41,782 nt of DNA from an uncultured Bacilli bacterium (GTDB taxonomy: Bacteria; Bacillota_I; Bacilli_A; RF39; UBA660). Positions within the stretch are counted from its first letter, which is position 1. Every line of letters begins with the position of its first letter. Below the pieces are notes generated by a model. That model was not told the origin of the DNA, did not search any database, and was given only the letters and a program-made list of their open reading frames with translations. Below are positions 1 through 41,782 of the stretch, in pieces. Position numbers and translations under genes: made by a program. The stretch is taken from NCBI GenBank assembly GCA_944363715.1, contig CALVUX010000006.1, forward strand, positions 1 to 41,782, given 5' to 3'.

Positions 1-42
1 AATACCCGTAAGTTTAGAAAACTCACCTATCCTATACAGCAT
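1..42 (-). CDS. MerR-family regulator, N-terminus only (cut by window edge)
   Basis: Only 14 codons are present, reading MLYRIGEFSKLTGI, on the minus strand. This is the opening of the MerR-type winged helix (the usual form is Y-x-I-G-E-F-S-K-L-T-G-I before the recognition helix). Such proteins are dimeric regulators that untwist promoters with long spacers. The gene follows a small ORF by 36 bases, and the promoter upstream of both has the 19-bp spacer that MerR proteins act on, so autoregulation is likely. A MerR-type domain on a serine recombinase is a less likely alternative. The effector domain lies outside the window. Confidence 0.6.
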   Translation of the reverse strand, partial: MLYRIGEFSKLTGI

Positions 43-78
43 AAGCATCAGTACCTTTCATAAATATCATACTACAAT

Positions 79-258
79 TTAAAGAACTTTAATAGATTTA
101 CCTCTAAACTTTTTTGTCAAAACTAACACCTTTTGTTCTTCTTTTACAGTTTCCTTAACAATATAATCTTCTCTTCCAAGTTCATCTCTTAATAACAATA
201 ATAACATCTTAAGCATCTTAAGTTGCACTATCTTTATTTTAGTATCTCTGTCTATAAT
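79..258 (-). CDS. small basic ORF, about 59 residues, apparent ATT (or ATA) start
   Basis: On the minus strand a perfect AAGGAGG lies just upstream of ATT-ATA-GAC, with no ATG, GTG or TTG at suitable spacing. AGGAGG-to-ATT spacing is 5 bases and AGGAGG-to-ATA is 8. The frame stays open for about 59 codons (start I-D-R-D-T-K, end G-K-S-I-K-V-L). The product would have a leucine-rich stretch (residues about 13-22) followed by a charged lysine/glutamate half. An internal ATG (M14 or M17) would lack a good ribosome-binding site. I do not recognise the family. It could be a real non-AUG-initiated protein, a decayed gene, or a leader for the MerR-like gene that follows. Confidence 0.4.
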   Translation of the reverse strand: MIDRDTKIKIVQLKMLKMLLLLLRDELGREDYIVKETVKEEQKVLVLTKKFRGKSIKVL

Positions 259-278
259 ATTTTCCTCCTTTCACTGTT

Positions 279-309
279 ACTTTAACATTACAGTTAACTA
301 GAGAGTCAA
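279..309 (-). promoter_or_regulatory. MerR-type promoter, 19-bp spacer
   Basis: On the minus strand TTGACT (309-304) and TAAAGT (284-279) are separated by 19 bases, the over-long spacing typical of MerR-controlled promoters. The spacer contains an imperfect dyad centred on AGTTAACT, with about 7 of 11 positions symmetrical. The predicted start is only a few bases before the AAGGAGG of the small ORF. This fits autoregulation of the small-ORF/MerR unit. Confidence 0.55.
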
Positions 310-363
310 TATAGAAAAATAGAAATACATTTACGAATTTTCGTAACTAATTTATTACATTTT

Positions 364-390
364 TTCTTGCTATATAGAAATTAATATGAT
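364..390 (+). promoter_or_regulatory. toxin mRNA promoter
   Basis: A good -10 (TATGAT, 385-390) lies about 58 bases before the toxin start codon. The -35 is weak (T-rich near 362-367). A start near 397 would leave the 5' segment GTGGCCTC (423-430) inside the mRNA, where it can pair with the mRNA 3' end. Confidence 0.45.
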
Positions 391-447
391 ACTCTATATG
401 TAGGAACATTTAATAGTTGGGTGTGGCCTCAGAAAGGAGGCTAATAT

Positions 448-540
448 ATGAACAAGAAAGATTACTTAATTTCTTCTCTAGTGATTATATTATTTCTTCA
501 AAATCTCATATTACTATTCATAACACTTGCTTTAATATAG
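448..540 (+). CDS. type I toxin-like hydrophobic peptide, 30 residues
   Basis: A strong AGGAGG (435-440) precedes ATG by 7 bases. The peptide starts MNKKDYLISS and is then almost wholly hydrophobic (L/I/V/F), one membrane-spanning helix with no charged tail. This is the form of the short TxpA/Fst/holin-like toxins that damage the membrane. The surroundings support that reading: a stable hairpin just after the stop, a 3' segment GAGGCCAC (598-605) exactly complementary to GTGGCCTC in the 5' UTR (423-430), and a convergent strong promoter for an overlapping antisense RNA. Long-range 5'-3' pairing and a convergent RNA antitoxin are known traits of the txpA/RatA and bsrG/SR4 systems. The family assignment is by architecture; toxicity is inferred. 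Confidence 0.72.
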   Translation: MNKKDYLISSLVIILFLQNLILLFITLALI

Positions 541-544
541 AAGA

Positions 545-576
545 AGCCACCTAACTCAGCAACGATTTAGGTGGTT
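545..576. terminator. hairpin closing the toxin mRNA and antisense RNA
   Basis: CCACCTAA (547-554) pairs with TTAGGTGG (567-574) across a 12-base loop, extended by weaker pairs. On the minus strand it is followed by CTTCTTCT, so it could end the antisense RNA. On the plus strand it lies 6 bases after the toxin stop. A second hairpin (CTCGA 577-581 with TCGAG 596-600) follows in the toxin transcript. Confidence 0.6.
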
Positions 577-661
577 CTCGACGCAATTATATTATTCGAG
601 GCCACTCAACATGCTATTATTAAGTGTTCCTCTTTTTATATTGTATGAAAATTTTTCTTAC
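545..661 (-). ncRNA. putative antisense RNA antitoxin
   Basis: A strong minus-strand promoter (TTGCAT-17-TATGAT, 696-668) fires towards the toxin gene. Transcription from about 661 to the hairpin at 545-576 would give an RNA of about 115 bases fully complementary to the 3' part of the toxin mRNA, including its GAGGCCAC segment. There is no coding potential in it. This is the convergent arrangement of RatA-type antitoxins. Both ends are inferred. Confidence 0.6.
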
Positions 662-667
662 ATATAC

Positions 668-696
668 ATCATATCATAATTATTACATTTATGCAA
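668..696 (-). promoter_or_regulatory. antisense RNA promoter
   Basis: TTGCAT (696-691), a 17-base spacer and TATGAT (673-668) form a near-consensus housekeeping promoter. A second overlapping TATGAT lies at 678-673. No ORF follows on the minus strand before the toxin region. Confidence 0.65.
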
Positions 697-727
697 ACAC
701 TTCTGATAACTATTTTTTTCTATATTT

Positions 728-2677
728 TTAAAATTCAACATAACTATTAGTATTATAAATAGTACCATCTACTTCTACATAAATAGAGTATTTTCCACTA
801 AGTCCATCTTCATCAATATATTTAGTAACACTAATACCTTCTTTAGTTTCTTCTTCTGTAAATATATCAACGCATAAAGCAGTATAAGGTCTTTTACTTA
901 TAGAAACATTATAATTATTTTTAGTACCATTTTTATAGAGAATAACATTAACATCAGTACCTCTTTTAAACTTACCAGTAAATACTAATCTATCAACTTC
1001 TTTAGTAATACTAATATTATGTTCTTCTTCTATATCTTTAAAATCTTTACTATTTAAGATAAAACCTAACTCACTGTTAGTAACTTCAGTCTCACCTAAA
1101 CTACCAACCCTTTCTGCTTTACTTAACTTAAAACTTTCATTTTCAGGATATAAGCTCATCTTTTCAACTCTATAGTTATTAGTAGGTAAAACTATTTCAA
1201 AGATAACCTCACCATCTTTATATTCTACAGTATCACTAACTAAACGGTCTGCCCCACTAATTCCTGCTGGTTGATTAGAGTTCTTTCCATCTACATAAGC
1301 AATACCACCAGAATGAATTATATAATGCTCACTTTCTAAATAATCAACATCAGATATATATGGAGAATAAAATTCACTACCACGTTCTTTACCATATTCA
1401 AATACTTGCTCAATAGTCATTTTATCTGTATCTATCTTATACATAACCCCACGAGAATAACTGTCTTCTGCAGGAACATACTCATCTTCATTTTTAGATT
1501 TATTATTACCATTATCAAAGATAAATACATAACCTTCAGGAGTAATCATCGCTGCATGTTGACTCCATTGCCACTCAAAATCATCTCCAACAGGTGTAAA
1601 GAAATACTTCTGATATTCTTCGCTCCAGTTAGTAGAGTCTCCTATTATCCAGTTTAAATCACCACTATCATAATCTATATTAATAACAGCATCTTGATGT
1701 CTACCAGATAAAGTTATGGAATTAGTTTCTTCATCATACCAAACAGAATTATTATGAAACCAGTCATACTCTATCCAGTTTTCACTCTTACCATCTTCCA
1801 TATTTAAAATATCTTTTAAATCAAAAGTCTTAACAACTTCACCAGTTTCTCTATCAAGTTCTACAATATAATCTTCTACAGTACCTTCACCACTAGTAAA
1901 GTCATCACTAGCAACTAATAAATTACCATTAGGCATCTCATAATAATCGTGATGATAACCCCCAGGTAAACTATATTCTTTATATATTTTTCCTAACATA
2001 TCCATCTCATATAAACCAGTCATATAATAAGGACTATTAACTAATCTTTCAGTACTTAACATCAAATGTCCATTATCAAGTCTATTAACCTCCCAAATAG
2101 AGTTAATAGTTAAATACCATCTTACATCTCCATTTACATCATATGCACAAGTATAACCATCACTAGATGGTGTAAAGAAATATAAATCATTACTTAACTC
2201 ATCTTTATCTGCATCAACAGAAGTAGGTAAAATAAAATCATCTGGTAATGCTTCAGTAGTAATAGTAAATTCTTTTTTTACATCACCATATTCTACAACT
2301 ACAGTATTATCTCTATCAGGATAAAGACCATATATAGGTAAATAATGTTCAGTTCCTTCATCAAAAGTATATTCATAAGTACTAAGTACATCATCACCTT
2401 CTATAGTAACTTTAGGACTAACTGCCTCATCAGTCTTAAAGATAATTAATGCTGTTAAAGGTGAAATCTCATAAGGATTAACTATTACATCAGCATTATC
2501 TATATCTTTTAATTCTGTAGGAAAGTCATCCTCTAATTTACTCTCCTTTTCAATTAGACTACTAACAACTTTTACTTCTTTACTATTAGTACTCATATTA
2601 TTAAAAATAAGTAAACATAAAGTAACAAGTATTAAAATAATAACAATAACTATTATAACAATTTTCTTTTTCTTCAT
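728..2677 (-). CDS. aryl-sulfate sulfotransferase (AssT family), membrane-anchored
   Basis: About 649 residues. The family moves sulfate from one phenolic sulfate ester to another phenol by a ping-pong mechanism through a sulfo-histidine. Numbering from an upstream GTG at 2695, a basic start and hydrophobic helix (8-32) anchor it to the membrane and the rest faces outward. Family motifs are GYHHDYYEMPNGN (His248/249), WFHNN (His314), SGRHQD (Arg332) and WQWSQHAAM (His380). These line up with the four catalytic positions of the E. coli uropathogen enzyme, so it should be active. I place the start at the ATG preceded by GGAGGAGATAGT; the GTG at 2695 would put the ribosome-binding site inside the gene. 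It stands alone behind an AT-rich leader. Phenolic sulfates are plentiful in the gut, which suits an extracellular role (inference). Confidence 0.85.
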   Translation of the reverse strand: MKKKKIVIIVIVIILILVTLCLLIFNNMSTNSKEVKVVSSLIEKESKLEDDFPTELKDIDNADVIVNPYEISPLTALIIFKTDEAVSPKVTIEGDDVLSTYEYTFDEGTEHYLPIYGLYPDRDNTVVVEYGDVKKEFTITTEALPDDFILPTSVDADKDELSNDLYFFTPSSDGYTCAYDVNGDVRWYLTINSIWEVNRLDNGHLMLSTERLVNSPYYMTGLYEMDMLGKIYKEYSLPGGYHHDYYEMPNGNLLVASDDFTSGEGTVEDYIVELDRETGEVVKTFDLKDILNMEDGKSENWIEYDWFHNNSVWYDEETNSITLSGRHQDAVINIDYDSGDLNWIIGDSTNWSEEYQKYFFTPVGDDFEWQWSQHAAMITPEGYVFIFDNGNNKSKNEDEYVPAEDSYSRGVMYKIDTDKMTIEQVFEYGKERGSEFYSPYISDVDYLESEHYIIHSGGIAYVDGKNSNQPAGISGADRLVSDTVEYKDGEVIFEIVLPTNNYRVEKMSLYPENESFKLSKAERVGSLGETEVTNSELGFILNSKDFKDIEEEHNISITKEVDRLVFTGKFKRGTDVNVILYKNGTKNNYNVSISKRPYTALCVDIFTEEETKEGISVTKYIDEDGLSGKYSIYVEVDGTIYNTNSYVEF

Positions 2678-2742
2678 ACTATCTCCTCCACTCACCTTAA
2701 TTTTACATTATAAAACTATTATAAGTAAATAAAACACTAGTT

Positions 2743-2767
2743 GAAAAAACTCAACTATTAGTTGAGT
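2743..2767 (-). terminator. terminator of the XRE regulator gene
   Basis: On the minus strand ACTCAACT-AAT-AGTTGAGT is followed by TTTTTTC. The stem overlaps the last codons and the TGA stop of the regulator gene. Confidence 0.75.
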
Positions 2768-3461
2768 CAAAACAATTATCATTAAAACTTAAAGGAACTT
2801 CATAAGTAATAGTCTTATCATCAAGACTAGTAGCATTTATCTCTAATACTAACTGGTTATTTTTAAATATTTTACAACTACTAGCATAATCATCAACTGT
2901 AAAATCAATACTATTAAGTAAACCAGAAAGAGTATCTACATCCCTATTATCGCTTTCGCAACTACTAATCTTTGTCTTAGCATCACCATTAACATCATAA
3001 AGATTACAACTTAAACTTTTATATTCAGTATCATCATCACTATTATTATAGTCAATACTAGATATATAAATAGATGATTTATCAGAAGAAAAAGCTAAAA
3101 CACCACTGACATCAAAATCATTAGAATCAGTCTCTAATACTTTAAACTCATAAGTTTCTTTATGTACGACAAAAAATACAAAAATAAGGGCTACACAAAT
3201 ACCTAAAACTGTTATTGGAATAAGTATTTTCTTATTTAATTTTTTCTTGTTCTTAACACTTCCATCTAACAATTCATCTATATTAACATTAAATAACTCA
3301 CTAATAGTTTTAAGGATAGCAATATCAGGAATACTCTTACCATTTTCCCATTTACTAACTGCTTGATAAGTAACCCCTAACTTTTTAGCAAGTTCATCCT
3401 GGGTTAAGTTATTATCTTTCCTAAGTTTCTTTATAAATTTACCAATTTTCTCTTGATCCAT
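2751..3461 (-). CDS. XRE-family regulator with a membrane anchor
   Basis: About 236 residues. Residues 5-60 are a classic XRE helix-turn-helix (LTQDELAKKLGVTYQAVSKW, then ENGKSIPD). A basic linker leads to one transmembrane helix (around 72-95, LIPITVLGICVALIFVFFVV type), and the last 140 residues form an extracytoplasmic domain I do not recognise. The design suggests a one-component sensor that binds DNA inside and senses something outside. I chose the ATG of MDQEKIGK, as in related proteins; an in-frame GTG 9 bases upstream (3470) has a closer GAGGAAG ribosome-binding site. The gene has its own promoter and terminator, so its target is not obvious from position; the arylsulfotransferase next door is the nearest candidate (inference). 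Confidence 0.8.
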   Translation of the reverse strand: MDQEKIGKFIKKLRKDNNLTQDELAKKLGVTYQAVSKWENGKSIPDIAILKTISELFNVNIDELLDGSVKNKKKLNKKILIPITVLGICVALIFVFFVVHKETYEFKVLETDSNDFDVSGVLAFSSDKSSIYISSIDYNNSDDDTEYKSLSCNLYDVNGDAKTKISSCESDNRDVDTLSGLLNSIDFTVDDYASSCKIFKNNQLVLEINATSLDDKTITYEVPLSFNDNCFDSTNS

Positions 3462-3499
3462 TAGTATCACTTTCTTCCTCTAAACAACATTATATTAAT

Positions 3500-3508
3500 A
3501 TTATAGCA
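3500..3508 (-). promoter_or_regulatory. extended -10 promoter of the XRE regulator
   Basis: TGC-TATAAT (3508-3500) on the minus strand is an extended -10 element about 40 bases before the start codon. No clear -35 is seen. Confidence 0.5.
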
Positions 3509-3530
3509 CATACAAAGTTATTCTTTCATA

Positions 3531-3555
3531 GAAAAAATAGTTGATTAACAACTAT
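3531..3555 (-). terminator. terminator after exoA
   Basis: ATAGTTG and CAACTAT form a 7-bp stem with a 5-base loop, followed on the minus strand by TTTTTTC. It starts 2 bases after the exoA stop codon. Confidence 0.75.
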
Positions 3556-3556
3556 C

Positions 3557-4309
3557 TTACTTAACTTCTAACTCTATAGGACAGTGATCACTTCCAAACA
3601 CATCACTGTCTATTTTCATATCCTTTACATTATCAATAAATCTATTTGACACTAAAAAATAGTCAATTCTCCAACCAATATTCTTCTCTCTAGCTTTCCC
3701 CATATAACTCCACCAAGTATAAGCATCTGCTTTATCTTTATATAGATAACGATAAACATCAGTAAAACCACCATCTAATAATCTTGTAAAAGCATCACGT
3801 TCTTCAATAGTAAAACCTGCATTACCAATATTACCTTTAGGATTAGCAAGATCTATTTCCTTATGAGCAACATTAAAATCTCCACAAACAATAACAGGTT
3901 TCTTCTTATCAAGACTCTGTAAATATTTAAGAAAATCTTCTTCCCAAATCATTCTATAGGAAAGTCTTGACAAGTCTCTCTTGACATTAGGAACATATAC
4001 ACAAACTAAGAAGAAGTCATCATATTCTAAAGTTATAACTCTACCCTCATGGTCATGTATATCAACATCTATTCCATATGCCACATCAAGAGGTTTAAGC
4101 CTAGAATAAACTGCTACTCCAGAATAACCTTTCTTATCGGCAGTATTTAAATAAAAGTTATACTCATCTGGTCTAAAGGGTATCTCACTCTCTATCGCTT
4201 TTACTTCTTGTAGACAATAAATATCAGCATTACTTTCTTTAAAGAAATCTTCAAAACCTTTCTTTAAACAAGCTCTAAAACCTGCTACATTAAAAGATAC
4301 TATCTTCAT
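3557..4309 (-). CDS. exoA: exodeoxyribonuclease III / AP endonuclease
   Basis: 250 residues, the normal length for the ExoIII (Xth) branch of the endonuclease/exonuclease/phosphatase superfamily. It cuts DNA 5' of abasic sites and removes 3' blocks in base-excision repair, with Mg2+. Visible motifs: MKIVSFNVAGFRA at the N-terminus, LQEVKA (metal-binding Glu), GDFNVAHKEIDLANP, WRIDYFLVS and GSDHCPIELEV (catalytic Asp-His). Its start follows the pta stop by 7 bases, so the two are probably cotranscribed. All catalytic residues are present. Confidence 0.93.
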   Translation of the reverse strand: MKIVSFNVAGFRACLKKGFEDFFKESNADIYCLQEVKAIESEIPFRPDEYNFYLNTADKKGYSGVAVYSRLKPLDVAYGIDVDIHDHEGRVITLEYDDFFLVCVYVPNVKRDLSRLSYRMIWEEDFLKYLQSLDKKKPVIVCGDFNVAHKEIDLANPKGNIGNAGFTIEERDAFTRLLDGGFTDVYRYLYKDKADAYTWWSYMGKAREKNIGWRIDYFLVSNRFIDNVKDMKIDSDVFGSDHCPIELEVK

Positions 4310-4316
4310 AAGACAC

Positions 4317-5321
4317 CTACTTACTATTCAATGCTTGTAAAGCAGTTATTGCAACAACACCTACTATATCATTAGCATTACATCCACGTGATAAATCATT
4401 AACAGGTTTAGCAAGTCCTTGTGTAACAGGACCATATGCTTTCGCTTTAGCAAGTCTTTCTGTAATCTTATAACCAATATTCCCTGCATCTAAATCTGGA
4501 AAAATTAATACATTAGCTTTACCTGCTACACTACTATTAGGTGCTTTACTTTTAGCAACCTCTGGAACAACAGCAGCATCAAATTGTAACTCTCCATCTA
4601 AATTAATATCAGGATATTCTTTCTTTGCCATCTCAACCGCTCTTACAACCTTATCAACGTCAGCACATTTAGAAGAACCAAAAGTAGAATGAGAAAGAAA
4701 GGCAACTACAGGCTCTTCTTCTACCAATAATTTAAACGTCTTAGCACTCATCATTCCAATTTCCACTAACTCTTCACTACTAGGATTTTGAATCATCCCA
4801 CAATCAGAATAAACAAATACTCCATTAGAACCATATTCACAATTAGGAACAACCATCAAAAAGAAAGCAGAAGCAACTTTTGTATCTTTACTAGTCTTAA
4901 TTATCTGTAAAGCAGGTCTTAAAGTATCAGCACTACTGTGACATGCTCCAGAGACAATACCATCAGCATATCCATCTTTAACTAACATATTAGCAAAATA
5001 AACATAATCATTTAAAATAGTATTTTTTGCATCATCTAAACTAATACCTTTATGCTTTCTAAGTTCATAATAATCATTAATTAACTTTTCACTATCACAA
5101 AAAGTCAAAGGATCAATAATAGTAACCCCATTAATATCAATATTATTATCTTTAGCAAGACTTTCTATTTCACTTTCCTTACCTATTAAAATAATATCAG
5201 CGAAAGCTTCTTTTTTTATGGTAGAAGCAGCTTCTAACACTCTAACATCATTAGATTCAGGTAAAACTATTTTCTTAAAATCATCTTTAACTCTTATTTT
5301 TATTCTATCAATAAATTCCAT
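4317..5321 (-). CDS. pta: phosphate acetyltransferase
   Basis: 334 residues, the short single-domain Pta form typical of Firmicutes. It interconverts acetyl-CoA and acetyl phosphate and, with acetate kinase (not in this window), makes ATP from acetyl-CoA in the cytoplasm. Family motifs are visible: KIVLPESNDVRVLEAA at the N-terminus, DGIVSGACHSSADTLRPALQ, SGVF-like YSDCGMIQNPSSEELVEI, and FPDLDAGNIGYKITERLAKA near the end. The ATG is preceded by GGAGATGATTTG; a TTG one codon upstream is the alternative. exoA follows closely. Confidence 0.93.
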   Translation of the reverse strand: MEFIDRIKIRVKDDFKKIVLPESNDVRVLEAASTIKKEAFADIILIGKESEIESLAKDNNIDINGVTIIDPLTFCDSEKLINDYYELRKHKGISLDDAKNTILNDYVYFANMLVKDGYADGIVSGACHSSADTLRPALQIIKTSKDTKVASAFFLMVVPNCEYGSNGVFVYSDCGMIQNPSSEELVEIGMMSAKTFKLLVEEEPVVAFLSHSTFGSSKCADVDKVVRAVEMAKKEYPDINLDGELQFDAAVVPEVAKSKAPNSSVAGKANVLIFPDLDAGNIGYKITERLAKAKAYGPVTQGLAKPVNDLSRGCNANDIVGVVAITALQALNSK

Positions 5322-5390
5322 CAAATCATCTCCATTAACATTTTATCAAAGCAAAAGATTTAAGTCTATAACAAATATAATTTATTACAA

Positions 5391-5430
5391 AAGAAAAATA
5401 GGGAGCCCTCCGTTTTCCCATAGGCCCCTT
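5391..5430 (-). terminator. GC-rich terminator after the YfhO gene
   Basis: In a very AT-rich setting, 5401-5430 is strikingly GC-rich. On the minus strand GGGGCC pairs with GGCTCCC (one bulged base), and TATTTTTCTTTTG follows, as expected for an intrinsic terminator of the DUF3048/YfhO unit. No known riboswitch or small RNA is recognised in it. Confidence 0.6.
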
Positions 5431-5432
5431 GC

Positions 5433-5452
5433 AAAAATGATTTAACATTTTT
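5433..5452. terminator. second hairpin after the YfhO gene
   Basis: AAAAATG (5433-5439) and CATTTTT (5446-5452) form a 7-bp AT-rich stem upstream of the GC-rich hairpin in the minus-strand transcript. It could be the first of two tandem terminators, in either direction. Confidence 0.4.
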
Positions 5453-5486
5453 TTCCACATAATCAATATATCATAAATGCATACAA

Positions 5487-8009
5487 TTAATCAACAGATT
5501 TTTCTCTTTTTCTATAATAAACAACAGCTCCTATAAACAACACTAAACCAACACAAGATATAACTAAACCTTCTTTAAATAAAGGAGACGTATAAACTAT
5601 TTTTATATTATGACTACCTCTACTAATATTAAAACCAATAAAGCTTTTATTAACAACTTCATAATTAGTCTTTTCATCATCTACATATATCTCAAAACCT
5701 TTATCATAAGGAATAGATAGTTTAAAGTAACCATCATCTTTTACATCAATATTACCTTCTATAACATCACCTTTAGTCTTATCTCTATCAATAACAAAAG
5801 GAGATATTTCATCATTAATAGATACTAAATCATTATAATCATATAAAGTCATATCAAAGTCAGTTAATCTAAACTTACTCTCACTAAAAGTAATTTCTAA
5901 AGTATCTCCACTCAAAGAATATTCAAACATATAATTATTATTATGATACTTCCATCTTCTACAACTAAGCTTATTACTCACTCCATTAATAGTAATATAA
6001 GAATCATCTTCACTACACTTATTATTATAAAGCATCTTAAATCTTAAAAGTACAATATCACTATCACTAACATTATTTAACTTAACAACTAACCTATTAT
6101 CTTTAGAAGCTTTAATAAAATATTCACCATTATCCTCTTCTATACTTAAATTCTTACTTTCTAAAACATTATAATCAGGAACATAGTCTTTTACCTTCTT
6201 AACATAACTATCACTATAATCTCCATCAACAATAGCATAATTCAAATAAGCATCTAACTTCTCAAAATAATTAAGACTCTTATAATCATCTAAACTCATT
6301 ATCTTACTAGTACTATAACCAACAGGTAGGACATCTTCATTTCTATAAATACCATCAGATATTCTCTCATAACCTAACATATTATTGCTACTATTAAGTA
6401 AATACTTATTACCCATATAAAAGTTATAAAAAATATTATTATTACCTGTAAGCATTCCATAACTTCTATAAATAAATTCATTATTAATTAAATTATTATA
6501 GAAATCTTTATAATAAGAATTAGATAAAGAAGAGTAAATACTACCTGTATAGTAATCTACATCATAAATATAATTAGACTTATCTAACTCAACACTTTGA
6601 TCACTCATTCTATAAAAACTATTATCATTATCTAATACTTGTCTTACTTTAGAACTAGTCTCTTCATAATCTAAAGTATCATAAAACTCTTTAGTTACAA
6701 AGATATCAGAAAAATTAGTAGGAATAGCAATAATTAATGAAACAATACCAAGATAGATATATATAATCATCTTCTTTTTAAACTTAAGACTAATAAGTAA
6801 AAAGATAATTAAAAGAACCATATCAAATACAAATAATAAACACAAGTACTCACTCTTATAAACAAAAACAAGAAGATTAATAACTACAACTATTAAAGAG
6901 ATAATAATACTAATCTTTAACTTATTTTTATTATTAAAAATATTCTTAAGGAAATAACTAATTAAGAGGATAGCAAGAGGTAACATTGGTATAAAAGCTT
7001 TACCATTTAGATACATTCCCCCATTAAATATATAGTCAAAGACAGGAAAAACTAACAAAATACTAAAGATTATACTAATTACTTTAACTTCTCTTTTTTT
7101 AGTAATAATTCCATATATTAAAGCAATTATAAAGATAGCACTTAATCCAAGAGAATAAGCAGAATATAAAGTATTAGAAATATCAAAGTTAGGAATAAGT
7201 AATCCCAGTAATGAAATATCCTTATTAGTAGCAGTTCTACCACTAAGTAAAGCTGATGCTGTTGGAAGTAATAAAACACAACTCATAAGAACTGGTATAA
7301 ACATTATAAAAAGATATTTAAATCCTTCTTTAAAGTAATCTTTAACTGTAATTTTCTCATTTTTCTTATCTTCAATATATCTAAAAATACCATAAAGTAA
7401 GACACAAACTAATCCTACAACACTAAAGTAATAACTAGTTAAAATCATTAAGAAGATAGATATAACTAATAAAGATATTCTCTTCTTATCAAAATACTTA
7501 TCAACACCTATTAAAGCCATAAGTAAAAACGGCATATAATCTACAAACATAATATGGCGATGCAAATGAAAAATAAAACATCCTGCAGTTAAAAATAGTA
7601 ACGTACTAACAAAACTAACTTTTAAATCAAATCTTCTTCTTAAAAAATAATACATTAAAACAATACTTACTATTAAGCAAATAATCATACTAAACTGTAT
7701 ATAAGTCATCATAGATACAAAAGGTAATAAATAAGAAATTAAAATAATAGGATTAAAAAGTCCATAATAAGAAATATTATAGATATTTTGTCCTCCTCCA
7801 AGATTAAAAGCAAAGTTAGGAAAAAAGTCTCCTGTATCATAGAAAAATTTTCTTAAATAATCAGGAAACATAATATGTTGACTAAGCCAGTCTTTCTTAG
7901 ACCCAAAAAAATTAGTAAAGTTAACAAGTATTAAGACAATAACTAAACTAATAATAATTAAAGTTAAAACACTAATAATGTCATTTTTATGTTTACTAAT
8001 TTTTTTCAT
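5487..8009 (-). CDS. YfhO-family polytopic membrane protein
   Basis: 840 residues. The first half carries about a dozen transmembrane helices; a long, Tyr/Asn/Ser-rich extracellular domain follows (about residues 430-800), and one last helix (around 810-830) precedes a basic tail. This is the YfhO layout, a GT-C-like fold linked in Bacillus and Listeria to glycosylation of lipoteichoic acid or other envelope polymers. The acidic residues of the first outer loop are present (FPDYLRKFFYDTGDFFPNFA). The start follows GGGTGG with good spacing and lies 9 bases after the DUF3048 stop. The three genes end at the hairpins at 5391-5452. The substrate is unknown. Confidence 0.82.
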   Translation of the reverse strand: MKKISKHKNDIISVLTLIIISLVIVLILVNFTNFFGSKKDWLSQHIMFPDYLRKFFYDTGDFFPNFAFNLGGGQNIYNISYYGLFNPIILISYLLPFVSMMTYIQFSMIICLIVSIVLMYYFLRRRFDLKVSFVSTLLFLTAGCFIFHLHRHIMFVDYMPFLLMALIGVDKYFDKKRISLLVISIFLMILTSYYFSVVGLVCVLLYGIFRYIEDKKNEKITVKDYFKEGFKYLFIMFIPVLMSCVLLLPTASALLSGRTATNKDISLLGLLIPNFDISNTLYSAYSLGLSAIFIIALIYGIITKKREVKVISIIFSILLVFPVFDYIFNGGMYLNGKAFIPMLPLAILLISYFLKNIFNNKNKLKISIIISLIVVVINLLVFVYKSEYLCLLFVFDMVLLIIFLLISLKFKKKMIIYIYLGIVSLIIAIPTNFSDIFVTKEFYDTLDYEETSSKVRQVLDNDNSFYRMSDQSVELDKSNYIYDVDYYTGSIYSSLSNSYYKDFYNNLINNEFIYRSYGMLTGNNNIFYNFYMGNKYLLNSSNNMLGYERISDGIYRNEDVLPVGYSTSKIMSLDDYKSLNYFEKLDAYLNYAIVDGDYSDSYVKKVKDYVPDYNVLESKNLSIEEDNGEYFIKASKDNRLVVKLNNVSDSDIVLLRFKMLYNNKCSEDDSYITINGVSNKLSCRRWKYHNNNYMFEYSLSGDTLEITFSESKFRLTDFDMTLYDYNDLVSINDEISPFVIDRDKTKGDVIEGNIDVKDDGYFKLSIPYDKGFEIYVDDEKTNYEVVNKSFIGFNISRGSHNIKIVYTSPLFKEGLVISCVGLVLFIGAVVYYRKREKSVD

Positions 8010-8018
8010 AAGTCCACC

Positions 8019-9092
8019 CTAACTAATTGTAATACTACTATTAACAGGTACTACTTGTATCATCGTATTACCATCGCTAACAACTAACTCATTACCACCA
8101 TAATAATAATGAGTCTTACCACTTCTAGAATCTTTACTCCAAGTAATAGGTATAGCATAACCATTAGTAATATAATATCCTTTCCCATTACCTACAGTAT
8201 CTAAATCTTGTCTACCATAACTATCAAGTGTCCTATTATTAACTTTCATAATAATTATATTTTTATAATGATATTGTACCCCGCTATCTCTATCAGTATG
8301 CGGACTATTATTCATATAACGTAAATAATATCTATTAGTAGCATCATAAGTATAACTCCTAACTTGGCTATAAGAATAAGTCATACTAATAGTATTAGCA
8401 TTTAACAAGTCGCTTGTATCATTAAAAGCAATATCATCAGGAGTATAATTTAAAAGACTATAATTATCACTAGTAGTACTATAACCTTTACTAGATGCTG
8501 TCATTTCTAAATCTTCTATACTTGTAAAAACATTATGAGGTGCAGCAATATTATAATTACGATAATAACCATTATCATAAAGTCCATTAATATTATTAAC
8601 GCCTAAAGCTCTAATATCATTTTGTGCAAAAGTACTCCATCCATAATGAGCATAAATAGCATCACTTTCTAAAGCATAATCTAAAAAATAATGTCGACTA
8701 CTCCTAACAGGACCAATAACACCAGTATTAACATCCTTAAAAATAGCCATTATACGAGTTAAACCACCTTCTACAATTATTTCATAAGTTAAATAAGCAT
8801 CTTGTAATCCTACGTGAGCATTATTACCTACATTATTATCAATCATAACGGCAATAGGACGTTTATTACTGTTAACATCATAAACAGTTAAATCCTTCTT
8901 CTCAACAGTACTAGCATCATCTATTTTTATCTTTTCTTTTTCAGATTTATTATCGTTCATAGACAACAAAAAATAGAAAAGTCCTATAAATATTAAAAAC
9001 AATGCTATACTAATAACACTAACTATAATTATTTTCTTCTTATTACGATTAGGTTTAATCCTAACTTCACCTAAAGACTTTGGTTTTCTCAC
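8019..9092 (-). CDS. DUF3048 (YerB-like) protein, copy 2
   Basis: About 357 residues: a basic start, one transmembrane helix (about 22-45) and an outer DUF3048 domain. Marker motifs are RPIAVMIDNN, QDAYLTYEIIVEGGLTRIMAIF, GPVRSSRHYFLDYA and AHYGWS. YerB-type proteins are thought to act at the cell wall, but the reaction is unknown. I choose the GTG (RKPKSLGEV follows) because TGGGTGG precedes it at good spacing; the ATG 27 bases upstream (9119) has no ribosome-binding site. It is a tandem duplicate of the gene at 9182-10225, with near-identical core blocks, and lies just upstream of the YfhO gene, so a shared envelope role is likely (inference). Confidence 0.82.
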   Translation of the reverse strand: MRKPKSLGEVRIKPNRNKKKIIIVSVISIALFLIFIGLFYFLLSMNDNKSEKEKIKIDDASTVEKKDLTVYDVNSNKRPIAVMIDNNVGNNAHVGLQDAYLTYEIIVEGGLTRIMAIFKDVNTGVIGPVRSSRHYFLDYALESDAIYAHYGWSTFAQNDIRALGVNNINGLYDNGYYRNYNIAAPHNVFTSIEDLEMTASSKGYSTTSDNYSLLNYTPDDIAFNDTSDLLNANTISMTYSYSQVRSYTYDATNRYYLRYMNNSPHTDRDSGVQYHYKNIIIMKVNNRTLDSYGRQDLDTVGNGKGYYITNGYAIPITWSKDSRSGKTHYYYGGNELVVSDGNTMIQVVPVNSSITIS

Positions 9093-9181
9093 AACTACCA
9101 CCCAACTAAATTTTAGCATAGTTTAAATAATAATTAAACTTTAAAGAAAAATTTTCTAAAACTTTACAAAAAAGACTACAA

Positions 9182-10225
9182 TTAATTAATTGTAATCTCC
9201 CTATCGCTAGGCATTACTTGTATAAAAGTATTACCATCACTAACCTCTATCTCATCACCATTACTATAAGAATAATAAGTCTTACCACTTCTAGAATCTT
9301 TCTCCCAAGTAATAGGCATCATATAACCATTAGTAATATAATAACCTTCCCCATTTCCTACTGTATCTAAATCTTGTCTTCCATAACTATCAAGAGTACT
9401 ATTATCTACTTTCATAATAATTATATTTTTATAATGATATTGTTCTCCACTATCTCTATCAGTATGAGGAATACCATTCATATAACGAAGATAATAACCA
9501 TTGTCACTATCATAAGTATAACTTCTAACTTCACTATTAGAATAAGGAATATCAATACTAGTTAAACTTCTACCTTCTAAACTACAATTCTCCCCATCAC
9601 AGTTTAATGAATTATCAGTTTTCTCCAAATCTACCTTTTTACTAACATAATTTAAATTTTCATAATCACTAGATGTAGTATCATAACCTAACTCTTCAGC
9701 TTTTAAATATAAATTATCAATACTAGTAAAAACATTATGCGGAGCAGCAATACTACTATCACGATAAAAGGCATCATCATAAAGTCCATTAATATTATCA
9801 ACAGAAAGAGCCTTTATATCATTCTCTGCATAAGTACTCCATCCATAATGAGCATAAATTGCATCACTCTCTAATGCATAATCTAAAAAGTAATGTCTAC
9901 TACTTCTAACTGGTCCAATTACACTAGTATCTACATCTTTATAAATAGCCATTATTCTAGTTAAGCCCCCCTCAACTATTATTTCATAAGTTAAATAAGC
10001 ATCTTGTAATCCCACTTGTTCATCATTTTCCACATTATTATCAATCATAACAGCAATAGGTCGTTTATTACTATTAACATCATAAACATTTAATTCTTCC
10101 TTCTTTTGAACTAAAGGAATATCATTATCAAGATAAATAAAATAATAATAAGCTCCACCTGCTAAAGCCAATAGTAAAATAATAAATATAGTAATTACAA
10201 CTCTTCTTTTTCTTTTCTTTTTCAC
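9182..10225 (-). CDS. DUF3048 (YerB-like) protein, copy 1
   Basis: About 347 residues, the upstream member of the tandem pair. A highly basic N-terminus (KKKRKRR) precedes one transmembrane helix, then the DUF3048 domain with the same blocks as its neighbour (RPIAVMIDNN, EGGLTRIMAI, GPVRSSRHYFLDYA, SYGRQDLDTVGNG). It differs by an insert around residue 205 carrying two cysteines (SLNCDGENCSLEG), a possible extracellular disulfide loop absent from copy 2. The chosen GTG has AGAGGTG at the right distance; the GTG three codons upstream (10234) overlaps that site. No terminator separates it from copy 2, so cotranscription is likely. Confidence 0.82.
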   Translation of the reverse strand: MKKKRKRRVVITIFIILLLALAGGAYYYFIYLDNDIPLVQKKEELNVYDVNSNKRPIAVMIDNNVENDEQVGLQDAYLTYEIIVEGGLTRIMAIYKDVDTSVIGPVRSSRHYFLDYALESDAIYAHYGWSTYAENDIKALSVDNINGLYDDAFYRDSSIAAPHNVFTSIDNLYLKAEELGYDTTSSDYENLNYVSKKVDLEKTDNSLNCDGENCSLEGRSLTSIDIPYSNSEVRSYTYDSDNGYYLRYMNGIPHTDRDSGEQYHYKNIIIMKVDNSTLDSYGRQDLDTVGNGEGYYITNGYMMPITWEKDSRSGKTYYSYSNGDEIEVSDGNTFIQVMPSDREITIN

Positions 10226-10316
10226 GAATTTCACCTCTACTTTAATTTTATCACAGTTTTATACTACTTAGTAGAACAATTTATAATAAAAAACATAAAG
10301 TATATTAGGTGATTAT

Positions 10317-10748
10317 ATGTCTCAATTAGTTCAATATACAAGTAAAGAATTAGATTTACTAGCAAGATTAATGCGAGCAGAAGCAGTAGGTGAAGGAGAT
10401 TATGGTATGCTTATGGTTGGTAATGTTGGTGTAAATAGAGTCCTTGCTAACTGTTATACATTTAGAAATATAAATACAATTGCCAAAATGGTATTTCAAA
10501 ATCCAGGAGGTTTCGCTGGTATAAACAGTCCCCAATTCACATCAGGTTCCACTATCAAAGAAAGAGAACTAGCAGAAAGAACTTTAAAAGGAGAATATTA
10601 CTATCCTGCAACCAATGCATTATGGTTCTATGCACCAGGAAGAAATAGTAATTGTATTAGTACTTGGTATGATCAAGCCTTAGCAGGAAGATTTAAAAAT
10701 CATTGTTTCTATGCCCCTGATCCAAATGTATGTCCACCTCTGCATTAA
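10317..10748 (+). CDS. cell wall hydrolase, SleB/CwlJ family
   Basis: 143 residues, essentially a bare Hydrolase_2 domain. Family features: LLARLMRAEAVGEGDYGMLM with the catalytic-type Glu near residue 20, GNVGVNRVL, NPGGFAGINSPQF, and a C-terminal NALWFYAP...GRFKNHCFYAP block. SleB and CwlJ cleave spore cortex peptidoglycan at germination. There is no signal peptide, which fits CwlJ (a coat-associated enzyme made in the mother cell) rather than SleB. It starts with TAGGTGAT as ribosome-binding site. No other certain spore gene is in the window, so it could instead be a general wall hydrolase. Confidence 0.83.
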   Translation: MSQLVQYTSKELDLLARLMRAEAVGEGDYGMLMVGNVGVNRVLANCYTFRNINTIAKMVFQNPGGFAGINSPQFTSGSTIKERELAERTLKGEYYYPATNALWFYAPGRNSNCISTWYDQALAGRFKNHCFYAPDPNVCPPLH

Positions 10749-10763
10749 CCCATTAAAAATATA

Positions 10764-10793
10764 TTGTCAAATCATAGTAAACTATGCTATAAT
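10764..10793 (+). promoter_or_regulatory. tRNA-Trp promoter
   Basis: TTGTCA (10764-10769), an 18-base spacer and TATAAT (10788-10793), with a start expected near 10800, about 18 bases before the mature tRNA. Confidence 0.75.
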
Positions 10794-10817
10794 AAATGTG
10801 TTCCAAAAAGAACCCAT

Positions 10818-10891
10818 AGGGGCGTGGTATAATGGTAGCATAGGAGTCTCCAAAACTTTTGATGGGAGTTCGATTCTCTCCGCCCCTGCCA
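10818..10891 (+). tRNA. tRNA-Trp (anticodon CCA)
   Basis: A complete 74-base cloverleaf. Acceptor AGGGGCG pairs with CGCCCCT, the anticodon loop CTCCAAA holds CCA at 10850-10852, the T arm is GGGAG-TTCGATT-CTCTC, and the 3' GCCA end is encoded. It closely resembles the Bacillus tRNA-Trp. It has its own promoter and terminator. A CCA anticodon fits TGA being a stop codon here. Confidence 0.96.
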
Positions 10892-10902
10892 TTAAGAAAC
10901 TT

Positions 10903-10932
10903 AAAGACCCTTTGCATAAGAGTCTTTTTTTA
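10903..10932 (+). terminator. tRNA-Trp terminator
   Basis: AAAGAC (10903-10908) and GTCTTT (10922-10927) form a stem followed by a run of T. Confidence 0.75.
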
Positions 10933-10958
10933 TATTATTATATAAGAAGGTGATACAA

Positions 10959-11501
10959 ATGAGTGAAACTGATAAAAAAAGGTTAGAAAATGCCAAGAAA
11001 TTATTTTCAAGTGGAGACATTAACAATATTGAAATAGGTACTGTTAAAGGATTACAACAAATTCATAAATATCTATTTGAAGGTTTATATGACTTTGCAG
11101 GTATCATCAGAAAAGAAAACATTTCTAAAGGAAATTTTAGATTTGCTAACACTCTATATTTAGAAGATATATTAAAAAAAATAGAAACAATGAAAGAATC
11201 TACATTAGATGAAATAATTGATAAATATGTAGAAATGAATATCGCTCATCCTTTCTTAGAAGGAAATGGTAGAAGCGCAAGAATTTGGCTAGATTTAATA
11301 TTAAAGAAAAATCTAAATAAAATTGTTAATTGGGAAAACATTGATAAAAGATTATATTTACAAGCAATGGAACGAAGCCCAATTAATACTTTAGAAATTA
11401 AAACTTTAATCGAAAATAATCTAACAGATGATTTAAGCTTAACTACAATTTTTAAAGGTATAGAAACTTCATATTATTATGAAACAGATGAATATTATTA
11501 A
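10959..11501 (+). CDS. Fic-domain protein (class III type AMP-transferase)
   Basis: 180 residues. The active-site motif [12 protein letters not shown] (His97 to Arg108) is complete, so it should transfer AMP (or another nucleotide group) from a nucleotide to a target hydroxyl. The sequence closely follows the short Neisseria-type Fic proteins: [29 protein letters not shown] and [12 protein letters not shown]. In that class a C-terminal helix with the motif SxxxE(G/N) blocks the site and is released by autoadenylylation. Here it reads SYYYET (171-176), with T where G or N is usual. I chose the ATG with AAGGTGAT upstream; a GTG inside that site (10950) is the alternative. An XRE regulator follows by 30 bases, suggesting a toxin-like unit with its own control (inference). 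Confidence 0.9.
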
Positions 11502-11531
11502 TATTCAAATTAAACAAGGGGGAATTTTATT

Positions 11532-11900
11532 ATGATAGGAGAAGTAGTAAGAGTTACTAGAATAGCAAATGATTTCACTACTAAAGACTTATCTGAAAAA
11601 TCACAAGTATCAAAATCATACATTAATGAAATAGAAAAAGGAAAGAAAACACCATCTAATGATATATTAAATAAACTAAGTGAAGGATTTAATTTAGATA
11701 TTAAAGATTTACTCTTCTTAGATAAATATCATGATTCTCTAATTGGTAAAAAAGAAAAATTAGAAATATATAGAATGCTTCTTTTAAAAACATTAGAAAC
11801 CTATGAAGAAAAAGAAGTAAAAAATACAAATAAAAACTTTCTTTACATAGTTGAAAGTTTTTTATTTTACAACAACTTAACACAAAATAATGTCAACTAA
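11532..11900 (+). CDS. XRE-family transcriptional regulator
   Basis: 122 residues. Residues 5-58 are a helix-turn-helix (DLSEKSQVSKSYINEIEKG, then KKTPSNDILNKL). The C-terminal half is charged, probably helical, ending in a phenylalanine/asparagine-rich tail I do not recognise. It lies 30 bases after the Fic gene with its own AAGGGGG site, so the two may be cotranscribed and this protein may repress them (inference). The metabolic gene downstream starts 47 bases later. Confidence 0.8.
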   Translation: MIGEVVRVTRIANDFTTKDLSEKSQVSKSYINEIEKGKKTPSNDILNKLSEGFNLDIKDLLFLDKYHDSLIGKKEKLEIYRMLLLKTLETYEEKEVKNTNKNFLYIVESFLFYNNLTQNNVN

Positions 11901-11947
11901 CTTGCATTTCTATTGCCAAAAAACTACAATTAAGGTGGAGGTAGAAT

Positions 11948-12913
11948 ATGGAAGCAAAAGATATTAAGAAAGTCGCTTGCGTTGGTGCAGGTATAATTGG
12001 TTATAGTTGGGCTTTATATTATTCTCTAAAGAAGCTATCAGTAAATGTTTATGATATAACTGATGAAGCTTTAAATCTTGCCAAAGAAAGAATTCACGAA
12101 AGTCTACTTAACTTAAAGAAAAATAATGTTGTAACAGAAGAAGAAATTAACGAAATCGAAAGTAGAATTAATTACACTACTTCAATGGAAGAAGCAGTAA
12201 AAGATGTAGAATTTATTACTGAATCTGGTCCTGAAAGTTATGATATTAAAAAGAAAATGGTTGAAGAAATGGAAAAATATACTAAAGAAGACACAATCAT
12301 CTCATCATCCACATCAGGACTACTAATTACAGAAATAGCAAAAGATGCTAAACACAAAGAAAGATTCATAGGAGCACATCCTTATAATCCACCACATTTA
12401 ATACCATTAGTAGAACTTACTAAAGGAGATTATACAACTGATGAAATTTTAAACACTACTAAAGACTTCTATCAATTAATTGATAAAGAACCTGTAGTAT
12501 TACAAAAAGAAGCCTTAGGATTTATCTGTAATCGTATTCAAATGGCTGTTTATAGAGAAGTATGTAGTCTTGTAATGAATGGTGTATGTACTATAGAAGA
12601 TGCTGATAAAGCAGTTACTTATGGTCCAGGATTAAGATGGGCTATTATGGGACCTAGTCTAGTTTTTGAATTAGGTGGTGGTAAAGGTCATATAGATGGA
12701 CTTATGAAACATCTAAACCCATCTATTAGTTTATGGTTACACGATATGGCAGATTTTAAAGACTTTCCTGAAGATTTTCCAGAAATAGCAAGAAAAGGTG
12801 TAGAAGAAGCCTTAAAAAATAGACCTAAAGAAATAGGTAATGATGATGAGTCACTTGCCGAATATCGCGATAAAATGCTAATAGAAATATTAAAATTACA
12901 TGACAAACTATAA
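11948..12913 (+). CDS. 3-hydroxyacyl-CoA dehydrogenase family protein
   Basis: 321 residues. The N-terminal Rossmann domain has VACVGAGIIGYSW (GxGxxG, residues 11-16) for NAD(P). The catalytic region shows GAHPYNPPHLIPLVEL, with the His of the His-Glu dyad, and GFICNRIQMAVYREV. The C-terminal domain has TYGPGLRWAIMGPSLVFELGGG. That GPGLRW block is most like the gulonate/carnitine dehydrogenase branch rather than classical butyryl-CoA-forming enzymes, so the substrate may be a non-CoA hydroxy acid. A strong AAGGTGGAGG site precedes the ATG. No partner genes of butyrate synthesis or beta-oxidation are nearby. Confidence 0.82.
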   Translation: MEAKDIKKVACVGAGIIGYSWALYYSLKKLSVNVYDITDEALNLAKERIHESLLNLKKNNVVTEEEINEIESRINYTTSMEEAVKDVEFITESGPESYDIKKKMVEEMEKYTKEDTIISSSTSGLLITEIAKDAKHKERFIGAHPYNPPHLIPLVELTKGDYTTDEILNTTKDFYQLIDKEPVVLQKEALGFICNRIQMAVYREVCSLVMNGVCTIEDADKAVTYGPGLRWAIMGPSLVFELGGGKGHIDGLMKHLNPSISLWLHDMADFKDFPEDFPEIARKGVEEALKNRPKEIGNDDESLAEYRDKMLIEILKLHDKL

Positions 12914-12937
12914 AAAGTACAGATACTGTACTTTTTT
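12912..12937. terminator. bidirectional terminator
   Basis: AAAAAGTACAG (12912-12922) and CTGTACTTTTT (12926-12936) form a perfect 11-bp stem with loop ATA. It lies between two convergent genes and has A and T tracts suiting both directions. Confidence 0.85.
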
Positions 12938-14318
12938 ACATAAAATCTTTTAATATTTCCTTTAAATAATTATTATTAATCCAAAAACAATGTTTTGTAT
13001 AACAACTAGCACCTGTTAATTTATCTTTTACTGGTAATGGATAAACATCCTTTGAATTTCTACCGTGAGGTCTTACATGACAGACTTCATTATCACTAAG
13101 TCCAACAAAATTAGTTTTTCTTTTTCCGTTAGTTATTGATTTAACTATATTACCACTTTTAATAGTATTATAAGTTGCTTTCCACATTTCCATAACACTA
13201 GTTTCTATATCAAGCTCTGGCATATTCCAAAGCTTTATTCCTTTAAAAATATATTCATTATTAACTTTTTTAAATACGAAGAACATATATTTAGTTGTTT
13301 CTAATTCTTCTCTTAAATCACAGGTTTTCCAATCTTGGTTGACTATATCCGTATATTTAAATGCTGGGAAAGAAATTGATTCTTTTATCCTTCCATTTTC
13401 TTCAATTCTAATTGTTTTAGGGATAATGTTAGCTTTTTGAAATTCTTCAGTTTCTGCTAAATTACTTCTTACATTAAACATTTTATTAATTAATAAACTA
13501 TTTATATTTTTGGCATTTGAATTTATACTTAATTCTTTCATTAATTCTTTTTGTGATTTTCCTTTGTATTTATTAATAATATTATTAACATATTCTTCAA
13601 ATGAATATTGAGTATCTTTTAATACTTTTTCAACATCAGAATAATTTCCTATGAATTTTCTAACTAATTGTGTCATATAAGAAATTTTAAAGCAAAAAGC
13701 TCTTTGCATAGCTGGAATATCATTGAATGGTTGCTTTCTTACTGATAAAGAATTTGCTCCTTTTGTACAAGCTCCTAAGTACATTGTGTCAGCTTCAGAT
13801 ATTTCATGAGCTTTGCCTTCTTTAATTTTATTAATTATTGTATTCCAGTCTTTCTCGATTTGATTTAAGTCTTCATTTAATGCTAATTCCAACAATTTTT
13901 CATGAGTTATTTTATAGTCTTTTTTATCTTTTCCTGGTTCCCACAAGTACCAAAGTAGTTGTATCTTATTATTTTTATACCAAAAGTGACTATTTCTAAA
14001 TTCATTCTTGTATTCATTTTCAAAATCTATAATATTAAGAACAAGTCTTTCTTTTGCAGATAATTTTCCATTCTTTAATTTTCTATAAGGTGTAACTTTT
14101 AATTCAATACCTGCTGGCATGAAATCTGGTTCAGAATCACTATTATTTTCCATTCCGAATAAATATTTTTCTATTAATTGTCCTAATCCACCTTTATTTG
14201 CTTCTTTATCTTCAATAGTAATTACTTCAGCTTTAATTAAATCATTTAATGATTTACCTAAGGCTGATTTTGTTATTACTTCAATTTCTTCCCGACTATA
14301 TAATCTTCCTTTTTTCAT
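12936..14318 (-). CDS. Sau3AI/MutH-family type II restriction endonuclease (GATC)
   Basis: 460 residues, close to Sau3AI in length. The MutH-like catalytic motif is present as D-x6-E-x-K: Asp65, Glu72 and Lys74 in SEPDFMPAGIELKV, inside the family block GGLGQLIEKYLFG...KNGKLSAKERLVL. A C-terminal MutH-like half (LYLGACTKGANSLSVRKQPFNDIPAMQRAFCFK region onward) probably acts as the allosteric DNA-binding domain, as in Sau3AI. It cuts DNA at GATC when the methyltransferase has not modified it. It is divergent from that methyltransferase and starts after GAAAGGAG. GATC specificity comes from family membership and the Sau3AI-like partner; it was not tested here. Confidence 0.88.
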   Translation of the reverse strand: MKKGRLYSREEIEVITKSALGKSLNDLIKAEVITIEDKEANKGGLGQLIEKYLFGMENNSDSEPDFMPAGIELKVTPYRKLKNGKLSAKERLVLNIIDFENEYKNEFRNSHFWYKNNKIQLLWYLWEPGKDKKDYKITHEKLLELALNEDLNQIEKDWNTIINKIKEGKAHEISEADTMYLGACTKGANSLSVRKQPFNDIPAMQRAFCFKISYMTQLVRKFIGNYSDVEKVLKDTQYSFEEYVNNIINKYKGKSQKELMKELSINSNAKNINSLLINKMFNVRSNLAETEEFQKANIIPKTIRIEENGRIKESISFPAFKYTDIVNQDWKTCDLREELETTKYMFFVFKKVNNEYIFKGIKLWNMPELDIETSVMEMWKATYNTIKSGNIVKSITNGKRKTNFVGLSDNEVCHVRPHGRNSKDVYPLPVKDKLTGASCYTKHCFWINNNYLKEILKDFM

Positions 14319-14427
14319 AAAAAACTCTCCTTTCGATCTTGTTTTTAATTAAGATTTAGTTTAAAATATATATTATATAAAGGTTAATCTTTCCCAATAA
14401 ATATTTTATAATATTATCTAGGAAGGG

Positions 14428-14456
14428 TTGATCTTTTCACTTGCTTTTATTATAAT
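14428..14456 (+). promoter_or_regulatory. methyltransferase promoter with GATC in the -35 box
   Basis: TTGATC (14428-14433), a 17-base spacer and TATAAT (14451-14456) form a strong promoter about 35 bases before the ribosome-binding site AGGAGG (14481-14486). The -35 hexamer contains GATC (14430-14433), the presumed recognition site of the methyltransferase it drives. A related sequence, GGTTAATCTTT, lies upstream near 14382, and another GATC at 14336-14339 lies in the leader of the endonuclease gene. Confidence 0.7.
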
Positions 14457-14495
14457 ATAAGTAGGTATTTTTAACAACATAGGAGGTTATGATTT

Positions 14496-15734
14496 ATGGA
14501 AAAAACATTAGTTGAATTATTTGCTGGAGTAGGCGGATTTAGATGTGGGTTAAATCACGTAGAACTTAAAGAAAATAAGACAGTAGAAAAAGGAAATTGG
14601 AAATGCTTATGGGCTAATCAATGGGAACCTGCAACTAAGTCTCAAGAAGCCTATGATTGTTATGTTAAAAGATTTGGCTCTGAAGATGTAAGTAACGTTG
14701 ATATTTTTGAAGTAGATAAACATGAAATTCCAGACCATACACTATTAGTAGGAGGATTCCCTTGTCAGGATTACTCAGTAGCACAAACGCTTTCTACTAG
14801 CAAAGGTATTGAGGGTAAAAAAGGTGTTTTATGGTGGGCTATTGAAGAAACTCTAGCTATTAAACAACCTCCATTTGTTTTATTAGAAAACGTTGATAGA
14901 TTGTTATTATCTCCTGCTAAACAAAGAGGAAGAGACTTCGGTATGATTTTAAGAAGTTTCTATGAAAATGGTTATGATGTAGAGTGGAGAGTGATTAATG
15001 CTGGTGAATATGGATTACCTCAAAAAAGAAGAAGAACTTATATATTTGCTTATCATAAATCAACTAATTATTATAAAAAAATGCAAGAAATTAATGAAAG
15101 AGATATATGTTTTGAACAAGGTATATTTGCTAAACAATTTCCAATTAAAGATGGTTATGAAAAAATAGTAAAAAATGATGTTTCTGGATATAAAGACTTA
15201 TTGGAAGTTAGTGACAAATTTAAATCTGAATTTTATAATACTGGTGTGATGATTAATGGAGGTATTTATTCTATAAAAACAAAACCTGATTATAATTTAG
15301 TATATCCTTTAAGAAATATTAGAGAACAAGAAAAAGTAGATGATAAATATTTTTTATCAGAATCTCAAATAGAAAAGTTTACTTATTTAAAAGGTGGTAA
15401 GAGAATACCAAGAGTTAAACCAAATGGACAACCTTACACATATAGTGAAGGTGCGATGCCATTTCCAGATAATTTAGATGCTCCAGCTAGAACAATGTTA
15501 ACTAGTGAAAGTGGTATTAGTAGAACAACTCATGTTATAGAAGATTCTAAAACAAAAAAACTAAGATTATTAACACCAAAAGAGTGTGAAAGAATAAATG
15601 GATTCCCTGATGATTGGACTAATACAGGTATGTCCGATAAAAAGAGATATTTTATGATGGGTAATGCACTTGTCGTTGGTGTTATTGAAAGAATTGGAAA
15701 AGAAATAGAAAATATTATTGATGAAGAAGAGTAA
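14496..15734 (+). CDS. DNA (cytosine-5) methyltransferase, Sau3AI type
   Basis: 412 residues. All main C5-MTase motifs are readable: I, LFAGVGGF (8-15); IV, GGFPCQDYS with catalytic Cys90; VI, ENV (131-133); VIII, QKRRR (176-180); and IX-X, RLLTPKECERINGFPDDW with MGNALVVGVIERIG at the end. It should transfer a methyl group from S-adenosylmethionine to C5 of a cytosine, presumably in GATC, protecting the host from the divergent endonuclease. The start has a consensus AGGAGG and the promoter overlaps a GATC site, suggesting methylation-sensitive autoregulation. The pair is intact, so the system is probably active. Confidence 0.92.
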   Translation: MEKTLVELFAGVGGFRCGLNHVELKENKTVEKGNWKCLWANQWEPATKSQEAYDCYVKRFGSEDVSNVDIFEVDKHEIPDHTLLVGGFPCQDYSVAQTLSTSKGIEGKKGVLWWAIEETLAIKQPPFVLLENVDRLLLSPAKQRGRDFGMILRSFYENGYDVEWRVINAGEYGLPQKRRRTYIFAYHKSTNYYKKMQEINERDICFEQGIFAKQFPIKDGYEKIVKNDVSGYKDLLEVSDKFKSEFYNTGVMINGGIYSIKTKPDYNLVYPLRNIREQEKVDDKYFLSESQIEKFTYLKGGKRIPRVKPNGQPYTYSEGAMPFPDNLDAPARTMLTSESGISRTTHVIEDSKTKKLRLLTPKECERINGFPDDWTNTGMSDKKRYFMMGNALVVGVIERIGKEIENIIDEEE

Positions 15735-15804
15735 CAATAAAAACAATAAGAAAATTAATCTTCTTTCAATAATAATTTAATTTACTAAGGAGAAAAGGTT
15801 GACT

Positions 15805-16140
15805 ATGAAAAATAAATATAATAAATTAGTACGTGATAACATTCCAAATATTATTAAAGAAAATGGTGAAGAGCCAATCTATCATATTTTAAATGATGAA
15901 GAATACTGGAATGCTTTGTTAAAAAAGGATACAGAAGAATTAGAAGAAGTTAAAGAAGCAGAAAGTAAAGATGAAATATTAAAAGAACTAGGAGATAAAC
16001 TAGAACTTATTAGAGCAATGGCAGAGTATCAAGGTTTTACACTAGAAGATGTTATAAAACAAGCAGATAAAAAAAGACAAACAAATGGAGACTTTCAAAA
16101 GAGATTGTTTTTAGAAACAGTAAAAAAAGAGGAAAAGTAA
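15805..16140 (+). CDS. MazG-like / phosphoribosyl-ATP pyrophosphohydrolase-like protein
   Basis: 111 residues, all-alpha NTP pyrophosphohydrolase fold. It opens with the family signature YNKLVRDNIPNIIKENG and carries the metal-binding pattern EELEEVKEAES...EILKELGDKLELIRAMAE (E-x-x-E then E-x-x-D). Such proteins hydrolyse nucleoside triphosphates to monophosphates, often as housecleaning. It lies 70 bases after the methyltransferase gene and may share its transcript; MazG-like genes are often found in defence neighbourhoods, but a link here is inference. ATG is chosen; a TTG two codons upstream (15799) has a better-spaced AAGGAG. Confidence 0.8.
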   Translation: MKNKYNKLVRDNIPNIIKENGEEPIYHILNDEEYWNALLKKDTEELEEVKEAESKDEILKELGDKLELIRAMAEYQGFTLEDVIKQADKKRQTNGDFQKRLFLETVKKEEK

Positions 16141-16149
16141 CCTCTTTTT
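16124..16149. terminator. bidirectional terminator
   Basis: AAAAAGAGG (16124-16132) and CCTCTTTTT (16141-16149) form a 9-bp stem with an 8-base loop between convergent genes. It overlaps both stop regions. Confidence 0.75.
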
Positions 16150-17878
16150 AATTTCCTGACTCTGCAGTATATAAATTTTGATATTGTTTACAACTCTTTA
16201 GCAACTCTTTATGAGTACCACTACCAACTAATTTACCTTTCTCTATTATATGAATAGTATCAGCATCAACAATAGTAGATAATCTATGAGCAACTATAAT
16301 TACGGTATGATCTTTTACTAAGTCATCAATAGTCTTCTTAATATATTCTTGAGACTCATTGTCAAGTGCACTAGTCGCTTCATCAAAAAGGATTATCTTA
16401 GTATTTAAAAGAAGTGTTCTAGCAATAGCAAGTCTTTGTTTTTGTCCACCAGATAAGTTAATACCACCTTCTCCAATTACAGTATCATATCCTTTAGGTA
16501 AACTCATAATATAATCATCTATATAAGCTCTTTTACAATACTCTCTCACTTCCTCTAAACTAACATCTTCCTTAACTAATCTAAAATTATCAAGTATAGA
16601 TAAGTTAAATAGAAAAGGACTTTGTCTAATAATAGAAATATTACCTCTTAAAGACTCTTCAGTTAAATCTTTAATATTAATACCATCTATAGTAATAGAA
16701 CCAATATTAGCATCAAAATATCTAAGTAACAAGTTAAATATTGTACTCTTACCATTACCACTACGTCCTACAATAGCAATCTTCTTATTAGGAACAATCT
16801 CTAAATTAAGACCATTTAAAGTATAATTTTCATCTTCTTTATATTTAAATTTAACATTATTAAATTTAATAACACCCTTAGTATTCTCTAACTCTTTAGA
16901 ACCATATACTTCATCTTTATATAAATCATTATTTAATAATTCCCCTATTCTTTTTAGAGAAACAGTTACTTTATTAAAACTAACACCAAAGTCACTAATA
17001 CTCTCAACTACTTCATCAATTCTCCATATATAAGACTCCATCATTAAGAAAACAGAAAGACTAATAACACCATCTAAGTAACACTTACCAGTTGTAAAAA
17101 GAATTAAAAACTGAATTAAGAAATAAGCTAAGTTATTAAAACCATAATACCATCTTTCATATTTTCTAACTTTAGCAGTATGACTATAAAGTTTATCTAT
17201 AACTTTAGAAATATTACTCTCTATTATTGCAGTAATACCAAGTGACTTAATCTCTCTAATCCCTGTAATATTTTCTGTCGCTACCTTTACATAAGAATCA
17301 CTTTCTTTTTTAATATTTTCTTGACTTTTCTTAACTATAGGAAAGAACTTCATTGAAATAAATCCCATAATAACAGCAAGTAACATAATTTCTATAAATA
17401 AGACAAGAGATATTCTAATTGCAATAACAATTACAATAATAACAACAACTGCTTTGCAAATAAGTCTAACCATTTTAGAAAGTAATTCCATTACTCTATC
17501 AGGATCTGTATACAAACGGTTAATAAACTCTCCAACGCCAATCTCTTCAAAAGCAATAGCAGGTAACTTATCTATCTTTTTATATAGGTCTTTACTTACA
17601 TTTTTTGTAAACTTAATCTCAAAATATGTATATAAAGCGTCTCTTGGTATTTGTAAAAAAGTGTAGAAGACAATGTAAACACCTTCATACATTGCAAGAT
17701 AAAAAACAAATGAATTTATGTCTTTAGCAGTCAATGCTTCAACTGCAACACCCCAAAAATACACAGATATTAAAGCAGGTAAATAAGATAGTGCAACTAA
17801 GATAATATAAAGAGCAAGCTTTAATTTATCATCTTTAATATAATCCCAAAATATTTTAAAATGTTTTAACTTTTTCAA
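16148..17878 (-). CDS. ABC exporter (fused permease and ATPase, half-transporter)
   Basis: 576 residues. The N-terminal half has six transmembrane helices (about 20-290). The ATPase has Walker A GRSGNGKST (371-379), signature LSGGQ (475-479), Walker B IILFDEATSALD (Asp499-Glu500) and switch His531, all intact. It should work as a homodimer exporting a small molecule, lipid or peptide. The start codon is TTG, with GGAGGTG 7 bases upstream. The long leader has a 19-codon leader peptide and a terminator hairpin just before the ribosome-binding site, an arrangement known for antibiotic-induced pumps (bmrBCD-type attenuation). That makes a drug or antimicrobial-peptide efflux pump the best guess. 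The substrate cannot be read from sequence. Confidence 0.9.
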   Translation of the reverse strand: MKKLKHFKIFWDYIKDDKLKLALYIILVALSYLPALISVYFWGVAVEALTAKDINSFVFYLAMYEGVYIVFYTFLQIPRDALYTYFEIKFTKNVSKDLYKKIDKLPAIAFEEIGVGEFINRLYTDPDRVMELLSKMVRLICKAVVVIIVIVIAIRISLVLFIEIMLLAVIMGFISMKFFPIVKKSQENIKKESDSYVKVATENITGIREIKSLGITAIIESNISKVIDKLYSHTAKVRKYERWYYGFNNLAYFLIQFLILFTTGKCYLDGVISLSVFLMMESYIWRIDEVVESISDFGVSFNKVTVSLKRIGELLNNDLYKDEVYGSKELENTKGVIKFNNVKFKYKEDENYTLNGLNLEIVPNKKIAIVGRSGNGKSTIFNLLLRYFDANIGSITIDGINIKDLTEESLRGNISIIRQSPFLFNLSILDNFRLVKEDVSLEEVREYCKRAYIDDYIMSLPKGYDTVIGEGGINLSGGQKQRLAIARTLLLNTKIILFDEATSALDNESQEYIKKTIDDLVKDHTVIIVAHRLSTIVDADTIHIIEKGKLVGSGTHKELLKSCKQYQNLYTAESGN

Positions 17879-17895
17879 AGGAATACACCTCCAAC

Positions 17896-17967
17896 AAAAA
17901 AACTACTTTATAGTAGTTTCCATCAAAATAATATTAAAAGCATGAGACATCTTTTAAAACACTACTG
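17896..17967 (-). promoter_or_regulatory. attenuator (terminator/antiterminator) in the exporter leader
   Basis: On the minus strand AAACTACT (17919-17912) and AGTAGTTT (17907-17900) form an 8-bp hairpin with a 4-base loop, followed by a T run, immediately before the GGAGGTG of the exporter. The segment AGTAGTGTTT (17966-17957), which overlaps the last codon and stop of the leader peptide, can pair with the same AAACTACT with one bulged G. The two structures exclude each other. A further pair, ATGAGAC (18018-18012) with GTCTCAT (17947-17941), links the leader start to the region in between. Confidence 0.65.
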
Positions 17968-18021
17968 TAAAAAAATGTAATAAAGTTTTCTATTTACACT
18001 AGTAACTAAAAGTCTCATCAT
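17962..18021 (-). CDS. leader peptide of the ABC exporter, 19 residues
   Basis: MMRLLVTSVNRKLYYIFLQ, starting ATG-ATG after GAAAGGAAG at good spacing, about 20 bases from the predicted transcript start. The stop codon lies in the antiterminator segment, so a terminating ribosome would cover that segment and let the terminator form. A ribosome stalled earlier would leave it free. This is the logic of drug-responsive leader peptides (known for erm genes and bmrB). Translation of the peptide is inferred. Confidence 0.6.
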   Translation of the reverse strand: MMRLLVTSVNRKLYYIFLQ

Positions 18022-18047
18022 AATCACTCTTCCTTTCAAGTGACATA

Positions 18048-18076
18048 ATAATATCATATAGATACATACTTGTCAA
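18048..18076 (-). promoter_or_regulatory. ABC exporter promoter
   Basis: TTGACA (18076-18071), a 17-base spacer and TATTAT (18053-18048) on the minus strand, near consensus, with a start near 18041. This leaves a leader of about 160 bases. Confidence 0.8.
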
Positions 18077-18094
18077 ACTACACATCTTATAAAT

Positions 18095-18123
18095 TTGAAA
18101 GAAATACTTAATAGAGTTATAAT
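18095..18123 (+). promoter_or_regulatory. promoter of the zinc-ribbon/PASTA gene
   Basis: TTGAAA (18095-18100), a 17-base spacer and TATAAT (18118-18123). The start would be near 18130, directly before or within GAGGTGAT, so the 5' UTR is very short. Confidence 0.65.
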
Positions 18124-18141
18124 ATAGCCGAGGTGATAATT

Positions 18142-18981
18142 TTGATTATATGTCCAAATTGTAAAACTGAAAATGATGATGATGCTAAATTCTGTAAAAA
18201 CTGTGGTTATTATTTCTTAGAAGAAAATAATAAGCAAGATAATAATAGAAGAGAAAGCAAAAAGAAAGATAAAGTGAAACATAAAACCAAAACTAAAAAT
18301 AAGACAAAAGTAAAAAAGGAAAAAGTAAAAGCTCCTAAAAACAAACAATATAATGATAAACCAAAATCTAGTATCTTTACCAAAATACTTTTACTATTCT
18401 TTATTCTTTTATCTATAGGACTATTAGTAATTGCAAGTATCCTAGGATATCACTACTATGAAGAAAATAATATAGAAGTTCCTAATGTAATAGGATATTC
18501 TTATGAAGAAGCGACAGTAATACTCGATACTGCAAACTTAAGTTATGAAATGAAAGAAATAGAAACAACTAATCAAGATGAAGTTGGTATTGTCATAAAG
18601 CAAAGTAAGAAAGGCGGCTCTAAAGCCCATGAAAATGCTGTTATAACTCTAACAGTAGGAGTTCTAGATAATCACGTTACTGTTCCAAATGTTATTGGTA
18701 TGAGTTTAGAAGAAGCCACAAGTACTTTAAATAAAAATAACATCTCTTATCGAATAGAATATGAAGAAACTACTGACGAAGAAAATAATACAGTTATAAA
18801 ACAAAGTATAAAAGCAGGCAAAAAAATAGAGAATACAGAAATTATAACTATTACAGTTGCAAGAAACACAAATAATAATAGTGATACTGATAATAATGAA
18901 ACAAATAATGAAGAAACAGATAATAATAATAAGGAAGATGAATCATCTAATCAAAACCAAGAAAAAAATCTACAAAACTAG
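18142..18981 (+). CDS. zinc-ribbon / transmembrane / two-PASTA-domain protein
   Basis: About 279 residues. An N-terminal zinc ribbon (C-P-N-C ... C-K-N-C) is followed by a very lysine-rich linker, one transmembrane helix (about 85-105), two PASTA domains (PNVIGYSYEEATVIL..., VPNVIGMSLEEATSTL...) and a low-complexity Asn/Asp/Glu tail. PASTA domains bind peptidoglycan fragments or beta-lactams outside the cell and are usually attached to Ser/Thr kinases or penicillin-binding proteins. Here there is no kinase domain. I start at TTG (MIICPNC form) because GAGGTGAT lies at the right distance; a GTG (18133) overlaps that site. It may be an envelope sensor or scaffold; the function is unknown. Confidence 0.8.
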   Translation: MIICPNCKTENDDDAKFCKNCGYYFLEENNKQDNNRRESKKKDKVKHKTKTKNKTKVKKEKVKAPKNKQYNDKPKSSIFTKILLLFFILLSIGLLVIASILGYHYYEENNIEVPNVIGYSYEEATVILDTANLSYEMKEIETTNQDEVGIVIKQSKKGGSKAHENAVITLTVGVLDNHVTVPNVIGMSLEEATSTLNKNNISYRIEYEETTDEENNTVIKQSIKAGKKIENTEIITITVARNTNNNSDTDNNETNNEETDNNNKEDESSNQNQEKNLQN

Positions 18982-18990
18982 TAGATTTTT
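18964..18990. terminator. bidirectional terminator
   Basis: AAAAATCTAC (18964-18973) and GTAGATTTTT (18981-18990) form a perfect 10-bp stem with a 7-base loop between convergent genes. Confidence 0.8.
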
Positions 18991-19922
18991 TAATTTAAAG
19001 AATTACCTTTAACATTAACCATTTCTATATTAACATTAGCATCTTTACTCAAGCTATCAGGAAGTCCTTTATTTAATAAGATACTATCTTGCTTTACATC
19101 ATAGCTAGTATCTAATCCATTTAATCTAAGCACATCTGGATCTACACTCTGTTGATAATCAGCATCATCACTAGGTCTTAATAAAAATTCACTATTATGA
19201 ATATCAACATATTTCAAGGAATCATTATATCTAGCTAAACCTTCTAAAAGACTATCGGTAAAACTATCATTTAATCCAGTATCAACTTTAATAACACCTT
19301 CACCATAATCTTCTAAGTCAGCATCTTCTGGTACAGCAATAGTAACATTAGGCATAATCTGATCTCCTACTGCAACTTCAATATCTGAAGGAATTAAAGT
19401 TGGTTCTGCTACACTCTTATCATAAACACCTTTTTGAATATTACCGCCAAAAGATTCCTTCATCCCAATAGCAAGTAAATCAGCATGATTATTACCTTTA
19501 TTATAATTACCTATTACTTTGTAATCATCACCACCATAACTAGTTAATGCTACAAAACATTCCGTGCCATCTTTATTTAACTCATTTATATCTCTAACTT
19601 CAACGTCAAGTCCTGTCGCTTCCAACGAATCCTCTGCCTGCTTCATCTGTTCATCACTAATACCATCATTAACAAGTACTACATTTAGTGTTGATAAATC
19701 TTCAGTGCTAGTAGTAAGAGAATATGGCTCTTCAATTGGTTTTGGTTCTACAATTAGACCATCACTAGAACCTTCCATAATATTACTACATCCAACACCT
19801 AAAGCAGAAACACCTACTGTAACTCCCATAATAGCACCTAGCATTTTTCTTCTTCTAGCAATCAACTTTTTTCTTCTCCTAGCTTCTCTAATCATCTCAG
19901 GAGTTATATTAATCTTTCTCAT
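18990..19922 (-). CDS. unrecognised exported/anchored protein
   Basis: 310 residues, family not recognised. The first 30 residues are extremely basic (EARRRKKLIARRRKML), then comes one hydrophobic helix ending ALGVGCSN, a weak lipobox-like site whose cysteine might be lipidated. The rest is acidic and soluble, and would face outward. It includes LNVVLVNDGISDEQMKQAED and a repeated asparagine/aspartate-rich pattern (SDDADYQQSVDPDVLRLNG). It is the last gene of the run below ezrA, 8 bases after the upstream membrane-protein gene, and ends at the shared terminator. An amidase-like or wall-associated role is possible but not supported by a motif. Confidence 0.65.
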   Translation of the reverse strand: MRKINITPEMIREARRRKKLIARRRKMLGAIMGVTVGVSALGVGCSNIMEGSSDGLIVEPKPIEEPYSLTTSTEDLSTLNVVLVNDGISDEQMKQAEDSLEATGLDVEVRDINELNKDGTECFVALTSYGGDDYKVIGNYNKGNNHADLLAIGMKESFGGNIQKGVYDKSVAEPTLIPSDIEVAVGDQIMPNVTIAVPEDADLEDYGEGVIKVDTGLNDSFTDSLLEGLARYNDSLKYVDIHNSEFLLRPSDDADYQQSVDPDVLRLNGLDTSYDVKQDSILLNKGLPDSLSKDANVNIEMVNVKGNSLN

Positions 19923-19930
19923 AATAAAAC

Positions 19931-20272
19931 CTACTTTCTACTAATATTACTTGCAATTATATTAAGTAATCTAATTACTTCACCAAGTCCATAAATCATA
20001 CTACAGAATATAAAACTACCAAGCCAAAATAACAAAGTCAAAGTCAAATTATATTCCGTCTTAGTACAAGTAGCAAATAACTCTGATGTTTCACTACAAG
20101 CAGGAAATAAATTTCCCATAATAACACCAGCAATAAATAAAAATATAAATAGACATACCGCTAACTGTTGATAAAAGTTATAATTTCTTTTTTTCTGAAC
20201 TTCTTTACTTATCTTCTTTAATTTAGGTAAATCTTGTCTTTCTTCATCAATCTCATCAAACAAATCTTTCAT
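19931..20272 (-). CDS. small two-helix membrane protein, unknown
   Basis: 113 residues: a charged N-terminus (MKDLFDEIDEE), then two transmembrane helices (about 36-55 and 78-98) with a short loop that carries two cysteines (PACSETSELFATCTK), which could form an extracytoplasmic disulfide. No family recognised. Its start overlaps the stop of the upstream gene by 4 bases, so they are translationally coupled and may form one membrane complex (inference). Confidence 0.7.
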   Translation of the reverse strand: MKDLFDEIDEERQDLPKLKKISKEVQKKRNYNFYQQLAVCLFIFLFIAGVIMGNLFPACSETSELFATCTKTEYNLTLTLLFWLGSFIFCSMIYGLGEVIRLLNIIASNISRK

Positions 20273-21018
20273 TTCAAAGCCTCCTCATCTTTATTTTTTT
20301 TAGGTCTACCACGTCTTTTAACCTCTTTAGGCTTTTCTTCTTCTTTAATAATCTTATCTTCCTTAACTTCTTCTACTTTCTCTTCCTTCTTTTCTTTTTC
20401 TTTAAATACTTCTAACTCTTTTCTTTCAATATATTCTTTATATAGATAAATATATCTAACAAACATAAACTGATATATCGCTTCTAACAAATAAACAACT
20501 ACATCTTCAAAACTATTAACTGATACTAAAGACACAATCAAACTAATAGCAATTATACCAATTAATAAATAATAGTACTGTCCATTATTAATCTCTGCTA
20601 AAGGACTATCAGATAATCTCAAATCTTTACCAATAACAGTACTAGTAAAGAAAGAATAACCAAAATAAAGTGTAATCAACACATTAAAAGCTAAATTCAA
20701 AATAGAATCAAATCCAAAAGATTGAAATATTGTAAATAAACTAGCAAAAGTTGTAAGTAAATAAAATACAAACATAACAACATTTAAATAATCAAAATAT
20801 TTCTTACCAAACTTAACTCTAATTAAAATAAAATAAATTAAACTAACTAAATAAATACTATTATGATTAATAATTGATCTAAATATATCCCCTGCTGCCA
20901 TATGACTTTGAATAGCAAAAGACTGTGACAAAATTATAAGCACAACTAATAAACCAATTAAAATATATGTAATCATACTAGGACTATCAAAAAAATCTAT
21001 TTCTTTACTTTTATTCAT
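20269..21018 (-). CDS. polytopic membrane protein with AT-hook-like basic tail
   Basis: 249 residues. About six hydrophobic helices (residues 14-185) are followed by a long charged cytoplasmic tail rich in K and E, ending RRGRPKKNKDEEALK. RGRP flanked by basic residues is the core of an AT-hook, a minor-groove AT-binding motif. No catalytic motif or known family is seen. It starts after a ribosome-binding AGGTAGG in a short gap that also holds the terminator of the upstream pair, so it begins a new unit with the 113-residue and 310-residue genes. The tail may bind DNA, or may only be a basic low-complexity region. Confidence 0.7.
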   Translation of the reverse strand: MNKSKEIDFFDSPSMITYILIGLLVVLIILSQSFAIQSHMAAGDIFRSIINHNSIYLVSLIYFILIRVKFGKKYFDYLNVVMFVFYLLTTFASLFTIFQSFGFDSILNLAFNVLITLYFGYSFFTSTVIGKDLRLSDSPLAEINNGQYYYLLIGIIAISLIVSLVSVNSFEDVVVYLLEAIYQFMFVRYIYLYKEYIERKELEVFKEKEKKEEKVEEVKEDKIIKEEEKPKEVKRRGRPKKNKDEEALK

Positions 21019-21065
21019 ACAAATTCCTACCTTTCTTACTCCAATATAATTGTATCATAATTCTT

Positions 21066-21104
21066 AAAAAAAGAACATTAAATTAACTAACTAATGTCCT
21101 TTTT
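21066..21104 (-). terminator. terminator of the ezrA unit
   Basis: On the minus strand AAAAGGACATTA pairs with TAATGTTCTTTT (one G-T pair), followed by a T run. It overlaps the end of the 207-residue gene. Confidence 0.75.
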
Positions 21105-21706
21105 CTATATGCAGTTTTCTCATCTACTTTATAATTTTCTTTAATATCTTTAAGACTATTATATTTATCTCCATAATTATCTCTAACTAATTTAATAAAT
21201 AACTCTTCTTCATAATATCCATCAAGCAAATTATTACCATTTTTAATTAATCCATACCTTTTTACAGTATCTACATCATCACCATTAATCTTATCAAAAG
21301 ACCAATCACTAACTTTATAGATATTATATTTTTTATCAGTAACATCTTGATTATAAATCAAATATTCTCCACATTTTAAAGTTACCTTTTTACTACTACC
21401 AGAGAATACTACTTTAGATTCATACATATCACAGTATTCATCACCAGAAAAGTTATTTTTAATTCTAGTTACCAAATTACTATTAATAAGTTCATATAAG
21501 TAAACTACATCTTCACTAGTCTCATTATTATAATTAACAGCATTAATACCTACAGTCTTAGCATTATACTTAAATACTTCATATTTTTCTTTCTGAGTAT
21601 TATTAATAACAATAAACAAAAGAATAGCACTAAGTATTAAACAAGTAACAGCAACTGTTAAAAACTCATATGTTCCCCTTCCATTCACATTAAATCTTAT
21701 TTTCAT
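21083..21706 (-). CDS. single-helix membrane protein, possibly pilin-like
   Basis: 207 residues. A short basic N-terminus ends in a glycine, then GTYEFLTVAVTCLILSAIL starts one hydrophobic helix (about 13-34), and the rest is a soluble outer domain with two cysteines that could pair (EYCDMYES, LKCGEYL). Gly followed by a hydrophobic helix containing a Glu resembles a type IV prepilin, but the processing site is not convincing and no pilus genes are nearby. The start overlaps the end of ezrA by 17 bases, so it is translated from the same message. Confidence 0.65.
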   Translation of the reverse strand: MKIRFNVNGRGTYEFLTVAVTCLILSAILLFIVINNTQKEKYEVFKYNAKTVGINAVNYNNETSEDVVYLYELINSNLVTRIKNNFSGDEYCDMYESKVVFSGSSKKVTLKCGEYLIYNQDVTDKKYNIYKVSDWSFDKINGDDVDTVKRYGLIKNGNNLLDGYYEEELFIKLVRDNYGDKYNSLKDIKENYKVDEKTAYRKRTLVS

Positions 21707-23405
21707 AAGCTTTTATTTTTCCTTCTATAGTATCATCAACTATTTTAACAGTATCAATACATAATTTCAAAGCACTATCATAATTGCCTTTAAAGAAAAG
21801 GGAACTAGCTCTATCAAGGCCACTATTAATATCATCATGTAAACTTCTATATCTATTAGCATACACTATTAAAGCTTCTGTTAACTTAGCTTTATTAATC
21901 ATATTTAGAGTTGTATTATAAAGTTTTAAAACTAAGTCTCTAGCTGTATCTACTCTAGTATTAAGAGTCTTAATAACAATAGGTTTACGAGATAATTCTT
22001 TAACAACTTCTTCTATCGCTTCATTCGCTTCATTAAGTTCAACGAAATAGTTATCACTAATTATAGGTAGTTTAAACTCTCTCATCTTCTCTTTACATTC
22101 TCTTAATAGTTTATCTATTTCACCTAACTGTTCTCTAGCTCTTTGTTCATCTTCATACATATTACCTAAGCTCTTCAAAGCAACATCTAAAGTTGATTCA
22201 GTCTGTTTAAGTTTTAATGTAAGTTCATCTACTTCTTTAGTAACTAATGAATAAGGCGTAACTTTATTTTTAACTCTACCTACTAAATTTTTATATTCAT
22301 CTTTAATAGAGGTTAAATCTTTATTAACTTCATTAATAATCTTAACATCCTCTTCATTAAGATCATACATATTCTTAATATCATCTAACTGGTCATAAAT
22401 ATCACTAACTACTTTATCACTCTTCTTTAATTTCTTACCAAAATCTCTAATACCTTCATCATATACTTTTCTTGAAAGTCTTTCTTTCTCAAAATCAACA
22501 AATATACTATCTAAATAATCAAGAATAGTCTTAAGTTCAAACATACAATCTTCTAGATTTAAGACTTTAATTCTATCTAAAATAACCCCTACATTCTTAC
22601 GTGACTCTTCCAAATTATAATCAAGATTTAAATATTCAATAGGATAACCTTTTTCTACCATATCTTTAGAAGTATCTTCAATCTCTTTAATTCTCTTAGG
22701 AATCAACTGTTTACACATAAGCATTAAATCAGGAACTTCAGAAACGACTATTTCCATATGTTCTATCATCGTATCTAAAGCTTTAACAATATGTACAACT
22801 TCACTATACATATTATCATCCATTGCTTTTTCAAACTCCAAGAATCTCTTCTCTATATTTTCAAGTTGTAACTCTATCGCTTCCGCCATCTCTTCATAAA
22901 GATTCTTATGTTCATTATATTCTTTATTTAAAGCTCTATATTTAGTTTTAAGTTTACTAATAATACTACGATACTTCTCTTCACTTAAAGTTATCTCCTT
23001 TATCTGATCAAGTAAATCATCCGCTTGTTCTCTAACTTTATAAACTTCCATTTCACATTTTGCAATTCTAAATTTAGCAGTCTTATACTCTTTCTTATCT
23101 ATAAGAGTATCTAATTCTATAAGCATATCATCTATTTTAGGAATATCTTCATTTTTAATAGTATCAAATCTCTCTTCCCACTTTTGATACTTCTCTTCCA
23201 TTTTTTCATTCTTAATAATTGGCTCTAACTTAGAAAGTTCTAAAAGTACAGGAGTACTTCCAATTAAGTTTTTCTCTCTCTCTAAATTATCATATATATC
23301 TTGATAATATCTCTTTTGTTTTCTTTTTAAAATAGTGATAATAAGGATTACCAAAATTAAAACTACAATAATAGCACTAATTATATATAATAATGTATGT
23401 CCCAC
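21690..23405 (-). CDS. ezrA: septation ring formation regulator EzrA
   Basis: About 571 residues, the family's normal length. One N-terminal membrane helix (3-25) and then long coiled coils of the EzrA type, with markers such as YYQDIYDNLEREKNLIGSTPVLLELSKLEPI and KFRIAKCEMEVYKVREQADDLLDQI. EzrA sits at the membrane, binds FtsZ, limits extra Z-rings and helps division in Bacilli. I start at the GTG of VGHTLLYII because GAGGTGAT lies 8 bases upstream; the longer frame from 23483 would cover the promoter region. rpsD is divergent, an arrangement seen in Bacillus, which supports the call. Confidence 0.87.
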   Translation of the reverse strand: MGHTLLYIISAIIVVLILVILIITILKRKQKRYYQDIYDNLEREKNLIGSTPVLLELSKLEPIIKNEKMEEKYQKWEERFDTIKNEDIPKIDDMLIELDTLIDKKEYKTAKFRIAKCEMEVYKVREQADDLLDQIKEITLSEEKYRSIISKLKTKYRALNKEYNEHKNLYEEMAEAIELQLENIEKRFLEFEKAMDDNMYSEVVHIVKALDTMIEHMEIVVSEVPDLMLMCKQLIPKRIKEIEDTSKDMVEKGYPIEYLNLDYNLEESRKNVGVILDRIKVLNLEDCMFELKTILDYLDSIFVDFEKERLSRKVYDEGIRDFGKKLKKSDKVVSDIYDQLDDIKNMYDLNEEDVKIINEVNKDLTSIKDEYKNLVGRVKNKVTPYSLVTKEVDELTLKLKQTESTLDVALKSLGNMYEDEQRAREQLGEIDKLLRECKEKMREFKLPIISDNYFVELNEANEAIEEVVKELSRKPIVIKTLNTRVDTARDLVLKLYNTTLNMINKAKLTEALIVYANRYRSLHDDINSGLDRASSLFFKGNYDSALKLCIDTVKIVDDTIEGKIKAYENKI

Positions 23406-23462
23406 TACTATCACCTCTACTATAACATCATAACATAAACTTAAGTTTAATTCCACAAAAAC

Positions 23463-23491
23463 TTGACAAAAAGAGAATTTCATAATATGAT
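23463..23491 (+). promoter_or_regulatory. rpsD promoter
   Basis: TTGACA (23463-23468), a 17-base spacer and TATGAT (23486-23491). The start is near 23498, leaving a 150-base leader. Confidence 0.8.
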
Positions 23492-23497
23492 ATTAGA

Positions 23498-23647
23498 GCA
23501 ATTTACTTGAACAGCAATGCTTTACTTTATTCAATGTGTTTTTTTAAACTGAGTAGCTTTTGTGCTGTAAAGCGAAAAAATTACTCCCTGAATAAATGGT
23601 GAAAGCAAAAATCAAGAAAATGCAAATATAAGGAAAGGAGAAAATTT
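23498..23647 (+). promoter_or_regulatory. rpsD leader, possible S4-binding autoregulatory region
   Basis: The 150-base untranslated leader before rpsD is long for this genome and has no ORF of note. Bacillus S4 represses its own synthesis through a structured rpsD leader, so this is the expected place for such an element. I cannot fold it reliably by eye, so the assignment is by position. Confidence 0.4.
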
Positions 23648-24250
23648 ATGGCAAGATATACAGGACCAAGTTACAAAAGATCAAGACGTGTTGGTATGTC
23701 TCTAAGTGAAACAGGAAGAGAACTTGCTAAAAGACCTTATGGACCAGGACAACATGGAAATGCAAGACATGGTAAACCAAGTGATTATGGTAACCAATTA
23801 AAAGAAAAACAAAAATTACGTTTCATGTATGAAGTTAATGAAAAGCAATTTAGAAAGACTTTTGATGAAGCTGCTAAAATGCCAGGTGTACATGGTACTA
23901 ACTTCTTAATTTTATTAGAGTCTCGTCTAGATAACTTAGTATATCGTATGGGATTTGCAACTACTCGTCGTGGAGCAAGACAACTTGTAAACCATGGACA
24001 TATTACTGTAAATGGTAAAAAAGTAGATATCCCATCATACAGAGTTAAACCAGGAAGTGTTATAGCATTAAAAGAAAACTCTAAAGATCACAAAGCTGCT
24101 AATGAAGCTTTAGAAAAAGTTAACAAACGTGTTGAATATGTAACTTTTGATGAAAACAAAAAAGAAGGTACTTATGTAAGATATCCTGAAAGAAGTGAAC
24201 TTAACATGGATATCAATGAATCATTAATCGTTGAATTCTATAACAAATAG
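23648..24250 (+). CDS. rpsD: 30S ribosomal protein S4
   Basis: 200 residues, normal length. It binds 16S rRNA early in 30S assembly. Sequence features: [26 protein letters not shown], the S4 RNA-binding domain ([34 protein letters not shown] region) and the C-terminal [17 protein letters not shown]. The N-terminal zinc-binding cysteines of some S4 proteins are absent (the C-minus form). A strong AAGGAAAGGAG site precedes the ATG. Confidence 0.98.
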
Positions 24251-24260
24251 AAAATGAAAG

Positions 24261-24296
24261 AATCAAGGGCTAAACTAAAAGTCCTTGATTTTTTTC
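24261..24296 (+). terminator. rpsD terminator
   Basis: AATCAAGG (24261-24268) and CCTTGATT (24283-24290) form a stem followed by TTTTTT. Confidence 0.85.
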
Positions 24297-24330
24297 TATA
24301 TAACTTAACAACACTAAAAACATTAATTAT

Positions 24331-24359
24331 TTGACATTTTTTATGCTACATAATATATA
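24331..24359 (+). promoter_or_regulatory. promoter of the collagen-like gene
   Basis: TTGACA (24331-24336), a 17-base spacer and TATATA (24354-24359). A start near 24366 lies only about 6 bases before the ATG, and there is no ribosome-binding site. Confidence 0.6.
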
Positions 24360-24371
24360 ACAAAAGTAAAT

Positions 24372-24941
24372 ATGAATTTGTTTAATGAAAACAAAAACAA
24401 ACATTGTAAAGATAACTGCCTTTGTGAAGTAGTTAAATGTCTAGTTAATGACTGCTCTAGTTCTACAGGACCAGCAGGTCCTACTGGGCCAAGAGGTGCA
24501 ACTGGTCCAACAGGACCTACTGGTAATTGTAGTTGTTCTTGTGTTTCTAGAGGAGAGTTAGTAGTAAATGGTGGAATGGAAATTGTCATTGATGATAAAC
24601 TAACTAGATGGCTATTTACTAATCCAGACGATATAATATCAAAAAATAGTCAAGGAAGAGTTCATTCAGGAATTTGGTCTGCTAATATGGGTGATGCTTC
24701 AACTCTATCACAAACAATAAGCAATATAGAAGCAGGATGTTTTTATGAATTAAGTTTCTTCGCAAGAGGAGAAGGTGCCCAAGTATCACTTAATGCTAAT
24801 GTTATTTTTATAACCAATTCTGGAAATGTTCTTGATGGTAATATTATGGTAAGATCTCAAGATATGACTAATAGTAACCGTGATTTTGCATATTATAGAC
24901 TAATTACTACCCAAGCCCCCAGTTGGAACTACTGCAATTAA
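24372..24941 (+). CDS. collagen-like surface protein, frameshifted near its end
   Basis: 189 residues as read. A Cys/Lys-rich N-terminus (several Cys in residues 12-28) precedes a short collagen-like run of six Gly-x-y triplets (33-51, GPAGPTGPRGATGPTGPTG), a CSCSC cluster and then a beta-rich domain opening with RGELVVNGGMEI. Such domains occur in BclA-like exosporium or surface filament proteins. The frame ends early: a shift at the five-C run 24916-24920 joins on a tail that ends LDLDDVSL, the usual close of these domains. There is no signal peptide and no ribosome-binding site, so the message would be almost leaderless. A spore-surface role is possible given the SleB/CwlJ-like gene (inference). 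Confidence 0.7.
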   Translation: MNLFNENKNKHCKDNCLCEVVKCLVNDCSSSTGPAGPTGPRGATGPTGPTGNCSCSCVSRGELVVNGGMEIVIDDKLTRWLFTNPDDIISKNSQGRVHSGIWSANMGDASTLSQTISNIEAGCFYELSFFARGEGAQVSLNANVIFITNSGNVLDGNIMVRSQDMTNSNRDFAYYRLITTQAPSWNYCN

Positions 24942-25014
24942 AATAGAGTTCATAGTCAATGCAAATGGTAACCAATCACTAGATTTAGATGATGTATCAC
25001 TTACAAGTCTATAA
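24919..25014 (+). pseudogene. out-of-frame tail of the collagen-like gene
   Basis: In the +1 frame from CCA (24919) the reading goes on for 31 codons (PVGTTAIKIEFIVNANG, then NQSLDLDDVSLTSL) to TAA at 25012. Its beta-strand pattern and DLDDVSL ending complete the preceding domain. One C fewer in the tract, or a +1 slip on CCC-CCA, would restore a single product of about 213 residues. Whether this is mutation, phase variation or recoding is open. Confidence 0.65.
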
Positions 25015-25015
25015 A

Positions 25016-25045
25016 AATAGGAGAGATATTTGTATCTCTCCTATT
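25016..25045. terminator. bidirectional terminator
   Basis: AATAGGAGAGATA and TATCTCTCCTATT form a perfect 13-bp stem with loop TTTG between convergent genes. Confidence 0.9.
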
Positions 25046-25395
25046 CATTTTAATAATACACAATCAAAATTATCTTTAATCATAGAAACAACCACATCAC
25101 TAGCAACTATTAAAATAGATGCATCTTGTGAAAGAGATTTAATAAAATCAGTTACCTCTTCCTTTTTAGCATTATCTAAACTATGACTTCTCTCAACTAT
25201 TAATTTATCTCCTACAAGAATAAGAGCACTTCCAAAATCTTTTAACTTAAATGATGTATAACACTTATCAAAGTCTATTGCATTGTTTCTTAATTTTAAC
25301 TTCTTACCAAACTCTACTCCTTCTTCTGATAAAGGAGGATTACCATTGCCACTAGTATCTTTATCTTCTCTAAAACTCTTAACTACATAAAGCAT
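25045..25395 (-). CDS. degenerate histidine-phosphatase-like protein
   Basis: 116 residues. The layout recalls a trimmed phosphoglycerate-mutase-like fold: a first strand MLYVVKS, then NPPLSEEGVEFGKKL (the P-L-S/T-E-x-G block), FDKCYTSFKLKDFGSAL (the Y-S/T-S block), and a late IVASDVVVSMI strand. The catalytic RHG after strand 1 is missing (it reads SFREDKDTSG), and the second catalytic His is replaced by Asp in VASDV. It is probably not a phosphatase. It begins at the stop of the beta-propeller gene (1-base overlap) and is the last gene of the T-box/tyrS unit. Confidence 0.6.
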   Translation of the reverse strand: MLYVVKSFREDKDTSGNGNPPLSEEGVEFGKKLKLRNNAIDFDKCYTSFKLKDFGSALILVGDKLIVERSHSLDNAKKEEVTDFIKSLSQDASILIVASDVVVSMIKDNFDCVLLK

Positions 25396-26687
25396 TATTT
25401 ATAAAATTCTCTTTCCAAATCTTTATTATATTTTAAGAAATAAGTACGATAATCTTTATTATTACTACCAAGTTCTTTTGAAGAAGATGCTCCCCCTACT
25501 AAATAACCATCATCAGTAACTATTACATCACTAAAGTAATCAACTCCAGAACCATTCTCTTTATTATTACCAAGCTTCTCTAAATCAGTATTAAATTTAA
25601 CAATAATACCACGATAATCTAAGTAATTATATGTATCTGTAGACTTTTCTTCATCTTTCTTATAAGTATGACCAACTACTATTAAATCGTCTCCATCATT
25701 AACTATTTTATTAAATCTTGCTGCATTATTTCTACTAAAAGTAACTTCATCTAACACTTCTCCATCACTATTATATTTAACAACTAATCCTTCAGTAACT
25801 TTATCTTCATCTTTAGCATCAATATTAATAGTTTTAGAGCCTGCTACAAAGAATTCATCTCCAACTTTTACAATAGAACTAAAACCAACAGTATCTGTAT
25901 ATTCATAAGTCTTAACAAATACTTGTTCTCCATCTAATGTATATTTAGCAATCATACCATACCTGGTAGCATCTTTACCAACTAAATAAAGATATTCACC
26001 ATCTATAATAGCATCATTAAATATAGCAGACTTACTTCCTCCATAATTATCTCTCCATACTTCCTTTAAATCAAAGTCATACTTAATTATTAAAGCACCA
26101 CCATCTGGATCATTACCAATAACCATATTCTGTAAGATACTTTGCCCTACTACAATAAATCCATCATCTACAAGTAATACTTTATTAAAAGTAGTATCTC
26201 CTGCTATTTGTACACTCTTAGTATCAACTTGCTTACCATTTTTATCATATAAAACAATTAATCCATCAGTAGCATTATCTTCAACTTGCTGTTCATCATA
26301 TTGCGCACCACCTACTGCAATAAAGCCATCATTATATTCTATAACATCACTAAAGTATGATGAATAACCCTTAGTATAAGCACTTTCAAACTTCACTTCA
26401 AAATCACTATTATATTTAGCAAACTTAGCTTTATTATAATCTTTCTCGTAAGAATTAAACTCACTATTTTTAAAGTCACTATTACCAACAACTAAATAAC
26501 CATCATCTATTTCTTTAAAGCTATTTAAAGTATCAGTATAAACAACAGACTTTGTTCTATTATAATAAGAAATACCAATATAGCAGACTTCTATAACTAT
26601 AATAGCAATACATAAGACTATAATTACTCTTAACCATTTAACTAGTTTTTTTTGTTCTACTTTTAATTCTTTTTTATTCTTCTTCAT
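25395..26687 (-). CDS. membrane-anchored beta-propeller-like protein
   Basis: 430 residues. A basic N-terminus and one transmembrane helix (about 20-42) anchor a large outer domain made of repeats of about 55-60 residues with the pattern DGFIVVGxS / GGAxxxK-Y-D-x-D (for example YDDGFIVVGQS, DDLIVVGHTYKK, DDGYLVGGASSSKELG). This is a beta-propeller-type fold found in secreted Firmicute proteins, of unknown ligand. The ATG with GGAGGGAAAG upstream is chosen; its first codons overlap the 3' end of tyrS by 14 bases, so it is coupled to tyrS and probably under T-box control. Confidence 0.75.
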   Translation of the reverse strand: MKKNKKELKVEQKKLVKWLRVIIVLCIAIIVIEVCYIGISYYNRTKSVVYTDTLNSFKEIDDGYLVVGNSDFKNSEFNSYEKDYNKAKFAKYNSDFEVKFESAYTKGYSSYFSDVIEYNDGFIAVGGAQYDEQQVEDNATDGLIVLYDKNGKQVDTKSVQIAGDTTFNKVLLVDDGFIVVGQSILQNMVIGNDPDGGALIIKYDFDLKEVWRDNYGGSKSAIFNDAIIDGEYLYLVGKDATRYGMIAKYTLDGEQVFVKTYEYTDTVGFSSIVKVGDEFFVAGSKTINIDAKDEDKVTEGLVVKYNSDGEVLDEVTFSRNNAARFNKIVNDGDDLIVVGHTYKKDEEKSTDTYNYLDYRGIIVKFNTDLEKLGNNKENGSGVDYFSDVIVTDDGYLVGGASSSKELGSNNKDYRTYFLKYNKDLEREFYK

Positions 26688-27933
26688 CTTTCCCTCCAAA
26701 ACATACAATAAAATATTTCTTTTTACCACGTCTTACTACTACATATTTATTATCTATAGCAATATCTTTATTAATAGTAAACTCTAAGTCATTAATCTTC
26801 TCTCCATTAATACTAATACTATTATTATTAACAAACTCACGAGACTCTCTTTTACTACTACAAATATTATATTCTACAAGAAAATCTACTATATTCATAT
26901 CTTTATCTATAATAAGTTTATCTAACCCTTTAAAAGCCATTTCTATCTCTTTACTAGTAAGGTTCTTAATATTACCACTAAATAATGCTTCACTAATATT
27001 TAAAGCCTCATTATAAGCATCCTCTCCATGTATAAAAGTAATAACTTCTCTTGCTAAAGCTTTATGAGCAATACGTCTTTCAGGTGCTTCTAACTGTTCT
27101 TTTTCTATTTTATCTATTTCTTCTTTACTTAAGAATGTTAAGAATTTCAAATAATCTATTACTTTAGTATCTTCTGCATTTATTAAGAATTGATACATCT
27201 CATAAGGAGTAGTCTTTTCTCTATCTAACCAAATCGCTCCACCTTCACTCTTACCAAACTTAGTACCATCCGCTTTAGTTAAAAGAGGCATTGTAAAAGC
27301 ATATACTTCTTTACCAGTCTTTTTACGAATCAAATCAATACCTGCCGTAATATTACCCCATTGATCTTGTCCAGCGACTTGTAATGTACAGTCAAACTCA
27401 CTATTAAGATGTAAATAATCTAAAGCTTGTAATATCATATAAGAAAACTCTGCATAAGTAATACCTGAATCAAGTCTTCTTCTTACAATATCTTTATCAA
27501 GCATATAGTTGATATTAAAGTACTTACCATAATCTCTTAAGAAATCTATTACATTAATATCTTTAATCCAATCAAAGTTATTAACTACTCTAAAGTCCTT
27601 ATCTCCTCTTGCAAATATCTTTTCAGCTTGTTCTTTTAAGCAAAGGAAATTATGATTTAATTCATTCTTACTTATCATAGGTCTTTCACTAGTAGGACGA
27701 GGGTCCCCAATAAGACCAGTCGCACCGCCTACTAAAAGTATTGGATGATGTCCAGCTTCTTTCAAACGTCTTGCAATTAAGAACGATGAAAAATGTCCAA
27801 TATGTAAACTATCAGCAGTTGGATCAGTTCCAATATAAAAGGTAAGACCTCCTTTATTTAGTTTATCAACAAGTTCAGGACTAGATATATCTTTAATTAG
27901 TCCTCTCCATTTCAATTCTTCAAATAATGTCAT
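26674..27933 (-). CDS. tyrS: tyrosyl-tRNA synthetase
   Basis: 419 residues, normal TyrRS length. It charges tRNA-Tyr with tyrosine in the cytoplasm. Motifs: HIGH as HIGH (44-47) in GTDPTADSLHIGHF, tyrosine pocket residues in YMILQALDYLHLNSEFDCTLQVAGQDQWGN, and the KMSKS loop as KFGKS (225-229). A C-terminal S4-like domain (RESREFVNNNSISINGEKI) binds tRNA. The ATG has AGGAGGG upstream and overlaps the previous stop by 4 bases (ATGA). A tyrosine-type T-box lies far upstream, before three other genes, with no promoter seen between, so starvation control should act on the whole unit. Confidence 0.95.
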   Translation of the reverse strand: MTLFEELKWRGLIKDISSPELVDKLNKGGLTFYIGTDPTADSLHIGHFSSFLIARRLKEAGHHPILLVGGATGLIGDPRPTSERPMISKNELNHNFLCLKEQAEKIFARGDKDFRVVNNFDWIKDINVIDFLRDYGKYFNINYMLDKDIVRRRLDSGITYAEFSYMILQALDYLHLNSEFDCTLQVAGQDQWGNITAGIDLIRKKTGKEVYAFTMPLLTKADGTKFGKSEGGAIWLDREKTTPYEMYQFLINAEDTKVIDYLKFLTFLSKEEIDKIEKEQLEAPERRIAHKALAREVITFIHGEDAYNEALNISEALFSGNIKNLTSKEIEMAFKGLDKLIIDKDMNIVDFLVEYNICSSKRESREFVNNNSISINGEKINDLEFTINKDIAIDNKYVVVRRGKKKYFIVCFGGKDEEE

Positions 27934-28364
27934 TTTATCCCTCCTAATTTCTTAACATGATTATTATCTTTAATTCTAGTATCACCAAAATAATCAAAAT
28001 AAATTTCTTCCCCACTACAATCAGGTCTATACATTAATCCCCAATGTAAAACACCAAATCCTTCACCAAATACTTGCCATAACTTATCTTCTTCATAATC
28101 TTTTTCATCATAAAAACCTAAGTTTCCTTCAATATAATTAATAAAGTCTTCTTTAGATAAATTAAAGTCTTTAGTAACCTTATCAATTTCTCTATCAATT
28201 TCTTCCTTATAGGCATCATAAAATTCTCCTTCTTCTACTTTTAAAGATTCAAACTCATCTTTTTTATCTAAAAGAAGAAGAGCAAGTAAATTACTAGGAT
28301 GATTTTTTTCTCCTGTATCATGATAATTTTCTAATTCTTCATTATAAAACTCTATTAATGTCAT
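27930..28364 (-). CDS. unknown acidic protein, paralog B
   Basis: 144 residues, strongly acidic, soluble, family not recognised. It is a clear paralog of the protein encoded just upstream: both open M-x-L-x-E-x-Y-x-E-E (TLIEFYNEELENY here), share a PSNLLALLLLDKKDEF block, and end with VKKLGGIK. Aromatic residues in the second half (LWQVFGEGFGVLHWGLMYRPDC) suggest a compact alpha/beta fold. Its start overlaps the upstream stop by 23 bases, with GGAGG before the ATG, and its stop overlaps the tyrS start. It is translated in a coupled chain with tyrS. Confidence 0.7.
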   Translation of the reverse strand: MTLIEFYNEELENYHDTGEKNHPSNLLALLLLDKKDEFESLKVEEGEFYDAYKEEIDREIDKVTKDFNLSKEDFINYIEGNLGFYDEKDYEEDKLWQVFGEGFGVLHWGLMYRPDCSGEEIYFDYFGDTRIKDNNHVKKLGGIK

Positions 28365-28743
28365 TTTTTAAACCTCCAATTCTTTTTACTTTATTACTAC
28401 TTTCAAATTTACCATAACAATATTGATAAACATCTTCCCCATTCATAAAAGACATCTGAGTAATTCCATCAAATAATACTTCTATTGCCCCGCCATAAAT
28501 CTGCCAAAATTCATCAGCATCTTTTGGAGAGTCTAAATCAAAATCTTCTTCTACTTTAACAACATCATCTTTTATTTCATCCTCATAATCACGACAAAAA
28601 GTTTCAATATTTACATCAGTAGGAAAAAAATACTTTTTCTTTTCTAACAGTAACATTGCTAAAACTTGACTAGGTTCAACTTGTAATTTACCAGTTTTTC
28701 TATACTGATTAACTTCTTCACTATATAATTCACTTAAACTCAT
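28342..28743 (-). CDS. unknown acidic protein, paralog A
   Basis: 133 residues, acidic and soluble, family not recognised. Paralog of the next gene, with SLSELYSEEVNQYRKTG, PSQVLAMLLLEKKKYF, FWQIYGGAIEVLFDGI and VKRIGGLK. The two look like a local tandem duplication that has diverged strongly. The gene follows the CYTH gene by 12 bases with a weak ribosome-binding site, inside the tyrosine T-box unit. Nothing in the sequence tells its function; the position suggests a role tied to tyrosine, translation or triphosphate metabolism (inference). Confidence 0.7.
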   Translation of the reverse strand: MSLSELYSEEVNQYRKTGKLQVEPSQVLAMLLLEKKKYFFPTDVNIETFCRDYEDEIKDDVVKVEEDFDLDSPKDADEFWQIYGGAIEVLFDGITQMSFMNGEDVYQYCYGKFESSNKVKRIGGLKNDINRVL

Positions 28744-28755
28744 ACTACCACTTTC

Positions 28756-29286
28756 CTAAAACTTTAATTCGTCTATCATTTTTAAATCATGACCATACTT
28801 TTTATAGATACTATCAACATCTAAAGTAGTTATCTCATTTTCATTATAGCCTAATTTCTTAACTACTGTCATTACTTCTTCTTCACTTTTGCCTTCTATT
28901 TCTACATAAGTAGGTATCAAAGGCCAAGTATCAATATCTATCTCTACTCCATCAAGATTATATCTAATACGTTTATTTTCTTGATAACTTCTAGCCTTAT
29001 ATCCTAACTCATTTAAAATATAATTACACTTATCAAAGTCTGATACAATTATTTCTATTTCCTTAGTACCATCTATCAAAGGACTAACAATATTTTTAAT
29101 AGTAAGAGTACTTTCATTGCCATTAGTCCTAAGTCTAATCCACTTTCCTTTAACAACAGGATTAAAATCATAAACATAACGTTTCTGAAAAAAATCTCCT
29201 ACCTTTTCAGCCCCTAGTTTCTCTAACATTTTAATGAAAGAATCTTTATCAATTTCTAAAATCCTAACTTCATACTCTGTATTCAT
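28756..29286 (-). CDS. CYTH-domain protein (triphosphate tunnel metalloenzyme)
   Basis: 176 residues. The N-terminal E-x-E-x-K signature of the family appears as EYEVR (4-8), with R for K. Further tunnel-lining charged residues are seen in KGKWIRLRTNG, STLTIKN, KEIEIIVSD, KRIRYNLDGVEIDIDTWP and PTYVEIEGKSEEEV. CYTH proteins hydrolyse or cyclise triphosphates (thiamine triphosphate, inorganic triphosphate, or ATP to cAMP); the reaction here is not fixed. I start at the ATG preceded by GGAGGTATGAT; the longer frame from 29370 runs into the T-box. It is the first gene of the T-box unit. Confidence 0.85.
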   Translation of the reverse strand: MNTEYEVRILEIDKDSFIKMLEKLGAEKVGDFFQKRYVYDFNPVVKGKWIRLRTNGNESTLTIKNIVSPLIDGTKEIEIIVSDFDKCNYILNELGYKARSYQENKRIRYNLDGVEIDIDTWPLIPTYVEIEGKSEEEVMTVVKKLGYNENEITTLDVDSIYKKYGHDLKMIDELKF

Positions 29287-29506
29287 ATCATACCTCCAAA
29301 AGAAAAAGTTCCCATAAACTAAGGACGAGACAAACCCGTGGTACCACCTTATTTCATAGAAACTATGCACTTATACCTAATTAACGCTTAAGTCACGTTT
29401 TTTCTCCATCTATGTAATTTCAAAATATAACTATCTTAGTTTACAGCAACCACTAAGTCTCTTTTAAATAATTATATTTCTACTTTTAGACTTCTAAGAA
29501 AAATCT
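29287..29506 (-). promoter_or_regulatory. T-box riboswitch, tyrosine type (UAC specifier)
   Basis: The minus-strand leader holds the T-box core AAGGTGGTACCACG (29353-29340), the site that reads the tRNA 3' end, and CGTCCTT (29325-29319) as its partner. Stem I is visible: AGAAATATAA pairs with TTATATTTT. AGTA on the 5' side and GAA on the 3' side form the usual internal-loop motif, and ATTACA after GAA supplies TAC (tyrosine) near 29418. An apical stem CTTAGT/ACTAAG follows. A weak hairpin, GTCC with GGGAAC plus TTTTTC, before the CYTH ribosome-binding site may be the terminator. tyrS downstream fits tyrosine specificity. Confidence 0.87.
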
Positions 29507-29512
29507 AATTAA

Positions 29513-29541
29513 ACTATACCAAAAAATAAATTATAAGTCAA
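29513..29541 (-). promoter_or_regulatory. T-box operon promoter, inside the end of the toxin gene
   Basis: TTGACT (29541-29536), a 17-base spacer and TATAGT (29518-29513) on the minus strand. The -35 is made from the last codons of the YafQ-like toxin gene, which overlaps it. Confidence 0.75.
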
Positions 29542-29839
29542 ACAATTCACTATAACTTCCAGTAGCAACTAAAAGCAAAACCAACTCATTATTTTTATAT
29601 TTATATATAAGCAACCAATCGGGTTCAATATGACACTCTCTACAATCTTTATACACTTTATTATTTATCAGACTATGATCTTTATATTTAGCATCTAATA
29701 ATTCGCCATTTGCAAGTTTTTCTAATACATAAATTATTTTATCTTTATCTTTATTTTGCTTAATTATTTTTTTATAATCTTTCTTAAATCTAGAAGTTAT
29801 AACTATATTATACTTAGATTTTAGAAAGTCAAACTTCAT
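29531..29839 (-). CDS. YafQ-family mRNA interferase toxin
   Basis: 102 residues, RelE/ParE fold of the YafQ branch. It opens MKFDFLKSKYNIVITSRFKKDYKK and has the marker blocks LLDAKYKDHSL and YKDCRECHIEPDWLLIYK, where the family has catalytic His and Asp residues, then LVATGSYSELF. YafQ cleaves mRNA on the ribosome. The chosen ATG overlaps the end of the antitoxin gene (ATGAAGTTTGA), giving translational coupling; an upstream start (29854) is possible but less usual. The last codons supply the -35 of the T-box promoter. Confidence 0.88.
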   Translation of the reverse strand: MKFDFLKSKYNIVITSRFKKDYKKIIKQNKDKDKIIYVLEKLANGELLDAKYKDHSLINNKVYKDCRECHIEPDWLLIYKYKNNELVLLLVATGSYSELFDL

Positions 29840-30116
29840 TCTCCAAATCCTCAATTAATTCTCTAATACTATCATATTTTTTAGCATCTATTTTACCAGA
29901 CAATATATCATCACCTTCCTTCAAAGCTTCTAATAGTTCTTTATTAGGTCTAGGATTTCTAACTTCAAATGGTAAGCCATCGCACTTAATAATTTGCTTA
30001 ATAAAAATATTAATAGCTGTACTCATATTTAATCCTAAATCTTTTAAAATATTAGTTGCTTGTTCTTTATCTTTACTATCAACTTGTACATTAATAGCAC
30101 TATTTAAACTAGCCAT
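29829..30116 (-). CDS. RelB/DinJ-family antitoxin
   Basis: 95 residues. The N-terminal half is a ribbon-helix-helix domain (SAINVQVDSKDKEQATNILKDLGL, then NMSTAINIFIKQI), followed by GLPFEVRNPRPNKELLEALKEG, the usual DinJ continuation. The acidic C-terminal helix would wrap the toxin. It lies first in the operon with AAAGGAGG, so antitoxin is made before toxin. RHH antitoxins repress their own promoter, with the toxin as co-repressor. Confidence 0.88.
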   Translation of the reverse strand: MASLNSAINVQVDSKDKEQATNILKDLGLNMSTAINIFIKQIIKCDGLPFEVRNPRPNKELLEALKEGDDILSGKIDAKKYDSIRELIEDLENEV

Positions 30117-30138
30117 ACTTAAATTCCTCCTTTATATA

Positions 30139-30167
30139 ATATTAGCATAACTTCTAAAAAAACGCAA
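30139..30167 (-). promoter_or_regulatory. toxin-antitoxin promoter
   Basis: TTGCGT (30167-30162), a 17-base spacer and TAATAT (30144-30139) on the minus strand. The start would fall just before AAAGGAGG. No clear operator palindrome is seen. Confidence 0.55.
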
Positions 30168-30306
30168 CATAAAAACAACAAGACAACAACATTAAAACAA
30201 CAATATTATATGTGAAACTACAAATAATTTGTACTAGAAGTATCTAAATAAAGAAGAGTAAAGCCAAAAATAAATACAGTTTTTCCTACAAACTATAGAT
30301 TAAACT

Positions 30307-30342
30307 AAAATAAGGCACTAGTCAACAAAAGCGCCTTATTTT
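30307..30342. terminator. strong hairpin between the tnpB element and the toxin-antitoxin locus
   Basis: AAAATAAGGC and GCCTTATTTT form a perfect 10-bp stem with a 16-base loop. It can act as a terminator in either direction. The rest of 30168-30306 is AT-rich with nothing recognised. Confidence 0.65.
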
Positions 30343-30352
30343 GAGAACATAA

Positions 30353-30374
30353 GAAATAAAATAAATTTTATTTC
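30353..30374. repeat. 22-base palindrome at the 3' end of the tnpB element
   Basis: GAAATAAAAT-AA-ATTTTATTTC is a near-perfect palindrome directly beyond the conserved-looking omega-RNA end. It may be an end structure of the element, the site it entered, or a terminator. Confidence 0.5.
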
Positions 30375-30499
30375 GCCCTTGTCGTTACCTCCAAGGATTC
30401 CTACTTCACAGATAAGGTATCCCTTATTCTCCATAGGCTTAAATTCCGATAGTCGCTACCGTACTCAATAATCTATTTATCTTTGTTATTTTTCATTAT
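30375..30499 (-). ncRNA. putative omega-RNA (TnpB guide RNA scaffold)
   Basis: The 125 bases after the tnpB stop, read on the minus strand, are more GC-rich than the surroundings and rich in small stems, for example AATAAGGGATACCTTAT and CCTTG-N10-CAAGG near the end. The block GTGAAGTAGGAATCC resembles the 3' ends of IS605-type elements. In such elements the right-end transcript is the TnpB guide scaffold and the bases just beyond the element are the guide. By that rule the guide begins near 30374. The exact end is inferred. Confidence 0.6.
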
Positions 30500-31648
30500 T
30501 TAAATTAAACTTTGTAAGTTATAGTGTAATTTTAAACCTTCTAATAATATGTTTAAACTTGCATTTATATCTCTATCATTATGAGTTCCACATTTTGGGC
30601 AATCATATTCTCTTAAACTTAAATCTTTTAACTTTTCATTTTTATAACCACAATGGCTACATATTTGACTGCTTGGATAATAAGTATTTATCTTATAATA
30701 ATACTTTCCTTTTATCTTACTTTTCCATTCTATTAGAGAACATAATTTACTTAAACTTGCATCTGATAGACTTTTATTAAATGCTTCTTTCTTATCTTTA
30801 AACATATCTTTTACTAATAGACTCTCTGTTACAATAATATCATGTTCATATACTATTTCGTTCACTATATTATTTAAATAATGCTTTCTATAATTCTTTA
30901 TTTTAGCATAGATTCTTGCTATTTTTTCTTTTGTCTTTAAATAATTCTTACTACCTTTTACTTGTCTTGATAATTTCCTTTGTAATCTTTTTAATCTCTT
31001 TTCATATTTTGTTAATACTTTCTCATTACTATATTTAATACCATCACTTGTTACTACTAAATCTTTTATTCCTAAATCTATTCCTACTATTGTAGTCGGT
31101 GTTACTTTTTCTACTAACAAGTCTTCTTCTACTAATACACTTACATAATACTTATTAGTTGTTTCTCTTGAGATAGTAGTACTTAGAATTTTTCCTTCTA
31201 TTCTTTCTTTGCTTCTATATCCTCTTATTTTTACCTTACCTAATTTTGGTAATTTTATAAATCTAGTTAGTAAATCTACTTCTATATTACTATACTCTTT
31301 ACCTTTATAAGTACTTCTTATACAACTAGTTCTATAAGACTGTCTATTAAACTTACTCTTAAACCTTGGATATCCACTTCTTTTTGCAAAAAAGTTATTA
31401 AAACCATCTTCTAAATCAAATATAGAACTTCTTAAGGCACATGAATCTACTTCTTTAAGATATTCATATTGGTTTTCTAATTCTTTTAAATCTTTACATA
31501 AATCAAATGTTTTTTGTACTCCTTTTTCTTTTTGATAATTTAGATAATAGTTATAAACAAAACGAGCACATCCAAAAGTCTTATGTATTAATATCTTTTG
31601 TTCTTCATTTGGATATAATCTAAACTTATATGCTCTATATATTTCCAT
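30500..31648 (-). CDS. tnpB: TnpB RNA-guided endonuclease
   Basis: 382 residues, full length. N-terminal MEIYRAYKFRLYPNEEQ and helix-turn-helix, then a RuvC fold with Asp191 (GIDLGIKDLVV), Glu275 (IIVTESLLV) and the DRD of CGTHNDRDINAS (358-360). A zinc finger (C330, C333, C350, C353) lies between the last two. All catalytic residues are present, so the nuclease should be active with an omega-RNA. The known role of TnpB is cutting the donor site to favour element retention. The family was an ancestor of Cas12. The start ATG follows AAGAGGG. Confidence 0.93.
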   Translation of the reverse strand: MEIYRAYKFRLYPNEEQKILIHKTFGCARFVYNYYLNYQKEKGVQKTFDLCKDLKELENQYEYLKEVDSCALRSSIFDLEDGFNNFFAKRSGYPRFKSKFNRQSYRTSCIRSTYKGKEYSNIEVDLLTRFIKLPKLGKVKIRGYRSKERIEGKILSTTISRETTNKYYVSVLVEEDLLVEKVTPTTIVGIDLGIKDLVVTSDGIKYSNEKVLTKYEKRLKRLQRKLSRQVKGSKNYLKTKEKIARIYAKIKNYRKHYLNNIVNEIVYEHDIIVTESLLVKDMFKDKKEAFNKSLSDASLSKLCSLIEWKSKIKGKYYYKINTYYPSSQICSHCGYKNEKLKDLSLREYDCPKCGTHNDRDINASLNILLEGLKLHYNLQSLI

Positions 31649-31675
31649 AATACGAACCCTCTTTCTTGTAACTTA

Positions 31676-31705
31676 AGTGTACTACATAAAATATACGTTC
31701 GTCAA
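31676..31705 (-). promoter_or_regulatory. tnpB promoter
   Basis: TTGACG (31705-31700), an 18-base spacer and TACACT (31681-31676), about 28 bases before the tnpB start. Confidence 0.5.
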
Positions 31706-31763
31706 TACATAAATTCGATTTTCATCCAAAAAAACGCAATTTCCTTATAGATAAAAAATAAAA

Positions 31764-32504
31764 TTATTCTCCATTAGTTAGTAATTCCTTAAATCTATTT
31801 TCTTTACTAGCATCATCACTAGAATCAATAAAATCTACACTAAAACTCTTATTATCAAAAGTAATACCCCTAAGTTCTAACTGTCTAACTAACTCTTTAC
31901 TAACACCTAAAGAACCATCAAAAAACTTAACATCTCCTAAAACTCTTCTAATTTTTTTCTTAATTAAAGGATAATGGGTACAACCTAAAACAACGTTATC
32001 TATATCTTTATATTTACTAAGATTATCATCTAAATACTGATTTATTTTTACATCATTACCTTCTTCAATAAGTTCTGCAAGTCCCTTACAAGGAAGAAGT
32101 ATTGTATTTTTATTATCATATTTATTAAACAAGGTAAGAAACTTCTCACTCTTTATTGTCCCTTCCGTAGCCATAACTAAAGTTTTACCTTTAGGATTAT
32201 AATCATGTACCATCTTATAAGCAGGCTCAATTGCAATAAATAAGGTATCAGGATATTCTTCTCTTAACCTCTTAACACAAATTGCACTAGCCGTATTACA
32301 AGCAAGAACAATCGCAACACATCCCTTATCTAAGAGATAATCAACTACCCATTTAACAATACTATAGACTTCATCACTACTCTTATCACCATAAGGATTA
32401 TTTTTAGAATCTGAGTAATATACAAATTTAGCATTTATCCCTTGCTTTAAAATCTCTCTTAAAACAGTAACACCACCAATTCCAGAATCTAAAACTCCTA
32501 TCAT
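31764..32504 (-). CDS. murI: glutamate racemase
   Basis: 246 residues. It converts L- to D-glutamate for peptidoglycan. Both catalytic cysteines are visible: Cys69 in VLACNTASA and Cys174 in VLGCTHYPLI, along with the opening IGVLDSGIGGVTVLREI. The start overlaps the truA stop by 4 bases, so the two are coupled. No terminator is seen before the tnpB element downstream. Confidence 0.95.
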   Translation of the reverse strand: MIGVLDSGIGGVTVLREILKQGINAKFVYYSDSKNNPYGDKSSDEVYSIVKWVVDYLLDKGCVAIVLACNTASAICVKRLREEYPDTLFIAIEPAYKMVHDYNPKGKTLVMATEGTIKSEKFLTLFNKYDNKNTILLPCKGLAELIEEGNDVKINQYLDDNLSKYKDIDNVVLGCTHYPLIKKKIRRVLGDVKFFDGSLGVSKELVRQLELRGITFDNKSFSVDFIDSSDDASKENRFKELLTNGE

Positions 32505-33244
32505 ATATCATCCTCCAAAGTAGTTTTAACTAAATAAAGTCCACATGGCTTCGCTGTCGCCCCATTCTTACCCCTTACTTTACTTTCAAGTATTCTTTTA
32601 ACTTCATAAGGCTCTATCTTACCAGTACCAACTTTAAGTAAAGCACCAACCATATTTCTAACTTGATATCTTAAAAATCCACTACCAACAAACCTAATAT
32701 CTAAAACATCATTCTTTCTTGTAATAGATGCTTCATATATAGTCCTAACACAATTTTCTTTAACATTATTTTCAGTAACAAAAGCTCTAAAGTCATGTTC
32801 ACCTTCAAAAAAGTGTATTGCCTTTCTCATTCTACTAACATTAAGAAGATAGCCATGTTGATAAATATAATTTCTCATCATTGGATTAAACTCTTTCATA
32901 TTTATATAATAATGATACTCTTTTCTTAAAACATGATACCTAACAAAGTAATCATCAGGAACTTCCATCGCTCTATTTATATGTATCTCATCACTCAAAT
33001 AACTATTCAATGCTCTTTTTAACTTATAAGGAGTAATATCAACATCCAAATCTAAATGAGCCACCTGATCAATTGCATGAACCCCTTTATCAGTTCTACC
33101 AGCAGCGACTACTTTAACACTTTTATTATTATTAATTTTATAAAGAGCATCTTCTAACTCACCTTGTATAGTTCTATACCCCTCTTGTTTCTGATACCCC
33201 TTAAAATTAGTACCATCATAACTAAATCTAATCAAAAATCTCAT
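32501..33244 (-). CDS. truA: tRNA pseudouridine synthase A
   Basis: 247 residues. It makes pseudouridine at tRNA positions 38-40. The catalytic Asp52 lies in AAGRTDKGVHA, and RFLIRFSYDGTNFKGYQKQ at the N-terminus and GSGFLRYQVRNMVGALLKVG near the end are typical. In Firmicutes truA usually follows the ecfA-ecfA'-ecfT genes; here it follows two degenerate ATPases directly, with 4 bases between, and ecfT is absent. Confidence 0.96.
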   Translation of the reverse strand: MRFLIRFSYDGTNFKGYQKQEGYRTIQGELEDALYKINNNKSVKVVAAGRTDKGVHAIDQVAHLDLDVDITPYKLKRALNSYLSDEIHINRAMEVPDDYFVRYHVLRKEYHYYINMKEFNPMMRNYIYQHGYLLNVSRMRKAIHFFEGEHDFRAFVTENNVKENCVRTIYEASITRKNDVLDIRFVGSGFLRYQVRNMVGALLKVGTGKIEPYEVKRILESKVRGKNGATAKPCGLYLVKTTLEDDI

Positions 33245-33248
33245 AATA

Positions 33249-34034
33249 TCACTTCACATTCCAATATATATCTTTAATAAGGTCCATAACACTTTTTCTT
33301 CTAGGTAACTTAACATTCTTCTTCTCTTTAACTAATAATATAAAGGAGACTATATCAGGTCTTTTAATATCATATTTACTATCAAAGAAAATATCACTAC
33401 AATTACCTTCTACTAACACTTTATTATCTTTAAGTACTATTAAATAGTCAGTATATTGATATAAGTAATTAGGATTATTACTATAAATAACTATAGTCCT
33501 AGCAAATTTATCTTTTAATCTTGTAATAATTCTAATAAGTTTCTTTCTAAGATTTAAATCAAGTCCTCTAAAAGGCTCATCTAATAGTATTACTTTAGGA
33601 TTTGTTAAAAATGCTAAAGCAAACTGCAATAGTTTTAACTCACTCCCTGTCAAAGTAGAAATGCGTCTTTCTAAAATATCTATCTTAAGTCCTACTATTC
33701 TTAAAGAATCTTTTATTTTTTTATCAATATCATCTACTTCAAGTTTTCTATATCTAATATATTCTATAAAATACTCATAGATATTATCTATATTAAATAA
33801 ATTAACAAATCTCTTCTCTACAAGCTCAATATCATTTCTAAACAAATAGTAATTACGCCTTAACTTTCTAATTTTATTAAAGTAAATAATACCCTTACTA
33901 TCATCTTCTAAAGATATTAATCTAAGTAATTTATCCCCATTCTCTCCATATATACCAGTAATCTCTCCTTTAGGTATAACAAAGGATAAATCAGAAAAAA
34001 TTTTACTATTAACATGAGAAAACTTTATTTCCAT
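33249..34034 (-). CDS. degenerate ECF-type ABC ATPase (EcfA2 position)
   Basis: 261 residues. It has the overall ABC ATPase order but a broken nucleotide site: the Walker A reads GENGDKLLRL with no GKS/T, as if several residues were lost. The signature is LTGSE instead of LSGGQ, and the switch His is absent (IVIYSNNPN). Walker B is intact (VILLDEPFRGLD). It probably cannot bind ATP by itself. It overlaps the upstream ATPase gene by 10 bases and precedes truA. Its partner has the complementary defect. Use of the pair without EcfT is unclear. Confidence 0.8.
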   Translation of the reverse strand: MEIKFSHVNSKIFSDLSFVIPKGEITGIYGENGDKLLRLISLEDDSKGIIYFNKIRKLRRNYYLFRNDIELVEKRFVNLFNIDNIYEYFIEYIRYRKLEVDDIDKKIKDSLRIVGLKIDILERRISTLTGSELKLLQFALAFLTNPKVILLDEPFRGLDLNLRKKLIRIITRLKDKFARTIVIYSNNPNYLYQYTDYLIVLKDNKVLVEGNCSDIFFDSKYDIKRPDIVSFILLVKEKKNVKLPRRKSVMDLIKDIYWNVK

Positions 34035-34795
34035 AAATGCTCCACCATCCCCAAAGGACTAAGATTAATCTTAGGAACAAGATTATAATACTCTAATTTA
34101 ACAGATAAATCTACCATAAAAGGAAGTTCTAGACCAATTTTATTTAATAGACTATCATCACTTAATACTTCTAACATATCACCATTACTAACAATCATCC
34201 CTTTATCAAGTACATAAATAATACTATTAATAGTATAAACTACTTCATCCAAAGAAGAACTAGAAACAACTATAGTAATACCTCTTGTCCTTAACTGTTC
34301 TAAAAAGCTCATAAACTCTTCTTTTTCTAAAGGAGACAAAAAAAGACATGGGTCATCTAATAATAATAGTTTAGGATTATAAATAACTTTAGATGCTAAA
34401 AAGACTCTAAGTTTCTCATATTCATTTAAATCTTTAATATTTTTATTAAGTAAATTAGTAATCTTTAAATCTTTAGCAATATCTTTAACTAAAGTATTAA
34501 TGTTTCCATCATCAAGACCCAATCTTTCTACTGGATATCTAATAGTCTTTAAAACAGTATCAAAGTTAAAAGAGATGTTACCTATATATGAAATATCTTT
34601 ATTATCTTTAATTATCTCTTTATCATAAGTAATTTTATTCTTAACATTAACTAATCCTGCAAGTACTTTAAGTAATAAACTCTTTCCACTATTATTAGAA
34701 CCAGTAATAAAAATAAAAGAATTAAGGGGTATTTCTATACTAAACTTCGTAAAAGGACCTAACATTAAATTATCAACACGAACCAATGCTTTCAT
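34025..34795 (-). CDS. degenerate ECF-type ABC ATPase (EcfA1 position)
   Basis: 256 residues. Walker A is intact (GSNNSGKS, 32-39), but the signature reads LNEYE (123-127), Walker B ends in Asp-Asp (LLLLDDP, 143-149) rather than Asp-Glu, and the switch His is missing (VVSSSSLDE). ATP binding is likely but efficient hydrolysis is not. It starts 1 base after the SDR stop and overlaps the next ATPase. In the standard energy-coupling-factor module such ATPases power vitamin uptake together with EcfT and an S component. Confidence 0.8.
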   Translation of the reverse strand: MKALVRVDNLMLGPFTKFSIEIPLNSFIFITGSNNSGKSLLLKVLAGLVNVKNKITYDKEIIKDNKDISYIGNISFNFDTVLKTIRYPVERLGLDDGNINTLVKDIAKDLKITNLLNKNIKDLNEYEKLRVFLASKVIYNPKLLLLDDPCLFLSPLEKEEFMSFLEQLRTRGITIVVSSSSLDEVVYTINSIIYVLDKGMIVSNGDMLEVLSDDSLLNKIGLELPFMVDLSVKLEYYNLVPKINLSPLGMVEHLWK

Positions 34796-34796
34796 A

Positions 34797-35555
34797 TTAT
34801 TTATCCTTCTTCTTTTGAATATTATAGTTAATTCTAGTTACAAACTTATCCGGTAAGAATCTCACTATAAACTTAACAAATTTCATCTTAAAACCTGGAA
34901 TAATTATTGTCTTACCACTAAACATCTTCTCTACAGCATATCTTGCTACATAACTACTACTTAAAGTTTTAACAGCAAACTTAACCCCTGCTCTATTATT
35001 AAAGTTAGTATCAACTGGTCCTGGACATAAAACAGAAATTTGTACTTTACTCTTACGTCTTCTTAACTCTTCATTAATCGCTAAACTAAGACGATAAACA
35101 TAACTTTTAGAAGCATAATAACTACTAAGTAATGGCCCTGCCATAAAAGCAGCACTTGAAGATACATTAAGAATAATTCCCCTATCTTTTTTTATCATAT
35201 CTTTTAAATAAAACTTACATAACATATCAAGCGCTCTAATATTAACATCTAACATATTAAGTTCAGTATTAAGGTCTATATCAAAAAACTCTCCAAACAC
35301 TCCAAAACCTGCATTATTAACAAGGATATCAATATCATCATTTTTAGTTAAGACATAAAGTTCTTTAACTTTTTGTAAATTACTAAGATCAACTACAATT
35401 ATCTTAACTTTAACTTTCCCATCTATAGTAGTTTTAACTTCTTCCAAAGCTTCCCTATTTCTACCAACAAGTATTAAATCATAATCTAATTTAGCAAGGT
35501 TTAGTGCAATATCACGTCCAATCCCACTACTTGCCCCTGTTATCATTGCCTTCAA
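34797..35555 (-). CDS. short-chain dehydrogenase/reductase
   Basis: 252 residues, classical SDR. NAD(P)-binding TGASSGIG (6-13), NNAG (80-83), catalytic Ser in NVSSSAAF (132-134) and Y146-x3-K150 in SYYASK. The tail is basic (KKKDK), and GRNREALEE after the first strands suggests NADP use. The start is TTG with GGAGGTGG 8 bases upstream; ATG three codons later lacks spacing. The substrate is unknown. It is the first gene of the run with the ATPases, truA and murI. Confidence 0.87.
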   Translation of the reverse strand: MKAMITGASSGIGRDIALNLAKLDYDLILVGRNREALEEVKTTIDGKVKVKIIVVDLSNLQKVKELYVLTKNDDIDILVNNAGFGVFGEFFDIDLNTELNMLDVNIRALDMLCKFYLKDMIKKDRGIILNVSSSAAFMAGPLLSSYYASKSYVYRLSLAINEELRRRKSKVQISVLCPGPVDTNFNNRAGVKFAVKTLSSSYVARYAVEKMFSGKTIIIPGFKMKFVKFIVRFLPDKFVTRINYNIQKKKDK

Positions 35556-35603
35556 CTAAACCACCTCCGTATGCAGTATAACTGTCTAATTACATTCTAT
35601 CAC

Positions 35604-35631
35604 AGAAAAAAAGAGAATACCAGTTCTCTTT
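35604..35631 (-). terminator. terminator after the family 31 glycosidase gene
   Basis: AAAGAGAA (35610-35617) and TTCTCTTT (35624-35631) form an 8-bp stem; on the minus strand TTTT follows. It overlaps the stop of the glycosidase gene. Confidence 0.75.
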
Positions 35632-38053
35632 ATACACTTTCTATATATTCCATAAGTTTTAAGAACAGTTTCATATGTTCTTTAGATAAACCTTCTTTTC
35701 TAAGTTTACGAATAGCAATTCGCTTCTTCTTAATAGGTAACTCAGAAAAAATAATATCTGCAAGTTTTTCTTTTAAATAAGTACTAATCTGTAAATCCAT
35801 CAAAATACTATCAATATCTTCATTAATAAGTCTAACTGCATCAATCTCAATATCTTTACCTCTACAATTAAGTGTTAATTGTCCAATAGTATTAACATTA
35901 TTAACTTCAACTACAAAGTCATTCTCTTCAATATACATAGATTCTATTTTAATTTCCTGTTCATTATAATGAGCACTAACAGACTCTGCCATCTTAGTAT
36001 TTCTAAATCTAAACTTATAATTACGTCTTATAGGAGCAATACCACTTTTACCTTCAACTGACCTAATTATTACCGTATAATTATTCTGCATATAGTTATA
36101 ATCAATATCTGTTTTTAAGTAGTATCCTTCTTTATATAAGGATGTAAGCCCATCATCTTCATAAAGAGTATATGTATTAGATACCCCAGGAAATATATGA
36201 ATCTCCATATCTAAAGGAAGTCCTACATTATTAACGTCACTTCTATTTGATAAAGGTATAACTGAACCTGCTTTTGCAAAGACAGGATAATCTTCTTCTT
36301 TATAGAATGATACATATTTCTTATTACCAGGAAACTTCTTACCAGTCTTAAAATCATACCAAACACCTTCAGGTATATAAAAACGATGGATTGTCCTATT
36401 CATAACATTATCTTTACGAGAAAGAATAGGACAAACAAGAAATTCACTTCCTAAAAAGTATTGATATTTATAGTTATTATCATCTATTACCCATTTATAT
36501 TTATAATAGAAAGGTTCAATCAACATATTAGCATTTTTATAATAGTTATAACTCTCTGTATATAAGTAAGGAATTAATCTATGTCTTAAACGTAAGTAAT
36601 CGTTAGCAATAGTTTCTGTCTTAATGTCCCATCTCCAAGGTTCTCTTTTATAATAATTACCACGTGCAGCATGGAATCTTAAAATAGGACTAAAAACACC
36701 AAGCTCTACATATCTAATATAAAGTTCACTCTCTTCAATACCACCATGGTTTCCTCCTACATCATGGCTCCAGAATGATACCCCAATATTAGCAGCAGCC
36801 ATCATACTAGAAGAAATCTCTTTTAATCCTTCCCAAGACACTTCAGTCTCTCCAGCATAAAGAACAGGATATCTATGAGGAGCATAAATACCATTACGAC
36901 TAAGCATAATACTCCTCTTAGCAGGATTCCTACCTATATCTTTATAATTAAAATGATTATAGGCAAGTAATTTCAAAGCATTATTATCACCTTTATAATC
37001 ATGCCAGAAGAAATCAACACCTAATGATTCTAAAGGATGTAAAAATAGTTTAAAATAAACATCAAGTAATTTAGGATTCATTGGGTCAAAAACAATTATT
37101 TTATTATCATTAATACCTAAATAAGAACAAGCTTGAGCATAATATGTTTCATGAGGATAAATTCCTTCACTTGGATCTATTTCTAAACCAAATCTAACAT
37201 TATGTTCATGTAAAAATTTAGAAACCTCACTTGGATTAGGAAATAATTCTTTATTAAAAGTAAAACCTGTATGTAAATTCTTAGCATTACCAACATCGCG
37301 ATAATGCCAATCTTTATCTAATAAGAAGACTGCTAAAGGTACATTACGTCTTTCAAAATCACTTACTAACTCTTTAACACTATCTTCATTATAGGTAATA
37401 TTGCGACTCCACCAATTACCTAAAGCATAACGTGGAATAAGTTCTGGATTACCTGTAAGTTTAAAGTAATCTTTTAAAGCTAAAGGAAAATCATCTTTAT
37501 ACATAAAAACATATATATCTAAACTGCCTTTTTCTCTTTCGTAAAGAGTACCATCAGAATTAAACAAAAGACTATTACTATCATCAATACTAGCAAAACC
37601 TTCAAGAGAATAAAGACCACGTTTTAAAGCTTTAGGAGTATTAACATCCTCACTAATCATATTACCTCCAAGATTGCGGACTTCAGGATGACCATAATAC
37701 CAATCCCTATCGTTTTCACGGTCTCCCATAAATAAAGTTATTTTTAAATTTTTCATAGGATCTACTTTACTACCTAAAAAATGAGCTTCTTTTACATAAG
37801 TTAAACGAAAGTATTTAGTAGTTATCTCTAAAAACTTAGCATCTTGTTTAGTTTGATATTCAGGAAACATAAAGGAACGATTAATAGCAAACTGACTAGG
37901 AACATCAACAAATCCACCACTAGGACTATATTCAAGTCTAATAAGTCTCTCAGATAAAACAGTAATACGATAATGTTTACCCTTATAAGTACACTTATCA
38001 TCACTCTTAGCTTTACTAACATCAATTTCAAATTGCTTACCTAATGGGTACAT
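35630..38053 (-). CDS. glycoside hydrolase family 31 (alpha-glucosidase-like)
   Basis: About 807 residues. It has a beta-sandwich N-terminal domain, a TIM barrel, a C-terminal beta domain (DMEIHIFPG, TYTLYEDDG) and an extra helical tail of about 60 residues (DIDSILMDLQISTYLKEKLADI region onward). The nucleophile Asp is in FFWHDYKGDNN; the acid/base region is GVSFWSHDVGGNHGG, with LRFHAARG after it. Family 31 enzymes release alpha-linked glucose, xylose or related sugars. There is no signal peptide, so substrate enters the cell first. AAGGAG lies 8 bases before the chosen ATG; another ATG is two codons upstream. Confidence 0.9.
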   Translation of the reverse strand: MYPLGKQFEIDVSKAKSDDKCTYKGKHYRITVLSERLIRLEYSPSGGFVDVPSQFAINRSFMFPEYQTKQDAKFLEITTKYFRLTYVKEAHFLGSKVDPMKNLKITLFMGDRENDRDWYYGHPEVRNLGGNMISEDVNTPKALKRGLYSLEGFASIDDSNSLLFNSDGTLYEREKGSLDIYVFMYKDDFPLALKDYFKLTGNPELIPRYALGNWWSRNITYNEDSVKELVSDFERRNVPLAVFLLDKDWHYRDVGNAKNLHTGFTFNKELFPNPSEVSKFLHEHNVRFGLEIDPSEGIYPHETYYAQACSYLGINDNKIIVFDPMNPKLLDVYFKLFLHPLESLGVDFFWHDYKGDNNALKLLAYNHFNYKDIGRNPAKRSIMLSRNGIYAPHRYPVLYAGETEVSWEGLKEISSSMMAAANIGVSFWSHDVGGNHGGIEESELYIRYVELGVFSPILRFHAARGNYYKREPWRWDIKTETIANDYLRLRHRLIPYLYTESYNYYKNANMLIEPFYYKYKWVIDDNNYKYQYFLGSEFLVCPILSRKDNVMNRTIHRFYIPEGVWYDFKTGKKFPGNKKYVSFYKEEDYPVFAKAGSVIPLSNRSDVNNVGLPLDMEIHIFPGVSNTYTLYEDDGLTSLYKEGYYLKTDIDYNYMQNNYTVIIRSVEGKSGIAPIRRNYKFRFRNTKMAESVSAHYNEQEIKIESMYIEENDFVVEVNNVNTIGQLTLNCRGKDIEIDAVRLINEDIDSILMDLQISTYLKEKLADIIFSELPIKKKRIAIRKLRKEGLSKEHMKLFLKLMEYIESV

Positions 38054-38128
38054 AGACATAACTCCTTTCAATCCTTTTATACTCTTTAATTTTAACACAA
38101 ATAATAAAAGATGAAAAGACAAAATCAA

Positions 38129-38157
38129 AGAGTTATAAATACAAAATCTATAACTCT
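38129..38157 (-). terminator. terminator after the carboxypeptidase gene
   Basis: AGAGTTATA and TATAACTCT form a 9-bp stem with an 11-base loop; on the minus strand TTGATTTTG and a T-rich run follow. Confidence 0.65.
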
Positions 38158-38207
38158 ACTCACTTTAACTATAAGGTATAATAAATAGTCTAAACAAAAA
38201 TACTGCA

Positions 38208-39341
38208 TTAATCATCTAAAAACATAACATAATACTCATCATAAGTAATATTATTCTCTTTTATATATTTAGCAATTTTCTTACCTACATATCTATAATG
38301 CCAAGCTTCACATTTATAACCAGTAATATCTTCTTTACTTCTAGGATATCTTAATATAAATCCATACTTATAAGCATTATCCATCATCCAAGTATATTCA
38401 TCACTTTCCACAAATGTGTTAACAGATTTACTAGCAATATCTAAACTCATCGCTGTCTGATGTTCAGAAAAACCAGGTTTCGCCACATAATTATCAACAT
38501 AATTTTGTCCATAAAGCTCTAAATATGTATTAGTAATATCCTCTTGGTCTTCATAACTTCTATAACCAGAACTAACCATTAACTCAAGACCTTCTTTACT
38601 AGCAGCTTCTGCCATATCATAAAAAGCTTTCGCAACATTACGTTCTATCTCAACCTCTCCATCCGCTTTTACATACTCTTCATCAATAGTAACTAAATCA
38701 TCAGGAACATATTTACTACTAAGTTGTCTATGTTTATTAACTAACACATAATCATCAAAATCATCTATAACTAAAGGATCAACATAATCTTCTTTATCGA
38801 AATCCATATTTACATATAAAACAGTAGTCTCTGCATCATCATTTTCCTTTTCTTTATAAGCAACATACCTATCTAAATTCTCAAGTTTAGCATAATCAAC
38901 AGATAAAAACTCTTCTATATATTTAACCTTATCTCTCTTTGCAAAGTCACTAACAGACTCATCATCACCTTTAGAAATAATTAAGTTAACTTCATCAACA
39001 CTATAACCTTTATTTAATAATTTATTTATATTACTAATTAAATGCTCTTGTTTCTCATAATCAATTTTAGCATAATTATCAAGATTATCTTCTTTATAAT
39101 CATCACTACTAAACGCTGCATTTAAAGTCTTATTCTCACCTATATTCATAACATAAGAATATTTAAATTTAAAAATAATACTCTTAGCCGCTTCCTCACT
39201 ATAACCTAAACTCTTAAGTTCTCCAATTCTATTAAAATAAAATACTAAAAGAATTACTATAACTAAAAGAATTACACCAATTATCATCAAAGGTTTCTTA
39301 GCATTACTTTTCAACTTTAATTTAACTCTTTTTTGTGGCAT
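38208..39341 (-). CDS. VanY-type D-alanyl-D-alanine carboxypeptidase (M15B)
   Basis: 377 residues. A basic start and one transmembrane helix (about 18-38) precede a long helical stalk, then the M15 domain: SSGYRSYEDQEDI, the zinc-binding GFSEHQTAMSLDIA (His and Asp) and CEAWHYRYVG (second His). It should trim the last D-Ala from peptidoglycan stem peptides outside the cell. The stalk (about 45-160) has SYGEEAA-like and VDEVNLI helices typical of related Firmicute proteins. AGAGGAAGTGAT precedes the ATG. It is divergent from the patatin-like gene. Confidence 0.9.
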   Translation of the reverse strand: MPQKRVKLKLKSNAKKPLMIIGVILLVIVILLVFYFNRIGELKSLGYSEEAAKSIIFKFKYSYVMNIGENKTLNAAFSSDDYKEDNLDNYAKIDYEKQEHLISNINKLLNKGYSVDEVNLIISKGDDESVSDFAKRDKVKYIEEFLSVDYAKLENLDRYVAYKEKENDDAETTVLYVNMDFDKEDYVDPLVIDDFDDYVLVNKHRQLSSKYVPDDLVTIDEEYVKADGEVEIERNVAKAFYDMAEAASKEGLELMVSSGYRSYEDQEDITNTYLELYGQNYVDNYVAKPGFSEHQTAMSLDIASKSVNTFVESDEYTWMMDNAYKYGFILRYPRSKEDITGYKCEAWHYRYVGKKIAKYIKENNITYDEYYVMFLDD

Positions 39342-39440
39342 CTTATCACTTCCTCTACTACTATATATAAATTATATCACAGTTTTAAAATCTTTTAAAC
39401 TATGATATAATAAGCCTTGAAAAGAAAGGCGGTGCTTATC

Positions 39441-40574
39441 ATGAAAACAGCGGTTGTCTTATCAGGAGGAGGCGCTAAAGGAAGTTATCAACTAGGTGTT
39501 TGGAAAGCTTTAAGAGAACTTCATATTAAGTATGATATTGTAACAGGAACATCAATTGGTGCCCTAAATGGTGTCTTTATGTGTGAAAATTCTTATTTTA
39601 AAGCGAAAAGAATATGGCGTAGACTAAATCTTGAATATCTTTTTAACAAGTTACCTAAATCTAACAAAGAAATAGATATTCTAAAACTATTTGGAGGTAA
39701 CTTTATAAAAAATGGTGGTATGGATATTAAGAAGATTGAAACTATTCTTGAAGATAATGTCAATAAAAGAAAGTTTTATAATAGTAAAATAGATTATGGC
39801 CTTATTACTTATAATTTCACCACTAAAAAGCCTCTAATCTTATCTAAAGAAAAAATACCAAGTGACAAACTAATAGATTACTTAATGGCCTCTGCTACCT
39901 GTTATCCTGCCTTTAAAATGAAAGAAATAGATGGAGATAAATATATAGATGGTGGTTACTATGATAATTTACCTGTTGAACTTGCTATAGAATTAGGAGC
40001 AGAGTTTTTAATAATCGTTGATCTAGGCTCTCCTGGTTTTAAGAAAAGACCTAGTAAAAATATAGATAGTATTTTAATAAAACCTAAAAACAACATCTCT
40101 TTCTTCTTAAATTTTGATGAAAAAGCTGCAAAAATAAATGTTAAATTCGGCTATAACGATACCCTAAAAGCTTTCAAAAAGTTAGATGGTAACAAATTTA
40201 CTTTTAAAAAGAATACTATTTCTACTTATTATCTAAATAATAAAGATAATTTATTAGATACTACTGAAAAGAAATTCTTAACATCTATAGAAGAACTAGG
40301 TAAAATATTCAAACTAGATGAAAGTAAAATATATAGTCTTAATAGTTTTATTAAAGCTTTAAATAAAAAAATAGAACTAGAAGACTCCCTAGATAAAAAC
40401 ACTATCAAAAGTATAAAAAGTTTAACTAAAAAGATTAATTCTAAAACTTTAATATTATTTTTCTTAAATAATCTTGAAAATAATAAAACACCAAGAAAAC
40501 TAAGCAAAGTTTTTCCTAAAGAATTTAAACTAGCAAGATATTTACAAATTTTAGGAGTGGAATATGGAAAATAA
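39441..40574 (+). CDS. patatin-like phospholipase
   Basis: 377 residues. It has the oxyanion loop GGGAKGSYQLG, the nucleophile motif GTSIG (G-x-S-x-G), and the DGG of the Ser-Asp dyad in YIDGGYYDNLPVELA. The family acts as acyl hydrolases on membrane lipids; bacterial members of the RssA/YlbK type are cytoplasmic. The C-terminal 150 residues are lysine-rich and helical, with no recognised domain. The ATG follows GGCGGTG; a TTG eight codons upstream (39417) lacks a ribosome-binding site. The stop overlaps the next start. Confidence 0.88.
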   Translation: MKTAVVLSGGGAKGSYQLGVWKALRELHIKYDIVTGTSIGALNGVFMCENSYFKAKRIWRRLNLEYLFNKLPKSNKEIDILKLFGGNFIKNGGMDIKKIETILEDNVNKRKFYNSKIDYGLITYNFTTKKPLILSKEKIPSDKLIDYLMASATCYPAFKMKEIDGDKYIDGGYYDNLPVELAIELGAEFLIIVDLGSPGFKKRPSKNIDSILIKPKNNISFFLNFDEKAAKINVKFGYNDTLKAFKKLDGNKFTFKKNTISTYYLNNKDNLLDTTEKKFLTSIEELGKIFKLDESKIYSLNSFIKALNKKIELEDSLDKNTIKSIKSLTKKINSKTLILFFLNNLENNKTPRKLSKVFPKEFKLARYLQILGVEYGK

Positions 40575-41523
40575 ATTTAAATATAGTGATGATAATAAAA
40601 GATATCATACATTAACTTATTATTACAAAAAGAAGTTCAATACTAAGGTCTGTAAAGTTAGTCTAAATGCAAACTTCACTTGTCCTAATATTGATGGTAA
40701 AGTTGGTTTTGGTGGTTGCATCTACTGTTCAAAACTAGGTAGTGGCGACTATGCCGGTAATCCTAATGAAAGTTTAATTGAACAGTTTGAAAAAGGAAAA
40801 GAAATGATGCAAAGGAAGTGGCCTAATGCTAAATTTATCGCCTATTTTCAGGCAAATACCAATACTTATGCACCTATAGAAAGATTAAAGGAATGTTTTG
40901 AACCATTTATAGAAAGAGATGATTGTATTGGATTATCTATCGCTACAAGAAGTGATTCTATTACAGATGAATGTTTAGATTATCTAGAAGACATTAATAA
41001 AAGAACATATCTAATCGTCGAACTAGGTTTACAAACAATCCATGAAAAAACAAGTAAACTTATTAACAGATGCTCAACTCTTGATAGTTTCGATAAGATG
41101 GTAAAAAAGCTAAAACAAAGAAATATCAATGTCGTCGCTCATATTATTAACGGTCTTCCTTATGAAACAGAAGAAATGATGATAGAAACAGTTAAACATT
41201 TAAATGATTTAAATATAGATGGTATTAAAATACATATGTTAGGAATATTAAAAGACACCCCTTTAGAAAAATATTATCAAAATAATAAATTTCATATTCT
41301 AACAAAAGAAGAATATGTTAATATAGTAGTTAAACAACTAGAATATTTAAATGAAGAAATAGTAATACACCGTCTAACAGAAGATCCTAATCCAAATGAT
41401 ATAATAGAACCAACTTGGCTTATAAAAAAGTTTACAATTTTAAATGAAATTGATAAAATTATGAGTACGAGAAATCTCTATCAAGGAGATAAAGTAAAGG
41501 AGAAAAAGAAAAATGAACAATAG
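40564..41523 (+). CDS. radical SAM protein, YtqA/YhcC (TIGR01212) type
   Basis: 319 residues. The cluster-binding cysteines are Cys40, Cys52 and Cys55 in FTCPNIDGKVGFGGCIYCS, i.e. C-x11-C-x2-C, the Elp3-like spacing of this family. Other markers are AYFQANTNTYAPIERL, GLSIATRSDSI, YLIVELGLQTIHEKT and HIINGLPYET. The reaction is not established. It overlaps the patatin gene by 11 bases and the next ORF by 11, so three genes are coupled. Confidence 0.92.
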   Translation: MENKFKYSDDNKRYHTLTYYYKKKFNTKVCKVSLNANFTCPNIDGKVGFGGCIYCSKLGSGDYAGNPNESLIEQFEKGKEMMQRKWPNAKFIAYFQANTNTYAPIERLKECFEPFIERDDCIGLSIATRSDSITDECLDYLEDINKRTYLIVELGLQTIHEKTSKLINRCSTLDSFDKMVKKLKQRNINVVAHIINGLPYETEEMMIETVKHLNDLNIDGIKIHMLGILKDTPLEKYYQNNKFHILTKEEYVNIVVKQLEYLNEEIVIHRLTEDPNPNDIIEPTWLIKKFTILNEIDKIMSTRNLYQGDKVKEKKKNEQ

Positions 41524-41782
41524 TTACAACTTATTAATGACAACAAGACTTAATATGATTAACCAAGATTTAAATGAAGAATATATAAGAAAATTTAATC
41601 TTAGTGTTTATACTATTAAAAGAAAGAAGAAAAGAAAACTAAGTATTAGAGAATTAGATGAACTAAAAAATATTATTAAAGATTTACAAAAAATACCTAA
41701 AGATGAAAAGTTCCAAGACTATATATTAAGACATCTAAAAGTATTTCTAATATATGGTAATGTAAAACTAATAAATAAACAT
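41513..41782 (+). CDS. unknown protein, C-terminus beyond window edge
   Basis: At least 90 codons, open to the end of the window (MNNSYNLLMTTRLNMINQ then a lysine-rich run VYTIKRKKKRKLSIREL). The start overlaps the radical SAM stop and has AAAGGAGAAAAAG upstream. Charged, probably helical; no family recognised from the part visible. Confidence 0.7.
   Translation, partial: MNNSYNLLMTTRLNMINQDLNEEYIRKFNLSVYTIKRKKKRKLSIRELDELKNIIKDLQKIPKDEKFQDYILRHLKVFLIYGNVKLINKH

Follow-up and report, generated by a model that had tools for sequence, protein, structure and literature searches.

The window (the whole stretch of DNA that was analysed, 41,782 nucleotides from an uncultured member of the Bacilli) carries two adjacent ATPase genes, hereafter A1 and A2, in the operon order SDR - A1 - A2 - truA - murI. 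A1 and A2 overlap by 10 bp, and A2 lies 4 bp from truA, without an ecfT in between. The two frames, at the same coordinates as in the initial annotation, and the features on which the argument rests are listed here in the direction of the minus strand.

34797..35555, minus strand: SDR oxidoreductase gene, immediately upstream of A1 (SDR models)
34025..34795, minus strand: A1, degenerate EcfA-type ATPase of 256 aa, P-loop kept (open reading frame; ECF ATPase HMM and PDB sequence matches; CbiO/EcfA fold match)
34679..34702, minus strand: A1 Walker A GSNNSGKS, residues 32-39, part of composite site 1, retained (residues 32-34 and 36-39 invariant in 19 genus sequences)
34415..34429, minus strand: former A1 signature, LNEYE in place of LSGGQ, residues 123-127, part of composite site 2, lost (motif table)
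34352..34357, minus strand: A1 Walker B Asp147, kept, and Asp148 at the catalytic Glu position, in LLLLDDP (motif table)
34256..34258, minus strand: Ser180 at the A1 switch-His position (motif table)
34028..34123, minus strand: A1 C-terminal ECF-type region PFMVDLS...MVEHLWK, residues 225-256 (conservation in EcfT-less genera)
33249..34034, minus strand: A2, degenerate EcfA-type ATPase of 261 aa, P-loop lost, signature kept (open reading frame; ECF ATPase HMM; low-confidence model with ABC fold)
33930..33947, minus strand: collapsed A2 P-loop GENGDK, residues 30-35, part of composite site 2, lost (motif and genus alignment)
33639..33653, minus strand: A2 signature LTGSE, residues 128-132, part of composite site 1, retained (Ser131 and Glu132 invariant in the genus)
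33558..33581, minus strand: A2 Walker B/D-loop DEPFRGLD, residues 152-159 (Asp152, Glu153, Pro154 and Asp159 invariant in 19 genus sequences)
33252..33359, minus strand: A2 C-terminal region PDIVSF...DLIKDIYWNVK, residues 226-261 (conservation in EcfT-less genera)
32501..33244, minus strand: truA, directly downstream of A2 (TIGR00071 above cut-off; same order in genus loci)
31764..32504, minus strand: murI, overlapping truA (open reading frame; synteny)

Two further genes were recognized by reading, a TnpB/OrfB-like transposon protein with C-terminal CxxC pairs beside murI (30500-31648, 382 aa) and a RelB/DinJ-like antitoxin (29829-30116, 95 aa). The genome is that of a Candidatus Onthousia-like gut member of the Bacilli, and its relatives are Candidatus Onthousia and uncultured Bacilli and Tenericutes MAGs. 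As read from the gene orders of the loci, the neighbourhood of SDR and A1 is common to many genera, both those with EcfT (EcfT+) and those without it (EcfT-less).

Profile searches identify both proteins as ECF-type ATPases, and ECF ATPases are among the PDB sequence matches. The scores are far below the equivalog cut-offs, with 95 bits for A1 against its best model, TIGR04520 (cut-off 315), and 77 bits for A2 against TIGR04521 (cut-off 330). The predicted structure of A1 is usable (pLDDT 69.7), and its best fold match is CbiO/EcfA (5x41_D; Z 21.8, rmsd 3.8, 240 residues). The A2 model (pLDDT 60.3, N-terminus below 50) has an ABC fold and is too poor to judge the geometry of the P-loop.

Neither protein has a complete ATPase site, consisting of Walker A, signature, catalytic Glu and switch His. 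The initial annotation had described A1 as having a good Walker A and no signature, catalytic Glu or switch His, and A2 as lacking the Walker A GKS/T and the switch His while keeping the DEP. The motifs agree with this description: A1 combines an intact GSNNSGKS with LNEYE, Asp148 and Ser180 at the three lost positions, and A2 has a P-loop region (GIYGENGDKLL) that is three residues shorter and without GKS/T, and a switch region (IVIYSNN) without His. Left unmentioned was the A2 signature LTGSE, which is central to our interpretation, and missed was the complementarity of the two sets of defects, which erase one composite site and spare the other.

The same gene order and motif defects were found in 18 relatives from independent contigs of the genus, and the A2 frame is open, with no stops, in 35 of 35 genomes. 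The most divergent congeners (~40% identity) have the same motif pattern with small exceptions, namely GPSNSYKTL in G102 and a retained Glu in G108. Invariant throughout the genus are the A1 Walker A (bar residue 35), A1 Asp147, A2 Ser131 and Glu132, and most of both C-termini. One could suspect a sequencing, assembly or binning artefact, or a pseudogenisation that is recent and confined to this genome, considering that the assembly is in 39 contigs with an estimated contamination of 4% and that the relatives are MAGs. That 18 independent contigs share both the gene order and the defects makes this negligibly probable, and the presence of the same defects across the genus excludes sequencing or assembly error as well as recent decay.

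Within the genus, purifying selection acts on A1 as well as on A2. Their dN/dS values (NG86 medians over 15-20 genus sequences) are 0.26 for A1 and 0.17 for A2, next to 0.14 for SDR, 0.15 for TruA and 0.26 for MurI; the A1 value exceeds those of SDR and TruA. From the open and cleanly coupled frames, the initial annotation had argued against simple decay, and had named dN/dS as a check. The purifying selection on both genes upholds that argument. It also bears on the idea that the A1 and A2 frames are kept solely for the translation-coupled expression of truA and murI, for which the 10-bp overlap, the 4 bp to truA and the overlap of truA with murI would provide a suitable layout. Coupling predicts open frames, however, not amino acids, and is contradicted by dN/dS values well below 1 and by the residue-specific retention; several genera, moreover, have no pair and run from SDR directly into truA. 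This reading, strongly disfavoured by dN/dS, is very improbable. The remodelling of a known system seen in the window is real and conserved, and it is unusual.

Beyond the absence of ecfT between A2 and truA, already pointed out in the initial annotation, no EcfT was detected elsewhere in the genome by two profiles. The CbiQ/EcfT model PF02361 has no match anywhere in it, and a family-specific EcfT profile has none in the 35 congeners, this genome included. The same profile matches 47 of the 98 family genomes and detects degenerate EcfT in other genera that PF02361 misses. The search for S-components covered the PF12822, PF07155 and BioY families. PF12822 and PF07155 are not matched in this genome, and BioY is matched neither here nor, above the cut-off, in the 35 congeners. 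Almost none of the EcfT-less genera match S-component models. Matches to PF12822 and PF07155 are also missing from most EcfT+ relatives, so that the function of these relatives is itself unsure.

These results bear on the possibility that the pair energises or gates transport by ATP binding only, via a highly diverged membrane partner encoded elsewhere. EcfT does diverge strongly in the family, as seen from remnants that PF02361 misses and the family profile catches, and in a Listeria ECF transporter, Mg-ATP binding without hydrolysis expels the S-component (PMC10368641). Yet the very profile that detects remnants finds none in 35 congeners, the S-component families are missing as described, the Q-loop region is eroded, and a cycle without hydrolysis cannot reset. 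We consider a hidden membrane partner quite unlikely.

Other S-components were observed in the family. At one locus (L195, G092:C53), in a genome whose truA-linked pair is degenerate, a separate cassette of S-component, single ATPase and short T-like protein has the look of a group I ECF transporter that was acquired independently. By reading, S-component-like proteins lie near ApbE-like proteins at L196, L197 and L198 (G003, G015 and G001, all EcfT+ genomes), and in two of these three they are also adjoined by FMN-binding-like proteins.

How the pair came to stand without EcfT can be followed across the family. The survey comprised 98 family genomes, nearly one per genus, from which 83 loci were fetched and their gene orders read; the order-level search yielded genomes of the same family only, and the distribution given here is that within the family. 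The ancestral order (rplQ) - SDR - A1 - A2 - ecfT - truA is present in many genera. The order A1-A2-ecfT-truA is kept in about a third of the genera, and 32 of the 98 genomes have an EcfT above the Pfam cut-off. In seven genera (L119, L125, L149, L164, L167, L190 and L193), the ecfT slot holds a short membrane ORF of 187-219 aa with an open frame. These ORFs can be aligned with EcfT, and in the best cases the alignment extends to the C-terminal RxYN...RTxY region; part of the middle coupling segment is lost. Such shortened EcfT remnants may be functional small membrane partners of degenerate ATPases. In the remaining genera, A2 abuts truA or lies close by.

At least eight changes of EcfT state are required on the TruA tree, and EcfT loss is recurrent. 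The window falls in a supported clade of 13 rows. The initial annotation had taken relatives with normal motifs and a neighbouring ecfT as a sign of recent decay or sequence error. Such relatives occur in other genera of the family; within the genus, as within the 13-row clade, there is no EcfT and the defects predominate. A few EcfT-less genera (G075, G155) have nearly normal A2 motifs, which indicates that EcfT loss preceded site loss in some lineages.

Further reduction was found when the truA flanks were examined in 16 genomes where the pair was not clear or the fetched stretch did not include truA; eleven of these gave a clear picture. Five (G088, G094, G097, G020 and G071) have reduced A1/A2 pairs of 150-224 aa, with the P-loop kept in G071 only, and six (G018, G027, G034, G061, G066 and G081) have no pair beside truA. 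Since some lineages reduce or lose the pair beside truA, it is not indispensable family-wide. In the ultra-reduced pairs of 150-224 aa (L233, L235, L236, L237 and L238), the two genes still sit side by side, immediately before truA.

The two ATPs of an ABC dimer are each held between Walker A and B from one subunit and the signature from its partner. Viewed as composite sites, the defects of the two proteins are complementary. Site 1 (A1 Walker A/B and A2 signature) is retained in the 42 EcfT-less genera at approximately the EcfT+ level. The A1 P-loop Lys is present in 39/42, a share that drops to about 40/47 once five reduced pairs found beside truA are added, as loci were picked by similarity to the window proteins and the sampling favours copies with an A1 P-loop. 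The A1 Walker B Asp is kept in 40/42, the second-position Ser of the A2 signature in 39/42, its final Q/E in 36/42, and the A2 D-loop Asp in 27/42. Site 2, in turn, is lost. The last P-loop Gly of A2 remains in 7/42 (33/36 in EcfT+ genera) and a small residue (G/S/A) at the fourth signature position of A1 in 9/42 (31/35 in EcfT+ genera), with the A2 Walker B Asp in 22/42 and the A1 D-loop Asp in 5/42. By a joint criterion, 32 of the 42 genera retain site 1 only and none retains site 2 only.

Retention of site 1 does not include its catalytic residues: the A1 catalytic Glu is found in 2/42 and the A1 switch His in 1/42 EcfT-less genera. Among the 39 that bear the P-loop, the catalytic Glu position holds Asp in 21, Asn in 13 and Lys in none, although one base substitution, of a kind that AT-rich DNA favours, would turn Glu into Lys. 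In asymmetric ABC proteins, non-catalytic sites typically have Asp here. A P-loop and a catalytic Glu within one subunit occur in 32/35 EcfT+ versus 5/42 EcfT-less genera (Fisher p 4.5e-13, a value that ignores shared ancestry), and in three of the five exceptions (L173, L182 and L189) a deletion has removed three residues from the A2 P-loop. When EcfT loss and site loss were compared in a tree-aware paired test, the four supported pairs were too few for a significant result.

The most conserved columns in EcfT-less genera are the P-loop, the Walker B Asp and the C-terminal P/L/Y/W of A1, together with the signature and the C-terminal K/Y of A2. In the A1 C-terminus, Pro225, Leu234 and Tyr237 reach 100% and Trp255 98%; in that of A2, Lys254 reaches 100%, Tyr257 95% and Pro226 93%. 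The C-terminal residues of both ATPases are as conserved as in the EcfT+ relatives. The Q-loop and the segment that follows it are eroded in EcfT-less genera. As the ATPases have grooves in which the coupling helices of EcfT are anchored (PMC4820897, PMC10368641), this erosion is consistent with a loss of EcfT docking.

A mirror-image asymmetry was observed in a clade that keeps EcfT (L140, L165, L175, L178 and L180; G032, G058, G070, G074 and G077). There, the A1 P-loop is lost, and A2 retains its catalytic Glu along with a P-loop or what is left of one (GKT/GKS in 4/5), which suggests a one-site ECF module, possibly still hydrolysing.

The dispensability of the pair in some lineages keeps alive the view of a slow relict decay, with the pair as a vestige of a lost vitamin transporter under weak residual constraint, for example against toxic misfolding, and on a one-way path to loss. 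In favour of such a process, the family shows a graded series, from the full module over EcfT remnants of 187-219 aa, no EcfT, and pairs of 150-224 aa to none beside truA, and hits to S-component models are very rare in EcfT-less genera. The pattern of constraint points elsewhere, with dN/dS values in the genus (0.17-0.26) like those of truA and murI, no stops in any of 35 A2 genes, and retained residues that cluster on one composite site and the C-termini, with a 32-to-0 asymmetry. Relict decay is unlikely, if still a serious contender.

With moderate confidence, we favour a non-transport heterodimer in which one ATP is bound and barely hydrolysed, and which works with a partner other than EcfT. 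On this reading, A1 and A2 descend from the two ATPases of an ancestral ECF module linked to truA, and transport would have been lost in this lineage together with EcfT. The pair may survive as a heterodimer that has one composite nucleotide site. A1 would supply both Walker motifs to it, and A2 the LSxSE signature and, probably, its D-loop; the mirror site would be dead. ATP would be bound with little or no hydrolysis, because A1 has Asp/Asn for the catalytic Glu and no switch His. Rather than fuel, ATP could be a clamp or a ligand that sets the conformation of the dimer, and the pair a nucleotide-dependent scaffold or sensor for a non-EcfT partner.

Mutants of working modules offer a parallel. 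A single Glu-to-Gln exchange in either EcfA abolishes both ATPase activity and transport, and in the double mutant ATP binding closes the dimer (PMC10368641). Because the present defects are worse than a single Glu-to-Gln, transport would be implausible even given an EcfT. Of the non-transport ATPase or scaffold first proposed, the non-transport part stands, a transport role being very likely gone; the word ATPase fits poorly, since the surviving composite site is without catalytic Glu and switch His and hydrolysis is unlikely. More tentatively, the ECF motors of this family may have become non-transport heterodimers repeatedly, with EcfT and S-components gone, one site erased and the other binding-only, and would then make up a new class of nucleotide sensors or scaffolds derived from ABC proteins.

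Research on ECF modules treats them as motors of vitamin uptake and as drug targets. The family offers an extensive natural series of motors that have survived the loss of their transporter; one ATP site is gone, as apparently is hydrolysis, yet selection persists. Such a series shows what an ATPase pair can do without EcfT, and makes roles of EcfA beyond transport testable. For many uncultured gut Bacilli, the annotation as "ECF transporter ATPase" and the vitamin uptake inferred from it are probably wrong.

The open-access literature searched for degenerate ECF ATPases, EcfT loss and RF39 held nothing describing such a pair. Soluble ABC proteins, such as ABC-F, ABCE1 and Rad50/SMC, keep two hydrolysing sites and have extra domains. 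The pair would resemble them as an ABC dimer acting without a membrane partner, and no link to them was found beyond the general ABC fold. An ABC-F-like ribosomal role, prompted by the ribosomal-operon neighbourhood, was considered and no evidence for it was found.

The closest known system is the group II ECF module EcfA1-EcfA2-EcfT of Firmicutes (rplQ-ecfA1-ecfA2-ecfT-truA), and in S. aureus the ecf module has rplQ and truA among its neighbouring genes (PMC6102330). The window pair shares with it the locus order minus ecfT, the two adjacent ATPases, both ECF C-terminal regions, and the closest HMMs and folds. It differs in the missing EcfT, the eroded Q-loop region, the lack of any subunit that has a P-loop together with a catalytic Glu, and the loss of the site 1 catalytic Glu and of both switch His. 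In the asymmetric heterodimeric ABC proteins TAP, CFTR, ABCG5/8 and TM287/288, one composite site holds ATP unhydrolysed, commonly with Asp for the Walker B Glu, and the other site hydrolyses ATP. The residues of site 1 appear to follow the pattern of such a non-catalytic ATP site. Unlike these proteins, the window pair has no transmembrane domain, and its second site is destroyed by the loss of the A2 P-loop and the A1 signature.
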